Below are positions 1 to 64,000 of a stretch of 64,000 nucleotides of DNA, piece by piece. Origin of the DNA: Minwuiaceae bacterium (lineage in GTDB: Bacteria; Pseudomonadota; Alphaproteobacteria; Minwuiales; Minwuiaceae). Positions within the stretch are counted from its first letter, which is position 1. Each line of letters opens with the position of its first letter. Below the pieces are notes generated by a model. It did not search any database and was not told the DNA's origin. It saw nothing but the letters and a program-made list of their open reading frames with translations. The position numbers and the translations under genes were made by a program. The stretch spans positions 172,560 to 236,559 of the forward strand of contig JANQEE010000030.1 in assembly GCA_028278525.1 (NCBI GenBank). The letters are read 5' to 3'.

Positions 1-1148
1 CCATAGCCCATCAGCGTGCCGCCGACCGGAATGTCGGTCGCCAGAGCCGCCTGGCGCAAGGCGTCGGCATCGATGCCGCCATGGTCCTTGATCGCGCGCG
101 GCAGCACGTCGCTGAAGAAGACGTAGGCGTTGCTGGCCGCCATGCCGACATGGGCCGAGAACTCCTTGGTGTCCGGCTCTTCCTTGCGATACCGCTCGCC
201 GACCATCTTGGTGATGTCGCCGAGGCCGGCTTTCAGCAGGTCCGGCTTGACCAGCCAGATCGACACCGGGTCGACGTTGAAGATGTGATTGGCGTCCTTG
301 TCGAAGGCTTCGAACAGCTTGTCCGGCACGCCGTAGCCGGCACCGTGACCGATCAGCGCCTTGAAGCGCAGGCCCAGTTCGCGCGACTGGCGCAGGAACA
401 GCGTGATGTCCGGGTTGTAGCCGGTGTGCAGGATCACGTCCGGCCGGGCCCGCTTCAGTTTCGTGACCAGCGAGGACAGATCGGGCGCGGTCGCCGAGTA
501 GCCTTCCTTGAGCACGACCTTGAAGCCCTGCTTCTTGGCGCCTTCCTCGTTGCCGCCGGCGACGCCGCTGCCGTAGGCGCCGTCTTCGTGAATGATTGCG
601 ACCTTCAGATCCTTAGGCGCGATGCCGAGTTTTTCCTGGGAGTAATGGGCCAGGAACTCCGGCGACAACAGGCCGAACAGTCCGCCATGCGGCTGCGGAC
701 GGAACACGTATTGCAGATTGCGGTCTTTCAGAACCGCCGGCGAGATGCAGGTGGTGATCCACATGAACTTCTTCAGCGAATCGACCTTGGCGGAGACGGG
801 CACGCACTGCGCGCTGGAATAGAAGCCGAGCAGCATGTCGACGTTTTCCTGCTCGATCAGGCGCACCGCTTCGTTGATCGCGACGTCTGGCTTGCTCTGG
901 GCGTCGGCGTAGATGGCGTTGATCTTGTAGCCTTCGACGCCGCCCTGCGAATTGAAATAGTCGATCATGATCTTCGCGCCAAGCGCCTGCAGCTTGGAGC
1001 CGCCGGCCGCGAGCGGGCCGGTGTAGTCGTAGATTACGCCGATCTTGATTTCTTTATCCTGCGCCTGTGCGCCATATGCACCGGCTACAAGCGCCGCGGC
1101 GGCCAGCAAGCCCAGGCCGGCCTTTTTAAGACGGTTTTTGGCAATCAT
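1..1148 (-). CDS. ABC transporter substrate-binding protein, branched-chain amino acid type (3' end outside window)
   Basis: Periplasmic solute-binding protein of the LivK/type 1 periplasmic-binding fold, expected to deliver an amino acid, amide or aromatic acid to an ABC permease. I read it by translating the minus strand. It opens MIAKNRLKKAGLGLLAAAAL, a signal peptide with a likely cleavage site after AQA, followed by KIGVIYDYTGPLAAGG, the typical start of the mature family domain. A later stretch, AIIHEDGAYGSGVAGGNEEG, matches the second lobe of the fold. GGGAGG lies 6 nt before the ATG. About 382 residues are visible with no stop, so the C-terminus and any permease genes lie beyond position 1. 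The ligand cannot be told from sequence. Confidence 0.88.
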   Translation of the reverse strand, partial: MIAKNRLKKAGLGLLAAAALVAGAYGAQAQDKEIKIGVIYDYTGPLAAGGSKLQALGAKIMIDYFNSQGGVEGYKINAIYADAQSKPDVAINEAVRLIEQENVDMLLGFYSSAQCVPVSAKVDSLKKFMWITTCISPAVLKDRNLQYVFRPQPHGGLFGLLSPEFLAHYSQEKLGIAPKDLKVAIIHEDGAYGSGVAGGNEEGAKKQGFKVVLKEGYSATAPDLSSLVTKLKRARPDVILHTGYNPDITLFLRQSRELGLRFKALIGHGAGYGVPDKLFEAFDKDANHIFNVDPVSIWLVKPDLLKAGLGDITKMVGERYRKEEPDTKEFSAHVGMAASNAYVFFSDVLPRAIKDHGGIDADALRQAALATDIPVGGTLMGY

Positions 1149-1246
1149 CGTCGCCTCCCTAAAAACTGATTATTGATCTACATTTTTGTTATGGGAGATT
1201 CAGCGGGCGCGCCGCGTCGATGTCAACCCCCGCTCAGGGGCGGCTC

Positions 1247-1495
1247 TCAAACCTGCCGCGCGGCGACGATATAGGCCTGAATTGTCTGCTCGCCCAACGC
1301 CTTCATCGCCTCCAGACGATGGTTGCCCGCGACCAGAACGTACCGGCCCTTGCCTTCGCGCACCTGGATCGGCGTGCGGAGTCCGTTCTCCAGAATGTCC
1401 TCCGCCAGGGATTGCGCCTTGTCGGCATCGAAGCCCTTGGTGTGTTTCACGGGCACGTAAATCCGGTCGATCTCGATGGCGACGTCCTTCAGCAT
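1247..1495 (-). CDS. small ParB/sulfiredoxin-fold N-terminal domain protein
   Basis: An 82-residue protein that is essentially only a ParB-like N-terminal (ParB/Srx) domain. The core reads LAEDILENGLRTPIQVREG followed by YVLVAGNHRLEAMKALG, corresponding to the ParB-family phosphate-binding motif (usually GxxRxxA; here GNHRLEAM). There is no helix-turn-helix or C-terminal dimerisation domain, so it is not a chromosome-partition ParB. Such single-domain proteins are often nucleotide-binding accessory proteins of unknown role. The frame stays open for 49 codons upstream, but the ATG at 1495 has a GGGGGAG Shine-Dalgarno and starts at the family boundary. It lies 98 bp upstream of the ABC binding protein on the same strand, with no evident functional link. 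Confidence 0.75.
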   Translation of the reverse strand: MLKDVAIEIDRIYVPVKHTKGFDADKAQSLAEDILENGLRTPIQVREGKGRYVLVAGNHRLEAMKALGEQTIQAYIVAARQV

Positions 1496-1901
1496 GGCGA
1501 TGGCTCCCCCTGTTGCGCCGCCCCTGATCTTAGCCCGGTTCGCCGACGGACGGGAGGATGGATACGCCCCTCTGTTGAGGGACTGGCTCGCGGCTCCCGC
1601 TATGGTCGAATGCCGCACCGTACCGGTATGAATCCGACACATAGACTGATCGTTTTGATGATATGAGCTATATTATTTAACTATCTTTCCATCCTTTCTT
1701 TCTACAAAAATTGGTAGTGAGTCGCGACTAGGCGGCTGGACCGTATTTTGAAGAACACGCCACGAAGGGGCGGGCGGAGATCGTCGACGGGGAACAGAGG
1801 AAGACAACGGCGGTCGGACACCGGACCCGCAGTGGAAGCAACCGATAGACCGGCCGCCTCTATTTTTTGAAACGAATTTCGAACACAAGAGGAATATCAC
1901 G

Positions 1902-3689
1902 ATGTTGAAGCAGCGTACTACCACCGGCGCCAAGAAACGCAGCGGCGCGAGCTTGTCCGTCGGGCAGAAGTTGTTCGGTGTCGTCGCATTATGCATCGGC
2001 TTGCTGATCGCCGTTGCCGGAACCGCGATATATCAGCTCAACAATATCGGCCAGGAGATTGCCGCGATTGCGGAGGAAGACATTCCGCTGACGGAAAAGC
2101 TAACCAAGGTCACCACGCACCAACTGGAACAGGCGATCGCCTTCGAACGCGCCATGCGTTACGGCGAGGAAATGCAGACGCGGCCGTCGGTGCGCGAGAG
2201 TTACGAGAAGGAGGTCCACCATTTCGAGGAGCTGGCCGCCTTGGTCCAGGCCGAGATCCTGGATGCCGAGAAGCAGGCCGAGATCTCGCTGGACCATGCC
2301 AGCACCGACGCGGCGAAGAAGGAGTTCAAGCACATCCTGGAAGGCCTGAAGAAGGTCGAGGTGGAGCACGAGCAGTTCGACAAGCATGTCCTGGAGGTGT
2401 TCGGGCTGCTGTCGGACGGCCATGTGCATGAGGCGATCGAGGCGACGCACGTGATCGAAGCGGAGGAAGAGCAACTCATCCACGAACTGGAAGCGCTGAC
2501 CGACGAGATCGTGAGATACACGGCCGCCGCCGCCCTGAAAGCCGAGGAACACGAAAAGTCGGCCTTGATGATGCTGATTATCCTGTCGGGCGTCGCTGTC
2601 GTCGTCGGCTTCGGGCTGACCTATATCGTCACCACCAGATTCATCGTCAAACCGCTCAGCGAAGTCGTTTCCGGGCTCAAGGCGCTGGCCGAAGGAGATA
2701 CGTCGGTCGAGGTCAAGGTTCGTGCCAACGACGAGATCGGCGAGGTGGCGAAAACGTTCCAGAGCTTCAAAGAGGTAACGATCGAGACGAAGCGTCTGGC
2801 CGAGCAGCAGGCGGAGACCGAGCGAAAGGCCGAGGAAGAGCGCCGGCAGACGTTGCTCGGCATGGCAGACGACCTGGAAGGCAGTGTCAAGCAGGTGGTC
2901 GAGTCGGTCGCCAGCGCCGCCGGCCAGATGCAGTCCGCGGCACAGAGCCTGTCGACGACCGCAGAACAGGCGAGCCACCAATCCACCGCCGTCGCGGCCG
3001 CGTCGGAAGAGGCCACGAACAACGTCCAGACGGTGGCAAGCGCGTCCGAAGAACTGTCGGCGTCGATCCAGGAGATCAGCCGCCAGGTCGCCGACGCCGA
3101 GCAGACGACCAAACGCGCGGTGGAAACCACGCGGAAAACCTCCGAGACCGTACAGAGCCTGAGCGAGGGCGCCAGCAAGATCGGCGAGGTGGTCGGGCTG
3201 ATCACGGATATCGCCGAGCAGACCAACCTGCTGGCGTTGAATGCGACGATCGAAGCCGCCCGGGCCGGCGATGCCGGCAAGGGCTTCGCGGTCGTCGCCA
3301 GCGAGGTGAAGTCGCTGGCCACCCAGACCACGAAAGCGACCGACGAGATCGCCGCCCAGATCAGCGGCGTCCAGACGGCGACCAACGACGCGGTGTCCGC
3401 GATCAAGGAAATCGGCGAAGTGATCGAGCAAATCAGCGAAATCGCAACCGCGGTCGCATCGGCGGTCGAGGAACAAAACGCGGCGACCGGCGAGATCGCG
3501 CGCAATGTCCAGCAGGCCTCGGCGGGGACGCAGGAGGTCTCGAGCAACATTTCCGGTGTCCAGGAGGCGGCGGGGCAGACCGGTGAATCGGCGAAGGAAG
3601 TGCTGCAGGCGTCGAGCGGGCTGAGCGGCGAGGCCAGCACCCTGCGCAAGCAGATCGAGCAGTTCCTCGGCAACCTGCGTGCTGCGTAA
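1902..3689 (+). CDS. methyl-accepting chemotaxis protein (tandem copy 1)
   Basis: Transmembrane chemoreceptor of 595 residues. It has TM1 at about residues 24-46, a helical periplasmic sensor rich in Glu and His (about 47-219), TM2 at about 220-243, a HAMP domain to about 297, and a long cytoplasmic coiled-coil signalling domain. The highly conserved hairpin tip at about residues 438-470 reads [18 protein letters not shown] and then [15 protein letters not shown], the CheA/CheW contact region. The protein ends in LRAA with no CheR-tethering pentapeptide. A moderate AGAGGAA precedes the ATG. It is a close paralogue of the receptor at 4329-6113 and the two arose by tandem duplication. No che genes are nearby. 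The ligand is unknown. Confidence 0.95.
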
Positions 3690-3731
3690 GACCGAAAGCG
3701 CGAAGATAGGGAGTATTTCGGACAACCCTAT

Positions 3732-3771
3732 GCGGATTGCCGCTGGAGTCTAGCGGCTCCCGGCAATCCGC
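3732..3771 (+). repeat. inverted repeat downstream of chemoreceptor copy 1
   Basis: GCGGATTGCCG at 3732-3742 is exactly complementary to CGGCAATCCGC at 3761-3771, giving an 11-bp stem with an 18-nt loop 43 bp after the receptor stop codon. There is no run of T after it, so it may act as an mRNA 3' stabiliser or a weak terminator. The left arm is also present after the second receptor (around 6160), but the right arm is not. Confidence 0.5.
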
Positions 3772-3825
3772 CGACTGCTCAATTCCGGCGAGGGACAATC
3801 GCCGGTGTAAGGCGTGCCGAAAGCG

Positions 3826-3880
3826 ATGGCCGGGGCAAACCCGGTTCGACGTGGGCGAAGCCCTGTCCAGGACGATGCAG
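3826..3880 (+). pseudogene. truncated relic of the 5' end of the TetR gene (duplication scar)
   Basis: The DNA after chemoreceptor copy 1 resembles the DNA after copy 2, including the beginning of the tetR gene that follows copy 2. The relic encodes RFDVGEALSRTMQ, matching QFDVDEALTGAMQ near the start of the intact TetR protein at 6251. The equivalent ATG at 3826 is out of frame by one base with this peptide, and the similarity stops after about 55 bp, so it cannot make a regulator. It marks the end of the duplicated unit. Confidence 0.72.
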
Positions 3881-4328
3881 CTTCCAAATTCCGTACTGCC
3901 TTCATATCCGCCGCGCCGCGCCGCGCTGAAGCCTAGCCCGGTTCGCCGCCTAGTGCGCCGACGCATTGGCGGTCACTTCGATTGTTTGTGACAGTCGTAC
4001 CCGATGCTCGATCGAATTCGCTCATCATTTTGCATGGTATTTAGAGACTATAATTAACTGATCATTAATCATATCAAATTTAGATCGAAATAATGTAAGA
4101 TATATATGGGAATATAAGACTAATTATCTTGTGCGGAAAGGCTATCGGATTCCCGTTTCCGACGGGGGGCGGAGCTTTCCCGAAAGGCAAGAACGGGTGA
4201 CGGCAACGGCGTAGCTTGGGGTTGCCGCAGCGGCAGCGTTGGCAGTGACAGGCGCGGTTGCCTATGCCGGCTATCGGCGCCTTCGGAACGCAGTGCGGAA
4301 GCGTTGTTGACCACAAGGGATTGCCGAG
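3881..4328 (+). other. intergenic leader of chemoreceptor copy 2
   Basis: This gap holds no gene that I can support. About 4010-4130 is strikingly AT-rich compared with the rest of the window and is the likely promoter region for the second receptor. A hydrophobic peptide frame without a start codon (4215-4310) lies just upstream of the receptor, but I do not call it a gene. Confidence 0.5.
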
Positions 4329-6113
4329 ATGTTCAAGAAAGCACTCAACGCCAGCGTAGTGAAAGGACCGGCGGCCAGCCTGTCCGTCAGGCAGAAACTG
4401 CTGGGAATCGTCAGCTTCTGCATCGCTCTTCTAATCGCCATCGCTGCTATCGCGGCCTATCAGCTGAACGCCATCGGCCAGGAAATTTCCTCGATTGCGA
4501 ATGACGATATCCCTCTGACCACGAACCTGACCAATGTCACGGTCCACCAACTGGAACAGTCGATCGTTTTCGAACGGGCGCTGCGCCTTGGCGGGGAAAT
4601 GCGGTCAGATCCGTCCGTCCGCCAGGCTTTCGCCGAGGAAGCCGGGCGTTTCGAGGAGCTGGCCGCAAAGGTGCAGCGGGAAATCGTGGAGGCCAGAGAG
4701 CGAGCCGAACTGGCGCTGCGGCACGCCATTACGGACGAGAGCGAGCAAGAGTTCCGGATGGTGCGGGACGCGCTGATACGAATCGAGGCGGGCCACGAAG
4801 CCTATGACAAGCACGCACTGGAAGTGTTCGGTTTGCTCCAGGCCGACGACAGGCGCGCAGCCGTCGAGGCGGCGCACGCTGTCGAGGCGGAGCAGGACCA
4901 GTTCAACCGTGAGCTGGAAGGACTGTTGGAAGAGATCGGGAGGTTCACGGCGGCCGCAGCCCTGAAAGCCGAAGAACATGAAAAGTCCGCGCTGCTGTTG
5001 GTGATCGTCGTCGCCGGAATTGCCGCGGTCGGCGGCTTCGGGTTGACCATGTTCGTGGTCGGTCGGTTTATTGTCGGGCCGCTCAGCGAGGTGGTTTCCG
5101 CACTCAATGCGCTCGCCGCCGGCGATACCACCGTCGACGCCAAGGTCTATGCCAACGACGAGGTCGGCCAGGTTGCCAAAGCCTTCCAGGCGTTCAAGCA
5201 GGCCTCGATCGAAGCCAAGTGCCTGGCGGAAGAGAAGGCGGAAGCCGAACGCAAGGCCAACGAAAAGCGTGAGCAGACGCTGCGCATGATGACCGACCTG
5301 GAAGGCAGCGTCACCCAGGTCGTCGAGGCGGTCGGCGATGCGGCCGAAAGGATGCAGGGATCGGCCAATAGCGTGCTGGCGACGGCCGAGCAAACGACCA
5401 AGCAATCCACCGCCGTTGCCGCGGCGTCGGAAGAGGCCGCCACAAACGTGCAGACGGTCGCCAGCGCATCCGAGGAACTGTCGGCGTCGATCCAGGAGAT
5501 CAGCAGACAGATGGCCGAGGCCGAGCAGACGACCAAGCGGGCCGTCGAATCGACGTGGCAGACGACCAAGACGGTGGAGAGCCTCAGCGAAGGCGCCCAG
5601 AAGATCGGCGACGTCATCGGCCTGATCACCGACATCGCCGAGCAGACCAACCTGCTGGCCCTGAACGCGACGATCGAAGCGGCGCGGGCGGGCGACGCCG
5701 GCAAGGGGTTCGCGGTTGTGGCAAGCGAGGTCAAGTCGCTGGCCACTCAGACCACCAAGGCGACCGACGAGATCACGGCGCAGATCAGCGGGGTTCAGAC
5801 GGCGACGAACGACGCTGTTTCGGCAATCGCGGAGATCCGCCAGGTTATCGAGCAGATCAGCGAGATTTCGACCGTGGTCGCATCGGCTGTCGAACAGCAA
5901 AACGCCGCGACGGGCGAGATTGCCGGCAACGTCCAGCAGGCGTCGGCTGGAACGCAGGAGGTGTCGAACAACATCTCCGGCGTGCAGGAAGCGGCCGGGC
6001 AGACCGACAAATCGGCTCGCGACGTGTTACAGGCGTCGAGCGACATGGCCGGCGTTGCCAGCACTCTAAGCAAGCAGATCGAGGAGTTTCTCGGCTACCT
6101 ACGGGCCGCGTAA
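4329..6113 (+). CDS. methyl-accepting chemotaxis protein (tandem copy 2)
   Basis: A 594-residue chemoreceptor with the same plan as the gene at 1902: TM1 at about residues 23-45, helical sensor to about 219, TM2 at about 220-243, HAMP, and a signalling coiled coil with the conserved tip [18 protein letters not shown] near residue 437. Like copy 1 it ends in LRAA without a CheR-binding tail. The signalling halves of the two paralogues are nearly identical by eye, whereas the sensor segments carry many substitutions, which suggests shared output and possibly different ligands. AAGGGA lies 9 nt before the ATG. The tetR gene follows directly. Confidence 0.95.
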
Positions 6114-6250
6114 AACCGCGATCGCGACGAAAAGGAGCGCTTCGGACAACGCCTGTGCGGATTGCCACAGAGTTTCCCGCCGGCTGGCGCTATGTTGACT
6201 GCTCATTCCAGACAAGCAACAATCGCTGGCAACGAGGAGCACCGAACGCG

Positions 6251-6832
6251 ATGCCCTGGGAAAAACAGTTCGACGTGGATGAGGCCCTGACCGGGGCGAT
6301 GCAGGTGTTCTGGTCGCAGGGCTACGAGGCGACGTCGACCCAGGATCTGCTCGACCGGATGGGCATCAACCGGGGCAGCCTGTACGACACGTTCGGCAGC
6401 AAGCGGGAACTGTTCCTAAGCGCGCTCAGCCACTACCAAGCGACTTACCAGCACGAAAAGATCGCCGACGCGGTGCGGGGCCGCAACCCGCGCGAGACCA
6501 TTCAGGCGTTCTTTTCCGGACTGGCGTCGGAGGCGCTGACAGAGGAGGGCCGGAGCGGCTGCCTGCTGGTGAATACCGCCCTGGAACTTGCGCCCCACGA
6601 CGCGGAAATCGCCGAGATCGTGGAGACGGCGCTTCGTGAGATGGAAAGCTTCTTCGCCACCACGATCGAGCAGGGGCAGAGCAACGGCGACATTCCGGAC
6701 CACGTGGATGCGGCCGACGCGGCCCGAGTCTTACTTGCCCTGTTGATCGGCCTGCGCGTGCTGGCGCGCAGTCTGCCGGACAAAGCGATGCTGGACGCCA
6801 TCGTCGGCCAGGCGCGAGCGATTTTGGCATAA
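6251..6832 (+). CDS. TetR/AcrR family transcriptional regulator
   Basis: A 193-residue one-component regulator. The N-terminal helix-turn-helix is clear: ALTGAMQVFWSQGYEATSTQ, then DLLDRMGINRGSLYDTFGSK, which is the TetR DNA-binding signature around residues 10-50. The rest is an alpha-helical ligand and dimerisation domain, including a SGCLLVNTALEL segment typical of the TetR_C families that follow this helix-turn-helix type. The frame is open far upstream through the chemoreceptor region, but similarity begins at the ATG at 6251, preceded by GAGGAG. A truncated copy of its first codons lies at 3826-3880. Its target is unknown; the neighbouring membrane and DsbA-family genes are candidates. 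Confidence 0.9.
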   Translation: MPWEKQFDVDEALTGAMQVFWSQGYEATSTQDLLDRMGINRGSLYDTFGSKRELFLSALSHYQATYQHEKIADAVRGRNPRETIQAFFSGLASEALTEEGRSGCLLVNTALELAPHDAEIAEIVETALREMESFFATTIEQGQSNGDIPDHVDAADAARVLLALLIGLRVLARSLPDKAMLDAIVGQARAILA

Positions 6833-6901
6833 AAAATTTTGACCTTATTCGGAACGATTGTTCAAAACTGACAGCGAAGGACCGATCGAGCGTAACGCGT
6901 T

Positions 6902-7006
6902 GGTAAGGACCTGGCGGAGCGGATGCACAAGCATTTCACGGAGCCGCAGATCGTGGAGCCGGTGTTCGACGGCATTCAGCCGATTCTGTTCCGCCAAGCA
7001 TCATAG
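6902..7006 (+). pseudogene. short C-terminal-like gene fragment
   Basis: A 34-codon open frame after a TAA stop reads KDLAERMHKHFTEPQIVEP and continues to a TAG. It looks like the genuine C-terminal end of a protein, with a balanced amphipathic composition, but it has no plausible start codon, ribosome site or length. I do not recognise the family. It may be a leftover of a deleted gene between tetR and the membrane protein, or chance. Confidence 0.25.
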
Positions 7007-7041
7007 ATATCGTACATATTGGACAGGAAGGAGGCCGGAGG

Positions 7042-7461
7042 ATGACGTTGGGCCAACGCCTGCATCGGCTGATGCGATCGTTCCTCGGGCTGCCGCTTTG
7101 GGTGCAGGCTTGGATGACGGTGCTGATCGGCACCAACCTGGCCGCGTTCTGGATGCTGGACACCGCGGTCGGCTTTTGGACCGCGGTGGCTTTGGTCGTC
7201 ATGATGGCGTTCAACGGGCCGATGATGGTGGTCCAGGCGGGGATGACGCGATTGTTATCGATCCCGCATTTCGTTTGGTTGCCGTTGGCGGTTTATATCC
7301 TCTATCGCCTGTTCGGCCCGGAGCCGATCGATCGCGATAGCGCGGAGTTCGGGTATGCCGTGGCGGTGCTCGCCGTCAACGGCATCTCGCTGGCGTTCGA
7401 CGTCTACGAGAGTTACCGGTGGCTGCGCGGCGACCGGGAAGTTTTGGGAGTGGAGGCATGA
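7042..7461 (+). CDS. small multi-pass membrane protein of unknown function
   Basis: A 139-residue protein with three or four predicted membrane segments: around residues 20-38 (WVQAWMTVLIGTNLAAFWML), 43-62 (FWTAVALVVMMAFNG), about 72-88 (IPHFVWLPLAVYILYRLF) and about 101-118 (YAVAVLAVNGISLAFDV). The C-terminus is short and charged. AAGGAGG sits 9 nt before the ATG. Its stop codon overlaps the start of the next gene in an ATGA, so it is translationally coupled to the DsbA-family protein. I do not recognise a named family; the coupling suggests a shared role. Confidence 0.75.
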   Translation: MTLGQRLHRLMRSFLGLPLWVQAWMTVLIGTNLAAFWMLDTAVGFWTAVALVVMMAFNGPMMVVQAGMTRLLSIPHFVWLPLAVYILYRLFGPEPIDRDSAEFGYAVAVLAVNGISLAFDVYESYRWLRGDREVLGVEA

Positions 7462-8111
7462 CGATGTCCGATCAACTGATCTATGTGGCCGACCCGATGT
7501 GTTCGTGGTGCTGGGGTTTTTCGCCGGTGATCGAGTCGGTACGCGAGAAATTCGGCGACGCATTCGATACCCGACTGATCCTGGGCGGCCTGAGGCCCGG
7601 CACGACCAAGCCCATGGACGACAAGTCGAAGCAGACGATCCGCGATCACTGGGAACATGTGGAGACGGCGTCTGGCCAGCCGTTCGATTTCGCCTTCTTC
7701 GAGCGCAATGACTTCGTCTACGACACCGAGCCGGCCTGCCGGGCGGTCGTCGCCGCGCGGCGGCAGGACGAGGACAAGGCGTTCGCCTATCTGAAGCGCG
7801 TGCACCGCGCGTTCTATGCGGAGAACCGGGACGTGACCGAGCGGGGAGAACTGGCATCGGTGGCCGAGGACGTCGGCCTGGACCGCGCGGCTTTCGAAGC
7901 GTCGTTCGACGCGGAAGACGTGCGGACCGAGACCTGGAATGACTTCGGCCTGTCGCAGCGGTCGGGCATCACCGGGTTTCCGACCCTGCTGATCGGCAAC
8001 CGGTCGGACGGCCACGCCGTCGTGACCGTCGGTTTCCAGCCGTGGGAGGCGATCGAAGCGCGGATAGAGACCTGGCGGGCGCAACGGGCGGGGGCCGCGG
8101 CGCAGGTCTGA
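7458..8111 (+). CDS. DsbA-family (FrnE-like) thiol-disulfide oxidoreductase
   Basis: A 217-residue cytoplasmic thioredoxin-fold protein of the DsbA/FrnE type. The redox motif is DPMCSWCWGF, giving a CxxC at residues 15 and 18 directly after the first beta strand, followed by the all-helical insertion typical of DsbA and, near the C-terminus, the cis-Pro loop in ITGFPTLLIG. No signal peptide is present, as usual for FrnE-like proteins. The ATG at 7458 overlaps the preceding stop (ATGA). An upstream in-frame start at 7419 would lie inside the neighbour and precedes the fold. The next gene downstream is convergent, separated by a large palindrome. Confidence 0.88.
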   Translation: MTMSDQLIYVADPMCSWCWGFSPVIESVREKFGDAFDTRLILGGLRPGTTKPMDDKSKQTIRDHWEHVETASGQPFDFAFFERNDFVYDTEPACRAVVAARRQDEDKAFAYLKRVHRAFYAENRDVTERGELASVAEDVGLDRAAFEASFDAEDVRTETWNDFGLSQRSGITGFPTLLIGNRSDGHAVVTVGFQPWEAIEARIETWRAQRAGAAAQV

Positions 8112-8196
8112 CCGTCTTCGAAAAACTGTCGAACACGTCGGTGCGGTCATCCTTCGACAGACAAGGATGAGGCTCTGACGGGCTCAGGCCAAGCCA

Positions 8197-8284
8197 CCAC
8201 CACCGCGTCATTCCGGCGAAGGCCGGAATCCATAACAGCGGTCCGGTCTGGATTCCGGCCTTCGCCGGAATGACGCGGTGGTGG
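8197..8284. repeat. perfect 36-bp inverted repeat (REP-like palindrome, type A)
   Basis: Two 36-bp arms, 8197-8232 and 8249-8284, are exact reverse complements with a 16-bp spacer. The core CGTCATTCCGGCGAAGGCCG belongs to a palindrome type that recurs in many alphaproteobacterial genomes. It sits between convergent genes and would form a very strong hairpin in either transcript, so it probably serves as a bidirectional terminator. Just before it (about 8148-8187) is a decayed stretch resembling the CATCCTTCGA repeats found elsewhere in this window. Confidence 0.85.
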
Positions 8285-8328
8285 TTTGTCGTAAGCTTTT
8301 CGAAGGATGATCGGCCGCAGGGGGCTGG

Positions 8329-9087
8329 TTAATCGTCCCAGACTTTTTCGGGCAGCGGCAGGCCGGCGAGGTCCTTGGCGGTAAGCGGCCGGTCTGGTTG
8401 GATGTCCAAACCTTCCAGTAGCGATGTCAGTTGCCGGACATGCTGCGCGGCGTGCCAGACGGTGCGTTCCAGGACTTCGTGCAGGGGCGGCGTGCCGTAG
8501 TAGGTCGAGACCGGCGCGGTGCAGGTTTTGTCTTCATGCGCTTGCCACCAGGCAAGCGCCCGGCGGCGCACCGCCTCGCCATAGGCCGCGATGTCCTCGG
8601 TTGTCGCCATGTCGGGCGGCGGCGGGGCGACCAGCATCTCGTGCGACAGGGTTTCTCCCTGCATCGCGTCGAGAAACGCCTCCGGGATGCGAAAGATGTG
8701 ATGCATCAGGACTCTGTACGAGCGTGGCCGGTTCGGCAGCTCGGTGGCGAGTTCGGCATCGGGCATTTGCCGGCAATGGCGGACCGCGGCGGTGAGAACC
8801 GCATCGAGGCGGCCGATCAGGTCGTCCGGCGAGAGTTGCGGCGTGGCGTCGACGTCGAGACCGAGGAAAGCGGCGACGTCGCCGATGGATTGCGCGAAGA
8901 CGAATTTGCCGGCGCGGGCCACGACCGGCACGGTGCGCGCGCCGAGGCGATGCAGCGCCGCCAGACCGTCGGCATCGTCCTGAACGTTGATCGATTGAAA
9001 CCCGATCCCACGGACCGAGAGGAATTCCTTGATCCTGAGGCAGCTTGTTCAGGCGGGCTGCCAATAGACGCTGATGGGTTCAGTCAT
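8329..9087 (-). CDS. glutaredoxin-DinB fusion with in-frame TGA at the first redox position (candidate selenoprotein)
   Basis: Read from the ATG at 9087 (GAGGAG 6 nt upstream), the frame gives MTEPISVYWQPA, then TGA, then TSCLRIKEFLSVRGIGFQSI, and stays open to 8329 for 252 residues. Residues 1-75 are a glutaredoxin-like domain: YWQPxCxSC after strand 1 and the cis-Pro motif ARTVPVV around residues 50-56. The TGA is codon 13, exactly where the family has the first Cys of CxxC, so decoding as selenocysteine gives U13-T-S-C16. The C-terminal 170 residues look like a DinB four-helix domain with possible metal-binding His in LMHHIFR and WHAAQHVRQL. DinB-superfamily members include thiol-dependent transferases, so a Grx fusion is coherent. 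If TGA is a stop, only a shorter product from an internal GTG (8931) remains, without the redox motif. Simple nonsense mutation or sequencing error cannot be excluded. Confidence 0.72.
9005..9025 (-). promoter_or_regulatory. possible SECIS-like hairpin after the in-frame TGA
   Basis: Hand folding of the mRNA 24-44 nt after the TGA gives AUUCC paired with GGGAU (one G-U) closing an 11-nt loop that contains GGUC, the tetranucleotide also found in the apical loop of the E. coli fdhF SECIS. Spacing is within the usual bacterial range, but the stem is short, and the loop does not begin with the G often required. An alternative stem, AGGA with UCCU, lies at 13-29 nt after the TGA. This is suggestive only. 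Confidence 0.25.
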
Positions 9088-9135
9088 CCGATGCTCCTCA
9101 TGCCTCCGGCATCTTAGCCCGATTGCGAACGGCGT

Positions 9136-9702
9136 TCACGCAGCGCCGGGGTAAACCTGTTCACGGGAAACAATCAGGCTCTCCCAGCCCTGCGGGAGAT
9201 CGACGTGGAGCGACGCGTCCCCGACGACGGCGAATTCATGGCCGGGGCCGAGCACCATCTGCTTGCGCCAGCAGCTTGTGACGCCGCGAGCGTTGTCCAG
9301 GATCTCTTGCAGCGGCTGTTCGTAGCGGATGCCGCGCGGGCGCTTCAGCCAGATCGTTCGCGAGGCCGCCGACTGCGCGATCTCGCCGGACAGCCGGCAG
9401 TAGAGGCCGCCATGGCCGTAGTCGGTCTTGCTGGAGATGCCGGCATGCACCTCCCATCGTTCGGGCGCGACCGCGGCTTTGTTGAGCGGGTCGAGCGCCG
9501 TGGACGATTCGACGAAGCACCAGTCCTCGTAGCCCGGTGCGCCGTCGAGCCAGGGCGTCTCGGAGATGCGGTAGGTCGCCGACGAGATCAAGCCCGGCGA
9601 GCCCGACCCGCCGAGGTCCGCATGGAACGCGGCGAGCGCCGCTTCGTAATCCGTCGCCGTCACGTCGGCAAACGGTTTGTGCCAGAAGATGTAAGCCAGC
9701 AT
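9136..9702 (-). CDS. conserved hypothetical protein
   Basis: A 188-residue soluble protein beginning MLAYIFWHKPFADVTATDYE, with no signal peptide or membrane segment. The middle reads RISETPWLDGAPGYEDWCFV and IWLKRPRGIRYEQPLQEIL. It is rich in aromatic residues and looks like a compact alpha/beta protein. I do not recognise a characterised family. AAAGGA lies upstream of the ATG at 9702; an earlier in-frame start at 9738 lacks a ribosome site. It is on the same strand as, and just upstream of, the glutaredoxin-DinB gene (48 bp), so the two may be cotranscribed. The next gene upstream is divergent. Confidence 0.7.
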   Translation of the reverse strand: MLAYIFWHKPFADVTATDYEAALAAFHADLGGSGSPGLISSATYRISETPWLDGAPGYEDWCFVESSTALDPLNKAAVAPERWEVHAGISSKTDYGHGGLYCRLSGEIAQSAASRTIWLKRPRGIRYEQPLQEILDNARGVTSCWRKQMVLGPGHEFAVVGDASLHVDLPQGWESLIVSREQVYPGAA

Positions 9703-9843
9703 ATCCCGGTCCTTTTCCGTTGCGACGCCCGACCGCAACCTAGAGCAAGCGATGCGGCCGGCAAAAGAGCCAATTTGGGCGGGCGGAAGGGTCCATTCTA
9801 TAGTCGGCGATACGCGATGCGGGTTGCTTCAGGAGTTGCGGGG

Positions 9844-10824
9844 ATGCAGGTGCACATCAAGAACAACCGGGCGGGCCAGGATGTCTTCCGGATCACCCGG
9901 GAACGGTTCGACGACGCCCGAGCCCGGCATCCGGAGATTGCGGCAGAGGTCGACGCCACAATCGACTGGGATCTCGACAGGTTCGAAGAGTCGATAAAGA
10001 CCGCCGACGCGCTGGTGACCTGGGACCTGCCGACGGAGAACCTGGCGGAGCGGGCGCCCAATCTGAAATTCATCCATATCATCGGCGCCGGGGTCGAGCA
10101 TCTGCAGCCGCTCGACTGGCTGCCGCCGGGCGTATCCCTGATCAACAACAAGGGCGTGCACGCGGAGAAGGCGGGCGAGTTCGGGCTGATGGCATTGCTG
10201 ATGCTGAACAACGCCATGCCGGCGATCCTCACCAACCAGCGCAATGCGTCCTACGAGGAGATCTTCTCGACGGCGATTTCCGGCAAGACCCTGCTGGTGG
10301 TCGGGCTGGGCCATATGGGCAAGGCGGTGGCGCGCCAGGCGGGCAAGATCGGCCTCCGCGTTACCGGCATCAGCCGGAGCGGCGCGCCGGCCGACGAAGC
10401 GACGGCGGTGTACGGGCCGGAAGCGTTGGACCGGATGCTGCCGGACGCGGATTTCGTTCTGGTTACCGCGCCCCATACGCCGGAGACGCGTGGCCTGTTC
10501 GACCGGCGGCGGCTTGGCCTGATGAAGCCGGGCGCCGGGCTGATCAATATGGGCCGGGCGCAGGTGATCGATTACGAAGCGCTGACGGCGTGCCTGTCGA
10601 CCGGCGCGTTGTCCGGCGCGGTGCTGGACGTGTTCGACCCGGAGCCGCTGCCGGCGTCATCGCCGCTTTGGACGACGCCGAACCTGGTGATGACGCCGCA
10701 TGTCTCGTCCGACGACCGCGACGCCTACGTGCCGCTGACCCTGGACCTGGTGTTCGACAATATCGGACGCCTGCTGCGCGGCGAGCCGCTGGCGAATGTC
10801 GTGCGTCCCGAGCTTGGCTATTGA
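9844..10824 (+). CDS. D-2-hydroxyacid dehydrogenase family protein
   Basis: NAD(P)-dependent oxidoreductase of 326 residues that interconverts 2-oxo acids and D-2-hydroxy acids. The Rossmann dinucleotide motif is GLGHMGKAVARQAGKIG (about residues 156-172). The catalytic triad is recognisable: Arg in NMGRAQVIDYEAL, Glu in DVFDPEPLP, and His in MTPHVSS. The frame is open upstream to 9205, but the ATG at 9844 has CAGGAG about 10 nt before it and starts at the domain edge. A RidA gene follows after 88 bp on the same strand, consistent with 2-oxo or imino acid metabolism. Substrate unknown. Confidence 0.92.
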   Translation: MQVHIKNNRAGQDVFRITRERFDDARARHPEIAAEVDATIDWDLDRFEESIKTADALVTWDLPTENLAERAPNLKFIHIIGAGVEHLQPLDWLPPGVSLINNKGVHAEKAGEFGLMALLMLNNAMPAILTNQRNASYEEIFSTAISGKTLLVVGLGHMGKAVARQAGKIGLRVTGISRSGAPADEATAVYGPEALDRMLPDADFVLVTAPHTPETRGLFDRRRLGLMKPGAGLINMGRAQVIDYEALTACLSTGALSGAVLDVFDPEPLPASSPLWTTPNLVMTPHVSSDDRDAYVPLTLDLVFDNIGRLLRGEPLANVVRPELGY

Positions 10825-10912
10825 CTGTGCGCCCTTGCCAGCGCGCTATGCGCTGTGGTCAAACTTATGCATGCCCGTGCAACGGGGTTTCATCCGAGGG
10901 GAGAGTAACGGA

Positions 10913-11263
10913 ATGAGCATTCAACGTCTTCATGTCGGCGACCGTATGAGCCAGGTGGCGATCCACGGCGACACGGTTTATCTGGCGGGTCAGGTCGCGG
11001 TCGACGCGGCGGGCGAGTCGGTCGAGGCGCAGACGCGCAACATCCTGGACCGCATCGACGGTCTGCTGGCGGAAGCCGGCACGGATAAGTCGAAGGCGCT
11101 GTCGGCCAATATCTGGCTGTCCGACATGAGCACGTTCAATGAGATGAACGCGGTGTGGGACGCCTGGGTGACGCCGGGCAGCACGCCCTGCCGCGCCTGC
11201 GTGGAATCGAAGCTGGCCGCGCCGCAATTTACCGTCGAGATCATGATGACGGTGGCGCGCTGA
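10913..11263 (+). CDS. RidA/YjgF-family reactive imine deaminase
   Basis: A 116-residue protein of the trimeric RidA fold, which hydrolyses reactive enamine/imine intermediates of amino-acid breakdown to 2-oxo acids and ammonia. Visible family landmarks are VYLAGQVAVDA near the N-terminus, the helix TRNILDRIDGLLAEAGTDKS, and the C-terminal TPCRACVESKLAAPQFTVEI. The substrate-binding Arg of true RidA (usually in the C-terminal half, CR-CVE) is plausibly present in PCRACVES. GAGGGGAG precedes the ATG. It follows a D-2-hydroxyacid dehydrogenase, and a palindrome separates it from the convergent amidase. Confidence 0.92.
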   Translation: MSIQRLHVGDRMSQVAIHGDTVYLAGQVAVDAAGESVEAQTRNILDRIDGLLAEAGTDKSKALSANIWLSDMSTFNEMNAVWDAWVTPGSTPCRACVESKLAAPQFTVEIMMTVAR

Positions 11264-11281
11264 CGCAGACCATGCGTGTTG

Positions 11282-11389
11282 CCATGCTTCGAGACGGCGC
11301 TTCGCGCCTCCTCAGCATGAGGTCCGGTGTTTGGTACAAACAATGTCCTCATGCTGAGGAGCGTTCGAAGAACGCGTCTCGAAGCATGG
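11282..11389. repeat. compound palindrome, CTTCGAGACG type (type B, copy 1)
   Basis: The outer arms CCATGCTTCGAGACG (11282-11296) and CGTCTCGAAGCATGG (11375-11389) are exact reverse complements, as are the inner arms at 11308-11322 and 11347-11361 (CTCCTCAGCATGAGG). Similar sequences occur at about 36659-36746 and 41309-41404. It lies between convergent genes and probably ends transcription from both sides. Confidence 0.85.
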
Positions 11390-11408
11390 CCGCAAGTACA
11401 GGCCGCCG

Positions 11409-12863
11409 TCAGTCGTAACCCGGCGGCGGGGTGAAGCCGCCGATTTCCTGCGCCAGCAGTCGGGCGATTTCGATCGTGGTTCGGTCGCCGAGATGGGGGC
11501 CGACGATCTGCATGCCGACCGGCAGGCCGGACGCGCCGGGCCCGACCGGCGCTACCGTTGCCGGCAGGTGGGCGACGCCGAACAGGCCGGCCCAGAAGAT
11601 CTGGTCGAAGTAGGCGACCGACTTGCCGTTGACCGTGATTGTGCGCCCGTCCATGTCCGCGTCGTGGTCGTGCGGGAAAGCCGACGTCGCCGAGATCGGG
11701 CAGATCAGCGCGTCGTAGTCCTTGAAGAATTCCGCCCAGCGCCAGCGCATCTGGTTGCGTTCCTCATTAAGGGCCAGCCATTGCCGGTGGTGCAGGGTGG
11801 TGCCGCGCAGCAGCCGCGCACGCGGACTATCGTCGTCGGCGGCGAGCCCGGCGGCTTCGGCGAGGGCTTCGTCGAACGCCTCCTGCGGGCGGCGGGAGGT
11901 GGTCACCGCGTAGAGCAATTGACGATAGACGGCTAGCGCCCGCACCGGATCGATCTCCGGCCGGGCCTTGTCATCGATGGCGGCGCCGGCCTTGGCCATG
12001 GCGTCGACAGCGGCGCTCAGGCAGTCCGTCACCTCCGTATCCACCGCGGCGATGTCCTGATCCAGCCAGACGGCGATGCGGTAGTCCTTAAGCGACGCGC
12101 CGCGCGGCGCGGCCAGGTCGAGCCGCCAACCGTTGGCGTCCGGCCCGTCCGCACCGGCCATCGCGTCGAGCGCCACGGCCAGATCCTCCGGCCCGCGCGC
12201 CAGCGGGCCGATCACCGAAATGTCGGCCGGGGTTACCGTGTCGAGCAGCGAGTGGCCGCGCAGCGGCAGGATGCCCCAGGTCGGTTTCAGGCCATAAACG
12301 CCCGAATAGTGCGCGGGATTGCGGATCGAGCCGCCGATGTCGCTGCCGGCGTCCAGCCCGGTCAGGCCCGCCGCCAGCATCGCCGCCGAGCCGCCGGACG
12401 AGCCGCCTGGCGTGCGGGTCACGTCCCACGGGTTGTTGGTGGTGCCGTAGACGTCGTTGTAGCTCTGGAAGTCGCCGAGATAGAGCGGCACGTTGGTCTT
12501 GCCGAACAGGGTGACGCCCGCGTTCTTCAAACGCTCGACCGCGACGGCGTCGGATTTGGCGATATTGTCGGCGAAATCGGGCACGCCCCAGGTGGTCGGC
12601 TGGCCGGCCACGTTGTAGGACTCCTTGATCGATATCGGCACGCCGTGCAGCGGACCCCAGGTCTCGCCGCGGGCGAGCGCCGCATCGGCCTCCCGCGCGC
12701 GCTTGCGGGCGTTGTCGTAGTCCTTGACCACCAGGGCGTTCAGCGCCGGGTTATGGCGCTCCACCCGGTCGATGTAATGGTCCAGCAGCTCCAGGCAGCC
12801 GACCTGTTTGGCGCGAATGGCGTCGGCCAGCTCGACCGCCGTCTTGAATGCGAGTTCCGACAT
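11409..12863 (-). CDS. amidase signature family hydrolase
   Basis: A 484-residue serine amidohydrolase that cleaves a C-N amide bond; the substrate is unknown. The Ser-cisSer-Lys machinery is visible: Lys80 in GVPISIKESYN, the GGSSGGSAA motif with Ser155/156, and the nucleophile Ser179 in GSDIGGSIRNPA. Length and order match bacterial amidases of the GatA-like superfamily. No signal peptide, so it is cytoplasmic. It stands alone, convergent with ridA and divergent from the methyltransferase gene; gatB and gatC are absent nearby, so it is not the tRNA amidotransferase subunit. Confidence 0.93.
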   Translation of the reverse strand: MSELAFKTAVELADAIRAKQVGCLELLDHYIDRVERHNPALNALVVKDYDNARKRAREADAALARGETWGPLHGVPISIKESYNVAGQPTTWGVPDFADNIAKSDAVAVERLKNAGVTLFGKTNVPLYLGDFQSYNDVYGTTNNPWDVTRTPGGSSGGSAAMLAAGLTGLDAGSDIGGSIRNPAHYSGVYGLKPTWGILPLRGHSLLDTVTPADISVIGPLARGPEDLAVALDAMAGADGPDANGWRLDLAAPRGASLKDYRIAVWLDQDIAAVDTEVTDCLSAAVDAMAKAGAAIDDKARPEIDPVRALAVYRQLLYAVTTSRRPQEAFDEALAEAAGLAADDDSPRARLLRGTTLHHRQWLALNEERNQMRWRWAEFFKDYDALICPISATSAFPHDHDADMDGRTITVNGKSVAYFDQIFWAGLFGVAHLPATVAPVGPGASGLPVGMQIVGPHLGDRTTIEIARLLAQEIGGFTPPPGYD

Positions 12864-13044
12864 GTTACATCCCTTAATCTACGGCAGTGCCGCGTTGTCC
12901 CATCCTATTGCAGACGACTCTGCATGGCGGCCGACGCGCGGTCAAATTGCCGCGAGGCGGCCCACCAATGCGGATTGGCGGTTGGACCGGAGGATGGGAG
13001 GTCTACTAACCTTTCCGGCAATCTTGATTAAGGGAGAGCGACAT

Positions 13045-13902
13045 ATGAGTGAGGCGGCGAACGCCGACATGCTCGAGTTCTGGAACGGCGACGCCGGCCA
13101 GAAATGGGTGCGGTTCCAGGATCGGATGGATGTCAGCCTGGCGCCGTTCGGGCACCGGGCGATGGACGCGGCGGGCTTGTCCGACGGGGCGACGGTGATC
13201 GACGTCGGCTGCGGCTGCGGCGACACGTCGTTCGAACTGGCCAGGCGGGTTGGGCCGTCGGGCGCGGTGCTGGGCGTCGACATTTCCGAGCCGATGCTGG
13301 TGCGGGCGCGCGAGCGGGCCGCGGCGACGAGGGCGGACAACGTGACGTTCCGCCAGGCCGACGCGCAGGTGCAGGCATTCGATGAAGGCGCCTACGACGC
13401 GGTTTTCTCGCGCTTCGGCGTGATGTTCTTCGCGGATCCGGTCGCGGCTTTCGGCAATTTGAAGTCGGCGTTGAAGCCCGGCGGGCGGCTCGGTTTCGCC
13501 TGCTGGCAGCCGGCCAAGGACAATCCCTGGGTGCGGATTCCGGCCGGGGTGGTGAAACAGCATATCGAGCTGCCGCCGCCGCCCGGCCCGGAAGATCCCG
13601 GCGAGTTCGCGTTCGGCGATCCGGAGCGGGTGCTGCGCATCGTGTCGCAGGCCGGCTTCAGCGATGTGGAAATCGAGAAGGTCGACGCCCCGATCGCGGT
13701 CGCCGGCGGCACGGGGTTGGACGAGGCGGTCGAATTCCTGACCCAGATGGGGCCGACCGCCCGGGCGCTGGCCGAAGCGAATGCCGGCGAGGATGTGAAG
13801 GCGCAGGTCATGGGCGATTTGCGGGAGGCCCTGGCGCCGTACGAAACGGAAGACGGCGTCGTGATGCAATCCGGCACCTGGATCGTTTCCGCCCGGGCCT
13901 GA
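13045..13902 (+). CDS. class I SAM-dependent methyltransferase
   Basis: A 285-residue methyltransferase of the UbiE/COQ5-like Methyltransf_11/25 type. Motif I is VIDVGCGCGDTSFELA around residues 52-67, followed by the acidic residue of motif II in VLGVDISEPML and the post-motif FSRFGVMFFADP. The second half (VRIPAGVVKQHIELPPPPGP) is typical of small-molecule methyltransferases. AGGGAGAG lies just upstream of the ATG at 13045; the frame is open further upstream, but that segment lies in the divergent promoter region. Substrate not predictable. Confidence 0.88.
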   Translation: MSEAANADMLEFWNGDAGQKWVRFQDRMDVSLAPFGHRAMDAAGLSDGATVIDVGCGCGDTSFELARRVGPSGAVLGVDISEPMLVRARERAAATRADNVTFRQADAQVQAFDEGAYDAVFSRFGVMFFADPVAAFGNLKSALKPGGRLGFACWQPAKDNPWVRIPAGVVKQHIELPPPPGPEDPGEFAFGDPERVLRIVSQAGFSDVEIEKVDAPIAVAGGTGLDEAVEFLTQMGPTARALAEANAGEDVKAQVMGDLREALAPYETEDGVVMQSGTWIVSARA

Positions 13903-13939
13903 CGGAGGTGTGAAAAGGGGCACGCAAAAAGGGTATGAC

Positions 13940-14029
13940 TTAAAAAAGGGGACATTCATCTTTTTTCCGTGGAGTGACCCTCGTGGTCTGCACCTTTGGG
14001 GGAAAAAAGATGAATGTCCCCTTTTTTAA
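13940..14029. repeat. perfect 29-bp inverted repeat (type C, MITE-like)
   Basis: Arms 13940-13968 and 14001-14029 are exact reverse complements (TTAAAAAAGGGGACATTCAT continuing to CTTTTTTCC), separated by 32 bp. Weaker pairing continues outward (CGCAAAAAGGGT with ACCCTTTTGCG), extending the element to about 13923-14045. It lies between two co-oriented genes. The run of A/T at each end and the size suggest a small non-autonomous mobile or REP-like element. Confidence 0.8.
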
Positions 14030-14105
14030 GGCACACCCTTTTGCGGTGGGTTTCTCCGCGTTGCGCCGGTGGTAGAATGGACCGGCGAGCGCGGGGAGGC
14101 GGACG

Positions 14106-14960
14106 ATGGACTATAGACATATCGCGGTGAAACCGGTTGCCGGGGCGCTGGGCGCGGAGATCGAAGGCGTCGATCTGTCGCAGCCGATTGGCGACGATGT
14201 ATTCGGCGAGATACGGCGCGCGTTTTTGGAGCGCCTGGTCATCTTCTTCAGGGATCAGGACCTGACGCCGGACCAGCACAAAGCGTTCGGCCGGCGGTTC
14301 GGCACGCTGAACGTCCACCCCTATGTCAAGGCGATGGATGGCCACGAGGAAATCATCGAGATCGTCAAGGAGAAGGACGACAAGGTGAATTTCGGCGGCG
14401 GCTGGCATACGGATGTCAGCTTCCTGGAAGCTCCGGCGCTCGGCTCCGTTCTGTTCGCGCGGGACGTGCCGGAGACCGGCGGGGACACCATGTTCGCCAA
14501 TCAGTATCTGGCTTACGAGACCTTGTCCGACGGCATGAAGGAACTGCTGGAGGGTATGGTCGCGGTGCATAGCGCCGGCAGCCAGTACGGCCGCCAGGGC
14601 GAGTCCCAACGCAACCGGGATAAAAGAACCGGCATGCAGCTCGCGGTGACGGAAGCGGCGGAGGAGACCACCGAGCATCCGGTGATCCGCACCCATCCGG
14701 AGACCGGGCGCAAGGCGCTCTACGTCAACGGCGCCTTCACCGAGCGGTTCAAGGGCATGACCAAGGCGGAGAGCGCGCCGCTGCTGCGTTTTCTGTTCGA
14801 GCATGCGGTGCGGCCCGAATTCACCTGCCGGTTCCGCTGGGCCGAGAACTCGATTGCGTTCTGGGACAACCGCTGTGCCCAGCACTATGCGCTGAACGAC
14901 TACCACGGCCAGCGGCGCCACATGCAGCGCGTCACCATCGACGGCGACCGGCCGTTCTAG
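14106..14960 (+). CDS. TauD/TfdA-family Fe(II)/2-oxoglutarate-dependent dioxygenase
   Basis: A 284-residue non-haem iron oxygenase that couples 2-oxoglutarate decarboxylation to substrate hydroxylation. The iron triad is visible: His101 and Asp103 in GGWHTDVSF and His260 in NRCAQHYALNDY. The 2-oxoglutarate-binding Arg follows in GQRRHMQRVTI. N-terminal landmarks, such as GALGAEIEGVDLSQPI and ERLVIFFRDQDLTPDQH, are diagnostic for the TauD/TfdA family. The substrate could be taurine, a phenoxyacid or another sulfonate/carboxylate; sequence alone does not decide. It is followed by an enoyl-CoA hydratase after 48 bp. Confidence 0.95.
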   Translation: MDYRHIAVKPVAGALGAEIEGVDLSQPIGDDVFGEIRRAFLERLVIFFRDQDLTPDQHKAFGRRFGTLNVHPYVKAMDGHEEIIEIVKEKDDKVNFGGGWHTDVSFLEAPALGSVLFARDVPETGGDTMFANQYLAYETLSDGMKELLEGMVAVHSAGSQYGRQGESQRNRDKRTGMQLAVTEAAEETTEHPVIRTHPETGRKALYVNGAFTERFKGMTKAESAPLLRFLFEHAVRPEFTCRFRWAENSIAFWDNRCAQHYALNDYHGQRRHMQRVTIDGDRPF

Positions 14961-15008
14961 CGCCGAACACTTTTGTCCCGGCAGTCTTAATCAACGGAGG
15001 CATCGACG

Positions 15009-15782
15009 ATGCAGACCGACGTCATCAAATGCGAGGTCGCGGACCACATCGCCGTGGTCACGATGGACAAACCGCCGGTCAACGCCCAGGACCGGCAGTT
15101 CCACGAAGAAACCATGGCGGTGTTCGACGGCTTAAGCGACCGCGACGACGTACGGGTCGCGGTGCTGACCGGGGCGGGCAAGGTGTTTTCGGCCGGCGCC
15201 GACATCAAGGGGCGGGTCGGGGTGGAGCGTCAGCCGGGCGACGGCTGGCAGCATAGCCGCCGGGCGCGGGAATGCTTCCATTCGATCATGGAATGCCGGA
15301 AGCCGGTGATCGGTGCGATCAACGGGCCGGCGCTTGGTGCCGGGCTGGCGCTGGCGGCGTCCTGCGACATCCTGATCGCGTCGGAGAACGGTTCGCTCGG
15401 CCTGCCGGAGATCGACGTCGGGCTGCTCGGTGGCGGGCGGCATGCGATGCGCCTGTTCGGCCACTCGCTGACGCGGCGGATGATGCTGACCGGCTATCGG
15501 GTGCCGGGGTCGGAACTCTACCGGCTCGGCATCGTCGAAGCCTGTGTCGAGCCGGACAAGCTGATGGACGCGGCGATGGCGCTGGCCGAGGAGATCGCGT
15601 CGAAGAGCCCGGTCGCGACCCGGCTGGCCAAGCATGCGCTGAACACCATCGAGGAGATGAGCCTGCGCGACGGCTACCGCTTCGAGCAGAACATGACGGC
15701 GGAGCTCTCCAATTACGAAGACTCGGCGGAAGCGATGCGGGCCTTCGTCGAAAAGCGGGCGCCCGTCTTCACCGGAAACTAG
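15009..15782 (+). CDS. enoyl-CoA hydratase/isomerase family protein
   Basis: A 257-residue crotonase-fold enzyme. Family hallmarks are VAVLTGAGKVFSAGADIKGR, forming the first part of the oxyanion hole, and KPVIGAINGPALGAGLALAA, forming the second. LGLPEIDVGLLGGGRHAMRL carries the region of the active-site Glu pair. CGGAGG precedes the ATG. It lies 48 bp after the dioxygenase gene and may be cotranscribed with it. The specific CoA ester is not predictable. Confidence 0.92.
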   Translation: MQTDVIKCEVADHIAVVTMDKPPVNAQDRQFHEETMAVFDGLSDRDDVRVAVLTGAGKVFSAGADIKGRVGVERQPGDGWQHSRRARECFHSIMECRKPVIGAINGPALGAGLALAASCDILIASENGSLGLPEIDVGLLGGGRHAMRLFGHSLTRRMMLTGYRVPGSELYRLGIVEACVEPDKLMDAAMALAEEIASKSPVATRLAKHALNTIEEMSLRDGYRFEQNMTAELSNYEDSAEAMRAFVEKRAPVFTGN

Positions 15783-15888
15783 TCCTACTCCTTTGCCCTT
15801 GCATGCCGAGCGCAACGAAAACATGATGGGTTGCGTACTATGACATTCGAATAACGGATGTTGTGTCTAATCCTTTGCGGGGGTTGTC

Positions 15889-16140
15889 ATGGAACAACAA
15901 GCGGGCGATGCGGGTGTCGTCGCCAGTCTTTTACCCTTACTGCTGATATCCGTGATTTTCGCGATTGCCGGCTTCCTGATCGCCAGGCGTAAGGGTAAGA
16001 ATCCGGCACTGTTCACGGTTCTCTCCTTCGTGCCGCTGATCAATATCACGGTTATCTGCTATCTGGTCGCGCTGACCGACCAAGAGGTCTATGACCGGCT
16101 GGAGCGGATCGAGGGGCTGCTGCAGAAGGGCGGGTCCTAG
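15889..16140 (+). CDS. small two-TM membrane protein
   Basis: An 83-residue protein with a hydrophobic helix (SLLPLLLISVIFAIAGFLIA), a basic loop (RRKGKNPALF), a second hydrophobic helix (TVLSFVPLINITVICYLVAL) and a short amphipathic tail (EVYDRLERIEGLLQKG). The layout resembles small membrane proteins of unknown function found in many proteobacteria. The ribosome site is weak (GGGGG about 6 nt upstream). It sits between an enoyl-CoA hydratase and an acyl-CoA dehydrogenase on the same strand without clear functional connection. Confidence 0.7.
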   Translation: MEQQAGDAGVVASLLPLLLISVIFAIAGFLIARRKGKNPALFTVLSFVPLINITVICYLVALTDQEVYDRLERIEGLLQKGGS

Positions 16141-16229
16141 CCGTCCGAAGCCGGCCCTGTGGGCTGGCGCGATGCGCCGCCGCGGGGCAAAATGCGCCTC
16201 TGTTGAACGCGTTTATAGGATGGAACGGC

Positions 16230-17429
16230 ATGGATCTGGCATTCAGCGACGAGGAACTGGCGTTCCGCGAGGAGGTGCGGGCCTTTATTCGCGACAAGCT
16301 GCCGCCGGATATCCGCGAGCGGGCGCGGCGCAACTGGGCCAACCTGCCGAAGGAAGACCATGTCACCTGGCAGCGGCTGCTCTACGAGCGGGGCTGGATC
16401 GCGGCCAACTGGCCGGTCGAGTACGGCGGCACCGGCTGGAGCCCGGCACAGAAGTTCATTTTCGAGGAGGAATGCGCCAAGGCGAGCTGCCCGCGCATCG
16501 TGCCGTTCGGGCTCAGCATGGTCGGGCCGGTGATCTATACCTTCGGCAACCAGGAGCAGAAGGACCGCTTCCTGCCGCGCATTCTGAAAAGCGAGGACTG
16601 GTGGTGCCAGGGCTATTCCGAGCCGGGTTCGGGCTCGGACCTGGCGTCGCTGAGGACCCGCGCGGTTCTCGACGGCGAGGATTACGTGGTCAACGGCCTA
16701 AAGACCTGGACGTCGGGCGCGCACAAGGCGAATTGGATGTTCTGCCTGGTCCGCACCGACCCGGACGTGAAGCAGCAGGAAGGCATCTCGTTCCTGCTGA
16801 TCGACATGAAGAGCCCGGGCGTCACGGTGCGGCCGATTATTTCGATGGACGAATCGCACTACCTGAACGAGGTGTTCCTGGACGACGTGCGGGTGCCGCA
16901 GGCCAACCTGATCGGCGAGGAAGGCAAGGGCTGGACCTACGCCAAGTTCCTGCTGGGGCACGAACGGACGGGTATTGCCGGTGTCGGCCGGTCGAAGCAC
17001 CGCATCCAGATCCTGAAGGACATCGCGCGCCAGGAGAAGTCCGACGGCAGGCCACTGCTGGAACAGGCGGATTTCGCGCGCAAGGTCGCGGCGCTGGAGT
17101 TCGACCTGACGGCGCTGGAATTCACCAACCTCAGGGTCATGGCCGGCGACAATGCCGGGCAGGGGCCGGGACCGGAATCCTCGATCCTGAAGATCAAGGG
17201 CACCGAGATCGAGCAGGCGATGAACGAACTGCTGGTCGAGGCGCTCGGCTATTACGCGGCGCCCTACGAGCGCGACTGGCTGCGCCCGGACTGGAACGAG
17301 CCGCCGGTCGGCCCGGACTACGCGCCCGGCCTGATGCCGGAACACCTGCTGCGCCGTGCCTCGTCGATTTACGGCGGATCGAACGAGATCCAGAAGAACA
17401 TCATCGCCAAGATGGTGCTCGGGCTCTAG
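16230..17429 (+). CDS. acyl-CoA dehydrogenase family protein
   Basis: A 399-residue FAD-dependent acyl-CoA dehydrogenase catalysing alpha-beta oxidation of a CoA thioester and passing electrons to ETF. The N-terminal domain begins MDLAFSDEELAFREEVRAFI. The FAD/substrate signature is CQGYSEPGSGSDLASLRTRA, and the C-terminal helical domain ends SIYGGSNEIQKNIIAKM. The position equivalent to the MCAD catalytic Glu in EGTxxIQ is Gly here, so the base must sit elsewhere, as in several other ACAD subfamilies. I chose the ATG at 16230 over 16203 because AGGA is suitably spaced and homology starts there. Confidence 0.93.
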   Translation: MDLAFSDEELAFREEVRAFIRDKLPPDIRERARRNWANLPKEDHVTWQRLLYERGWIAANWPVEYGGTGWSPAQKFIFEEECAKASCPRIVPFGLSMVGPVIYTFGNQEQKDRFLPRILKSEDWWCQGYSEPGSGSDLASLRTRAVLDGEDYVVNGLKTWTSGAHKANWMFCLVRTDPDVKQQEGISFLLIDMKSPGVTVRPIISMDESHYLNEVFLDDVRVPQANLIGEEGKGWTYAKFLLGHERTGIAGVGRSKHRIQILKDIARQEKSDGRPLLEQADFARKVAALEFDLTALEFTNLRVMAGDNAGQGPGPESSILKIKGTEIEQAMNELLVEALGYYAAPYERDWLRPDWNEPPVGPDYAPGLMPEHLLRRASSIYGGSNEIQKNIIAKMVLGL

Positions 17430-17447
17430 CCGGCGGAAACATCCCGC

Positions 17448-17478
17448 AAAAAAGAAGGGGCGCCATGGGCGCCCCTTC
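17448..17478 (-). terminator. intrinsic terminator of the PstS-like gene
   Basis: On the minus strand GAAGGGGCGCC pairs with GGCGCCCCTTC across a 3-nt loop (11 bp, 17454-17464 with 17468-17478) and is followed by TTTTTT (17448-17453). It lies 25 bp after the stop of the minus-strand PstS-like gene. Confidence 0.88.
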
Positions 17479-17503
17479 CGACTTTGCCCCCGTTGAAAAC
17501 GGC

Positions 17504-18523
17504 TTAACGGAACATCGGGTTAAGGCCGATGGCGGTGGCGCGGGCGGCCAACCGGTCGGCCGGGTTGAGCGGGATCAGACCGTCGTCGGTCAGGTAACCG
17601 TCCGGCCCGAAGGCGCGCTCGCTGGTATATTCGTTGACGAAGGCGAGCATGCCCGGCACGTCCGAATAGTGCTGGTTCTTGACGTACATGTAGAGGGCGA
17701 AGGACGCGCCGTAGCCGCCGTCGGAAATCGTCTCGAAGTCCGGCACGACGCCGTCGAGCGGGCTGGCGGTGAGCAGATCCTCGAACAGTTCGAACGTCAC
17801 GCAATCGACGATGCCGACCGCATGCCGTCGCTTGCTCAGCCGCTGCACCACTTCGACGCTGTTCTCCGGCGCCTGCACATAGCGGCCGTCGGTGCGGATC
17901 AGGGTGCAGACCTCGTCCTGGCGCGCTTTCGGCAGGGCGTTGATCTTCGGATAGGCGTGGCATCCGTCGGCCATGATCAGGCCCAGAAACGAGTCCCTGA
18001 GCGGCGATCCCGGCGGCGGGCCGACGACTTCGATCCTCTGGTTGGGCAGCGACGGGTCGACATCCTTCCAGGTGCGGTGCGGGTTTTCGACGACGCGGCC
18101 GTCGACGACAACGTACTTGGCGATGGCGGCGAACAGGATCGGCTTCGTCAGGTTGAGGCTCTTGGTGCCCTCCGCCTTGGCAAGGACGACCCCGTTATGC
18201 CCGATCTTGAATTCGGTGATCGAGCGGATGCCCCGTTCGCGGCAGCGTTCGAATTCCTGGTCGCTCATCGGGCGGTTGGCGCCGACGATGTCCGGGTAGT
18301 CCGGTCCCAGCCCGGCGCAGAACATGCGCAGGCCCGCGCCCGTTCCGGTCATCAATACCCTGGGCGCCGGATAATGCGTGGTTCGGGCGAACCGTTCGCT
18401 GACCGTAGCGGCATAGGGAAACATGGCGACGGAACTGACGATTTGAAGCCGGTCGCGCGCCGCGGCGGCGCCGCCGACCAGAACCAGATTCGCCAGCATG
18501 GCGATCAACAATCGCTGCATCAT
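17504..18523 (-). CDS. PstS-family phosphate ABC transporter substrate-binding protein
   Basis: A 339-residue exported solute-binding protein. The signal peptide MMQRLLIAMLANLVLVGGAA is followed by LQIVSSVAMFPYAATVSERF, the start of the PstS-like fold that usually begins with a GSST motif. TGTGAGLRMFCAGLG and VGANRPMSDQEF correspond to the phosphate-loop regions. Phosphate is the expected ligand, but the usual SGSGT pattern is modified, so another oxyanion is possible. No pstC, pstA, pstB or phoU genes are adjacent. The start at 18523 is chosen by the signal peptide; 18520 is an equal alternative. A strong terminator follows. Confidence 0.82.
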   Translation of the reverse strand: MMQRLLIAMLANLVLVGGAAAARDRLQIVSSVAMFPYAATVSERFARTTHYPAPRVLMTGTGAGLRMFCAGLGPDYPDIVGANRPMSDQEFERCRERGIRSITEFKIGHNGVVLAKAEGTKSLNLTKPILFAAIAKYVVVDGRVVENPHRTWKDVDPSLPNQRIEVVGPPPGSPLRDSFLGLIMADGCHAYPKINALPKARQDEVCTLIRTDGRYVQAPENSVEVVQRLSKRRHAVGIVDCVTFELFEDLLTASPLDGVVPDFETISDGGYGASFALYMYVKNQHYSDVPGMLAFVNEYTSERAFGPDGYLTDDGLIPLNPADRLAARATAIGLNPMFR

Positions 18524-19040
18524 TCTCTTGGTCTTCCTTCCTCTGTTCGGATGCCCATCCGCGTGAGAGGTGCGGTCGACGATGCCACCGCCTGCCCGGC
18601 AGTCATTCCGACTTCGACACTTAACTTGTGTGGGCAAACCCACACGGCGCCACGAAACCGTCATCGCCCGGTCATTTATCGTTTTTTCGCCCCTCCAGGC
18701 CTGGCCCATCGATCTAGAATCGGCCTGACGTTGAGAAACTCGACTTGGAAAATCGGGCCGTCAGCGGCAGACGGCAACGGGCAAATCCGCATGTGGGTCA
18801 TGCAACACTGCATGAGTGAAGCAGTTCGCAGGGTGATCGATCCGGCTGCCGCACGTCGGCGACGCATGATGGCGATTACGACGCACGAGACCTCCCACGA
18901 CCATTTCGCCAAGGAAAATCGTAATGCAGTGTTTCAGTACGATTTCCAGTGTGTCGGAATGATGTTTTTGTTGTTTCTGAAGTGTGACGTATCGATGACT
19001 ATCGTTTGACAGCCGCGACCCGCTCTCCTACATCGTCTGC
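18524..19040. other. intergenic region between divergent PstS-like and TenA genes
   Basis: No convincing gene is seen here. The minus-strand side must carry the PstS-like promoter and the plus-strand side the promoter of the TPP riboswitch transcript. A perfect 7-bp hairpin is present at 18628-18645. The stretch around 18900-19005 is noticeably AT-richer than its surroundings. Confidence 0.5.
18628..18645. repeat. short perfect hairpin GTGTGGG-CAAA-CCCACAC
   Basis: A 7-bp perfect inverted repeat with a 4-nt loop, about 105 bp upstream of the PstS-like start. It could be a dyad operator or the 5' part of its leader; no T-run follows on either strand, so it is not an obvious terminator. Confidence 0.45.
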
Positions 19041-19121
19041 ATGACCCGGGGTGCCTCGACAGAGGCTGAGATCAAACCCGCCGAACCTGATCCGATTCGT
19101 ATCTGCGAAGGGAGCCGTCAT
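19041..19121 (+). promoter_or_regulatory. TPP (thiamine pyrophosphate) riboswitch
   Basis: The conserved thi-box landmarks occur in order: GGGGTGCC, a P3-type hairpin GCCTC-GACA-GAGGC (19053-19066), CTGAGA, ACCC, GAACCTGATC and GCGAAGGGA. P1 can form between ATGAC (19041-19045) and GTCAT (19117-19121). The last bases of P1 are the A and T of the tenA start codon, and the conserved GAAGGGA near the 3' end serves as the Shine-Dalgarno. Ligand-stabilised P1 should therefore block ribosome loading directly, a translational off-switch. Confidence 0.93.
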
Positions 19122-19821
19122 GACGCCCAACTCCATCCCCGATTTTCCCGACTGGTCGCGCGACAACAGCGGCGGCCGTTTCACCGACTGGCTGCGCGAC
19201 TGCGCGGAGCCGGACTGGGAACAAACGGTCTATCACCGGTTCACGGAAGACCTGGCAAACGGCACCATCGAGCCGGCGGTGATGACGCGCTATCTGGTGC
19301 AGGACTACACCTTCCTGGACGCGTTCGTGGTTCTGCTGGGCGCGGCCGTCGCGGCGGCGCCCAGCCTGGAAGACCGCATCCCGACCTGCCAGTTCCTGGC
19401 GCTGGCGACCGGCGACGAGAACACCTACTTCCAGCGGTCGTTCGAGGCGCTGGGAGTGAGCGAGGCGGACCGTGCCGCCACGCCGCTGGAGCCCGTTACC
19501 GTGGGTTTTCAGAACATCATGCGCGAGGCGGCGGCGAGCGGCGGCTACGCCAACATGATCGCCGTGCTGACCGTGGCCGAATGGTCGTATTTCAGTTGGG
19601 CCGACCGGGTGAAGCATCGCCGGCCGAACGTCTTCTGGCTCGGCGAATGGATCGACCTGCATTCGGGCGACGACTTCGAGGCCTGGGTCGGATTCCTGCG
19701 CGCCCAACTCGACCATGACGGGCCGGCGCTTGCCGATGACGAACGCGCGGCCTGCCGCGACTTCTTCGTCCGCGCCGTCGGCCTTGAGAAGGCGTTCTTC
19801 GAGATGGCCTACGAGGCCTGA
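19120..19821 (+). CDS. tenA: TenA-family thiamine salvage protein
   Basis: A 233-residue all-helical TenA/thiaminase II-like protein, expected to hydrolyse thiamine breakdown products such as aminopyrimidines for salvage. Family features are the helices around RYLVQDYTFLDAFVVLLGAA and the final helix FVRAVGLEKAFFEMAY. The helix LTVAEWSYFSWADR lacks the nucleophilic Cys of classical TenA and has Glu154 instead, as in TenA_E-type proteins. It starts at 19120 within the P1 helix of a TPP riboswitch, which confirms the thiamine link and fixes the start. The upstream in-frame start at 19051 lies inside the aptamer and is rejected. Confidence 0.92.
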   Translation: MTPNSIPDFPDWSRDNSGGRFTDWLRDCAEPDWEQTVYHRFTEDLANGTIEPAVMTRYLVQDYTFLDAFVVLLGAAVAAAPSLEDRIPTCQFLALATGDENTYFQRSFEALGVSEADRAATPLEPVTVGFQNIMREAAASGGYANMIAVLTVAEWSYFSWADRVKHRRPNVFWLGEWIDLHSGDDFEAWVGFLRAQLDHDGPALADDERAACRDFFVRAVGLEKAFFEMAYEA

Positions 19822-19906
19822 CCACGCCCGAAACGGCTGTCCTTGGACAAACGGCACCGCCTTCGGGCATGGTTGGGGCCGATTTGAGCGGACGAGGGCG
19901 CGGGAC

Positions 19907-20791
19907 ATGGACGGCTGGCTGGAAACCTATCGCGGGGCGGTGGCGCCCTGGGAATGCGACATCGTCGAGCATTTCACGGTTGCTTATTACTTCGACCGGT
20001 TTTCCGACGCGACGCTGGCGATCCTCGAAGACCTGGACCTCGGCCCGACCGCGATCCGCGAGACCGACCGGGGCTGCGCCACCGTCTCCTGCGACGTGCG
20101 CTACGAGCGCGAGCTGCGTGCCGGCGACGTGTTCCATATCGAGTCGGGCGTGGTGGAGGCGGAAGGCAAGCGGCTCCGGCTCGGCCACCGGGTAATCGAT
20201 TCCGCGACCGGCGAGGTGGTGACGCGGATGGATCAACTGGTGATCCATCTGGATACGGCCGCGCGCAAATCCATGCCGTTGCCGGACGACAAGCTGGCGG
20301 CGGCGCGGGCGCGGCTGATCGACTGGGACCCGCCGGTGCCCGACCCGCGCGCGGATCCGGATGGCGATGCGGGTTTCGCCGACGCCTATCGCGATAGCAC
20401 CAAACCGTGGGAGATCGACGTGGTCGGCCATGTCGGCTTCCAGTTCTACGTGCACCGGTTTTCCGCGGCGATGGCGCAGGCGATGGCCGGGTTCGGGCTG
20501 ACGCCGGCTTTGATGCGCGATACGCGGCGCGGTTTCTCGACTTTCGAGTTCCAACTTCGGTTTCAGCGCGAACTGAATGCGGGCGAGCTGGTCATGGTGA
20601 AAACCGGACTGGTTCATCTCGGCAATACATCGATGCGGTTTCTGCACCGGCTGTATAATCAGCGTACCGGGAAAATGGCCGCGAGCCTGAGCCAGTATGG
20701 CGTGCTGCTGGATATGGAGGCACGCCGGCCGGCGCGCCTGCCGGACGCCGTGCGCGAGCGCGCCGAAGCCATGCTGGTGCCAGCGGGCTGA
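19907..20791 (+). CDS. double-hotdog acyl-CoA thioesterase-like protein
   Basis: A 294-residue protein made of two similar hotdog-fold halves: residues about 1-130 (WECDIVEHFTVAYYFDRFSD) and about 150-290 (WEIDVVGHVGFQFYVHRFS). Each has the Asp/Glu-His pattern and the central helix of 4-hydroxybenzoyl-CoA thioesterase-like domains (second half: KPWEIDVVGHVGFQFYVHRF). Such proteins hydrolyse acyl- or aryl-CoA. The ATG at 19907 was chosen by domain edge; upstream open frame runs back into tenA. It lies 85 bp after tenA and 14 bp before a CoA-transferase, so it probably belongs functionally with the latter. Confidence 0.82.
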   Translation: MDGWLETYRGAVAPWECDIVEHFTVAYYFDRFSDATLAILEDLDLGPTAIRETDRGCATVSCDVRYERELRAGDVFHIESGVVEAEGKRLRLGHRVIDSATGEVVTRMDQLVIHLDTAARKSMPLPDDKLAAARARLIDWDPPVPDPRADPDGDAGFADAYRDSTKPWEIDVVGHVGFQFYVHRFSAAMAQAMAGFGLTPALMRDTRRGFSTFEFQLRFQRELNAGELVMVKTGLVHLGNTSMRFLHRLYNQRTGKMAASLSQYGVLLDMEARRPARLPDAVRERAEAMLVPAG

Positions 20792-20805
20792 AGGGGACAA
20801 GCAAT

Positions 20806-22017
20806 ATGGCTGCAAACGGACAGGGGCCGCTGAGCGGCGTCACGGTGATCGAGCTTTGCCACGTCATGGCCGGGCCGACCTGCGGGCTGATGCTGGCGGA
20901 CATGGGCGCCGACGTGATCAAGGTCGAGAAGATGCCCGGCGGCGACGATACCCGGCGCTCCGTGCCGCCCGATATCGAGGGCGAGTCCGCGGCCTTCATG
21001 ATGATGAACCGCAACAAGCGCGGCATCGCCGTCGACCTGAAGAAGGAGGGCGGCCAGCGGGTGCTGCGCCGGCTGTTGGAGACCGCCGACGTGGTGACCG
21101 AGAACTACCGGCGCGGCACCCTGGCCAAGCTGGGATTCGCCTACGACGACCTGAAGCGGGCCAATCCCGGATTGATCTACGGCGCGATTTCCGGCTTCGG
21201 CCTGACCGGGCCTTACGCGGACCGGGGCGGGTTCGACCTGGTGGCCCAGGGCATGAGCGGCCTGATGAGCATCACCGGCGAGGGCCCCGACCGGCCGCCG
21301 GTGAAGGTCGGCGCGCCGGTCACCGACATCACCGCCGGTATCCTGTTGGCCTTCGGCATCGTCGCCGCCTATGTGCATCGGCTGAAGACCGGCGAAGGGC
21401 AGATGGTCGATACTTCGCTGTTCGAAGCCGGCATCACGCACACCTATTGGCAGTCGGCCATCGCCTTCGCGACCGCCGCCGCGCCGCGCGCCATGGGGTC
21501 GGCGCACCCCTTGAACGCGCCGTACCAGGCGGTGAGGACGGCGGACGGCCATATCAATATCGGCGCCGCGAATGACAAGAACTGGTCGCGGATGCTGGCG
21601 GCCATCGGCGCCGCCCATTTGGGCGAGGATGCGCGGTTCGCCCGCAACAGCGACCGGATGGCCAACCGGGTGGCCCTGATCGAAGCCCTGGAAGCGGTGT
21701 TCGCGACCAAGCCGAGCGCGGACTGGCTGGACCTGCTGGAACAGGCAGGCGTGCCGGCCGGGCCGATTCTGGACGTCACCCAGATGCACGCCGATCCCCA
21801 GGCTATCGCGCGGGGCATGGTGCCGACGGTGGAGCATCCGGTCGCCGGCGCGGTTCAGACCATTGGCCTGCCTGTCAAATTCTCCGAAACGCCGGGCAAG
21901 GTCGCGACCCCGTCGCCGCTTTACGGCCAGCACACACGGGAGGTTCTGCTGGAGTTCGGTTTCGACACGATGGAAATCGACGGTCTGGCGCGGGAAGAAG
22001 CGATCACCTTGGGCTGA
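20806..22017 (+). CDS. class III (CaiB/BaiF) CoA-transferase
   Basis: A 403-residue family III CoA-transferase moving CoA between carboxylic acids through an enzyme-bound aspartyl-CoA. The catalytic Asp is Asp174 in GAPVTDITAGILLAFG. Other landmarks are the N-terminal VIELCHVMAGPTCGLMLADM, the GADVIKVEKMPGGDDTR loop, and the AVDLKKEGG motif. GAAGGGG precedes the ATG. It lies 14 bp downstream of the double-hotdog gene, suggesting that the pair control the CoA status of the same acid. Confidence 0.94.
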   Translation: MAANGQGPLSGVTVIELCHVMAGPTCGLMLADMGADVIKVEKMPGGDDTRRSVPPDIEGESAAFMMMNRNKRGIAVDLKKEGGQRVLRRLLETADVVTENYRRGTLAKLGFAYDDLKRANPGLIYGAISGFGLTGPYADRGGFDLVAQGMSGLMSITGEGPDRPPVKVGAPVTDITAGILLAFGIVAAYVHRLKTGEGQMVDTSLFEAGITHTYWQSAIAFATAAAPRAMGSAHPLNAPYQAVRTADGHINIGAANDKNWSRMLAAIGAAHLGEDARFARNSDRMANRVALIEALEAVFATKPSADWLDLLEQAGVPAGPILDVTQMHADPQAIARGMVPTVEHPVAGAVQTIGLPVKFSETPGKVATPSPLYGQHTREVLLEFGFDTMEIDGLAREEAITLG

Positions 22018-22098
22018 TCCGCTATTCGCAAATCCGATCCGCCGTGCTATCAGCGCCTGTTTCGCGCACCGTGATTATTCAAACGAAAGCCCAATACC

Positions 22099-22722
22099 AT
22101 GACGACCGATGCCTGGCTGATTTTTCTGCTGGCCGCTTTCCTAATCTCGTTGAGCCCCGGGCCAAGCAACCTGCTGTCCCTCGTCAACGGCGTGCTGCAC
22201 GGCTTCAAGCCGGCGACGGCGGCCGCGCTTGGCCGGATCGCCGCATTCGCCATTATGATCGCGATTGCGGCCGTCGGCCTCGGCGCCGTGCTGGCGGCCT
22301 CGGAAACCGCCTTCATGCTGATCAAATGGGCCGGCGTCTGCTATTTGATCTTTCTGGGGATCCAAACCTGGCGGGCGCCGGCCACCGCGTTTCAGCCGGC
22401 TCAGTCCGTTACCAGGCTGCCGGCCTCGACATTGGCGCGTCGCGAATTCCTGGTGGCGGCCGGCAATCCGAAGGCGATCCTCGTCTTCACCGCGGTGTTT
22501 CCGCAGTTTATCGATCCGTCCGTTTCCTACGCCAACCAGTTCGGGGTTATGGGCGTAACCTTTCTGGCGACGGAACTGACGGCGGCCAGCGTCTACGCGT
22601 TGTCGGGGCGGGGCGTCGGTATGCTGAATTTGAGCGTGCGCGCCGCGGGCATGTTCAATCGGGTGACCGGCAGCGTGTTCATCGGCGCCGCCGCATTGCT
22701 CGCATTTACCCGCCGCGATTAG
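22099..22722 (+). CDS. LysE-family amino acid exporter
   Basis: A 207-residue inner-membrane exporter of the LysE/RhtB family with about six hydrophobic segments. The family signature SLSPGPSNLLSLVNGVLHGF follows TM1 (residues about 14-33), and GNPKAILVFTAVFPQFID marks the second conserved loop near residue 120. These transporters export amino acids or related compounds. A ribosome site is not obvious. A large palindrome separates it from the convergent chemoreceptor gene. Confidence 0.92.
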   Translation: MTTDAWLIFLLAAFLISLSPGPSNLLSLVNGVLHGFKPATAAALGRIAAFAIMIAIAAVGLGAVLAASETAFMLIKWAGVCYLIFLGIQTWRAPATAFQPAQSVTRLPASTLARREFLVAAGNPKAILVFTAVFPQFIDPSVSYANQFGVMGVTFLATELTAASVYALSGRGVGMLNLSVRAAGMFNRVTGSVFIGAAALLAFTRRD

Positions 22723-22769
22723 GGAGCGTGATTCCTTATGGGCAGCCGGGCCAGCCCGCTCCCCGTCGG

Positions 22770-22810
22770 GATTCCTCTGTTTGGGCCTAGCCGGCCCAAA
22801 CAGAGGAATC
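22770..22810. terminator. perfect 18-bp inverted repeat between convergent genes
   Basis: GATTCCTCTGTTTGGGCC (22770-22787) and GGCCCAAACAGAGGAATC (22793-22810) are exact reverse complements around a 5-nt loop. CCCGTC and GACGGG flank them and extend the stem past a 2-nt bulge. A second smaller hairpin GGAGAGCC/GGCTCTCC follows (22815-22836) before a run of A. This is most simply the 3' structure ending lysE transcription. Confidence 0.7.
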
Positions 22811-22838
22811 GACGGGAGAGCCGGCTTAGGCTCTCCAT

Positions 22839-22872
22839 AAAAAAGGGCCCGACCGTCGAAACGGCCGGGCCC
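22839..22872 (-). terminator. intrinsic terminator of the third chemoreceptor gene
   Basis: On the minus strand GGGCCCGGCCGT pairs with ACGGTCGGGCCC around a TTCG tetraloop (22845-22856 with 22861-22872; one G-T pair), followed by TTTTTT at 22844-22839. It begins 21 bp after the receptor stop and is the clearest intrinsic terminator in the window. Confidence 0.93.
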
Positions 22873-22893
22873 CGGTAACGGGATGCCAGGGGG

Positions 22894-24987
22894 TTAAGCA
22901 GCCCGCATACCTGAGACGAACTTCTCCACTTCGCCTTGCAGCAGATCGGCCTGTTGGGCCAGACCGCCGGCCGAGTCGAGGACCTCGGACGCCGCAGCGC
23001 CGGTTTCCTCGGCGGCTTTGGTCACACCGTCGATGTTGGTGTTGACCTCCTGCGTGCCGCCGGCAGCCTGCTGAACGTTGCGCGAGATCTCCGACGTGGA
23101 GGCGTTTTGCTCCTCCACCGCGGACGCGATGGCCGAGGCGTTTTCGCTGATCTGCCGGATGACGCCGGTGATCTCCTCGATCGACTTGACGGTGCCGCCG
23201 GTCGCGCCCTGCATCTCCGAGACCTGGGCGGCGATTTCCTCGGTCGCCTTGGCGGTCTGGTTGGCCAGGGACTTGACTTCCGAGGCAACGACGGCGAAGC
23301 CCTTGCCGGCCTCGCCGGCGCGGGCCGCTTCGATCGTCGCATTCAGCGCGAGCAGGTTGGTCTGTTCGGCGATGTCCTGGATCAGGCTGACCACGTCGCC
23401 AATCTTCTGCGCGGCGTTGGCCAGGCCCTGGACGGCCTCGTTGGTCGCATCGGCGTCTTCGACCGCTTTCATCGCGATCTTGTTCGATTCCGAAATCTGA
23501 CGGGAGATTTCGGAAATCGAGCTCGACAGCTCTTCGGCGGCGGATGCCACGGTCTGGACGTTTGCTGTCGCATCCTGCGAGGCGTGCGCAGCGGCGCCGG
23601 ACTGAGACTTCGTCTGTTCCGCCGTGGTCGACATCTGCTGCGCAGTGGCTTGCAGTTCTTCCGCCGCGGACGAGACAGTCTGAACCACGCCCTTGACGCT
23701 GGCTTCGAAGGAGTCGGCCATTTCGTTCATCTGACGACGACGCTCTTCCGCCGCATGCCGTTCCTGCTCCTCGCTCTCCTGCTTCAGGCGTTCGACCTCG
23801 AGCGCGTTTTCCTTGAAGACCTGGACGGCGTCGGCCATCTGGCCGATTTCGTCGGCGCGGCCGACGGCCGGGACTTCGGTCTTCAGGTTGCCGGATGCGA
23901 GCTTCTCCATCGCCGACGTCATGTCGATGATCGGACGCGAGATCGCCCGGCCAAGGAACACCGCCAAACCGGCACCCAACACCAGAGCGACAATGGACAC
24001 GATGATCGCGGTCCACATCGATTGGTTCATCGACGCGGTGGCCACCGGGCCAAGTTCGTCCTGCACCTTCTTGTTGTCGAGCTTGACCCGCTCCATCTCG
24101 GCGGCAACCGCCGGGCCGATCTTGTCGAGCGTGTTTTTGATGGTGTCGTTGCGCTCGAAAATGACCTTCGTTACAGCGGCGAAGGCATCATGGTACGTTT
24201 TCGAATACTCCGTTACCTCACGGGCAAGGCCGCGACGCGTCGGGTTTTGCAGTTCGTTGCGCATTTCCGTCGCCAGCCGCTCGAAGTCGTTAAGCTCCTG
24301 ATTTGCCCGGTCCGCCGAGGACTGAGCGTTGTCGACCAGGAAACGGTTGGAGTAGAGCCGCGCCAGCAGCAGGTGGCGGAGCGTCTGGCCGGCAAGGAAG
24401 CTGGCTTGCGCGTCGCCGTCCTCGAACGCCGACTTCATGATCTTGGTCAGCGCTCTTTCCGACTTGGGGCCGACGTCATTCATCTTGTCGACGAAGCCGT
24501 TGCGCCGCGCCCGAAATTCGATCGTTTTCTCGAACGCCGCCTTGTATTTGGCCATCTCGCCCTGGGCATGGGCGATCTGCTGAACTCTCTCTTCCGAGGC
24601 GAAAAGCGCTTTCGCGTCTTCGATAAGGGCGGCCAGCGTGGCGATGCGCTTTTCAACCGTCTCGGCCGCTTTGTCGGTTCCCGTGATGATGTAGTCCTTC
24701 ACGCCGAGCCGCGCGGTGAGCAGGTTGGCCTGAATGCGGCCCATCTGATTGCTCTGTCGCGCGATCTGGCGATATTCGGCGAAGTCGCCGTTGGCGCCCG
24801 ACAGGCCCATCGACGATACGATGCTGACGGTCAGAAGGAAGACCAGAATCAAGGCGAAACCAGCCCCGACTTTCATTCCAACTTTGAGGTTGGCGAACGA
24901 AAACCCGCCCGGTTTACTTTTGATGCCTGCGCCGAGCGATCCCCTCTTGCCCGGTGCCGTGGAAGCTTTACTGGAGTTAACCGACAT
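22894..24987 (-). CDS. methyl-accepting chemotaxis protein with long helical sensor
   Basis: A 697-residue chemoreceptor. After about 38 cytoplasmic residues comes TM1 ([20 protein letters not shown]), then a roughly 260-residue all-helical periplasmic region whose length fits a helical bimodular (HBM-like) sensor, TM2 near residues 325-350 ([20 protein letters not shown]), HAMP ([20 protein letters not shown]), and the signalling coiled coil with tip [18 protein letters not shown] near residue 540. It differs from the tandem pair at 1.9-6.1 kb in the sensor but shares the output domain. HBM receptors often bind small carboxylic acids or amines; the ligand here is not known. A strong terminator follows. 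Confidence 0.95.
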
Positions 24988-25362
24988 AACTCACGTCTCC
25001 TAAAGGCCGCGGCGGGATCTCCCGGATCGCCGCATCGCGGAGTTTTGCTGAGTTCCTATACGAATAGCCTATCCGCATCGTCAGCTCTCCCGCTCAGGAT
25101 TGATGACAGCGAATTGCGTTGTTTATTGATATGCAAATATGCAGGTTAAATTTAGATTAAGTTTATTGAATAAATAGACTATTGAAAAAGGCTGGTTCAT
25201 GAGTTTTCGACAGCCTCGTAGAGATTTGCACGGCAAAGTAGAGATTTGAATACAGAGTGCCGGCTACTGCGATCAAGGTGCGGCGTAGGGCAAATGCCTT
25301 TGCTCGCTAATACTTACGAGTATTTTGATTAGTCTATTCACAAAATTGGTTGGCCTGAAAAG
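24988..25362. other. intergenic region upstream of the third chemoreceptor
   Basis: No gene or structured element is evident. The half nearest the next gene (about 25100-25360) is AT-rich relative to its surroundings. The receptor promoter must lie here on the minus strand; I cannot assign boxes with confidence. Confidence 0.5.
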
Positions 25363-25412
25363 ACTGAACGCCGTCGGCTCAACCTTTTCGGATTTTACGC
25401 CGACGGTTCAGT
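25363..25412 (-). terminator. possible terminator at the end of the acyl-CoA operon
   Basis: On the minus strand ACTGAACCGTCGGC (25412-25399) can pair with GCCGACGGCGTTCAGT (25378-25363) with a 2-nt bulge and a 20-nt loop, and TCTTTTC follows. The stem includes the stop codon of the acyl-CoA dehydrogenase gene. It is weaker than the other terminators reported. Confidence 0.5.
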
Positions 25413-26586
25413 ACGACCGCGGCAGGCCCAATACGTGTTGCGCGACGTAGGCCAGGATCAGGTTGGTCGAGATCGGCGCGGTCTGCATCAGGCGGCATTC
25501 GCGCCATTTACGCTCGATATCGTATTCCCGGGCGAAGGCAAAGCCGCCGAAGGTCTGGAAGCAGGCCTCGGCCGCATGCCAGGCGGCTTCGGAAGCCAGC
25601 ATCTTCGCCATGTTGGCCTCGGCGCCGCAATCGCGGCCGTTATCGAACAGGGCCGCGGCCTTGCGGATCACCAGTTCCGCCGCCTCGGTTTCGGCATGGG
25701 CGCGGGCGATCGGGAACTGGATGCCCTGGTTCTTGCCGATCGGCGCGCCGAACACCACCCGCTCGTTGGCGTAGGCCACGCCGCGCTCGATAAAATAGCG
25801 GGCGTCGCCGAGCGCCTCGGAGGCGATCAGCACCCGCTCGGCGTTCATGCCGTCGAGGATATAGCGGAAGCCCTTGCCTTCCTCGCCGACCAGATTTTCG
25901 GCGGGCACGAACAGGTTCTCGATAAACACTTCGTTGGTGTTGTGGTTGATCATTGTGTCTATCGGACGGATCTCGACGCCGTTGTCCTTGGCTTCCCGCA
26001 AGTCGACGATGAACACGGAGATACCCTGGGTGCGCTTTTGTACTTCGTCCGGCGGCGTGGTGCGGGCGAGCAGCAGCATCAGGTCCGACTGCAGCGCCCG
26101 GCTGGTCCAGATCTTCTGGCCGTTGACGCGGTAGCCGTCGCCCTCGCGCACGGCGCGGGTCTTGAGCTGCGTGGTGTCGGTGCCGGTGGTCGGCTCGCTG
26201 ACGCCGAAGGCCTGCAGGCGCAGTTCGCCGGTCGCGATCTTCGGCAGGTACTTCCGTTTCTGCTCCTCGCTGCCGTGCCGGAGCACAGTGCCCATGGTGT
26301 ACATCTGGGCGTGGCAGGCGGCGGCGCTGCTGCCCGCGGCGTGGATCGTCTCCAGGATCACCGAGGCGGCGCGGATCGGCAGCCCGGCGCCGCCATATTC
26401 CTCGGGGATCAGGGCCGCGAGGTAGCCGGCTTCGGTCAGCGCATCGACGAAGGCATGGGGGTATTCGCTCTTGGCGTCCTGTTCGCGCCAGTATTCGCCT
26501 GGGAATCCCTCGCAGATGCGGCGGACGGAATCGCGGATCTCCGGGTAATCCTGGTCGAGATCCATTTGCACGGCGGCGCTACTCAT
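25408..26586 (-). CDS. acyl-CoA dehydrogenase family protein
   Basis: A 392-residue flavoprotein, last gene of a four-gene acyl-CoA operon. The FAD/substrate motif is AFGVSEPTTGTDTTQLKTRA. The C-terminal domain shows NERVVFGAPIGKNQGIQFPI and FQTFGGFAFAREYDIERKWR, as in acyl-CoA dehydrogenases acting on short or branched chains. The start at 26586 has AGGAG 7 nt upstream; longer open frame upstream runs through the HMG-CoA-lyase gene and is not real. The gap to that gene is 14 bp. Confidence 0.93.
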   Translation of the reverse strand: MSSAAVQMDLDQDYPEIRDSVRRICEGFPGEYWREQDAKSEYPHAFVDALTEAGYLAALIPEEYGGAGLPIRAASVILETIHAAGSSAAACHAQMYTMGTVLRHGSEEQKRKYLPKIATGELRLQAFGVSEPTTGTDTTQLKTRAVREGDGYRVNGQKIWTSRALQSDLMLLLARTTPPDEVQKRTQGISVFIVDLREAKDNGVEIRPIDTMINHNTNEVFIENLFVPAENLVGEEGKGFRYILDGMNAERVLIASEALGDARYFIERGVAYANERVVFGAPIGKNQGIQFPIARAHAETEAAELVIRKAAALFDNGRDCGAEANMAKMLASEAAWHAAEACFQTFGGFAFAREYDIERKWRECRLMQTAPISTNLILAYVAQHVLGLPRSY

Positions 26587-26600
26587 GGCGGTACTCCTGA

Positions 26601-27554
26601 CTACTCCGCGGCCTGCCGGCCGGCGCCGGCGGGGTGGAAGCCTTTCGGCGGTTTGGCTCTGGCGATGGCGCCGTAAAGCGGCTCTTCCGGCAGTTCGCGG
26701 GCGATGATGTCGCGCACGGCGACCAGCCGGTCGAGGTCGACGCCGGTCTTCATGCCCATGGCCTCCAGCATGAATACCAGATCGTCCATCACGATGTTGC
26801 CGGTGGCGCCCGGCGCGAACGGGCAGCCGCCGAGGCCGGCGAGGGAGGCGTCGAACTCGCGGACGCCGGCCTCCAAGGCCGCGTGGACGTTGGCGAGGCC
26901 GAGCCCGCGCGTGTCGTGGAAGTGGCCGGCGAGGGGGACATCGCCCAACTCGCGCTTCAGCATCACGAACATGTCCTTGACCTGGGCGGGGTTGGCGTAG
27001 CCGACCGTGTCGGCGACCGAGAGTTCGTCCGCGCCGGCTTCGACGTAGGCCTGGGCGAGTTTCAAGACGGCGACCGGGTCGACCGGCCCTTCGATGGTGC
27101 AGCCGAACGCAGTGGACAGGCCGCCGGCGAGCTTCACGTTGCGCCATTCCGGGTTTTGGTCGCGCAACGCGGCGATGTCGCGGAACGCCGCCACCGAGTC
27201 GGCGACGGTACGGCGCACGTTCGCCATATTATGGGACTCCGACACCGACGTGACGTAGTTCAGCTTATGCACGCCGACTTCGAAGCCGCGCTCGGCGCCC
27301 TTCTTGTTCGGGATCAGGGCGGAGACTTCCAGTCCGGTCTGTTGGAGCGAGGCTTCGACCACCTCCGCCGCGTCGGTGAATTGGGCGATCACCTTGGCGG
27401 GCACGAAAGAGCAGACCTCGATCTCCGGCACGCCGGCGGCGGCTTCCGCTTCGATCCAGGCGATTTTGGAGGGGGTCGGGAAAAACGCCTGCACGCTCTG
27501 CAGGCCATCGCGCAGGCCGACCTCGCGAACCTTGACGTCGATATCCGTTGTCAT
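26601..27554 (-). CDS. hydroxymethylglutaryl-CoA lyase family protein
   Basis: A 317-residue TIM-barrel lyase cleaving HMG-CoA (or a related 3-hydroxy-3-methylacyl-CoA) to acetyl-CoA plus acetoacetate or another ketone. The N-terminal VREVGLRDGLQSVQ carries the catalytic Arg and metal-binding Asp. AGHFHDTRGLGLANVHAALE supplies the metal His pair, and the C-terminal signature ASLAGLGGCPFAPGATGN has the active-site Cys of the family. It lies 11 bp after the enoyl-CoA hydratase gene. Leucine/isovalerate breakdown is the classic setting, but no carboxylase is present here, so the substrate may differ. Confidence 0.93.
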   Translation of the reverse strand: MTTDIDVKVREVGLRDGLQSVQAFFPTPSKIAWIEAEAAAGVPEIEVCSFVPAKVIAQFTDAAEVVEASLQQTGLEVSALIPNKKGAERGFEVGVHKLNYVTSVSESHNMANVRRTVADSVAAFRDIAALRDQNPEWRNVKLAGGLSTAFGCTIEGPVDPVAVLKLAQAYVEAGADELSVADTVGYANPAQVKDMFVMLKRELGDVPLAGHFHDTRGLGLANVHAALEAGVREFDASLAGLGGCPFAPGATGNIVMDDLVFMLEAMGMKTGVDLDRLVAVRDIIARELPEEPLYGAIARAKPPKGFHPAGAGRQAAE

Positions 27555-27565
27555 GGCTTGTCTCC

Positions 27566-28360
27566 TTACCGTCCCTTGAAGTTCGGTTTGCGTTTCTCGT
27601 TGAAGGCGCGGACGCCTTCCAGCCGGTCTTCCGTCGGCACCATGCGGTTATAGGCCTCGATCTCGTAGGCGTAGCCGCTTTTCAAGTCGAGTTGGGTCGA
27701 CATGTCGATCGACTTCTTCGCCTGGCGTACGGCGATGGGCGCGTTGGAGGCGATCCGGCGCGCGGTCTCAAGCGTCTCCTCGATCAAGGTGTCGTCGTCG
27801 CAGACCTTGTTGACGATGCCCCATTCCAGCGCCTCCTCGGCGCCGAACGGTTTGCCGGTCAGAATGATCTCCTTGGCGCGGCGGACGCCGCAGGCGCGCG
27901 GCAGGTTCTGGGTGCCGGCGGCGCCGGGCATGATGCCGAGGGTGACTTCCGTCAGCGCGAAGCGGGCGGAACGGGCGGCGTAGGCGAAATCCGCCGCCAC
28001 CACCTTCTCGCAGCCGCCGCCGTAGGCCGCGCCGTTGACCGCGGCGATGATCGGCACCGGACAGTCGGCCATGGCCAGCACCGACTGCTCGAATACCGCG
28101 TGCTGCTGCTGCCATTCCTCGTCGGTCATGTTGTTGCGCTGCTTCAGGTCGCCGCCGGCGCAGAACGCTTTTGTGCCGCTGCCGGTCAGCACGATGCAGT
28201 TGATGCCCTGGGTGTCGACATAGAAGCTGGCCCAAAGATCGCGCAGGTCCAGCCCCATCCGGGTGTTCATCGCGTTCGCGGCCTCGGGCCGGTTCAGCGA
28301 CACGATCAGCAGGCCGTCTTCCGGCTGCTCCAGCTTCAAGGTCTCGTAGTCGGTCTGCAT
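27566..28360 (-). CDS. enoyl-CoA hydratase/isomerase family protein
   Basis: A 264-residue crotonase-fold enzyme. The oxyanion-hole segments are SGTKAFCAGGDLKQRN and VPIIAAVNGAAYGGGCEKVV; LTEVTLGIMPGAAGTQNLPR carries the catalytic-Glu region of hydratases. It lies between the CoA-transferase (15 bp) and the HMG-CoA-lyase-like gene (11 bp) in one transcription unit. It could hydrate the enoyl-CoA made by the operon's dehydrogenase, to give the 3-hydroxyacyl-CoA that the lyase cleaves. Confidence 0.94.
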   Translation of the reverse strand: MQTDYETLKLEQPEDGLLIVSLNRPEAANAMNTRMGLDLRDLWASFYVDTQGINCIVLTGSGTKAFCAGGDLKQRNNMTDEEWQQQHAVFEQSVLAMADCPVPIIAAVNGAAYGGGCEKVVAADFAYAARSARFALTEVTLGIMPGAAGTQNLPRACGVRRAKEIILTGKPFGAEEALEWGIVNKVCDDDTLIEETLETARRIASNAPIAVRQAKKSIDMSTQLDLKSGYAYEIEAYNRMVPTEDRLEGVRAFNEKRKPNFKGR

Positions 28361-28375
28361 GATCGTTCGTCCCGT

Positions 28376-29503
28376 TCAGGCCGCATCGTCGTTGGCGGCG
28401 TTCAGCTTCGGCGCCAGGGTGCGGAGCGGCGGTCGCTCCCCGTCGAACGACAAAGGCAGGCCGAACAGCTTGAAGCCGTCCGCCGACGCCTGCTGCCCGA
28501 TGCCGAGGGCTTCCGTCTGCGGATGGGCCAACACCTCGTCGATCGTCTGGGTCGGCGCACAGGGCACGCCGGCGGCGTCCAGCTTCTGCTGCCAGTGGGC
28601 GCGGGTCTCGGCGCTGAGGATGCCGCCGATCAGGCCGACCAGTTCGTCGCGGTTGGCGGAGCGGTTTCGGTTGTCGCGGAATTTCGGGTCGTTGGCCCAT
28701 TCCGGCTTGCCGAGCGCTTCGGCCAGCTTGACGAACAGCCGGTCGTTCGACGCCGCAACGATCAAATAGCCGTCGGAACATTCGAACGCCTGGTAGGGCA
28801 CGATGCCGCGCACGCCGGAGCCGTGGCGCACGGGGACGTCGCCGGTCGTCTGATAGTCGGCCGAATAGAACGACATCCAGGCCAAGGCGGTTTCGAACAA
28901 AGAGGCGTCGACCACGCCGCCCTTGCCGGTCTGGTGGCGGCGGACGACGGCGGCGAGGATGCCGATGGCGCACCAAAGCCCGGTGCCCATGTCGACGGCG
29001 GAAATGCCGGCGCGGACCGGCGGGCGGCCCTCTTCGCCGGTCACGCTCATGATGCCGCCGAACGCCTGGATCAGCGCGTCGTAACCGGGCCGGTCCTTCA
29101 GCGGACCGGTCGCGCCGAAAGCCCGGAGGTTGCAATAAATCAGGCGCGGGTTCTCGGCGGTGAGCCGTTCCGCGTCCAGGCCGAAGCGCTCGACCGTGCC
29201 GGGCCTCAGGCTCTGCAACACCACGTCGGCCTGCTCGATCAGGTCGGCGCGTAGCCGCTCCGCCGCCCCGTCCGACTTCAAATCGTAGACCGAGGAGTCC
29301 TTGTTGCGGTTGATCGCCTGGAACAGGGTGCTCTGGTCCTGCCAGAACGGCGGTCCCCAGCCGCGGCAATCGTCGCCTTCCGGCCGCTCCACCTTGGTCA
29401 CTTCGGCGCCGAGTTCGGCCAGGATCCACGTGGCGTAGGGCCCGGCTACATTGCCGCCGAGTTCGAACACCCGAACGCCCGAAAGGGGCAGATTGCCTGT
29501 CAT
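28376..29503 (-). CDS. class III (CaiB/BaiF) CoA-transferase
   Basis: A 375-residue family III CoA-transferase and first gene of the acyl-CoA operon. The catalytic Asp is Asp171 in AGISAVDMGTGLWCAIGI. The N-terminal VFELGGNVAGPYATWILAEL and the SVYDLKSDGAAERL segment are characteristic. It would charge the incoming acid with CoA, the step that commits it to the dehydrogenase/hydratase/lyase sequence encoded downstream. The promoter lies in the 185-bp gap shared with the divergent DUF302 gene. Confidence 0.94.
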   Translation of the reverse strand: MTGNLPLSGVRVFELGGNVAGPYATWILAELGAEVTKVERPEGDDCRGWGPPFWQDQSTLFQAINRNKDSSVYDLKSDGAAERLRADLIEQADVVLQSLRPGTVERFGLDAERLTAENPRLIYCNLRAFGATGPLKDRPGYDALIQAFGGIMSVTGEEGRPPVRAGISAVDMGTGLWCAIGILAAVVRRHQTGKGGVVDASLFETALAWMSFYSADYQTTGDVPVRHGSGVRGIVPYQAFECSDGYLIVAASNDRLFVKLAEALGKPEWANDPKFRDNRNRSANRDELVGLIGGILSAETRAHWQQKLDAAGVPCAPTQTIDEVLAHPQTEALGIGQQASADGFKLFGLPLSFDGERPPLRTLAPKLNAANDDAA

Positions 29504-29688
29504 GCGCTCCCTCGATTTAGCCGCGGCCCGCTTGTCGGGCGGCTGTTTGATTGATGCGGGGAAAGGTGCCAGCGCCCCGGTGCGCCGTCAACCGCGCCGC
29601 CGGCCGCCGCGTTCACCGTATTTTCAGGCGGCAAGCCGGTGCGCGGATGGTAAGTTCGGCAAAACCTCACCGAAATGGGAGCGCGCTT

Positions 29689-30165
29689 ATGCCGTACAAG
29701 TGGATGGCCGTCCTGGCCTCGATTGCGATGCTGGCCGCCGCGCCGGGCGCACGGGCGGAGGGCGTGGCCGCACCGTATTCGGGGACCAAGACGATCGAAA
29801 CCGGACAGCCGTTCGACGGTTTCGTCGAGAGACTGATCGCGGCGGTTAAAGCCAACAAGATGGGGCTGGTCGCCCAGGCCTGCGCCGATTGCGGCGCCAG
29901 GAGCATCGGCGTCACGATCCCCGGCAATCGGGTGATCATGGTCTACCGTCCGGATTTCGCGGTGCGTATGCTGAAGGCGAGCGAAGCCGCCGGGATGGAG
30001 GCGCCGCTTCGGCTCTATGTAACCGAGCAACCGGACGGCAACGCCAACCTGACATACCGGCTGCCAAGCCATGTATTCGGCGCGTATAAGGTGACGGCCC
30101 TGGACGAGATGGCGGCGGAGCTGGATGTAATCTTCGCCAAGATCGTGGCGGACGCGACGAGCTAG
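29689..30165 (+). CDS. exported DUF302-family protein
   Basis: A 158-residue protein with a signal peptide (MPYKWMAVLASIAMLAAAPG, cleavage likely after ARA) and a DUF302-like domain. IETGQPFDGFVERLIAAVKA starts the domain, and VMVYRPDFAVRMLKASEAAG and APLRLYVTEQPDGNANLTYR are its core. A CADC pair (QACADCGARS) is unusual and could be redox-active or metal-binding. DUF302 proteins have no settled function. GGGAG lies 9 nt before the ATG at 29689; the frame is open earlier but without a signal sequence there. Confidence 0.82.
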   Translation: MPYKWMAVLASIAMLAAAPGARAEGVAAPYSGTKTIETGQPFDGFVERLIAAVKANKMGLVAQACADCGARSIGVTIPGNRVIMVYRPDFAVRMLKASEAAGMEAPLRLYVTEQPDGNANLTYRLPSHVFGAYKVTALDEMAAELDVIFAKIVADATS

Positions 30166-30267
30166 ACCGGTCGCAGCCAGACATATGCTTGGCGGCACCG
30201 GTTGCGGCTCGACCGGCTGCGGCCGGCGCGCTAGTTTGGCGGACCGATTGTCAGGAGTTTGTTTTAC

Positions 30268-31116
30268 ATGCCGGATCTGACACTGGTCGCGCTCGGAGAG
30301 GCCGACATTCCCGGGTTGACCGAACTGACCCGGCGTGCGCAGTGGCGCTTCACCGAAGCTGACGTGGCGGCCATGGTGTCGGGCGGACGTTTCTTCGGGC
30401 ATCGCGCGGCGGACGGCGACCTGGCGTCTTCCGCCGCTTTGTTCCCGTACGGCGACGCGATGGCGACCGTCGGCATGGTGATCGTGTCGCCGGACTGGCA
30501 GCGGCGCGGCCTCGGCCGGATCTTGACCGAGAAGTGCCTGGCCGAATGGCCGCATGACGACCGGCCGGTGGCGCTGGTCTCGACCGAGCAGGGCGCCCCC
30601 CTCTATTCGATGCTTGGCTTTAAGACCGTCGGCCATGTGCTCAAAATGATGGGAAAATCGCCGGTACCCGGGGTTGCGGAGGGCCGCTCGGTTCGGGCGA
30701 TGGAAGCCGCCGACCACGAGGCGGTCCACGCCCTGGATCGCCGGGCGATTGGGGCCGACCGGCACCGGGTTCTCGCCGCCAAGATCCACCAAGCCAAAGC
30801 GGCCGCCGTCGTTCGCGGCGAAGACGGGGTCGCAACCGGCTACGGGCTCTGCGTCGAGCAGCCGGAACAGCGGGTTGTCGGGCCGATCATCGCGCCGGAC
30901 GAACGGGCGGCAGTGGCGCTGGTCGATCACCTCTGCGCGGGATATCGCGGGCCGGTGCGGATCGACATTCCCGAGTCTCAACGCGTCTTTCGGAACGTGA
31001 TCGAAGACCGGGGCTTCGCGCTGGACGACCGGCCACCGTTGATGCTCCGGGGCGGTGACGCGCAGCCGGGCGACCGCGATCTATGGTTCGCGCTGGCCGG
31101 ACAGGCGCTCGGCTGA
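30268..31116 (+). CDS. GNAT-family N-acetyltransferase with YitH/HolE-type C-terminal domain
   Basis: A 282-residue protein. Residues about 1-130 form a GNAT domain with the acetyl-CoA motif MVIVSPDWQRRGLGRILTEK. The second half (residues about 145-280), including FRNVIEDRGFALDDRPPLML, matches the second domain of YitH/HolE-type acetyltransferases. The acceptor substrate is unknown. CAGGAG lies 10 nt before the ATG at 30268; a TTG three codons upstream is a poorer choice. The next gene is convergent, 6 bp away. Confidence 0.88.
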   Translation: MPDLTLVALGEADIPGLTELTRRAQWRFTEADVAAMVSGGRFFGHRAADGDLASSAALFPYGDAMATVGMVIVSPDWQRRGLGRILTEKCLAEWPHDDRPVALVSTEQGAPLYSMLGFKTVGHVLKMMGKSPVPGVAEGRSVRAMEAADHEAVHALDRRAIGADRHRVLAAKIHQAKAAAVVRGEDGVATGYGLCVEQPEQRVVGPIIAPDERAAVALVDHLCAGYRGPVRIDIPESQRVFRNVIEDRGFALDDRPPLMLRGGDAQPGDRDLWFALAGQALG

Positions 31117-31122
31117 TCCTGC

Positions 31123-31881
31123 TCAGGTCGGACCGGCGAAGGCAACGACCGCGTAGAGAGATCCGAACAATACCGGCTGATGCAGCAGGTAGACGATCAG
31201 GCTGTGGCGGCCGGCCCATTGCAGGGCGTTCGATGACGCGCCCTGCCACTGCCAGCGGAGAACCGCCTGTTTGGCTGCCAGCACGCGACCGAGAACGACG
31301 CCGGCGGCGACCATGCCGAACCATGGCAGCAGCGGTACGAAATCGTTCGATGCCGGCGTCCATGTCGCCAGACCGAGCCAGACCAGCCAGGCGTTGTCGA
31401 AGAACGGCGCGTCGATCATTTCAGGTGCGGCGAAGCAGGCGACGGCGATCACCGCGATGGCGATGGACGGCAATCGCGCGACCCCGAGCAGGAGCAGGCT
31501 GGACAGGGCAATGCAGTGCAGCACGCCGAAGAAAATGAAGGTCTGCGGAAAGGCCACGTAGCTGGCAGCGGTGATCGCCGCGGCGGATGCCGCAATCAAT
31601 CCGAGGCGGCGCAGGAACGGACGCGTAGCGAAACCCCTGCGTTGCGCCAGCACGTGGCTGACCCCGACGAGCAGCAGAAACGCACTGAGCACCACGGCGC
31701 GAAACGCCAGCCAGAACGGATCGCCCAACAGGTCGAAGGCGGCGAGGCCGAAATAGGCGAGGTCCCAACTGAAGTGGTAGACCGCCATGCCGACAATCGC
31801 GATGCCGCGCGCCAGATCGACAGCGGGAAAACGCGCTGTCCGCGCGGCGTTCAGGCCTAAGTCGGTCGCCGTGGCCGTCAT
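31123..31881 (-). CDS. DUF1624 / heparan-alpha-glucosaminide N-acetyltransferase-like membrane protein
   Basis: A 252-residue polytopic membrane protein with about seven hydrophobic segments. The N-terminal motif FPAVDLARGIAIVGMAVYHF with an in-membrane His is diagnostic for the DUF1624/HGSNAT acyltransferase superfamily, and the C-terminal segment WAGRHSLIVYLLHQPVLFG is a second family mark. These proteins transfer acyl groups across membranes, usually to glycans; the bacterial substrates are unknown. The ribosome site is weak, so the start (31881) is chosen by family boundary; 31926 is an alternative. Confidence 0.85.
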   Translation of the reverse strand: MTATATDLGLNAARTARFPAVDLARGIAIVGMAVYHFSWDLAYFGLAAFDLLGDPFWLAFRAVVLSAFLLLVGVSHVLAQRRGFATRPFLRRLGLIAASAAAITAASYVAFPQTFIFFGVLHCIALSSLLLLGVARLPSIAIAVIAVACFAAPEMIDAPFFDNAWLVWLGLATWTPASNDFVPLLPWFGMVAAGVVLGRVLAAKQAVLRWQWQGASSNALQWAGRHSLIVYLLHQPVLFGSLYAVVAFAGPT

Positions 31882-32044
31882 CGTGTTTTCATGCCACAAA
31901 TCCGCGCCGATGCCGAGCATCTGCACGAATTTGTTACCGCGATCCGGGGGGTCGGAGCCGGGTTTCGTATTGCCGCCCCGCGATCCGCCATCCTAAGCTA
32001 CCGACATACATGCATTATTCGACAGTAGAACGAAGGATCGTGTC

Positions 32045-32476
32045 ATGAAGTACTGCGTTGGCCTTGTGGCGGCTTTGCTGGGCGCGTTGGCAACGGCGTT
32101 GCCCGCGCATGCCGCGACGCCGGACCGGGTTCGGGTGACCGGCGAGATCATCGACACCTGGTGCTATGTGACGGAGATCATGTACGCGGAGGGAACGGCC
32201 CATCACCAATGCGCGGTGTGGTGCGCGGTCGGCGGCATTCCGGTCAGCATCCTGGGCGAGGACGGCAACGTCTACATGGTGCTGAAGGTGGAAGACGACG
32301 GCGACAACGTGGCCAATCCGCGGATCGTCAAGATCCAGAGCCATAAGGTGACGGTGGACGGCGACCTCTATGTGCGCGACGGGGTGCGTTATCTGGTGGT
32401 GACCCAGGTGGCGGACGATCAGGGCATCGTCAAGCTGACCCACGAAGAATACGGCATCCAGCCGTTTGGAGAGTGA
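32045..32476 (+). CDS. exported cysteine-motif protein 1 of the Sco cluster
   Basis: A 143-residue exported protein (signal peptide MKYCVGLVAALLGALATALP, cleavage after AHA). The mature domain begins with GEIIDTWCYVTE (Cys40), followed by HHQCAVWCAVGG (Cys56, Cys60 with His53/54 just before), then SILGEDGNVYMVLK. The Cys-x15-Cys-x3-Cys pattern with adjacent His suggests metal binding or a disulfide. The next gene has a related arrangement. I do not recognise a named family. It is the first gene of a tight cluster ending in a Sco protein, pointing to copper handling or respiratory oxidase assembly. Confidence 0.82.
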   Translation: MKYCVGLVAALLGALATALPAHAATPDRVRVTGEIIDTWCYVTEIMYAEGTAHHQCAVWCAVGGIPVSILGEDGNVYMVLKVEDDGDNVANPRIVKIQSHKVTVDGDLYVRDGVRYLVVTQVADDQGIVKLTHEEYGIQPFGE

Positions 32477-32478
32477 TC

Positions 32479-33006
32479 ATGCGTAGCCTGTTGTTTGCGA
32501 TTGCGGCGCTGGCGGTGTCCGCCGGTCCCGCTCTGTCGGCGGATGAATGGGGCATCGAGCATGAGGAGGTCGTCAGGTTCGAGGCCAAGGTGGTCGACCT
32601 GCTGTGCGAGATCGCCGGCGATTGCCCGCCGGCCTGCGGCGCGGGCAAGCGCCAACTCGGCCTGCTGAAGGAAGACGGCACGCTGATCCCAGTGGTCAAG
32701 AATTTCGACCCGTTCGCCGGCGCGGTGAACGACTTGAAGGATTTCTGCGGCAAGCAGATCGTGGCGGACGGGCTGCTGATCGCCGACCCGCTGATGCCGA
32801 TGATGGTGCTGCAGTTCAAGCGGGAAGCGCCGGACGGCAAGTGGAGCCGGGCCAACTGGTTCGTGCGCGACTGGGCCGAAGCCAACGGCGTCGCCCGCGA
32901 CAGCGAGCAGGCCGGCCAGTGGTTCTATAACGACAAGACCATTAAGGCGAAGATCGATGTCGGCGGACCCTTCGGCATCCCCGGCCTTAAACCGGATAAT
33001 GAATAA
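32479..33006 (+). CDS. exported cysteine-motif protein 2 of the Sco cluster
   Basis: A 175-residue exported protein (signal peptide MRSLLFAIAALAVSAGPALS). The core KVVDLLCEIAGDCPPACGAG has Cys43, Cys49 and Cys53 in a C-x5-C-x3-C arrangement and is followed by LGLLKEDGTLIPVVK, resembling the upstream gene (DxxC, CxxxC, then LLxEDG), so the two are probably distant paralogues. A further Cys lies in LKDFCGKQ. It starts 2 bp after the previous stop, and its end overlaps the start of the Sco gene by 8 bp. Function unknown; the context suggests periplasmic metal or thiol chemistry. Confidence 0.82.
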   Translation: MRSLLFAIAALAVSAGPALSADEWGIEHEEVVRFEAKVVDLLCEIAGDCPPACGAGKRQLGLLKEDGTLIPVVKNFDPFAGAVNDLKDFCGKQIVADGLLIADPLMPMMVLQFKREAPDGKWSRANWFVRDWAEANGVARDSEQAGQWFYNDKTIKAKIDVGGPFGIPGLKPDNE

Positions 33007-33577
33007 GGCATTCCGCCTCGTCGGCGCCGCGTTGCTGGCCCTGGTGATGGCCGGCGCCGCACAGGCGGACAAGGCGCCGCCGCCGATCAGTTTCGGCGGG
33101 CCTTTCTCGCTGATCGATCACGACGGTAAGCCGCGCACGGAACGGAGCTTCGACGGCAAATACCTGCTGATCTATTTCGGCTACACCTTCTGTCCGGCGA
33201 TCTGTCCGACCGGTTTGCAGGCGATGGCGGAAGCGGTCGATGAATTGGGCGAGGCCGGCGCCAAGGTGCAGCCGCTGTTCGTCACCATCGACCCGGCGCG
33301 CGATACGCCGGAAGCGCTGAAGGAGTATGTCGGCCATTTCCATCCGCGCATGATCGGCCTGACCGGCAGCGAGCCGGAGGTCGCCCGGACCGCCCGGTCG
33401 TTCCGCGTGCATCGCCGCAAGGTGGTGCTGGCCGACGCGGAAGGGCCGGAGGATTATCTGGTCGACCATGGTTCCATGACCTACCTGATGGCGCCGGACG
33501 GGTCGTGGCTGACTCTGTTCCCGCATAACACCGATCCGGAAAAGATGAGCGCGTCGATCCGGCGTTACCTGCGGTAA
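32999..33577 (+). CDS. Sco1/SenC/PrrC-family copper chaperone or thiol protein
   Basis: A 192-residue protein with an N-terminal signal or anchor (MNKAFRLVGAALLALVMAGA) and a thioredoxin-fold Sco domain. The copper-binding CxxxC is FGYTFCPAICPTG (Cys65, Cys69), and the distal His is in YLVDHGSMTYL. TIDPARDTPEALKEYVGHFH is also typical. Sco proteins deliver copper to the CuA site of cytochrome c oxidase or reduce its cysteines. The ATG at 32999 overlaps the preceding stop region (ATGAATAA), so translation is coupled to the two cysteine-motif genes. Confidence 0.93.
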   Translation: MNKAFRLVGAALLALVMAGAAQADKAPPPISFGGPFSLIDHDGKPRTERSFDGKYLLIYFGYTFCPAICPTGLQAMAEAVDELGEAGAKVQPLFVTIDPARDTPEALKEYVGHFHPRMIGLTGSEPEVARTARSFRVHRRKVVLADAEGPEDYLVDHGSMTYLMAPDGSWLTLFPHNTDPEKMSASIRRYLR

Positions 33578-33643
33578 ACGCCCCGTTTCCGACCGATTGT
33601 GCCGCGCGCGCGTTGCCGGCATGATGGGAAAAAGGGGAGGGGC

Positions 33644-35305
33644 ATGGAAGAGTTCGACTACATCATCGTCGGCGCCGGTTCGGCCGGCTGCGTTCTGGCC
33701 AATCGCTTGAGCGAAGACCGTGACTGTTCGGTCCTGGTGCTGGAGGCCGGCGGGCGCGACTGGAACCCGCTGATCCACATCCCGCTCGGCACCGGCAAGC
33801 TGGTGCGGTCGCGGCTGCACGGCTGGGGCTATTACACGGAGCCGGAGCCGCATCTGGACAACCGGGAACTGTTCTGGCCGCGCGGCAAGGTGGTCGGCGG
33901 CTCATCCTCGGTCAATTCCATGATCTATATCCGCGGTCATCCGCGCGACTACGACCAGTGGGCGCAACTCGGCAATCCCGGCTGGTCGTTCGCCGACGTG
34001 CTGCCTTACTTCAAACGTTCGGAGGGGCACGAGAGCCGGTCGGGCGTGCGCCATGGCACCACCGGGCCGCTGACCGTGTCCCGCTCCAGTTCCGACAACC
34101 CGTTGTATCAGGCGTTCGTCGACGCCTGTCTGCAGGCCGGGCATCCGCCTTGCGACGACTTCAACGGCGAAAGCCAGCATGGCGCGGGGCGCTATGATTT
34201 CACCATCCGCGATGGCCGGCGCTGCAGCGCGGCGGTGGCCTATCTGCATCCAGCGCTCGACCGCGACAACCTGACCTTGCGGGTGCGGGCGCTGACCAAA
34301 CGGGTGCTGCTGGAAGGCGGGCGGGCCGTCGGCATCGAGTATCTGCAGGGCAGGCAGGTTAAGACGGTGCGCGCCCGGCGCGAAGTCCTGCTTTGCGGCG
34401 GCGCGCTGAATTCGCCGCAGGTGCTGATGCTGTCGGGCATTGGCGACGCCGATGACATGAAGCTTGCGGGAATCGAAACGACGCACGAATTACCGGGTGT
34501 CGGCAAGAACTTGCAGGACCATCTTGACGTGCCGGTTCAGCATGCCTGCACCGAGCCGATCACCCTGCACAGTCTGGTCCGGGTGGACCGGGCGGCGTTC
34601 GCCATGCTTCAGGCGGCGATGTTCCGAAGCGGGCCCGCGACATCCTTCCCCGCCGAAGGCGGCGCGTTCGTCCACAGCCGGCCGGGCCTGGAGCGGCCCG
34701 ACCTGCAATGGCATCTGCTGCTGGGGTTGGGGTCGAAAAGGGTTCGCGTTCCGCTGCTGTCGGCGCTGAACCGCGATCCGCTGGAGCGGGAAGGCTTCAC
34801 CTGCCGCATCTGCCATCTGCATCCCGACAGCCGGGGCCGGTTGACGCTGCGGTCGGACGACCCGCGCGACCGGGTGCGCATTTTCGCGAATTACCTGTCG
34901 GCGGACGGGGATCTGGCCGCGCTCCGGTCCGGGGTCAGGCTGGCGCGCGAGATGTTCCGGCAGGCGGCTTTCGACCGGTTCAGGGGCGAGGAACTGGCGC
35001 CCGGTCCGGATGTACAGACCGACGAAGAGATCGACGCCTGGATCCGCAGTATTGCCGAGACGATCTATCACCCGGTCGGCACCTGCAAAATGGGCGTCGA
35101 CGAGATGGCCGTGGTCGACCCGGAGCTGAAAGTGCGGGGCGTTGAAGCTTTAAGGGTGGTCGATGCCTCGATCATGCCGGTGCTGATCGGCGGCAATACC
35201 AACGGCCCGACGATGATGATCGCGGAAAAGGCGGCGGACATTATTCGCGGACGGGACCGCCTGCCAGCCGAGACGCTTCCCGATTTGGAGACCGCTGCCG
35301 CATGA
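33644..35305 (+). CDS. GMC-family FAD-dependent oxidoreductase (choline dehydrogenase-like)
   Basis: A 553-residue flavoenzyme oxidising an alcohol. The FAD-binding motif YIIVGAGSAGCVLANRL is at residues 6-22, the GMC signature WPRGKVVGGSSSVNSMIYIR around residue 80-100, and the C-terminal catalytic His in YHPVGTCKMG with GGNTNGPTMMIAEKAAD. These match choline/glucose-methanol-choline oxidoreductases. The substrate is an unspecified alcohol; no betaine genes are adjacent. GGGAGGGG precedes the ATG at 33644. A secreted glyoxalase-fold gene follows after 45 bp. Confidence 0.93.
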   Translation: MEEFDYIIVGAGSAGCVLANRLSEDRDCSVLVLEAGGRDWNPLIHIPLGTGKLVRSRLHGWGYYTEPEPHLDNRELFWPRGKVVGGSSSVNSMIYIRGHPRDYDQWAQLGNPGWSFADVLPYFKRSEGHESRSGVRHGTTGPLTVSRSSSDNPLYQAFVDACLQAGHPPCDDFNGESQHGAGRYDFTIRDGRRCSAAVAYLHPALDRDNLTLRVRALTKRVLLEGGRAVGIEYLQGRQVKTVRARREVLLCGGALNSPQVLMLSGIGDADDMKLAGIETTHELPGVGKNLQDHLDVPVQHACTEPITLHSLVRVDRAAFAMLQAAMFRSGPATSFPAEGGAFVHSRPGLERPDLQWHLLLGLGSKRVRVPLLSALNRDPLEREGFTCRICHLHPDSRGRLTLRSDDPRDRVRIFANYLSADGDLAALRSGVRLAREMFRQAAFDRFRGEELAPGPDVQTDEEIDAWIRSIAETIYHPVGTCKMGVDEMAVVDPELKVRGVEALRVVDASIMPVLIGGNTNGPTMMIAEKAADIIRGRDRLPAETLPDLETAAA

Positions 35306-35350
35306 CACGATAAGGCTTTGAAATAGTCGATAAAAATATGGGAGGAAGAA

Positions 35351-35938
35351 TTGATTGGATATGTGTTGGGCGCCATAACCGGGCTTATCCTGTTCGCCGC
35401 CGCGGCCAATGCGCAAGGCATTCCGACGATGCGCGGCCAGGATCATGTCGGCGTCACCGTGCCCGATATCGGCCAGGCCATCGCGTTCTTCGAGGATGTG
35501 ATCGGCTGCAAGGCGCATCTCTCGTTCGGCCCGTTCCGGGACGACGAGGGCGATTTCATGAAGAACCTGCTGAACGTTCATCCGCGCACGGTGCTGAACC
35601 AGATCACGCTGGTGCGCTGCGGCAACGGCTCGAACATTGAGCTGATGGAATATGCCTCGCCGGACCAGAAGGACACGATCCCGAAGAACAGCGATATCGG
35701 GGGCCATCACATCGCCTTTTATGTCGACGATATCGAGGCGGCGGTGGCCTACTTGAAAGAGAAGAAAGTCGAGACGTTTTTCGGGCCTTTGCCGGTGAAG
35801 GAAGGGCCGGCCGCAGGTCAGACGATCAATTACTTCCGGGCGCCGTGGGGCTTACAGTTCGAGCTGATCAGCTATCCGGCCGGCATGGCCTACGAGAAGA
35901 CGGCCTCAGGCACGTTGTGGAGCCCGAAAGACCAATAG
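35351..35938 (+). CDS. exported VOC/glyoxalase-fold protein
   Basis: A 195-residue protein with an N-terminal signal peptide (IGYVLGAITGLILFAAAANA) followed by a VOC (vicinal oxygen chelate) domain: GQDHVGVTVPDIGQAIAFFE, with a metal-type His, and GGHHIAFYVDDIEAAVAYLK in the second half. It ends with NYFRAPWGLQFELISYP, the metal-ligand strand. VOC enzymes are usually cytoplasmic, so export is unusual. It starts at TTG with a strong GGAGGAA 5 nt upstream; no ATG is available before the signal peptide. It follows the GMC oxidoreductase on the same strand and may share its transcript. Confidence 0.8.
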   Translation: MIGYVLGAITGLILFAAAANAQGIPTMRGQDHVGVTVPDIGQAIAFFEDVIGCKAHLSFGPFRDDEGDFMKNLLNVHPRTVLNQITLVRCGNGSNIELMEYASPDQKDTIPKNSDIGGHHIAFYVDDIEAAVAYLKEKKVETFFGPLPVKEGPAAGQTINYFRAPWGLQFELISYPAGMAYEKTASGTLWSPKDQ

Positions 35939-35945
35939 GTCAGCG

Positions 35946-36365
35946 TCAGCGCGGCTGAACCTCGACGTAGAGCAACGCGATATCCGATTTGTCGTCGCGG
36001 CGGGTGACCGGGAAGCGGCCGGTGCTGTCGGCATCGAACACCATGGTCTCCCGCCTTTCCGGCGTGACCGACAGCTCGATGTCGTAGCCCTTGAGGCGCA
36101 GCGTGACCGGCGCGTCCGTGGTCCAGCGCAACTCGACCCGGTCGCCCTCCTTAGCCTTGATCACCGACGCGCCTTCGACCTTGCCGTCGCGGATGGCGAG
36201 TTCCACGCTCAACAGTTCCGCCGATTGCGCGAAGGCGGACGGCACGATGGCGGCATTCACGCTGCCGACGATCGCGGGGATCTGAAGCGCGACCATTGCC
36301 GAAAGACAAAGGGCGATGGCGTTCCGTTTTGCTCTCACGCCACATTCTCCAACGTTGTCGCGCAT
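35946..36365 (-). CDS. small exported cupredoxin-like or beta-sandwich protein
   Basis: A 139-residue protein with an N-terminal hydrophobic segment (NAIALCLSAMVALQIPAIVG) and a likely signal cleavage after SAFAQS or VNA. The mature part (SVELAIRDGKVEGASVIKAK, then VELRWTTDAPVTLRLKGYDI) is a beta-rich sequence resembling cupredoxin-like or EfeO-type N-terminal domains but without clear copper ligands. The start at 36365 is chosen by the signal peptide; the upstream frame is in a poorly supported stretch. It is convergent with the VOC gene, 7 bp apart. I do not recognise a specific function. Confidence 0.65.
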   Translation of the reverse strand: MRDNVGECGVRAKRNAIALCLSAMVALQIPAIVGSVNAAIVPSAFAQSAELLSVELAIRDGKVEGASVIKAKEGDRVELRWTTDAPVTLRLKGYDIELSVTPERRETMVFDADSTGRFPVTRRDDKSDIALLYVEVQPR

Positions 36366-36622
36366 CTTACTGCATGGCCCCAGGATCGGTTCATCACACG
36401 TTTTCGTGACCAAGTTCGGACGTATCCCGTCTCCACCACGGCTGTCGACAAACATATGCGGATCGTAGCTGACCGCACGCGAAATCGACCGACCGCGACA
36501 GATAAACCATAGGCAATTGGGATTCGGTAACTCGAAATTCTTATAGGGGTGGATCGCCAGATTGAAAATACGCCAAGGGTTGAAAAGGAAAGAACTAACT
36601 CTATCGCGCGGGCGGCCAACGG
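36366..36622. other. intergenic region upstream of the small exported protein
   Basis: No gene is supported here; together with the MITE-like element that follows it makes a gap of about 414 bp. It must contain the minus-strand promoter of the small exported protein. I see no strong dyads before the element at 36623. Confidence 0.45.
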
Positions 36623-36784
36623 TCTAGCAGGTTGCTGAAAAAGGTAATTGAGCGTTTGCCCATCCTTCGAGACGGCCCTGCGGGCCTCCTCAGGATGAGG
36701 TCATCGTGTTTTCAATAGGTTAGCCCTCATGCCGTCTCGAAGCATCCAGGCCACAAAACGATCCTTTTTCAACAACCTGCTAGA
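36623..36784. mobile_element. MITE-like element with 22-bp terminal inverted repeats
   Basis: The ends TCTAGCAGGTTGCTGAAAAAGG (36623-36644, shown here as 22 bases of the left end with one mismatch to the right) pair with the right end 36763-36784. The element is about 162 bp and has no coding capacity. It encloses a copy of the CTTCGAGACGG palindrome (type B; CATCCTTCGAGACGGC and its partner GCCGTCTCGAAGCATCC). The right end runs into the stop codon of the molybdoenzyme gene (36780-36782). I cannot name a parent insertion sequence. Confidence 0.72.
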
Positions 36785-38801
36785 CGGGATCGACCGAGAC
36801 CTCGACGCTGTGCAGCGCCGTGCTGTCGCCCATGTCCGTGCGGAGCCCGGGGTTCAGCGCGTTGACGTTGGCGTGGCCGGGATCGCGCTTCGGCCAGCGG
36901 CCCTTATGGCTGATCGCGGTGCCGGGCGGCGCGAGGTCGGCGACCGCCACGGTCATTTCCAGAAGGCCGGTTTCGTTTTGCACCCGGGCCCGGTCGCCGG
37001 CGCCGAGGCCGCGCGCCGCCGCGTCGGCCGGATGCAGGGTGATGACCGCCTGGCCCGCGCGGGCGGCGATGCGGGCGTCGTTGTCGTAGGAACTGTTCAT
37101 GTGCCATTCGGACGCCGGCGACAGCAGCCTCAAGAGGCCGCCTTCCGGCCTGGCATCGGCGGTCGGCTGCGCGGTGCGGGGCTGGCCGTCGGCCGAGGCC
37201 CTGTCGGAGGCGATTTCGATTTTGCCGCTCGGTGTCGGGAATTTCAGGTCGTCGAACAGGATCAGCGGCTCCCTGGAGACCGGCAGGGTGCCGTGGCGTT
37301 TCAGGTCGTCGAAGGTAATGCCGAGGCCGGTACTATTCAGCAGATAGTCGATGATCGAACGGTCGTCCTCGTAAAGCTCAAGCTGGGTCATGCCCATGGC
37401 GCGGGCGAGGCGGCGGAAGATCTCCTGGTTCGGCAGCGCCTCGCCGACCGGTTCCATGGCCTTGGCCTGGGCCCCGAGCGAGAGATGCATGTAGGAGCCG
37501 ACGATGTCGTCGAATTCCAGGAACGAGGCGGCGGGGAGCACGTAGTCGGCGAGGTCGGCGCTGTCCGTCTGGAACAGGTCGATTACCACGGTGAACAGGT
37601 CGTCGCGTCCGAGCGCCGAATGCAGGCGCTTCTGGTCGGGGTTGGATGCGGCGATGTTGATGTTCCAGAGAATAAGGGCTTTCGCTTTCTCCGGGTCTTC
37701 CAGGGTGGCGGGCAGGTCCATGTGGCTGATGCCGGCCGCCGGCCCCTGGCGCAGGCCGTCCATCGGCACGTAGCCCATATCCATGCCGCGGGTCGGGCCC
37801 TTGCCGTTGAGGAAATAGAAGCCGGCACCCGGCTTGCCGATATTACCGGTCAGCGCCGGCAGCATCGCCACGGCGCGGAAGATGTTGCCGCCGGCGCGCT
37901 GGCGCTGCAACGCCTGGCCGAGCCAGAGGATCGACGGGCCGGCGGCGAAGGTGCGCGCCGCCTGTTCGATCTCCGCAGCCGGCACGCCGGTCATCTGTTC
38001 GCCCCAAGCTGCCGTGCAACCGTCGATCAGCGGCTGGAGCTCGTCGAAGCCCACGGTGTTGGCGGCGATGAAGTCGCGGTCGAGCAGGCCTTCGCTCCGA
38101 ATGACATGCAGCATGGCGAAGGCCAGCGCCGCGTCGGTTCCGGGAAAAGGCTGCAAATGCAGGTCGGCCAGTTCCGCCGTCGGGGTGCGGATCGGGTCGA
38201 CCACGATCAGCGTGCCCGGCTGTTCCGGCAGCCAGTGCTTATGGACATGCGGGCCGGAGGCGTGCGGGTTGCAGCCCCAGATCAGGAGGCAGGACGAGTC
38301 GCGCGCGGTGCGCGGGTCGATGCCCTTGCCCGGCGTGCCGTAGACGTAGGTGAGCGCCACATGGCCGGCATTGTTGCAGATGGTGTCCGGCTCCACCTCG
38401 GTCGCGCCGACGGCGTTGAAGAAGCGCATCGGGAAGCCGTTCGCGATTGCCGAGCAGGTGCCGGTGTAATGGGCGGTCAGGATTTTCGCCGGATCGTCTA
38501 TGCGGATGTCGTTGAGCTGCTTGGCGATGTCCGACAGGGCTTCGTCCCAGGAAACCGGTTCGAACCGGCCGGACCCTTTCGGGCCGACACGTTTCAGAGG
38601 CCGCGCTAGCCGCAAATCGGGGTCGCGCCAGGCACCGTTATAGGCCAGGGAGCATTTGCCGCAGAGCGAACCGCGGTTCAGGGGATGGTCCCGGTCGCCG
38701 GTGACCGTGACGACTTCGTCGCCGTTCTTGGTCACCGAGATACCGCAGGAATCGTAACAGTCCCGGGGGCAGGTGGTTTTGATCGTGGTCTGGTTGCTCA
38801 T
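36780..38801 (-). CDS. molybdopterin oxidoreductase of the DMSO-reductase superfamily
   Basis: A 673-residue molybdopterin enzyme. The N-terminal CPRDCYDSCG, plus GSLCGKC further on, supplies the four Cys of a [4Fe-4S] cluster (CxxxCxxxC...C). LIWGCNPHASGPHVH and PGAGFYFLNGKGP are cofactor-binding segments, and the C-terminal domain (MNSSYDNDARIAARAGQAVI) binds the pterins. There is no Tat signal, so it is cytoplasmic; the substrate could be formate, a sulfur compound or another reductant. No electron-transfer subunits are adjacent. Its stop codon lies within the terminal repeat of a MITE-like element, so its C-terminus may have been altered by insertion. Confidence 0.93.
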   Translation of the reverse strand: MSNQTTIKTTCPRDCYDSCGISVTKNGDEVVTVTGDRDHPLNRGSLCGKCSLAYNGAWRDPDLRLARPLKRVGPKGSGRFEPVSWDEALSDIAKQLNDIRIDDPAKILTAHYTGTCSAIANGFPMRFFNAVGATEVEPDTICNNAGHVALTYVYGTPGKGIDPRTARDSSCLLIWGCNPHASGPHVHKHWLPEQPGTLIVVDPIRTPTAELADLHLQPFPGTDAALAFAMLHVIRSEGLLDRDFIAANTVGFDELQPLIDGCTAAWGEQMTGVPAAEIEQAARTFAAGPSILWLGQALQRQRAGGNIFRAVAMLPALTGNIGKPGAGFYFLNGKGPTRGMDMGYVPMDGLRQGPAAGISHMDLPATLEDPEKAKALILWNINIAASNPDQKRLHSALGRDDLFTVVIDLFQTDSADLADYVLPAASFLEFDDIVGSYMHLSLGAQAKAMEPVGEALPNQEIFRRLARAMGMTQLELYEDDRSIIDYLLNSTGLGITFDDLKRHGTLPVSREPLILFDDLKFPTPSGKIEIASDRASADGQPRTAQPTADARPEGGLLRLLSPASEWHMNSSYDNDARIAARAGQAVITLHPADAAARGLGAGDRARVQNETGLLEMTVAVADLAPPGTAISHKGRWPKRDPGHANVNALNPGLRTDMGDSTALHSVEVSVDPV

Positions 38802-38951
38802 CGGGTCGCCTCGGGCCGCGATATGCGCCGGGCGAATGATAGCCCTGCCGGCAACGTCTAGGAAGATGCCCGGCGCCCGGGCTATAATCGACCTCCCCAG
38901 CGTCCCGGTTCAAGAGCGCGGGACCCACGACATTCGAGTAGGAGCGTTGCC

Positions 38952-41264
38952 ATGGGCCAGTTCGGCGTTAGCCAACCCGTATTGCGTCGCGAAGACCAGA
39001 GACTGATTACCGGCCAGGGCCGCTTTGTCGACGATGTGGTTCCCGACGGCCGGGCGTATGGTTTCGTGCTCCGTTCGCCTTATGGCCATGCGTGGATCCG
39101 GAGCATCGACGTGTCGGCGGCGGAAGCGTCGCCCGGCGTGCTGGCGGTGATGACCGGCGCCGACGATCTGGGCGCACTGCCGTGCCTGTCCGTGCCGGTG
39201 ATGAAAGAGGGCACGTCGTTCGTCCGCCACGACCAGCCGGTGCTGGTCGGCGACCGGGCGCGGTATGTCGGCGACCCCGTTGCCTTCGTCGTTGCCGAGA
39301 CCCTGGCGCAGGCGCGCGACGCGGCGGAATCGATCGAGGTCGATTACGATGCGATGCCGGCCGCGGTCGGCTGCGGCGACGCGGCGCAGCCCGGCGCGGC
39401 GGCCGTTTGGGACGACGCACCCGCCAACACCAGCTTTATTCACGAGATGGGCGATAAGGCGGCGACGGATACGGCCTTCGCGGCGGCGGCGCATGTCGTT
39501 GCGCTGGACCTGGTGAACAACCGCATCGTGCAGAACGCGATCGAGCCGCGCAGCGCCATCGGCGTGTTCGACCCGGCGTCGGGCCGGTTCACGCTGACCA
39601 CCGGCACCCAGATGCCGAACGCCATGAAGACGGCGCTGGCCGAGGTGTTTGGCCTGGACGCGGACAGGTTCCGCGTGCTGGTCGACGATGTCGGCGGCGG
39701 CTTCGGCGGAAAGAACTCGCTGTTTCCCGAACAGGTGCTGGTGCTGGAAGCGTCCCGGCGTTTGGGCCGGCCGGTGACCTGGCTGAGCGAACGGTCGGAA
39801 GCCTTCATCAGCGACTATCACGGCCGGGACAATGTCACGCGCGGCGAGCTGGCGTTCGACGGCGAAGGCCGGATGCTGGCGATCCGCGTCCGCACCTACG
39901 CCGACCTCGGCGCCTACACGGCGGCGCGCGGCCCCGTCTCGCCGATCAACGGCCTGGTGATGATGTCCGGCACCTACCGGCTGCCGGCAATGCATGTGGA
40001 GGTGCATGGCGTCTACACGAACACCGTGCCGACCGATCCCTATCGCGGCGCGGGCCGGCCGGAAGTGACCTACATGCTGGAACGGCTGGTCGATCTGGCG
40101 GCCACCGAGCTTGGCATCGACCGGATCGAGCTTAGACGGCGCAACCTGATTCCGCCGGACGCATTCCCCTACGCTTCGCCGACCGGACTCACCTACGACC
40201 AGTGCCATTTCGAGCGGATCATGGATGTCGCAATGGACAAGGCGGAATGGTCGACCATCGACGGGCGGCGGTCGGCGGCGGCCGGGCGCGGCAAGCTGCG
40301 CGGTATCGGCATGTGCAACTACGTGGAACGATGCGGCGGCGGGGCGGGCTTAAGCGAGACGGCGAAGCTCACCTTCGATGGCGGCGGCAGTGTGACCCTT
40401 TACGTCGGGTCGATGGCCAACGGACAGGCGCACGAGACGGCGTTCAGCCAGATCGTCAACGAACGGCTCGGCCTGCCGTTCGAGAAGATCCGCATCGTCG
40501 AGGGCGACACCGACCTGGTCGAAACCGGCACAGGAACCGGCGGGTCGTGGTCGATTCCGATGGGCGGTGGCGCCGTCTCCTACGCCGCGGACAAGGTGAT
40601 CGAGAAGGCGCGGCGGATCGCGGCGCATATCCTGGAAGCGGCGGAAGCCGACCTGGAATTCGGCGACGGCCAGTTCACGGTCGCCGGCACAGACGTCAGG
40701 ATTTCACTGGAGGATGTCGCGCGCGCCTCGTTCGATCCCTCGCGTCTGCCGCCGGACACGGAGCCGGGCCTTGAAGGGGAAGACCGTTTCGTGCCGGATA
40801 ATTATACGTTCCCCTACGGCTGTCATATCGCCGAAGTGGAGATTGACAAGGATACTGGGGCTATTGCGCTGGTCGGCTATAAGGTGGTGCACGATTTCGG
40901 CACCGCGCTCAATCCGCTGCTGCTGGCCGGCCAGGTGCATGGCGGCGTGACGCAGGGGATTGGCCAGGCGTTGCTGGAGCACACCGCCTACAACGAGGAT
41001 GGGCAGTTGCTGGCCGGTTCGTTCATGGACTACGGGCTGCCGCGCGCCGATGACCTGCCGCCGTTTGCCTTCGAAAACCAGGGCACGCCGACCAGCCGTA
41101 ATCCGCTGGGTGTCAAAGGCTGCGGCGAAGCAGGCGCGACCGGCGCGCCGCCGGCGGTGATGAACGCGGTGATCGATGCGTTGAGTCCGTTGGGCATCCG
41201 CCATATCGACATGCCGGCGACGCCGGAGAAGGTGTGGGCGGCAATCCAGAGGGCGGGGGGTTAG
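38952..41264 (+). CDS. aerobic CO dehydrogenase / xanthine dehydrogenase-type Mo hydroxylase large subunit (orphan)
   Basis: A 770-residue large (Mo-binding) subunit of the xanthine-oxidase superfamily. The N-terminal [20 protein letters not shown] is characteristic of CoxL-type proteins. The signature [20 protein letters not shown] is that of CoxL-like non-CO (form II) enzymes, not the AYXCSFR motif of true CO dehydrogenase. The catalytic Glu is in [15 protein letters not shown] near the C-terminus. The usual FAD (CoxM) and [2Fe-2S] (CoxS) subunit genes are not adjacent: both flanking genes are on the opposite strand. Its substrate and partners are unknown. Confidence 0.94.
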
Positions 41265-41308
41265 GAACGGGCGGGCTTGCGTCTCGGTTGAAGGAATCTC
41301 GCCTGCAG

Positions 41309-41404
41309 CCCATCCTTCGAGACGGCGCTGCGCGCCTCCTCAGGATGAGGTTTTGCACAGCCTCATGTTGAGGAGCGCCCGAAGGGTGCATCTCGAAACA
41401 TGGG
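41309..41404. repeat. compound palindrome, CTTCGAGACG type (type B, copy 3)
   Basis: Opens CCCATCCTTCGAGACGGC and closes with CATCTCGAAACATGGG, an imperfect reverse complement. The inner arms CTCCTCAGGATGAGG and CCTCATGTTGAGGAG are also nearly complementary. It resembles the elements at 11282-11389 and inside 36623-36784. It lies between the convergent Mo-hydroxylase and acyl-CoA synthetase genes. Confidence 0.82.
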
Positions 41405-41429
41405 ACACAGGCGACGTGGTGCCCGTTTG

Positions 41430-43007
41430 CTACCCCATATTCTCCCAGTAGGGCTGCCTGAGTTCGCGCTTCAGGATCTTGCCGATGGAACTACGGGGCA
41501 GTTCGTCGCGGAATTCGATGGCCGAGATACGCTGGCTCTTGCCGAGCCGGCCGTTGACCCAGGCGAGTAGATCGTCGGCGGAGATATCGGCGCCGTTGCG
41601 TCGCACGGCCAGCGCCAGCGGAGTTTCGCCCCATTGTTCGCTCGGCACGGCGATGACGGCGACGTCGTCCACGTCGTCGTGCGCGCCGAGGGCGATTTCC
41701 AGGTCGGTCGCGTAGATGTTGAGGCCGCCGGAGATGATCATGTCCTTCTTGCGGTCGGACAGGAACAGAAAGCCGTCTTCGTCGAAGCTGCCGACGTCGC
41801 CGGAGCGGAAATAGACGGTGCCGTCCTTGTCGCGCCAGAGGATATCCTCGGTCAGGTCGTCGCGCTTGAAATAGCCGCTCATCATGCTGGGCGAGCGCGC
41901 CACGATCTCGCCGGTCACGCCGGGCGGCACCGGGTTGCCCTGCTCGTCGACGATCATCATCTCGGTGCCGAGACCCGGTTGGCCGACGGAGGCCAGCTTG
42001 TCGGGAAAGGCGGAGCAGTCGAGCGTCGCGCCGCCGCCGCCTTCGGTCAGGCCGTAGATCTCGATCATCCGGCCGGGGAAGCGGTCGAGAATGTCGCGCT
42101 TCAGGGCGGCGCGGAGCGGGGCGCTGGTCGACAGTTTCACTTGCATCGAACTCAGGTCGAATTTGTCGAAATCCGGGTGCGCCATGATGCGCTGATACTG
42201 CACGGGCACCAGCATCGTGTGGGTGGCGCGTTCGCGTTCGACAAGTCCAAGGAATCCCACGATGTCGAATTTGCGCATCACCACGACGGTGCCGCCGAGG
42301 CCGAGGGTCGGCAGCAGCGCGACGATGGTGGTGTTGGAATAGAGCGGGGTCGACAGGACGGTGATGCTGTCGTGGCTGAAGCCGAAATTCTCGAAACTTC
42401 GGATCAGGTGGGTGCGGACGCCGTTGGAATGCAGAATGCCTTTCGGTACGCCGGTGGTGCCGGAACTGTAGATGATGTTGAAGTCATGGCCGAGGCCGAT
42501 ATCCACGTCGGGCTGTGAGTCCGGCGCGGCCGCGATCCAATCCTGAAAGCTGGTCCAGCCGGGCGCCTGGAAGTCCAGCGCGATCAGGCCACCTTCGACC
42601 AGACCGTCCAGGTTATCGATGAAGGGGGCCGCCAGCGGCCGCATCGACTCCGACAGGAACAGCAAGCGGGAGCCGGAATCGACCATCATCTTTTGCAGGG
42701 CCGCCGCCGCAGCCATGGTCGAGAGCGGGACCGCGCAACCGCCGGCGCGGACGATGCCAATGAAGACCTGAACATACTCGGAAGAGTTCGACGCCAGGAT
42801 CGCGACTTTCTCCTGCGGCTTGAGGCCGGCGGCGATCAGGGCGTTGGCGACCCGGTTGACGCGGCGGTCGAAGTCGGCCCAGGAAATCCGCTCGTCGTCG
42901 CAGATCAGCGCCGTGTGGTCGGGGTAGCGGGCGGCGCTCGCGGCGATCATCGCGGACACGCTTTCGCCTGGCGCCGCGTTAAGCGGCGGTGGGTTGATCG
43001 AACGCAA
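41430..43007 (-). CDS. AMP-forming acyl-CoA synthetase/ligase
   Basis: A 525-residue ANL-superfamily ligase activating a carboxylic acid with ATP and CoA. The P-loop A3 motif IIYSSGTTGVPKG is at residues 178-190, the A5-type region is EIYGLTEGGG, and the C-terminal catalytic Lys is in LPRSSIGKILKRELR. No signal peptide. It is the last gene of the TAXI-TRAP/FAD-monooxygenase unit (15 bp after the monooxygenase), so the imported acid is probably its substrate. A type B palindrome follows and may end the transcript. Confidence 0.94.
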   Translation of the reverse strand: MRSINPPPLNAAPGESVSAMIAASAARYPDHTALICDDERISWADFDRRVNRVANALIAAGLKPQEKVAILASNSSEYVQVFIGIVRAGGCAVPLSTMAAAAALQKMMVDSGSRLLFLSESMRPLAAPFIDNLDGLVEGGLIALDFQAPGWTSFQDWIAAAPDSQPDVDIGLGHDFNIIYSSGTTGVPKGILHSNGVRTHLIRSFENFGFSHDSITVLSTPLYSNTTIVALLPTLGLGGTVVVMRKFDIVGFLGLVERERATHTMLVPVQYQRIMAHPDFDKFDLSSMQVKLSTSAPLRAALKRDILDRFPGRMIEIYGLTEGGGGATLDCSAFPDKLASVGQPGLGTEMMIVDEQGNPVPPGVTGEIVARSPSMMSGYFKRDDLTEDILWRDKDGTVYFRSGDVGSFDEDGFLFLSDRKKDMIISGGLNIYATDLEIALGAHDDVDDVAVIAVPSEQWGETPLALAVRRNGADISADDLLAWVNGRLGKSQRISAIEFRDELPRSSIGKILKRELRQPYWENMG

Positions 43008-43022
43008 AACTAACTCCTTCGA

Positions 43023-44291
43023 TTAGAGGCCGGCGCGGGCTCGCAATGTCTCCAGGTCGTAGCCTGAGATCTCTTTATAGCGCCTTTGGATCTCTGCCAA
43101 CTCCGCCTCCGAAATCACGTCGTCGATGTTGTCGAACGGCTTGTCGCCGGTCCGGTCGACGATCTCCTTGATCAGGATGTCGGGCGGCGCGACGCGGTTG
43201 GTCAGAACCACCCGCGAGGTCGCTTCAAGCCGCTTGTCCTCGTACGCCTTGAGCGCGGAAGCATGGTCCGCCGAGCGGGCGAGTTCGTCGGCCAGGCATT
43301 CCGCGTCCAGGATCGCCTGGCCGGCGCCGTTCGAACCGCGCGGCACCATGGGGTGGGCGGCGTCGCCCATCAGCGTGATCCGGCCCTTTGTCCAGAAAGG
43401 CAGGGGGTCCTGGTCGACCATCGGGAATTCCAGGATCCGGTCCGCGCTCCGGATCAGGGTCGGAGCGTCCAGCCAGTCGAAATGCCAGTCTTCGAAGGCC
43501 GGCATAAAATCGGCCAGCCTGCCTTCGCGGTTCCAGTCCCGCTCGTCCAGTTGTTCCGCCACCGCGAGTTCCGCGACCCAGTTGATCAGTTGGTTGCCGT
43601 CGCCATCGATGTCGTCGCGGATCGGATAGATCACCATCTTGCCGGTCTCCAGCCAGCCGACGCGGATCATCGTCGCCCCGGTGAGGATCGGCGGGTGCCG
43701 CGTTACGCCCCGCCACATGTTGAAGCCGATGTAGTTCGGTTTGCCCTCGTGCGGGTGCAATTGCTTGCGGATCACGGAGTTGACGCCGTCGCAGGCCACG
43801 GCCAGGGCCGCCGAAGCCGGCGGCAGCGGCTCTCCGGTCGACGTCCGCTGCAGGCGCAAGGTCGCTTCGTCGCCGGTCTGTTCGGCACCGATGCAGGCGG
43901 CGTCGAGGATCAGCCGGTCTCCGCCGACGCGGTCGATGAAGGCGTCCAGCAGCACGCGCTGCAAATCGCCGCGGTGGATCGAGTATTGCGGCGAGGGGTA
44001 GCCCGCGTCGCGGCCAAGCGGTTCTTTGTAGATAAGCTGACCGAACCGGTTGAAGAACGCCGACTCGCGGGCCAGGATCGCCCGCGCTTCGAGATCGGCG
44101 CCGAGGCCGAGGTCGTCCAGGACACGCGCGGCGTGCGGCAGGACGTTGATGCCGACGCCGAGCGGCTCGATTTTATCCACCCGCTCGTAGATCCGGCAGG
44201 GAATGCCGCGTGCATGCAGCAGGAGGCCGAACGCGAGGCCTGCGATTCCGGCGCCGACAATGGCGACCTCGTTGGCCCGAGATTCAGACAT
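43023..44291 (-). CDS. FAD-dependent aromatic monooxygenase (salicylate-hydroxylase-like)
   Basis: A 422-residue single-component flavoprotein monooxygenase. The FAD/NAD motif is VAIVGAGIAGLAFGLLLHAR at the N-terminus; the DG-type motif is ALAVACDGVNSVIR, and the GD motif is ITLMGDAAHPMVPRGSNGAG. These group it with salicylate/4-hydroxybenzoate-type hydroxylases. Its start overlaps the end of the TRAP permease gene by 8 bp, and the acyl-CoA synthetase follows after 15 bp, so it probably hydroxylates the imported acid or its CoA ester. The substrate is an inference from context. Confidence 0.93.
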   Translation of the reverse strand: MSESRANEVAIVGAGIAGLAFGLLLHARGIPCRIYERVDKIEPLGVGINVLPHAARVLDDLGLGADLEARAILARESAFFNRFGQLIYKEPLGRDAGYPSPQYSIHRGDLQRVLLDAFIDRVGGDRLILDAACIGAEQTGDEATLRLQRTSTGEPLPPASAALAVACDGVNSVIRKQLHPHEGKPNYIGFNMWRGVTRHPPILTGATMIRVGWLETGKMVIYPIRDDIDGDGNQLINWVAELAVAEQLDERDWNREGRLADFMPAFEDWHFDWLDAPTLIRSADRILEFPMVDQDPLPFWTKGRITLMGDAAHPMVPRGSNGAGQAILDAECLADELARSADHASALKAYEDKRLEATSRVVLTNRVAPPDILIKEIVDRTGDKPFDNIDDVISEAELAEIQRRYKEISGYDLETLRARAGL

Positions 44292-46191
44292 GGCTGGCTT
44301 CCTCCACAGCAGATGCGGGCGCCCGGCGTATCGGACGAACCACGGTCAGCAACAGTCCGGCGCCGCCGGCCAGGGCAATCCACAGGATCGCGTCGGCCAC
44401 ATAACCGAACGGCACGATATTCATAAGCGCCAGAACAGCACCAGCGAACCGCAACGGCGCGTTCAGCGGCCTGGCCGCGAAGCCGATGACGACGGCGGTC
44501 AGCAGCGCCACCGAAACCAGAAGGCGCAAGGCGGCAATCGCGGTATCCCCGGGATCGCCGAGCAGCAGCAGCTCCGGCTGTAGAACGAAAGCGACGGGAA
44601 TCAGGTAGACGCCCGCGCCGACGCGGAGCGAACTGAACGACGTCTTCCAGGGGTCGGTGCGGGCGACCGACGCCGCGGCGAAGCTGGCGATGGCGATCGG
44701 TGGCGTGATCATGGACAGCATCCCGAAATAGAGTACGTAGAAATGAGCGGCGAGCGGCGCGATGGCCAACTCCACCAGCGCCGGCGCGGCCAGGGTGGCG
44801 AGCAGCACGTAGACGCCGACGGTCGGCATGCCGAGCCCGAGCACGATGCAGAGCACCGCCGTCAGCACCAGCAAAAGCGCCAGGGAATCCTGACTGATCG
44901 CCAGCATCTGGAGCGTGATGGCGAATGAGACGCCGGTGACGTTCAGGACGCCGATGATCAGGCCCGCCGTCGCCGCGATCATGATGATGTCCGTGATCGC
45001 GGCCATGGAGCCGAGCAGGGCGTTGCCGACCTGCCTGAGCTTTTCGCCGAACCTGTTGAATGGATAGAGCAGATGCACGGCGATCAGCGTCATGACGGAA
45101 TAGATGCCGGCAAATTCCGCGGTCCGGTTTTCGACGAACAACAGATAGAGCAGCACGCCGACCGGCAGCAGGAATTGCCAGCCGCTAATGCGGCGGCCGG
45201 TGCGGCCGTCTTCCGCTGTCGCCGCGCCGATGTTCAGGCGCCGGGCCTCGAAATCGACGGCCAGGAACAGCGCCACATAGAAGAACAACGCGGGCAGAAT
45301 TGCGGCGGCGACGACGTTGCGGTACGGCAACTCCAGCAACTCCGCCATCAGGAAGGCGGACGCCCCCATGATCGGCGGCATCAACTGGCCGCCGGTCGAA
45401 CTCACGGCCTCGATGGCGGCGGCGACGCGTTTGGCGTATCCGGCCCGGGTCATCATCGGGATCGAGACGGACCCGACGGCGACGACGTTGGCCACCGCGC
45501 TGCCGGACACCATGCCGAACGCCGCCGAGCCCGCGACAGATACCTTAGCCGGGCCGCCCTTAAAACGGCCGACTAGCGCCGAGGCGACGCCGGAGAAAAA
45601 GGCGCTGCCGCCAAAGGCGTTCAGCAGGAAGCCGAATACGATGAACGGTACGACCACGATAGACGCGATGGCCAGGATCTTGCCGAACAGTGCGTTGGTG
45701 TCGAGCCCGAGATAGACCACCAGGCGGGAAAAGCCGACGGGCCGCGTCTGGAATACGTCCGGCAGATGCGGGCCGACGAACACGAAACCGATCAGGACGA
45801 ACACCAGGATCGGCAGGAAAGGGCCGGTCTTGCGACGGGTCGCTTCCAGCACGCCGGCGATCATGACGATACCGAGCGCAACCGCGGCCGGCGGCGCAAG
45901 CGCGAGCGACAGTTGCAGCTGCGGATAATGGACGGCGACGTAGCAGAACAGCACAAGCACCGCGGCGGCGACGCCGGCGTCGATCCAGCGCAGGACGGTC
46001 GCCCTGCCTTCGATGGGTTCGAGCAGGACGGTCGTCGTGCAGATGCCGATCACCAGCGCCAGGAACTGCTCGGTGTAGAGCGCGATGCCGATCCTGCCGG
46101 GAACGTCGAACGCCCACGCCGCGACAATCGCGACAAGCGTCGCCCGTAGCACGACGAGTGCCGCGCGCGACACTTTTGGCAGGATCGGCAC
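44284..46191 (-). CDS. TRAP transporter fused permease (DctQM, TAXI type)
   Basis: A 635-residue polytopic inner-membrane protein, the length of TRAP permeases with small and large subunits fused. Many hydrophobic segments are visible; typical stretches are GGSAFFSGVASALVGRFKGG and GLGMPTVGVYVLLATLAAPA. TRAP permeases of this type use a TAXI binding protein, encoded immediately upstream (13 bp). Transport is driven by the ion gradient. It overlaps the monooxygenase gene by 8 bp. Substrate unknown. Confidence 0.93.
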   Translation of the reverse strand: MPILPKVSRAALVVLRATLVAIVAAWAFDVPGRIGIALYTEQFLALVIGICTTTVLLEPIEGRATVLRWIDAGVAAAVLVLFCYVAVHYPQLQLSLALAPPAAVALGIVMIAGVLEATRRKTGPFLPILVFVLIGFVFVGPHLPDVFQTRPVGFSRLVVYLGLDTNALFGKILAIASIVVVPFIVFGFLLNAFGGSAFFSGVASALVGRFKGGPAKVSVAGSAAFGMVSGSAVANVVAVGSVSIPMMTRAGYAKRVAAAIEAVSSTGGQLMPPIMGASAFLMAELLELPYRNVVAAAILPALFFYVALFLAVDFEARRLNIGAATAEDGRTGRRISGWQFLLPVGVLLYLLFVENRTAEFAGIYSVMTLIAVHLLYPFNRFGEKLRQVGNALLGSMAAITDIIMIAATAGLIIGVLNVTGVSFAITLQMLAISQDSLALLLVLTAVLCIVLGLGMPTVGVYVLLATLAAPALVELAIAPLAAHFYVLYFGMLSMITPPIAIASFAAASVARTDPWKTSFSSLRVGAGVYLIPVAFVLQPELLLLGDPGDTAIAALRLLVSVALLTAVVIGFAARPLNAPLRFAGAVLALMNIVPFGYVADAILWIALAGGAGLLLTVVRPIRRAPASAVEEASHV

Positions 46192-46204
46192 CGGAAAAAA
46201 CGCC

Positions 46205-47146
46205 CTAGCGGTTCTTCGCCCAGTCCATCGAGCCGCTATGGAACGGCAGCGGCATGTCCGGTTTCACCAACTTGTCCGGGTCCAGGCCGCGGAACAAGGG
46301 AAAGCCGGCGATCAGATCCTTCTTGTAGGCGGCCAGTCCCGCGACGACCTTCTTGACCGTTTCGTCCGGCACGTGCGTCGCGGTCAACAGCAGATTGTCG
46401 TAGGCCAGCACGAAGGTCGGCTCGGTGACGCCGGCGAAATTGGGCAACGGCGGCACCTTGGCCAGGTAGCTGCTCGGAAACACTTCATGCATGCGGTCCA
46501 CCGCTGCTGCGTTGTCGCCGAGCGGAAGCACGCGGATTTTCACACTGGCGTCGACCTCGGCCACCTTTGCGGCGCCGACGGCGAAAAAGAAGGCGTCCGC
46601 GCGGCCGTTGAGGAACTGCTCCGCGCCCTTGACCACGTTCGGGACCAGGACCTTCTTGAACTCGCCATCGGCCAAGCCACCGTTGGCGAGCACCGCGCCC
46701 AATACGCGGTCGAGCGAGCCCATCGCCGAGAAGCCGTGCGTTACGCGCTTGCCGGCGAGATCGTCGATCGATTGGATGTCGCTGTCGGCGCGCACGAACA
46801 ATGCAACGCGCAGCGGGTAGAGCACTGAGGCAATGCGCAGGTTCTTTTGCGGGCTGCCCTTGAAGGCGAACTCTCCGTTGAACGCGTCGCCGCCTTCCAG
46901 CACGTTGGCGATGCCGAAATCAAGCTCGCCCTGATCGACCAGCGGGATAAGCACGGTTTCGCCGGTGTTCGGCTGGACCCGGGTCTCCAGGCCTGCCTTG
47001 TCGTTGATCACGCGGGCGATGACCGAGCCGGTGGAAAAACTGAGTGTCCCCTGGGACATGGTGCCAAGGCCGACCGTATCGGCCCAGGCGCTGGCACTTG
47101 CTGTCATGCTGAGCGCGACGAGCGCGCTGAATGCCGTGTGTTTCAT
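46205..47146 (-). CDS. TAXI-family TRAP transporter solute-binding protein
   Basis: A 313-residue periplasmic binding protein. Signal peptide MKHTAFSALVALSMTASASA, then the TAXI-family domain beginning LGTMSQGTLSFSTGSVIARV and continuing with NTGETVLIPLVDQGELDFG, where such proteins recognise organic acids. It is the first gene of a minus-strand unit with the fused permease, monooxygenase and synthetase, whose order predicts import of an aromatic or related acid that is then hydroxylated and CoA-activated. The ligand is not determined. Confidence 0.93.
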   Translation of the reverse strand: MKHTAFSALVALSMTASASAWADTVGLGTMSQGTLSFSTGSVIARVINDKAGLETRVQPNTGETVLIPLVDQGELDFGIANVLEGGDAFNGEFAFKGSPQKNLRIASVLYPLRVALFVRADSDIQSIDDLAGKRVTHGFSAMGSLDRVLGAVLANGGLADGEFKKVLVPNVVKGAEQFLNGRADAFFFAVGAAKVAEVDASVKIRVLPLGDNAAAVDRMHEVFPSSYLAKVPPLPNFAGVTEPTFVLAYDNLLLTATHVPDETVKKVVAGLAAYKKDLIAGFPLFRGLDPDKLVKPDMPLPFHSGSMDWAKNR

Positions 47147-47293
47147 TTGATCCTCCCTCCTAGACGCCGGATTTTTCTCTGCTGTCCGGCTTTATGTTTG
47201 GCGTTCGTTGCCGATAGTATGCGCAAACGCGCGACGGCGGACATAACATGTATGCGATGTCGCGCCGGTCCAAGCTGGCCGCTGGCGGGTCTG

Positions 47294-48598
47294 TCAGCCG
47301 CCACCGGTTGCGCGGTCGGCTTCCAACGGGTCCTCCAACGGCACGGAGATATCGGCGTGGCGATGATGGGTGGTCCTGTCGCCCTCCGCCGGGCTGCCGG
47401 CGATCACCGTCTTGCCGTAGGGCGGGATCGGCGGAACCGCGTTGTCGGCAAGCGGCTGCATGCCCTGTTTGCGGGCCAATGCCTGCTCGATATAGGGCGC
47501 AAGTTCCGCCCGCTTGGCCGCGAGCCGTTCCTGCTCGTTCTCGTGGAAATGGGGCATGACGCGGTCGGCGAACAGCTCGAGCGACTCGCAGATATGTTCG
47601 TGCCGATTCTTGCCGCCCTGCTGGACGAAGATCACCTGGTCGACGCCTGCGTCGGCGAAGGTGCTGAGATGTTCGCGCAACTCGTCCGGCGTGCCGATGC
47701 CGCGGCCGGCGCCTTCTTCCGGCAGGTCGGGCCGCGCCTTTTCGAAGCGTTCCCAGATGTCCGTCTGGCCCGGCGTATGGGTGCCGTAGACGTAATAGTG
47801 GCCGAGCGAGTAGCCGAAGAAACGAAACCCGTCCATGCCGCGCCGCCGCGCTTCCGCCGAATCCTCATGACAGGAAAAGCCGGTCACCATGGCGATGTTG
47901 GCATTGACGTCGTGGCCGATCGGCACGCATTGGTCGGACTTGATGATGTCGTAATATTCGCCCGCCCACTTGGCGGCTTCGGCCGGATCGATGAAGGCGA
48001 ATGTCAGCGCGCCGATGCCGCAGCGCGCCGCCTGATGGATTGTCTCCCGCTTGGAGCAGGCGACCCAGATCGGCGGGTGCGGCTTCTGCACCGGCTTTGG
48101 CACCACGTTTCGGCAGGGCATGGAGAAGTACTTGCCGTCATAGCCGGGGTAGGGCGTCATCGCCATCATGTTGGCGGTCTGCTCCACGCCCTCATACCAC
48201 ATGGCCTTCTTCTCGTCCGGGTTGACGCCGAAGCCCTCCAACTCGGTACGCGACGCGGATTCGCCGGTGCCCCAATCGACGCGGCCTCGCGAAACCAGAT
48301 CCAGCGTCGCCAGCCGTTCCGCCACCCGGGCCGGATGGTTGTAGCCCGGCGGGCTTAAGACCACGCCGTGGCCGAGCCGTATGGTTCGGGTATTGCGCGC
48401 GCAGGCGGCGAGGAAGACTTCCGGCGCGGAGGAATGGGCGTACTCCTCCAGGAAGTGATGTTCGACCTCCCAGACGTAGTCGTAACCGAGCCCGTCGGCC
48501 AGTTCGACCTGGTCCAGGGCCTCGTGGAACAGCCTGAGTTCGGATTCTTCGTCCCACGGGCGGGGCAGTTGGTGTTCGTACAGCAGACCGAATTTCAT
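47294..48598 (-). CDS. LLM-class flavin-dependent oxidoreductase
   Basis: A 434-residue luciferase-like monooxygenase, a TIM-barrel enzyme using reduced FMN or F420 for oxidation of small molecules. It begins MKFGLLYEHQLPRPWDEESE and shows GYDYVWEVEHHFLEEYAHSS and LATLDLVSRGRVDWGTGESA, family hallmarks. A C-terminal extension of about 60 residues (from about 370, ending DPLEADRATGGG) goes beyond the core barrel. It stands alone between the TAXI and HyuB genes. Substrate unknown. Confidence 0.9.
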   Translation of the reverse strand: MKFGLLYEHQLPRPWDEESELRLFHEALDQVELADGLGYDYVWEVEHHFLEEYAHSSAPEVFLAACARNTRTIRLGHGVVLSPPGYNHPARVAERLATLDLVSRGRVDWGTGESASRTELEGFGVNPDEKKAMWYEGVEQTANMMAMTPYPGYDGKYFSMPCRNVVPKPVQKPHPPIWVACSKRETIHQAARCGIGALTFAFIDPAEAAKWAGEYYDIIKSDQCVPIGHDVNANIAMVTGFSCHEDSAEARRRGMDGFRFFGYSLGHYYVYGTHTPGQTDIWERFEKARPDLPEEGAGRGIGTPDELREHLSTFADAGVDQVIFVQQGGKNRHEHICESLELFADRVMPHFHENEQERLAAKRAELAPYIEQALARKQGMQPLADNAVPPIPPYGKTVIAGSPAEGDRTTHHRHADISVPLEDPLEADRATGGG

Positions 48599-48685
48599 GA
48601 CACGACCTTCCCGTTGCTGGCGTCTTAAGCGCGATTGGGCGGCATTATTCCATGAAGCCGATGACGACGGAATGCCGCCAAACCG

Positions 48686-50479
48686 CTAAATCACGCCGGC
48701 CTCACCGAGGTCGAATGTCCAGGTGATCGGGCCGCGCGCCTGCGTCAGCGTTTTGCGCAGCGCAGCGGTCGCGTCGGCCTCAATCGCGCCGTTCTCGATG
48801 ACGACGCCATAGGCTTCGTTCGCCGCCGCAACGGACACCTTGCCCTGTCGGACGTCATTCAGCACCAGGTCCGGGTCGCGCGTCAGCGGATCGCCGTAGC
48901 CGCCCCCGCCGCCGGTCAGGAACTCCAGCACGTCGCCGGTCCGAAGCTCGAAGATCGCCTTCGACGGCAAGGCCTCGACGCTGCCGTCGGCGCGCTTGAT
49001 GCGGCTGGCGTAGCGCGCGCCGGCGGTGCCGCCCGCCAGGCCCCACGGGTCGGTGTCGTGACGCTCCGACCGGAAACAGCACCGGACGGGCCCGCGCGTT
49101 ATCTGATAGGCGCGTTCCAGACCGAGGCCGCCGCGGAATGCGCCGGCGCCGCCGGAATCGGTGCGGTAGCGGGTGGTCAGGACGCGCAGGGGATAGTGCG
49201 CCTCCAATGCCTCGACCGGTACGTTCTGGCAGTTGGTGACGTCGGTATCCAACAGATCGATGCCGTCCTTGCCGGGCCGGCCGCCGGTGCCGCCGGCGAC
49301 CAGGTCCGTGGCGCCGAACGGCGTGCCGTCTTCATCCACGCCGCCGAACGAGCAGACGCTGAGCGAGCCGCTGCCCGGCGCCGCGACACGGTCCGGCGCC
49401 GCCTTGGCGAAGGCGCCGAGCACCGCGTCGGCGATGCGTTTGCCGGTATGGGCACGGATGCAGACCGGCGCCGGGTGGCGCGGATTGAGGAAGCTGCCTT
49501 CCGGCACGCGCACGGTGACAGGCCGCATGGCGCCCTGGTTGGACGGGATGTCCGGATCGGTCACCGCGCGAACCACGTAGTAGGCGGCCGACGCCGTGCC
49601 CCAATAGCCGATGTTCGCCGGGCCCGGCGCCTGCGGCGAGGAGCCTTCGAAGTCGACGGTCACGTCGCTGCCTGCGATGGTGACGGTGCAGGCAATTTCC
49701 AGCCGCGTGCCGATGTCGATGCCGTCGCTGTCCACCAGATCGCGGAAGCCGTAGCGGCCGTCCGGTATGTCGGCCAGCTTCTGCCGGGTCCGGCGTTCCG
49801 CCAGATCCGACAGGGCGGCGATCGCCGTCAGCACGGTGTCGACGCCGAACTCCGCGACCATGCGGTCTATCCCACGGGTGCCGATCTTGGCGCAGGCCAG
49901 TTCGGCATCCAAATCGCCGAACAGCACGCCGGGCAGCCGGACGTTGCGTTCCAGCAGATCGAACAGGGTGCGGTTCGACCGGCCTGCTTCGTAAAGGCGC
50001 GTCGGTGGGATGATCAGGCCTTCCTGAAAGATCTCGGTCGCGTCCGCCGGCATGCTGCCCTGGGCCTTGCCGCCGACATCCTCGTGATGGGCAAGGGCGA
50101 CGCCGAAGGCGATCAGCCTGTCGCCGGCGAAGACCGGCGCGGCCATGATCAGGTCCGGCAGGTGGGTGCCGCCGGTATAGGGATCGTTCAGCAGATAGAC
50201 GTCGCCGGGTTGCATGTCGCCTGCCGGAAAGCGTTCGAGTATCGCTTTAACCGCGGGGCCCATAACCCCCAGATGCAACGGATTGGCACAGGCCTGGCCG
50301 ATTAGGTCGCCGGCGGCGTCGAACAGGCCGGACGAGCAGTCTTCGCCCTCTTTCAGGATCACCGAGACCGCGCTCCGCAACAGCGTCAGTTGCATCTCCT
50401 CGGTGATTGCGTCGATACGGTTGCGCAGGATCTCCAGCGTGATCGCGTCGATTTCGGCTTCGGGTTTCGTGTCTGGCAT
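48686..50479 (-). CDS. hydantoinase B/oxoprolinase family protein (HyuB-like)
   Basis: A 597-residue HyuB-type subunit of ATP-dependent hydantoinases, 5-oxoprolinases or acetone carboxylase-like complexes. It begins with EIDAITLEILRNRIDAITEE and shows VYLLNDPYTGGTHLPDLIMA and LTGGGGGYGDP, the latter conserved in the family. It normally pairs with a HyuA-type protein, which lies just upstream but on the opposite strand. The start at 50479 is chosen by homology; a longer frame to 50548 has no support. Substrate not predictable. Confidence 0.93.
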   Translation of the reverse strand: MPDTKPEAEIDAITLEILRNRIDAITEEMQLTLLRSAVSVILKEGEDCSSGLFDAAGDLIGQACANPLHLGVMGPAVKAILERFPAGDMQPGDVYLLNDPYTGGTHLPDLIMAAPVFAGDRLIAFGVALAHHEDVGGKAQGSMPADATEIFQEGLIIPPTRLYEAGRSNRTLFDLLERNVRLPGVLFGDLDAELACAKIGTRGIDRMVAEFGVDTVLTAIAALSDLAERRTRQKLADIPDGRYGFRDLVDSDGIDIGTRLEIACTVTIAGSDVTVDFEGSSPQAPGPANIGYWGTASAAYYVVRAVTDPDIPSNQGAMRPVTVRVPEGSFLNPRHPAPVCIRAHTGKRIADAVLGAFAKAAPDRVAAPGSGSLSVCSFGGVDEDGTPFGATDLVAGGTGGRPGKDGIDLLDTDVTNCQNVPVEALEAHYPLRVLTTRYRTDSGGAGAFRGGLGLERAYQITRGPVRCCFRSERHDTDPWGLAGGTAGARYASRIKRADGSVEALPSKAIFELRTGDVLEFLTGGGGGYGDPLTRDPDLVLNDVRQGKVSVAAANEAYGVVIENGAIEADATAALRKTLTQARGPITWTFDLGEAGVI

Positions 50480-50574
50480 GGCGGTCGCTCGGCCTGCAAT
50501 AAAGGTCGCGGCCACCCGATTTGGCGCCGCGCCCGCCAATGATACCATGCGCGTGGATTGGAGAAATGCGTGGC

Positions 50575-52608
50575 ATGTTGGAAATCGGGATCGATATCGG
50601 CGGCACCTTCACCGACGTGGTCTGCCTGGTGGAGGGCGAAAGCCTGTTCACCGTGAAGACGCCGTCCACGCCGGATGTGGTTGGCGGCGTGATCGCCGGT
50701 GTGGACCGGGTCTTGAAACTGGCCGGCTACGATCACGGCGCCGTGTCGGTGCATGTGCACGGCACGACCGTGGCGACCAATGCGATCCTGGAGGGCGCCG
50801 GCGCGGTAACCGGGCTGCTGACGACGGCCGGTCATGAGGATGCGCTGGAGATCGGCCGGCAGAAACGGTCGCGCATGTACGATCTGTTTCTGGACCCGGA
50901 GACGCCGGGCTTTCTGGCGCCGCGCTGGCGGCGCATCGGCATCGCGGAACGGATCGGCGGCAGCGGGGAGGTGGTGGCGCCGCTGGACGAAGCGCAACTG
51001 GCGGACGCGGTCGACGATCTGGTGGAACGGCAGGGCGTCGAGTCCATCGCGATCTGTTACCTGAACAGCTATTTGAATCCGGACCATGAACGGCGGAGCC
51101 GGGAGATCATCGCCGCCCGCCATCCGGGCCTCGCGGTTTCTATCTCAGCCGAGGTCAATCCGGTGTTCCGGGAGTACGAGCGGACCTGCGCCACCGTGTT
51201 CGACGCCTATGTGCGGCCGATCGTGGAGCGGTACCTACGCCAGTTGGGGGCGGAACTGGGCGAGGCGGACGGCGGCTTGCGCCTGATGCAGTCGCGCGGC
51301 GCGATCACGTCGGCCAGCCTGGCGGCGAAGCAGCCGGTCACCATGGTGCTGTCCGGGCCGGCGGCGGGCGTGGTCGGCGCGCAATTCGCAGCCGGCGCGG
51401 CCGGACGCGACAACCTGATCACCATGGATACCGGTGGCACCAGCACCGACGTGTCGCTGGTGCGGGACGGCGCCGTGGAACTGACCAAGGACGGCAAGCT
51501 TAAAGGCTACCCGCTACGCCTGCCGATGGTCGACATCAACGCCATCGGATCCGGCGGCGGCAGCATTGCCTGGCTGGACGAAGGCGGTGGGCTGCATGTG
51601 GGGCCGCAGAGCGCCGGTGCCGTGCCCGGCCCGGCCTGTTATGGCCGCGGCGGCACCGAGCCGACGGCGACGGACGCCAGCGTGGTGCTGGGCTACATCA
51701 ACCCGGACTTCTTTGTCGGCGGCGGGTTTCGCCTGGATGCGGAAGCGGCGCGGCGGGCGGTCGCAGACCTGGCGGCGCGGCTCGGTTTCGATCCGGCGGA
51801 AGCGGCACTGGGCACCCATCGCATCCTGAATGCGCAGATGGCGGAGGCGATCAAGCTGGTCACGGTCAAGCGCGGCTACGACCCGCGCCGATTTTCCCTG
51901 GTCGCGTTCGGCGGTGCGGGCGCGATCCATGCGGCGGCGGTGGCGCGGCAGTTGGACATCGCCGAGGTCGTGGTGCCGCGCAATCCCGGTACTCTGTCGG
52001 CGTTCGGCCTGATCGTCGCGGATATGGAATACGACACCGTCGCGGCATTCCATCGCGAAGCCGGCTCGGCTGATATCGATGCGATGGAAGCGGCATACCG
52101 GCGATTGGAGGAAGAAGGACGCAAGCGGTTAACCGACGAGGGGCTGCCGGGTATCCCAATCGAAACGCTACGCGCGGCGGACATGCGCTATGTCGGCCAG
52201 AGTTACGAACTGGAGGTGCCGGTTGCCGGTTCGGCTACGGCGGAAGCGATCGCGGAGGCTGTCGCCGCCTTTCACCGCCGACACGAGGAGGTATTCGGCC
52301 ATGCGGACACGACTCGCCCGGTCGAGTTCGTCAACCTGCGCGCTGTCGCCCGTCAGCAATTGCCGAAGCCCAATGTTGCGGATGTCGATTTGGGGGGAAG
52401 CGGTGAGGCGGGTCCGGTGGCTCATCGGCTCTGCCATTTCGAAGGCGGCGCGGTCGAGACGCCGATCTACCGGGAGACTGGAATCGGAACCGAGGAGGCC
52501 ATTCCCGGTCCTTGCATCGTCGAAGCGCCGGATACGACCGTGGTCGTGCATCCCGGGCAAACGCTGTCACGCGATACTTTCGGAAACCTGATCGTTCGGG
52601 CCGGTTGA
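50575..52608 (+). CDS. hydantoinase A/oxoprolinase family protein (HyuA-like)
   Basis: A 677-residue HyuA-type ATPase subunit. The phosphate-binding motif is LEIGIDIGGTFTDVVCLVEG at the N-terminus and the second ATP-binding motif is LITMDTGGTSTDVSLVRDG; VALVAFGGAGAIHAAA (SLVAFGGAGAIHAAAVARQL) is also conserved. It would activate the substrate amide or ketone for the HyuB partner. The gene is divergent from hyuB with about 95 bp between starts, so the two share a control region. GGAGAA precedes the ATG. Confidence 0.93.
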   Translation: MLEIGIDIGGTFTDVVCLVEGESLFTVKTPSTPDVVGGVIAGVDRVLKLAGYDHGAVSVHVHGTTVATNAILEGAGAVTGLLTTAGHEDALEIGRQKRSRMYDLFLDPETPGFLAPRWRRIGIAERIGGSGEVVAPLDEAQLADAVDDLVERQGVESIAICYLNSYLNPDHERRSREIIAARHPGLAVSISAEVNPVFREYERTCATVFDAYVRPIVERYLRQLGAELGEADGGLRLMQSRGAITSASLAAKQPVTMVLSGPAAGVVGAQFAAGAAGRDNLITMDTGGTSTDVSLVRDGAVELTKDGKLKGYPLRLPMVDINAIGSGGGSIAWLDEGGGLHVGPQSAGAVPGPACYGRGGTEPTATDASVVLGYINPDFFVGGGFRLDAEAARRAVADLAARLGFDPAEAALGTHRILNAQMAEAIKLVTVKRGYDPRRFSLVAFGGAGAIHAAAVARQLDIAEVVVPRNPGTLSAFGLIVADMEYDTVAAFHREAGSADIDAMEAAYRRLEEEGRKRLTDEGLPGIPIETLRAADMRYVGQSYELEVPVAGSATAEAIAEAVAAFHRRHEEVFGHADTTRPVEFVNLRAVARQQLPKPNVADVDLGGSGEAGPVAHRLCHFEGGAVETPIYRETGIGTEEAIPGPCIVEAPDTTVVVHPGQTLSRDTFGNLIVRAG

Positions 52609-52614
52609 GCCGGT

Positions 52615-53409
52615 TCAGCCCACATTTGCGCTCTGGCCGCCGTCGACCGGCAGCATCACGCCGGTAATGAACCCGGCCTCGTCCGAGGCGAGGAAAAGGG
52701 CGGCGTAGGCGACATCCCACGCCGTGCCCATTTTGGCGTTGAGCGGCACTTCGGCGTCGCGTTCGGCGCGCAGCGCGTTCTTGTCGATGCCGCGGCGCTG
52801 CGAATGGCCTTCGATGGCCATCGGCGTGTCCATCAGGCCGGGCAGGATGGCATTGGCGCGGATGCCGTATTTGGCGTTGCCCATGGCGAGCGCGTGGGTG
52901 AAGGTGTTCACCGCGCCCTTCGAGGTTTTGTAGGCGACGATGGAACTGGCCTTCAGCGAGGCGGTCGACGAGATGTTGGTGATCACGCCGCTGCCCTGCT
53001 TGCGCATCACCGGCAGCACGTGCTTGCAGGTCAGGAACATGCCCTTGAGGTTGACCGCCATGGTCAGGTCCCAGACTTCTTCCGCGATATCGACGGGGTC
53101 GCCGTCCGCCGCGCCGATGCCGACATTGTTGTGCAGAATGTCGATGCGGCCGTGCCGTTCGACGCAGGCCTCGGCCATCGCCCGGCAGTCGGCCTCTTTG
53201 GTGATGTCGGCCTGAAACAGCCAGGCCTCGCCGCCCTCCTCGGCGATGGCGGCTTCGGTCGATTTAGCCGCATCCAGGTCGCGGTCGACCAGCATCACCT
53301 TGGCGCCCTCGCGGGCGAACAGGATGGCGGTGGCGCGGCCGTTGCCGATGGTGTCGCCCGGCGTCTGGCCGGCGCCGACGACGATCGCCACACGGTCCTT
53401 CAGTCTCAT
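52615..53409 (-). CDS. short-chain dehydrogenase/reductase (SDR)
   Basis: A 264-residue NAD(P)-dependent Rossmann oxidoreductase. The catalytic Ser-Tyr-Lys is in NISSTASLKASSIVAYKTSK with the YxxxK pair, and LHNNVGIGAADGD is the NNAG-type motif. The nucleotide-binding loop is unusual, GAGQTPGDTIGNGRATAILF instead of the compact TGxxxGIG, though similar insertions occur in a subset of SDRs. It overlaps the CMD gene by 4 bp (ATGA), so they are translationally coupled. Substrate unknown. It is convergent with hyuA, 6 bp apart. Confidence 0.92.
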   Translation of the reverse strand: MRLKDRVAIVVGAGQTPGDTIGNGRATAILFAREGAKVMLVDRDLDAAKSTEAAIAEEGGEAWLFQADITKEADCRAMAEACVERHGRIDILHNNVGIGAADGDPVDIAEEVWDLTMAVNLKGMFLTCKHVLPVMRKQGSGVITNISSTASLKASSIVAYKTSKGAVNTFTHALAMGNAKYGIRANAILPGLMDTPMAIEGHSQRRGIDKNALRAERDAEVPLNAKMGTAWDVAYAALFLASDEAGFITGVMLPVDGGQSANVG

Positions 53410-53960
53410 GACTTGAAGCCTTCCAATCCCGGGTCAAGCTGCACGCCGAGCGTATTGAGCATCATCGAGACCAGATTGTAGTTGCCGATGGCGAAGACCA
53501 AGTCGATCATCTGCTGCTCGTCGTAGCGTTCCGACAAGGTTGCCCAGGTTTCGTTGGAGATAATCGCGTCGGCATGCAGTTCGTCGGCGGCGCGGACCAG
53601 CGCCGCGTCGAACGCATCCCAGCCCGGCGCGTCCGGTCCGACGGAAATCATGTCGATCTCCGCGTCGGTCAGGCCGGCGCGCTTGCCGATGACCACATGC
53701 TGCGCCCATTCGTATTCCGCCCGGCAGAGCCAGCCAATCCGCAGGATCACGATCTCCCGCTCGCGTGCGCCCAGCGTCGACTTGAACAGCACGTGGTTGG
53801 CGAACACCATCCAGCGCTTCAGCGCCTTCGGGTGGCGGACCAGGGTGCGGAAGATATTGAACGTCTGCTCGCGGTCGCCGGCGCGGCCGATCAGCTCTTT
53901 CTGTTCGTCGTCCCACTCGGCCTCGTCGAGCGTCGGAATGCGGGGTTCTGTCAGGCGCAA
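53406..53960 (-). CDS. carboxymuconolactone decarboxylase / AhpD-like protein
   Basis: A 184-residue all-helical CMD/AhpD-like protein. The family core is ILRIGWLCRAEYEWAQHVVI (helix with conserved Glu and His), followed by KRAGLTDAEIDMI. It has no CxxC, so it is not a peroxidase-type AhpD. It starts at TTG (53960) with GGGAGAA 6 nt upstream; an earlier ATG frame gives a nonhomologous N-terminus. It is coupled to the SDR gene by a 4-bp overlap, implying that both act on the same small molecule, perhaps a lactone or hydroxy acid. Confidence 0.88.
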   Translation of the reverse strand: MRLTEPRIPTLDEAEWDDEQKELIGRAGDREQTFNIFRTLVRHPKALKRWMVFANHVLFKSTLGAREREIVILRIGWLCRAEYEWAQHVVIGKRAGLTDAEIDMISVGPDAPGWDAFDAALVRAADELHADAIISNETWATLSERYDEQQMIDLVFAIGNYNLVSMMLNTLGVQLDPGLEGFKS

Positions 53961-54076
53961 GGCTTTCTCCCTTTCGGTGCTTTGTCGTCGTCGTGCGTTC
54001 CGGTGTATTTTGCGGCTTAAGCCGGCCGCGACACAATGCGCGGCGCAAAACAAAAAGCGGGGAGGGATCGACCGTC

Positions 54077-54922
54077 ATGCATCTCGGCATCTTCAGCTTC
54101 AATACCGACTACGGCACCCGTGCCGACGAACTGGCGCGGGCGTTGGAGGAGCGCGGCTTCGAATCGTTCTGGGTCGGCGAGCACACCCACATTCCGGCGA
54201 GCCGGCTCTCGCCCTATCCCGGCGGCGGCGACCTGCCCAAGCCCTATTACCACATGGCCGATCCGTTCGTGTCGCTGACCGCCGCGGCCTGCGCGACGAC
54301 GAAACTGAAGGTCGGCACCGGCATCTGCCTGGTGGTGGAGCACGACCCGATCACGCTCGCCAAGACGGTCGCGACCCTGGATATGATCTCCGGCGGCCGG
54401 TTCCTGTTCGGCATCGGCGGCGGCTGGAACGCGGAGGAGATGGAAAACCACGGCACGCCGTTCAAGCGGCGCTGGAAGGTGCTGCGCGAACGGGTCGAGG
54501 CGATGAAGGCGATCTGGACCGAGGAACAGGCGTCTTACGCCGGCGAGTTCGTCAACTTCGACCCGCTGATCTCCTATCCGAAGCCGGCGCAGAAGCCGCA
54601 CCCGCCGGTGATCTTCGGCGGTGCCACGGAGAAGGCGCGCGAGCGGGCGGTGCGCTACTGCGACGGCTGGATCCCGATCGACGTGCTGCTGGAAGACTTG
54701 CCGGATGCGATCGCGGATCTGCATGTCAAGGCAGAGGCGGCGGGCCGCGACCCTAAATCGGTACCCGTCTCGGTGTTCGCGTTCGATGCGGCGGACGAGG
54801 ACGCGCTGATGAAGTACCGGGAGCTGGAGGTCGAGCGCGTCGTCCTGGTCGCGCCGCGGCACACGCCGCAGGTCATGCCGTTCCTGGATCGGTTCGCCGC
54901 TATGGTGCCGAAAGTGGCGTAA
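54077..54922 (+). CDS. LLM-class (F420-type) flavin-dependent oxidoreductase
   Basis: A 281-residue luciferase-like TIM-barrel protein. It begins MHLGIFSFNTDYGTRADELA and shows GFESFWVGEHTHIPASRLSP, ATLDMISGGRFLFGIGGGWN and a shorter C-terminus than the LLM protein at 47.3 kb. This subgroup is annotated in databases as F420-dependent, but the cofactor cannot be read here. The gene is divergent from the AhpD-like gene; GGGGAGG lies upstream of the ATG. Its last 23 bp overlap the convergent quinone-oxidoreductase gene. Confidence 0.9.
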   Translation: MHLGIFSFNTDYGTRADELARALEERGFESFWVGEHTHIPASRLSPYPGGGDLPKPYYHMADPFVSLTAAACATTKLKVGTGICLVVEHDPITLAKTVATLDMISGGRFLFGIGGGWNAEEMENHGTPFKRRWKVLRERVEAMKAIWTEEQASYAGEFVNFDPLISYPKPAQKPHPPVIFGGATEKARERAVRYCDGWIPIDVLLEDLPDAIADLHVKAEAAGRDPKSVPVSVFAFDAADEDALMKYRELEVERVVLVAPRHTPQVMPFLDRFAAMVPKVA

Positions 54923-55901
54923 GCACGACCTTGCCGATCACCCGCCGCTCCATCACAGTGGCAAGCGCCTCGGCAAACCGGTCGAGCGGCAGTTCGGCCT
55001 GGGTAAGGGGGCGGAGTTTACCGGCCTCGTACCATTGGAACATATGCGCCATGGCCTCGCGGACACGCGCCCTTGCCTTCGGCGGCGCGGGCAGCTTGCC
55101 CCAGCCCATGTAGTAGCCCCAATAGAGGCCGATAACGCTGACGTTCTTGACCAGCAGGATGTTGGCCGGGGCCTTGGGGATGGTGCCGCCGGCGAAACCC
55201 ATCGGCAGGATGCGGCCCTCCGGCGCGATGCAGCGGAGCGACTGGTCGAACACGTCGCCGCCGACGGGATCGTAGATGACGTCGGCGCCTCGGCCGCCGG
55301 TGAGTTTCAGGACGGCATCGCGGAAGTCGTTTTCGCGGTAGTTGATCACGTGGTCCGCGCCGTGCGTTGCCGCGATCTTGCATTTCTCGTCGGTACCGGC
55401 GGTGGCGATGACGGTCGCGCCGACCGCCTTGCCGATTTCCACGGCGGCCAGGCCCGACGCGCCGGCGGCGCCGTGCACCAGCAACGTCTCGTCCGTCTGC
55501 AAGGCGGCGCGCCAGACCAGGCCGCCGTAGCCGGTCGCGTAGATGGTCGGAAAGTGGGTCGCGGCGGCGAAGTCCATCGCGTCGGGAATCTTGAACACGT
55601 TGCCGGCGTCGGCGACAGCCTGCTCGGCGAAGCCGCCCCAGCGCACGCCGGCGCAGACCCGGTCGCCGGGCGCGAATCCATCCGCGCCGTCGATCACGGT
55701 ACCGGCGATCTCGGTACCGGGAATGAACGGCAGAGGCGGACGGTTCTGGTGCCGGCCGGCGATCACGAGGGCGGCGGCGAAGCCGACGCCGGAGGCCTCG
55801 ACCGCGATGCGAACGCCGTTCGACGTTCGTTCGGGCGGCGGCGTTTCCTCGACGGCCATGTTCTCGAACGGTCCGTATTCATGGCAGACGACGGCGCGCA
55901 T
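54900..55901 (-). CDS. NADPH:quinone oxidoreductase-like (zinc-independent MDR) protein
   Basis: A 333-residue medium-chain dehydrogenase/reductase. The cofactor motif is LLVHGAAGASGLAAVEIGKA with AVGATVIATAGTDEKC following, as in quinone or enoyl reductases. The N-terminal IPGTEIAGTVIDGADGFAPG is the GroES-like domain. The zinc-binding pattern of alcohol dehydrogenases is absent. It is the last gene of the minus-strand CoA operon and starts in the TGATG overlap with the hydratase gene. It could reduce an enoyl-CoA or quinone product of the pathway. Confidence 0.92.
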   Translation of the reverse strand: MRAVVCHEYGPFENMAVEETPPPERTSNGVRIAVEASGVGFAAALVIAGRHQNRPPLPFIPGTEIAGTVIDGADGFAPGDRVCAGVRWGGFAEQAVADAGNVFKIPDAMDFAAATHFPTIYATGYGGLVWRAALQTDETLLVHGAAGASGLAAVEIGKAVGATVIATAGTDEKCKIAATHGADHVINYRENDFRDAVLKLTGGRGADVIYDPVGGDVFDQSLRCIAPEGRILPMGFAGGTIPKAPANILLVKNVSVIGLYWGYYMGWGKLPAPPKARARVREAMAHMFQWYEAGKLRPLTQAELPLDRFAEALATVMERRVIGKVVLTPLSAP

Positions 55902-56671
55902 CAGGAGTCACCGTCGAAGCGGCCGTGCCGGCCGGCGCCGTCGGCGAAGCGGGCCGCGCCGGGTTGGGCCTCCCGCGACCGGGCCTCCGTGGCGAGGTCG
56001 GTCTCGCCTTGCAGCGCGTCGCGTGTCGGCAGGCCGTCCTGGGCGTAAACCGAGCGCCGGTCCGAACGCAGCGCGATCTGCGGGAAAGCGGCGACCTGGT
56101 GTGCCAGCGAGCGGGCGGCGTCCAATGCCGTGCCGGCCGGGACCAGCCGGGTGATCAGGCCGATGGACTCCGCTTCGGCAGCCGGGACGGGGCGGCCGGT
56201 GATCAGCATATCCAATGCCCGGCTCATGCCGATCAATCGCGGCAGCCGCACCGTCGTCCCGTCGCTCATGGGTACGCCCCAGCGCCGGGAGAAGACGCCG
56301 AACACCGCGGTCTCGTCGGCGATGCGGATGTCGCACCAGAGCGCCAGGCCGAGCCCGCCGGCGCAGGCATGACCGGCTATCGCCGCGATCACCGGCTTGC
56401 TCATCAACGGCTGGGTCGGGCCGCTTTCGCTGGTCGCCCAGGCCTGGTAGTCGGCGGCCTCGGCCATCTCTTTCAGGTCGGCGCCGGCGCAGAACGCGCC
56501 GTCGGCCCCGGTCAGCACCGCGACGCGGGCCGCCTCGTCGGCGTCGAACGCGCGGAAGGCGTCGGCCAGCAGGGCGGCGGATTGCTTGTCGAGCGCGTTG
56601 CGGACTTCCGGCCGGTTGATGGTGATGACGGTGACCGGGCCGTCGACTTCCACCAGGATCTTCTCGGTCAT
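55901..56671 (-). CDS. enoyl-CoA hydratase/isomerase family protein
   Basis: A 256-residue crotonase-fold enzyme. The oxyanion-hole motifs are LTGADGAFCAGADLKEMA and KPVIAAIAGHACAGGLGLAL; the second half includes FGVFSRRWGVPMSDGTTVRL, as in hydratases and isomerases of aliphatic acids. The C-terminal tail (RSREAQPGAARFADGAGRHG) is basic and low-complexity. Its start overlaps the CitE-like gene by 4 bp (ATGA) and its stop overlaps the next gene (TGATG), so translation of the operon is coupled. Confidence 0.92.
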   Translation of the reverse strand: MTEKILVEVDGPVTVITINRPEVRNALDKQSAALLADAFRAFDADEAARVAVLTGADGAFCAGADLKEMAEAADYQAWATSESGPTQPLMSKPVIAAIAGHACAGGLGLALWCDIRIADETAVFGVFSRRWGVPMSDGTTVRLPRLIGMSRALDMLITGRPVPAAEAESIGLITRLVPAGTALDAARSLAHQVAAFPQIALRSDRRSVYAQDGLPTRDALQGETDLATEARSREAQPGAARFADGAGRHGRFDGDS

Positions 56672-57567
56672 GTCGTTGCCCCGTGCCGCCGTTCGATCGC
56701 CGTCTGCCGGGCGATGGCGCGGCGGGCCCGCTCGACGATCGGGATGTCGATCATCTTGCCGTCCATCTCGAAGGCGCCGCGGCCTTCCGCCTGTGCCTTG
56801 TCGAACGCCGCAGTCACACGCTTGGCGTGGTCGATCTCGTCGGCGCTGGGCGCGAATTCCTGGTTCAGGATGTCGACCTGGGCCGGGTGGATGCAGCAGG
56901 CGCCTTCGAAGCCGAGCCCGGCGGCGCGGCGGACGATCTGGCGGAAGGCGTCGCGGTCGGCGAAGCCGGCGATGCTGCCGATGAAGCCGAGCGGGACGAT
57001 GCCGGCGGCCCGCGCCGCCGCGGCCGTCTGCATGGTCGGCTGGAACAGCCCCTCCGGTTCCGGCTCCATGCCCATGTCGAGGGAGAAGTCCTCCGAGCCG
57101 AGCAGCATCGCCGCGATCCGCGGGCTGGCGCCCGCGATGTCGCGGGCATGGAACAGGGCGTCCGCCGTCTCGATCATCGCGATCAGCCGGGTCGTGCCGA
57201 CGGCCATGCCGCGTTCGGCTTCCAGTTCGTCGATGATTTCGGCAATCGCCCGGATATGGCCGGCGTCGGCGACCTTCGGCAGCATGACCGCCTCGATCGC
57301 CGGGGCGATCACGGCTTCCAGATCGGGCACCGCCAGCCGCCAGGGCCGGTTGATGCGGACCAGCACGTCGGCGCCGGCCCGACCCACTTTGGCGGCGACG
57401 TCGGGCACGAGCGTGCGGGCGGTCGCCTTCTCGGCCGGGATCACGCTGTCTTCCAGGTCGATGATGATGCCGTCGGCGCCGCGGGTATGCGCCTTGTCGA
57501 CGAAGCGGTCGACGTTCGCCGGTACGAACATCAGGGACCGCCAGAGCGGTGCGTCCGCCTGGGTCAT
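56668..57567 (-). CDS. HpcH/HpaI aldolase / CitE-type CoA-thioester lyase
   Basis: A 299-residue CitE-like TIM-barrel enzyme of the citrate-lyase-beta/malyl-CoA lyase family, which cleaves or condenses acyl-CoA esters. Landmarks are WRSLMFVPANVDRFVDKAHT, with DGIIIDLEDSVIPAEKATAR for metal binding, RINRPWRLAVPDL, and CCIHPAQVDILNQEFAPSAD. It is fused to no other subunits. It is coupled to the next gene by a 4-bp overlap and starts 1 bp after the CoA-transferase. A citramalyl- or 3-hydroxyacyl-CoA substrate is plausible given the neighbours. Confidence 0.93.
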   Translation of the reverse strand: MTQADAPLWRSLMFVPANVDRFVDKAHTRGADGIIIDLEDSVIPAEKATARTLVPDVAAKVGRAGADVLVRINRPWRLAVPDLEAVIAPAIEAVMLPKVADAGHIRAIAEIIDELEAERGMAVGTTRLIAMIETADALFHARDIAGASPRIAAMLLGSEDFSLDMGMEPEPEGLFQPTMQTAAAARAAGIVPLGFIGSIAGFADRDAFRQIVRRAAGLGFEGACCIHPAQVDILNQEFAPSADEIDHAKRVTAAFDKAQAEGRGAFEMDGKMIDIPIVERARRAIARQTAIERRHGATT

Positions 57568-57568
57568 G

Positions 57569-58774
57569 TCAGATCACTCCGTCCTTGCCGAGCCGGCCGA
57601 TCTCGTCCTCGCCCAGGCCGAGGCCGCTCAAGATCTCTTGCGTATGCTGGCCGAGCGACGGCGCGGCGCGGCGGATTGCGCCGGGGGTGTCCGACAGGCG
57701 CGGCACCACGGCGTGCATCGGCACGCTTTCCATCTCGTCGTCCGGCAGTTCGACCAGCGCGCCGCGTTCGGTGACGAACGGGTGGTCGACCAGGTCGGCG
57801 ATGTCGCAGACCGGGCCGACGGTAACGCCGGCCTGTTCGAAATGGGCCAGGTTTTCCGCCGTGGTGCGGGCGCCGATGAAGCCCTCGACCACCTCGTCCA
57901 GGTCGGCGACGTTCTTTACGCGGTCGGCGTTGGTGAGGAAGCGGGGGTCCGCGATCATCGCGTCGGCGCCGATGGTCGTCATCAGCCGTTCGAACATGCC
58001 CTGGGTCGAGGCCGACAAGGCGACCCAGCCGCCGTCTTTGGTGCCGTACACGTTGCGGGGCGCCGTGGTGTTGGAGCGGTTGCCGACCCTTAATTCCGCC
58101 TTGCCGGTCAGTTTCAGGTTGGCGGCGAGCGGGCCGAGGATCGAGAACAAAGGATCAAAGAGCGGCAGGTCGATCACCTGTCCCGGCCCGCCGCCGACCT
58201 CGACGGCGCGGAGCGCGACCAGCGTCGCCATGGCGCCGTTGAGCCCGGCGATCATGTCGGCGAGGGCTAAAGGCGGCAGGGCCGGGGGTTTGTCGGGAAA
58301 GCCGTTGATCGCGGCGAAGCCGGACATCGCCTCGACCAGGGAGCCGAAGCCCGGCTTGTGCCGGTACGGCCCGGTCTGGCCCCAGCCGGAAACGCGCACC
58401 ATCACCAGCTTCGGGTTGGCCGCATGCAGCTTGTCGGGGCCGAGGCCCATCTCCTCCATCACGCCGGGCCGGAAGTTCTCGACCAGCACATCAGCGCCGG
58501 CGGCGAGGCGCAGCAACAGGGCGCGGCCCTCCTCCGCACGCAGGTTCAGCGTCACGCTCTTCTTGTTGCGGGCGTAGACCTTCCAATAAGTCGAGATGCC
58601 CTTGACCCGCCAGTTGCGCAGGTCGTCGCCGCGGCCCGGCGTCTCGATCTTGATCACCTCGGCCCCGAAATCCGCCAACGCCACGGTCAGCGCGTTGCCG
58701 GCCACCACGCGAGTCAGGTCGAGGATACGAATCCCGTCCAGCGGGCATTCCAAATCGGGCTGAAAATCTTGCAT
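57569..58774 (-). CDS. class III (CaiB/BaiF) CoA-transferase
   Basis: A 401-residue family III CoA-transferase, the first gene of the second CoA operon. The catalytic Asp is Asp173 in LPPLALADMIAGLNGAMA. Other landmarks are ILDLTRVVAGNALTVALADF and VTLNLRAEEGRALLLRLAAG. It would form the CoA ester that the downstream CitE-like lyase and hydratase act on. The promoter is in the 284-bp gap shared with the divergent methyltransferase gene. Confidence 0.93.
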   Translation of the reverse strand: MQDFQPDLECPLDGIRILDLTRVVAGNALTVALADFGAEVIKIETPGRGDDLRNWRVKGISTYWKVYARNKKSVTLNLRAEEGRALLLRLAAGADVLVENFRPGVMEEMGLGPDKLHAANPKLVMVRVSGWGQTGPYRHKPGFGSLVEAMSGFAAINGFPDKPPALPPLALADMIAGLNGAMATLVALRAVEVGGGPGQVIDLPLFDPLFSILGPLAANLKLTGKAELRVGNRSNTTAPRNVYGTKDGGWVALSASTQGMFERLMTTIGADAMIADPRFLTNADRVKNVADLDEVVEGFIGARTTAENLAHFEQAGVTVGPVCDIADLVDHPFVTERGALVELPDDEMESVPMHAVVPRLSDTPGAIRRAAPSLGQHTQEILSGLGLGEDEIGRLGKDGVI

Positions 58775-59058
58775 CCGTTACGCCTTCCCCGGCCACGCTT
58801 GCTGTTACATATGGCGCGGCCCGGACCTTCTTAGCGCCGCCGACACGATGCGGTCAAATAGCCGCGGCGGCTCGTGCTATTGCTTTTTCTCGATATGTGC
58901 GGCGCTTACGCAACCGATTTCGCTGTGGCGAATCCAGCGGCATACCGCTATCACGCTGTTTGCAAACCGGTACTGGGCCGCAGTCCACGGTTTACATTCG
59001 CTACGCGTGCCCAATCTCAACCGGGATTGGCGTGAAGCCTGGCGAGAGGGACAAGTGA

Positions 59059-59886
59059 ATGCTGAACGTTAAAGACGTCGCCCCGGGGCTTGAAGAGGGA
59101 GATCATGGATTATGGTTCGCCAAATCGCAGACGTCGATTTCCTATCCGGAAGAAGGCAATACGGGCCGATTTGCTGTTGAAGACGGGTCGTTTTGGTACC
59201 GGCATCGCAACCGTTGCATCGTCGAGGCGATGCGGCGCTACCCGCCGGGCGGTTTCCTGCTCGATGTGGGCGGTGGCAATGGTTTCGTTTCAGCCGGAAT
59301 CCGTGCCGCCGGGTTCGAAGCGCTGCTGATCGAGCCCGGTATCCAAGGCGCAATGAACGCGCAGCGGCGGGGCCTGTCGCCGATAATCTGCGCGACCCTA
59401 CAAGACGCTTCGTTCGGTCCAGGCTCGGTCCCGGCTGCAGGCATGTTCGATGTGCTCGAACATGTGGAGGACGACGTGGGCTTTCTCCGCGAGGTCGCGG
59501 AAGTGCTGGTGCCGGGCGGTCGACTTTACCTGACGCTGCCCGCGTACCAGTTCCTTTTTTCTTCCGAGGACAAGTTTGCTGGCCATTTCCGGCGTTATAC
59601 CGTTTCCGCCGCGCGACGAGTCCTCGAAACCGCCGGCTTCGAAGTCGATTACGCGACCTACATATTCGCTTGGCTGCCATTGCCGGTGTTGTTGTTTCGG
59701 ACCATTCCCAGCCGGCTCGGCCTTCAAAAGGTTCCGACGAGCGACGAAAGTGCCCAGGTTCACAAATCCGGGAGTTTTGTAAAAGACGTCGTCGAAGCAA
59801 CCCTTGCGCCGGAAACCCGCTTGATCCGGGGAGGATGGCGGCTGCCTGTTGGCGGCAGCTGCCTGCTGGTGGCGCGACACGCCTGA
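59059..59886 (+). CDS. class I SAM-dependent methyltransferase
   Basis: A 275-residue methyltransferase of the type found near lipid or sugar biosynthesis genes. Motif I is GGFLLDVGGGNGFVSAGIRA (about residues 63-82) with the acidic residue in ALLIEPGIQGAM; MFDVLEHVEDDVGFLREVAE is a typical motif III/IV region. AGAGGGA precedes the ATG. The C-terminus is basic without membrane helices, though FAWLPLPVLLFRTIPSR is hydrophobic. It is divergent from the CoA-transferase and 108 bp upstream of an acyl-CoA synthetase. Substrate unknown. Confidence 0.87.
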   Translation: MLNVKDVAPGLEEGDHGLWFAKSQTSISYPEEGNTGRFAVEDGSFWYRHRNRCIVEAMRRYPPGGFLLDVGGGNGFVSAGIRAAGFEALLIEPGIQGAMNAQRRGLSPIICATLQDASFGPGSVPAAGMFDVLEHVEDDVGFLREVAEVLVPGGRLYLTLPAYQFLFSSEDKFAGHFRRYTVSAARRVLETAGFEVDYATYIFAWLPLPVLLFRTIPSRLGLQKVPTSDESAQVHKSGSFVKDVVEATLAPETRLIRGGWRLPVGGSCLLVARHA

Positions 59887-59994
59887 GACGGGACGGGTCG
59901 ATAACAACGTCGGCATTTGACCTTGATCGCGGTGCGCGGCACGCTTGAGCCGTCCGGCAGAAAGACCGGAACGCGTACAGGGAAGGACGACAGC

Positions 59995-61860
59995 ATGTAT
60001 CCGCCGATCCGCAACCGCAGCGATGCCAGGACGCTGGAGCGGAAGCCGCTTTCGCACTACATGCAAGCTGCCGATGTCTACGCGGCGTTTTGCCGGGGCG
60101 CGGATATCGACCCGGACAAGCCGGCGATGCAGGTTCTGCCGGCCGGTGAGCCGATGGGCGAGCCGGTCACGATCAGCTATCGCGAGTTGAAGGAGCGGGT
60201 GCATCAGACGGCGAATATGCTGCATTCGCTCGGCCTTGGGTCCACCGATGTGGTGTCGTTCCTGCTGCCGATGTGTCCGGAAGCCTATTACACCATCCTC
60301 GGCGGCGAGGCGGCCGGCATTGTCAACGCGGTCAATCCGCTGCTGGAACCCTGGCAGATCGCCGAGATCCTGAAGGCGGCCGGCACCAAGATCCTCGTCG
60401 CGCCGTCGCCGATCGACCCTGTCGGCCGCGAGATCTGGGATAAAGTCGCGGCAATCCGCCACGAACTGCCGAACCTCAAGGCGGTGCTGCAGGTCGGCGG
60501 CCTGGGCTCCACCCACGGTGCGCTGTCGTTCGAGACCGAGATGCTGGCGCAGCCGGGCGACCGGCTGGTCAGCGGCCGCCGGATCGACCCCGCCGACATA
60601 GCGTCCTATTTCCACACCGGCGGCACGACCGGCACGCCGAAGCTGGCGCAGCACAGCCACCATATGCAGGCGTCGCATGTCTGGAGCACGGGCGTCGGGC
60701 TCGGCATGGACGAGAACGACGTGCTGCTGGTCGGGCTGCCGCTGTTCCATATCGGCGGCTCGGTGATCGGCGCGATTATTCCCTTCGCCAAGGGCGCGAC
60801 GCTGGTGCTCGGCAGCCCGGCCGGGTTTCGCGATCCCAACCTGATCCGCGACTACTGGCGGCTGGTGCACCGCTACCGGGTGACGATTGTCGCGGCGGTG
60901 CCGACGGTCCTCGGCGCGCTGCTCAACATCCCCGCCGACAATGCCGATATCAGTTCGGTCCGCTACGCGTTGACAGGTGGCGCGCCGATGCCGATGGAGG
61001 TGGGCAAGGCGTTCCACGAACGGATCGGCCGGCTGGTGATCGAAGGCTACGGCATGACCGAAACCACCTCCTACGTCACGCTGATCCCGCGCGACGGGCC
61101 GCTTCGCATCGGCTCCGTCGGCGTGCCGCTGCCGCATGTGGAGGTGAAGTGCGTTCGACTCGACGAGGACGGCAGGATCGACCGCGAATGCGCCGTCGAC
61201 GAGATCGGCAACGTGGTGATCCGTGGCGATTGCGTGCTGCCGGGCTACGTACAGGAACAATACAACGCGGGTGCCTGGGCCGGCGACGGCTGGCTCAACT
61301 CCGGCGATCTCGGCCGGTTCGACGAGGACGGCTATCTGTGGATTACCGGGCGGGCCAAGGATCTGATCATCCGTGGTGGCCACAACATCGATCCCGCGGT
61401 GATCGAGGAGGCGATGCACAAGCATCCGGCAGTCGAACTCGCCGCCGCTGTCGGCAAGCCGGACGCCTATGCCGGTGAGTTGCCGGTCGCCTATGTGCAA
61501 TTGAAACCTGATGCGGATGCCAGCGTGGAAGAGTTGCAATCCTTCGTGCGGGAGCATATCGCGGAGCGGGCCGCCAATCCGGTCAACGTGTTCCTGGTCG
61601 ACGCCATGCCGCTCACCGGCGTCGGCAAAATCTTCAAGCCGGAGCTTCGCTGGGACTCGGTTCGGCTGGTCTACGGCGAACTGGTGCGGGCCGCGACGGA
61701 ACCGGCGAACATCGACGCCAAGGTCACGGTCGGCGCCCACGACGTGCACGGCACGCTCGCGACCATTGCCTTGAGCGGCGAGCGGGACGCGGAGATAGAA
61801 GCCTTGATCGCCGACAGCCTGAAACCTTTCGCGGTGCGGCACGAGATCGTCTGGTCTTGA
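59995..61860 (+). CDS. AMP-forming acyl-CoA synthetase
   Basis: A 621-residue ANL-family ligase, longer than usual. The A3 loop is YFHTGGTTGTPKLAQHSHHM, the A5-type motif is VIEGYGMTETTSYVTLI, the hinge region is LWITGRAKDLIIRGGHNID, and the C-terminal Lys is in MPLTGVGKIFKPELR. Beyond it runs an extra segment of about 75 residues. GGGAAGGA precedes the ATG at 59995; the longer frame upstream has no family similarity. It overlaps the next gene by TTGA. It would activate fatty or other carboxylic acids for the dehydrogenase encoded downstream. Confidence 0.93.
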   Translation: MYPPIRNRSDARTLERKPLSHYMQAADVYAAFCRGADIDPDKPAMQVLPAGEPMGEPVTISYRELKERVHQTANMLHSLGLGSTDVVSFLLPMCPEAYYTILGGEAAGIVNAVNPLLEPWQIAEILKAAGTKILVAPSPIDPVGREIWDKVAAIRHELPNLKAVLQVGGLGSTHGALSFETEMLAQPGDRLVSGRRIDPADIASYFHTGGTTGTPKLAQHSHHMQASHVWSTGVGLGMDENDVLLVGLPLFHIGGSVIGAIIPFAKGATLVLGSPAGFRDPNLIRDYWRLVHRYRVTIVAAVPTVLGALLNIPADNADISSVRYALTGGAPMPMEVGKAFHERIGRLVIEGYGMTETTSYVTLIPRDGPLRIGSVGVPLPHVEVKCVRLDEDGRIDRECAVDEIGNVVIRGDCVLPGYVQEQYNAGAWAGDGWLNSGDLGRFDEDGYLWITGRAKDLIIRGGHNIDPAVIEEAMHKHPAVELAAAVGKPDAYAGELPVAYVQLKPDADASVEELQSFVREHIAERAANPVNVFLVDAMPLTGVGKIFKPELRWDSVRLVYGELVRAATEPANIDAKVTVGAHDVHGTLATIALSGERDAEIEALIADSLKPFAVRHEIVWS

Positions 61861-62624
61861 CGGGCCGGCCGGCGAAATACCCGTTCCTGGAACATGACGG
61901 CGTGTTGGCGTTCGCCCATCGCGGCGGCGCGGATGGCTGGCCGGAAAACACCATGGTGGCGTTCGAGGGTGCGGCCCGGCTCGGCTACCGCTATATCGAG
62001 ACCGACGTGCACTGCACGCGCGACGGCGTGCTGGTCGCCTTCCACGACGACGTGCTGGACCGGGTGACCGACGGCAAGGGGCGGATCGCGGATCTGGACT
62101 ATGCCACGGTCAAGGCGGCACGAGTCGACGGGCGGGAGCCGATCCCGCTGATGGAAGACCTGCTTGGCGCATTGCCTGACATGAAAATCAACATCGACCC
62201 GAAGCTGGACAACGCGGTCGAGCCGTTGGTCGAGGCGATCGAACGGACCGGCGCGATTGACCGGGTCTGCGTCGGCTCGTTCTCCGGTGCGCGGCTGGCG
62301 CGGATCCGCAAGCTGCTTGGGCCAAAGCTCTGCACCTCCATGGGGCCGTTGGACGTGACGCGGCTGCGCGTGGCAAGCTTCGGCCTGCCGGTCGGCGGAT
62401 TCGCCGTCGGCTGCGCCCAGGTGCCGGTCACCAGCCACGGCCTCACCGTGGTCGACCGCCGGTTCGTCAAGGTGGCGCACCGGCGCGATCTGCAGGTGCA
62501 TGTCTGGACCATCGACGACCGGGCGGAGATGAACCGGCTGCTGGACCTGGGCGTCGACGGGCTGATGACCGACCGGCCGGGGGTTCTGAAACAGGTTCTG
62601 CAGGATCGCGGCCTTTGGGCCTGA
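61857..62624 (+). CDS. glycerophosphodiester phosphodiesterase family protein
   Basis: A 255-residue TIM-barrel GDPD enzyme releasing sn-glycerol 3-phosphate from glycerophosphodiesters. The catalytic HRG motif is LAFAHRGGADGWPENTMVAF, with the ENT metal ligand; the second His is in VLVAFHDDVLDRVTDG. It uses a TTG start in a 4-base TTGA overlap with the preceding stop. No signal peptide, so it is cytoplasmic. Coupling to a synthetase and dehydrogenase suggests membrane-lipid or glycerol-phosphate salvage, but this is weak evidence. Confidence 0.9.
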   Translation: MTGRPAKYPFLEHDGVLAFAHRGGADGWPENTMVAFEGAARLGYRYIETDVHCTRDGVLVAFHDDVLDRVTDGKGRIADLDYATVKAARVDGREPIPLMEDLLGALPDMKINIDPKLDNAVEPLVEAIERTGAIDRVCVGSFSGARLARIRKLLGPKLCTSMGPLDVTRLRVASFGLPVGGFAVGCAQVPVTSHGLTVVDRRFVKVAHRRDLQVHVWTIDDRAEMNRLLDLGVDGLMTDRPGVLKQVLQDRGLWA

Positions 62625-62646
62625 TCGGTAGGTAAGGGGACGGCCA

Positions 62647-63777
62647 ATGGATTTCACCTTCACGGCGGAGCACGAACAGGTGCGCGAGACCGTGCGCCGG
62701 TTCGCGGAAGCCGAGATGGCGCCGCTGGTGCGCGAGGCGGACGAGACCGAGACGTTTCCGCCAGGTCTGTTCCGGCGATGGGGCGAGCTTGGCCTGATCG
62801 GCGTTCGTTACCCGGAAGCCGACGGCGGCGCCGGCATGGACAAGGTCGCCGACTGCATCATCCGCGAGGAACTGAGCTATGTCTGCCAGTCCTTCGCGGC
62901 GAGCTGGTCGGCGCAGAGCCATCTCGGCATTTGGCCAATCTGGCGCATCGGCACGGACGAGCAGAAGCAGCGGTTCTTTCAGCCGGCGGTGCGCGGCGAG
63001 AAGATCGCGGGCTTTGCCTTGAGCGAGCCGGACGGCGGCTCCAACATCCGGGCGATGAAGACCCGGGCGGAAAAGGTGCCGGGCGGCTACCGGCTGACCG
63101 GCTCCAAGCTCTACATCACCAACGCGCCGATCGCCGATTTCCTGCTGGTCGCGGCGCGCACTCGGCCGGAGCTTAAACCCGATGCGATCAGCCTGTTCAT
63201 CGTCGAACTGCCGGCGGACGGCTTCGCGGTCAGCAGCCTGAAGAAGGAGGGCATCCGCGCCTCCGAAACCGGGCTGATCGGTATCGACGACGTGTTCGTG
63301 CCGGACGAATGTCTGCTTGGCGGGCGGGAGGGCACCTATCCGGTGATCCTCGACTCGCTCAGCGAAAACCGGGTCGGCGTCTCGGCCAACGCGCTCGGCA
63401 TGGCGCGGGCCGCGCACGACGCGGCTTTGCGCTACGCCAAGGAGCGGGAGGTGGCCGGCAAGCCGGTGTTCGACTACCAGGCCATCGCCCACAAGCTCGC
63501 CGACATGGCGGCGGAGATCGAGGCGGCGAAGTGGCTGGTCTATTACGGCGCCTGGCGGGTGGATCAGGGGGACCTGGACCTGGCCACGGCGTCCAAGGTC
63601 AAGCTGATCGCTAGCGAGACCGCGGTCCGGGTCAGCGAGGCGGCGATCCGCATTCATGGCGGCGCCGGCATCATGCGGGAATATCCGGTCGGGCGGATTC
63701 ATCGGGACGCCCTGGTCTACATAATCGGCGAGGGCACCAGCGAGATTCAGCGCAACATCATCGCGCGCAGTTTGTAG
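62647..63777 (+). CDS. acyl-CoA dehydrogenase family protein
   Basis: A 376-residue flavin-dependent dehydrogenase. The FAD/substrate signature is [20 protein letters not shown], and the C-terminal [20 protein letters not shown] contains Glu362, the position of the catalytic base in MCAD-type enzymes. [18 protein letters not shown] region ([20 protein letters not shown]) is also typical. AAGGGGA precedes the ATG. It is the last gene of the synthetase-GDPD-dehydrogenase group. Chain-length preference is not predictable. Confidence 0.94.
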
Positions 63778-63786
63778 GGACGGTTG

Positions 63787-64000
63787 ATGAAGATTGTTCG
63801 TGTGGTAGGGCTTGAGATGTTCTCCCCTCACCCAAACCCTCTCCCCGGGGGAGAGGGCATTTTGCCTGACATCCGCGTTGTTGGACTCCCTCTCCCAACG
63901 GGCAGGGCTATCGCATATGGGCTGTTCTGGCAATGTGGGCGCAAGTTTGGAATCGGAAGTGTTCCGAAAACGTACGTATCGAATCAATTTCGGTTCTTCC
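63787..64000 (+). CDS. partial reading frame opening MKIVRVVGLEM, running off the window
   Basis: An ATG at 63787 with GGGACGG upstream opens MKIVRVVGLEMFSPHPNPLP. The first residues resemble the N-terminal strand of mandelate racemase/muconate lactonizing enzymes, but from the twelfth codon the frame runs through a common palindromic repeat (type D) whose translation, SPHPNPLPGGEG, is a well-known artefact. The frame remains open to the window edge (71 codons) but later residues match nothing I recognise. Either a real gene carries a repeat near its start, or the whole frame is spurious. Confidence 0.25.
   Translation, partial: MKIVRVVGLEMFSPHPNPLPGGEGILPDIRVVGLPLPTGRAIAYGLFWQCGRKFGIGSVPKTYVSNQFRFF
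63822..63909. repeat. palindromic repeat, CTCTCCCC type (type D)
   Basis: Contains the perfect palindrome CCCTCTCCCC-G-GGGGAGAGGG (63837-63857), with a further partner stretch CTCCCTCTCCCAACGGGCAG at about 63886-63905. Elements of this form are widespread in bacterial genomes. It occurs a few codons inside a possible gene start. Confidence 0.72.

Follow-up and report, generated by a model that had tools for sequence, protein, structure and literature searches.

The locus that is described here raises the question of whether an in-frame TGA, which stands where a glutaredoxin would carry its first redox cysteine, ends the protein or encodes selenocysteine (Sec). The analysed stretch of DNA, hereafter the window, comprises 64,000 nucleotides from a Minwuiaceae bacterium, and a preliminary description of it had put forward the selenocysteine reading as a candidate. 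Based on the comparison of related loci, the search for the Sec insertion genes and the analysis of the RNA downstream of the codon, we consider it very probable that the TGA at 9049-9051 is read as selenocysteine, which would give a 252-residue glutaredoxin-DinB fusion with a UxxC active site. The fusion is likely to be a selenoprotein because the TGA aligns with a Cys or TGA codon in the relatives and because the genome has the genes for Sec insertion; the candidate reading is additionally supported by a covarying hairpin. The DinB domain, the hairpin at 9002-9018 and the wide distribution of the family go beyond what the preliminary description contained.

Reading frame and domain composition

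On the minus strand, GAGGAG (9099-9094) is followed six bases on by an ATG at 9087, which opens the frame MTEPISVYWQPA-TGA-TSCLRIKEFL..., and past the TGA (9051-9049) this frame stays open for 239 codons to the TAA that ends at 8329. This arrangement, as it was given in the preliminary description, was confirmed by direct reading. The features of the locus are collected in Table 1.

Table 1. Features of the predicted selenoprotein gene; positions are those of the window.
Feature	Position	Strand	Remarks
Glutaredoxin-DinB fusion ORF	8329..9087	-	252 residues with TGA as a residue; ends with TAA
GAGGAG upstream of the ATG, putative ribosome-binding site	9094..9099	-	read from the sequence
In-frame TGA (codon 13), predicted to encode the Sec of UxxC	9049..9051	-	among 109 relatives, 47 have TGA and 62 have Cys
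Codon TGC for Cys16, the C of UxxC; predicted resolving thiol	9040..9042	-	C16 invariant (40-sequence alignment)
Glutaredoxin domain, PF00462, residues 6-63	8899..9072	-	
DinB_2 / S-transferase-like domain, PF12867, residues 94-220	8428..8808	-	predicted metal ligands His130, His212, His216
Predicted bacterial SECIS hairpin, type I	9002..9018	-	7-bp stem, loop GUG 9011-9009, 37 nt from TGA to loop

The glutaredoxin profile PF00462 matched residues 6-63 with 38.6 bits (cut-off 22.9) and spanned the TGA, while PF12867 (DinB_2) matched residues 94-220 with 30.8 bits (cut-off 24.8). The former was matched by all 40 of the family members and the latter, at E <= 1e-3, by 31 of them. The alignment of 40 sequences showed that P11, S15, C16 and P54 are invariant in the glutaredoxin part, in which the cis-Pro motif ARTVPVV is in frame, and that H130, H212 and H216 are invariant in the DinB part. 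A glutaredoxin domain upstream of the annotated start, as had been postulated, is supported by the PF00462 match across the TGA and by the proline of ARTVPVV (P54), which does not vary in these 40 sequences. The structure of the fusion was predicted with a pLDDT of 94.8 and a pTM of 0.90, and a structure comparison of the model gave glutaredoxin and DinB matches, with the DinB fold in its top rows. The whole model also matched glutathione S-transferases (TM about 0.3, rmsd 11-16), but these matches reflect the general layout only and we do not read them as a relationship. No NCBIfam model scored over its cut-off for the window protein, and a sequence search with the DinB part against the solved structures in the PDB returned nothing credible.

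The TGA might be a true stop, in which case only a 200-residue DinB protein would be made from an internal GTG at 8931; both mechanical ORF calling and the database entry of this genome (P0001) start at that GTG. However, a glutaredoxin domain with the four invariant residues is conserved upstream of the GTG, 47 relatives keep the same TGA without a second stop and the RNA hairpin is conserved, which makes this explanation very unlikely.

Codon 13 in the related loci

The codon that aligns with codon 13 was TGA in 47, TGC in 38 and TGT in 24 of 109 related loci, which were the best 80 of 302 loci from the genome_contigs set and 29 loci from the same class. This count was made without two remote single-domain glutaredoxin matches (L013 and L014, both TGT), and it contains the same gene from two collections among some of its loci (107 different proteins among 110). 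Each of the TGA loci had exactly one in-frame stop (47/47), while the Cys loci had none (62/62). The alignment of homologues that had been suggested earlier thus gave a column with either TGA (47) or Cys (62), in agreement with the placement of the TGA at the first position of CxxC; the stops elsewhere in the frame of relatives, which would have spoken against Sec, were absent, with none beyond the column-13 TGA in the 109 loci.

In a sample of the class, 32 of 385 genomes matched at E <= 1e-20, and the 33 matches consisted of 19 with one TGA and 14 without a stop, the loci of three of these 14 lying outside the codon count. One of the TGA carriers, G124, is a single-contig genome that is given as 100% complete. 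Only two of the 398 genomes in a sample of the phylum matched and both were already known from the other sets, while further TGA forms were found in records titled Betaproteobacteria, Gammaproteobacteria, Deltaproteobacteria, Candidatus Binatia and SAR324. Alternatively, a Cys codon in the window's genome could have turned into TGA through a recent nonsense mutation or a sequencing error, since the change takes a single base (TGC to TGA) and Cys forms are frequent, with 62 of the 109 loci. However, the same TGA occurs in 47 of the 109 loci, G124 included, and both the Sec insertion genes and a conserved hairpin accompany it; we regard this explanation as almost certainly wrong. The presence of the TGA in many assemblies, among them the single-contig G124, answers the earlier worry that a single TGC-to-TGA mutation could mimic Sec.

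A protein search returned 2041 homologues at E <= 1e-3. The closest full-length match to the window protein among the best 120 of these 2041 was a Cys form (P0002, 71%). This is closer than the nearest TGA form that was compared (62%) and counts against the Sec reading. Short proteins that start after the Sec/Cys position accounted for 16 of the 119 best entries (the window's own excluded), as counted on protein entries rather than DNA, and such entries are expected if gene callers truncate the TGA forms. According to the phylogenetic tree, at least five changes between Cys and Sec are needed; we claim no ancestral state, as the tree is weak in its deep branches and its long branches come together. 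In genome G361, a TGA copy and a stop-free copy occur together (G361:C24 and G361:C25), and they form a natural pair for comparing Sec with Cys.

Selenocysteine machinery and its possible clients

The preliminary description had proposed to look for selA, selB, selC (tRNA-Sec) and selD, and all four were found in the window's genome, together on contig C34. SelA scored 537 bits (583 bits with TIGR00474), SelB, which is encoded directly downstream of it, scored 425.5 bits with TIGR00475 (cut-off 242.25), tRNA-Sec with the anticodon TCA scored 79.7 bits and SelD 300.7 bits. The tRNA-Sec gene (L002 9806-9901) lies about 2.4 kb downstream of selB. The selD match (G000:C34:35016-35933) is within an open frame of 752 codons, compared with the 311 positions of the selD model, and this frame is possibly a fusion.

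The presence of the machinery followed the codon form, with all Fisher tests ignoring the kinship among the genomes. Among the genomes of the class sample, 18 of 19 with TGA had a SelA match over 400 bits, versus 3 of 13 Cys-only genomes (p 4e-5). The genome_contigs set comprised 50 genomes, namely 27 with TGA (the second copies L042 and L044 left out) and 23 that represent 23 of the 51 Cys loci; here SelA over 140 bits, with weaker matches excluded, was present in 25/27 TGA and 8/23 Cys genomes (p 2e-5) and SelB over its cut-off in 21/27 and 6/23, respectively (p 5e-4). The TGA genomes without SelA (2/27 and 1/19) are drafts, and the one from the class sample is 77% complete. The Cys genomes that hold SelA (8/23 and 3/13) indicate that having the machinery does not make the Sec form obligatory.

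A frame that is open under a reassigned code, or that is passed by leaky read-through, would look alike, and the TGA could then stand for another amino acid. This is highly improbable, however: TGA terminates other TGA-form genes of the fusion family, the aligned residue is Cys in all 62 of the other loci and tRNA-Sec, SelA and SelB are present.

We also compared the fusion with formate dehydrogenase, since a survey from 2006 gave fdhA as the only selenoprotein gene in Sec-decoding Alphaproteobacteria, Betaproteobacteria and Pseudomonadales (PMC1794560). A Sec formate dehydrogenase (TIGR01553 over cut-off, with one TGA) was found in three of the 19 TGA genomes (G150, G336 and G413). TIGR01591 matched at E <= 1e-60 in all 19, with no TGA in any listed match. 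By these two models, 16 of the 19 genomes, including the window's genome and G124, show no Sec formate dehydrogenase. With only three of the 19 showing this enzyme, the fusion is a possible main client of the Sec decoding in these genomes, as far as a scan for formate dehydrogenase goes.

Two types of predicted SECIS hairpin

Downstream of the TGA, a type I hairpin (loop GUG, 37 nt after the TGA) was found in 38 of 48 TGA genes, the window included, and a type II hairpin with an 8-bp stem (ACGAAAGA/UCUUUCGU) and the loop GUU, 23 nt after the TGA, in the other 10. Some of the type I genes also pair six or seven of the eight type II positions. Under the same rules, type I was found in 2/62 and type II in 0/62 of the Cys genes, a contrast that is partly circular because the TGA genes themselves had served to define the rules. 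The assemblies JANQKC and JAJFJD have two TGA-form copies each (L024/L042 and L022/L044), and all four carry the type II hairpin.

The type I helix was supported by covariation: 95.0% of the cells were paired, nine cells were changed on both sides and the covariation score was 0.246 against 0.160 when shuffled, none of which was reached by any of 500 shuffles. Two measures were weaker, namely the pairs changed on both sides (3) and the further pair types (7), for which 20 and 22 of the 500 shuffles were as high. The best slid register scored 0.070, and the loop-closing pair was unpaired in nine of 34 rows. RNAalifold recovered the same helix from the 38 sequences when no structure was supplied. 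The hairpin that comes nearest by energy when the window is taken by itself (loop GAAUUCCU, spacing 21) was dropped, as RNAalifold on these 38 sequences finds the GUG hairpin.

Synonymous sites were also constrained. In 35 distinct type I genes, the synonymous identity was 1.00 at codons +12, +13 and +14 (0.34-0.44 expected) and 0.88 at codon +11 (0.23 expected), and none of 300 simulations was as high for codons +11 to +14. Codon +2 was frozen as well (0.74 versus 0.23 expected), codons +6 and +15 to +18 were moderately high (2-12 of 300 simulations) and the other 11 of the first 21 were near expectation. At alignment columns 38/46, a U-A pair is replaced by C-G in six of 34 rows, and because both of the amino acids encoded there change with it (SVRGI to SARGV), it seems to be the RNA that dictates the protein sequence here.

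The bacterial SECIS model given in PMC13188914 has a loop of 3-9 nt with a G in its first two positions, an upper stem of 4-16 bp, a distance of 16-37 nt after the UGA and an energy of <= -7.5 kcal/mol. The window hairpin fits this model, with the loop GUG, 7-8 bp, 37 nt (the upper limit) and -9.9 kcal/mol, the latter for the 21-nt element 9000-9020, for which no shuffle was as low. In a context of 53 nt, another fold was favoured (z 0.10), which argues against a hairpin that could be recognised in a single sequence. The energy filter of the published model passed 27/31 TGA and 32/51 Cys sequences; because energy alone does not discriminate the two forms, we used column-wise pairing, covariation and the codon freeze. 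An Rfam scan of 8900-9200 returned only two matches (E 1 and 4.1), both far below the gathering scores.

Gene neighbourhood

When the neighbouring ORFs of the 109 loci and of the window were grouped into clusters, the largest spanned 18 loci, so no shared operon is claimed. Among 20 neighbour proteins scanned with Pfam were TctC receptors, short-chain dehydrogenases, and products of the aconitase-like, CoA-transferase, enoyl-CoA hydratase and chromate transporter kinds. In eight TGA loci, the fusion is followed after about 110 bp by a shared gene on the same strand, and the scanned example (L029 5864-7081) is a chromate transporter (PF02417). In the window, the convergent neighbour at 7458-8111 (+) encodes a protein of the DsbA family with a thioredoxin fold (PF01323, 71.1 bits), and its CSWC motif is of the Cys type. 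Between this gene and the 3' end of the fusion gene, a perfect inverted repeat (8196-8285; arms of 37 nt, spacer of 16 nt) is a candidate for a dispersed palindromic repeat or a bidirectional terminator. The upstream same-strand ORF (9136-9738, -) had no Pfam match at E <= 0.001 for the 186 residues from 9696.

Proposed mechanism and significance

SelB carrying Sec-tRNA would bind the hairpin at 9002-9018, which has the GUG loop, and insert Sec at codon 13. In the protein, the nucleophile would be Sec13 and the resolving thiol Cys16. His130, His212 and His216 may bind a divalent metal that activates a small thiol, which in these bacteria is probably glutathione, for its transfer to, or its removal from, an organic substrate; the fused seleno-glutaredoxin could provide or recover this thiol or else reduce the product, all within one polypeptide. 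The predicted thiol-transferase function of the fusion is plausible, and the catalytic role of the DinB part is predicted from its fold and histidines only.

It is also conceivable that Sec is inserted and that the DinB domain is a substrate-binding or docking module, which would make the protein a plain seleno-glutaredoxin reductase rather than a thiol transferase. The DinB domain is divergent (an NCBIfam match in none of 17 members and no credible sequence match in the PDB), a shared fold does not show function and the neighbours point to no common pathway, all of which suits a docking role. Against it, H130, H212 and H216 are invariant in 40 sequences and follow the three-histidine pattern, with its 4-residue spacing, that PMC5815605 describes for the metal-dependent bacillithiol transferases. 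We consider the docking role rather unlikely.

For the thiol-transferase reading, we tentatively suggest, as a possibility that falls somewhat short of an even chance, that these proteins constitute a family of selenium-dependent thiol transferases which is both widespread and unlisted. One chain would combine a seleno-glutaredoxin with a domain for metal-dependent thiol transfer, dividing the labour as glutathione S-transferases do but being built from other parts. The family would keep the Sec code alive in many Alphaproteobacteria in place of formate dehydrogenase, and it would use two different SECIS hairpins at two distances. The selenocysteine reading of the fusion would by itself add a selenoprotein family that is present in 19 of the 385 sampled genomes of the class and that gene callers appear to truncate. 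The occurrence of both Sec and Cys orthologues offers a natural test of the benefit that selenium brings to a glutaredoxin linked with a thiol-transfer domain, and from the two types of hairpin the flexibility of SelB recognition could be tested.

Comparison with known systems

Sec-containing glutaredoxins are already known: one (PF00462, UxxC) is listed as experimentally verified in Table 1 of a catalogue of 119 selenoprotein families from 2026 (PMC13188914). As far as this table and the main text of the catalogue go, a glutaredoxin-DinB selenoprotein is missing from it, as the table has no such entry and the word DinB is absent from the text. A full-text literature search, judged on its listings, returned no paper on a glutaredoxin-DinB selenoprotein; Haft and Tolstoy 2025 (PMC12013261) was outside its scope. 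The GOS survey has 2 sequences under Grx and 42 under Grx-like, and fragments of the fusion could be among them. The catalogued Sec-glutaredoxin has Sec in place of the first redox Cys of a glutaredoxin domain, as is predicted for the fusion, but it is, by its description in the catalogue, a single domain, whereas in the fusion DinB follows and the family is a separate one.

In the UXX-star and HUGP/GUXX-star proteins, Sec occupies the corresponding position of a glutaredoxin-like domain that is distantly related. The window protein, which has UxxC, scored 30.8 bits with NF041212 (cut-off 66) and so lies outside UXX-star; it scored 23 bits with NF041211 (100), 22.6 with NF047338 (97) and 21 with NF045501 (325). 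Close known systems also include the Cys-type glutaredoxin-DinB fusions of Proteobacteria (for example P0039, P0060 and P0116), which databases hold under general names such as glutaredoxin or DinB family protein. They have the same two domains with Cys in place of Sec, and mostly occur in genomes in which no SelA was found (15/23 and 10/13). The DinB domain shares its fold and the three-histidine pattern with the DinB/YfiT S-transferase-like superfamily, which includes the bacillithiol transferases, mycothiol S-transferase and mycothiol-dependent maleylpyruvate isomerase. Unlike these enzymes, it stands behind a predicted seleno-glutaredoxin in bacteria that probably use glutathione, where its predicted activity would be that of a thiol transferase.
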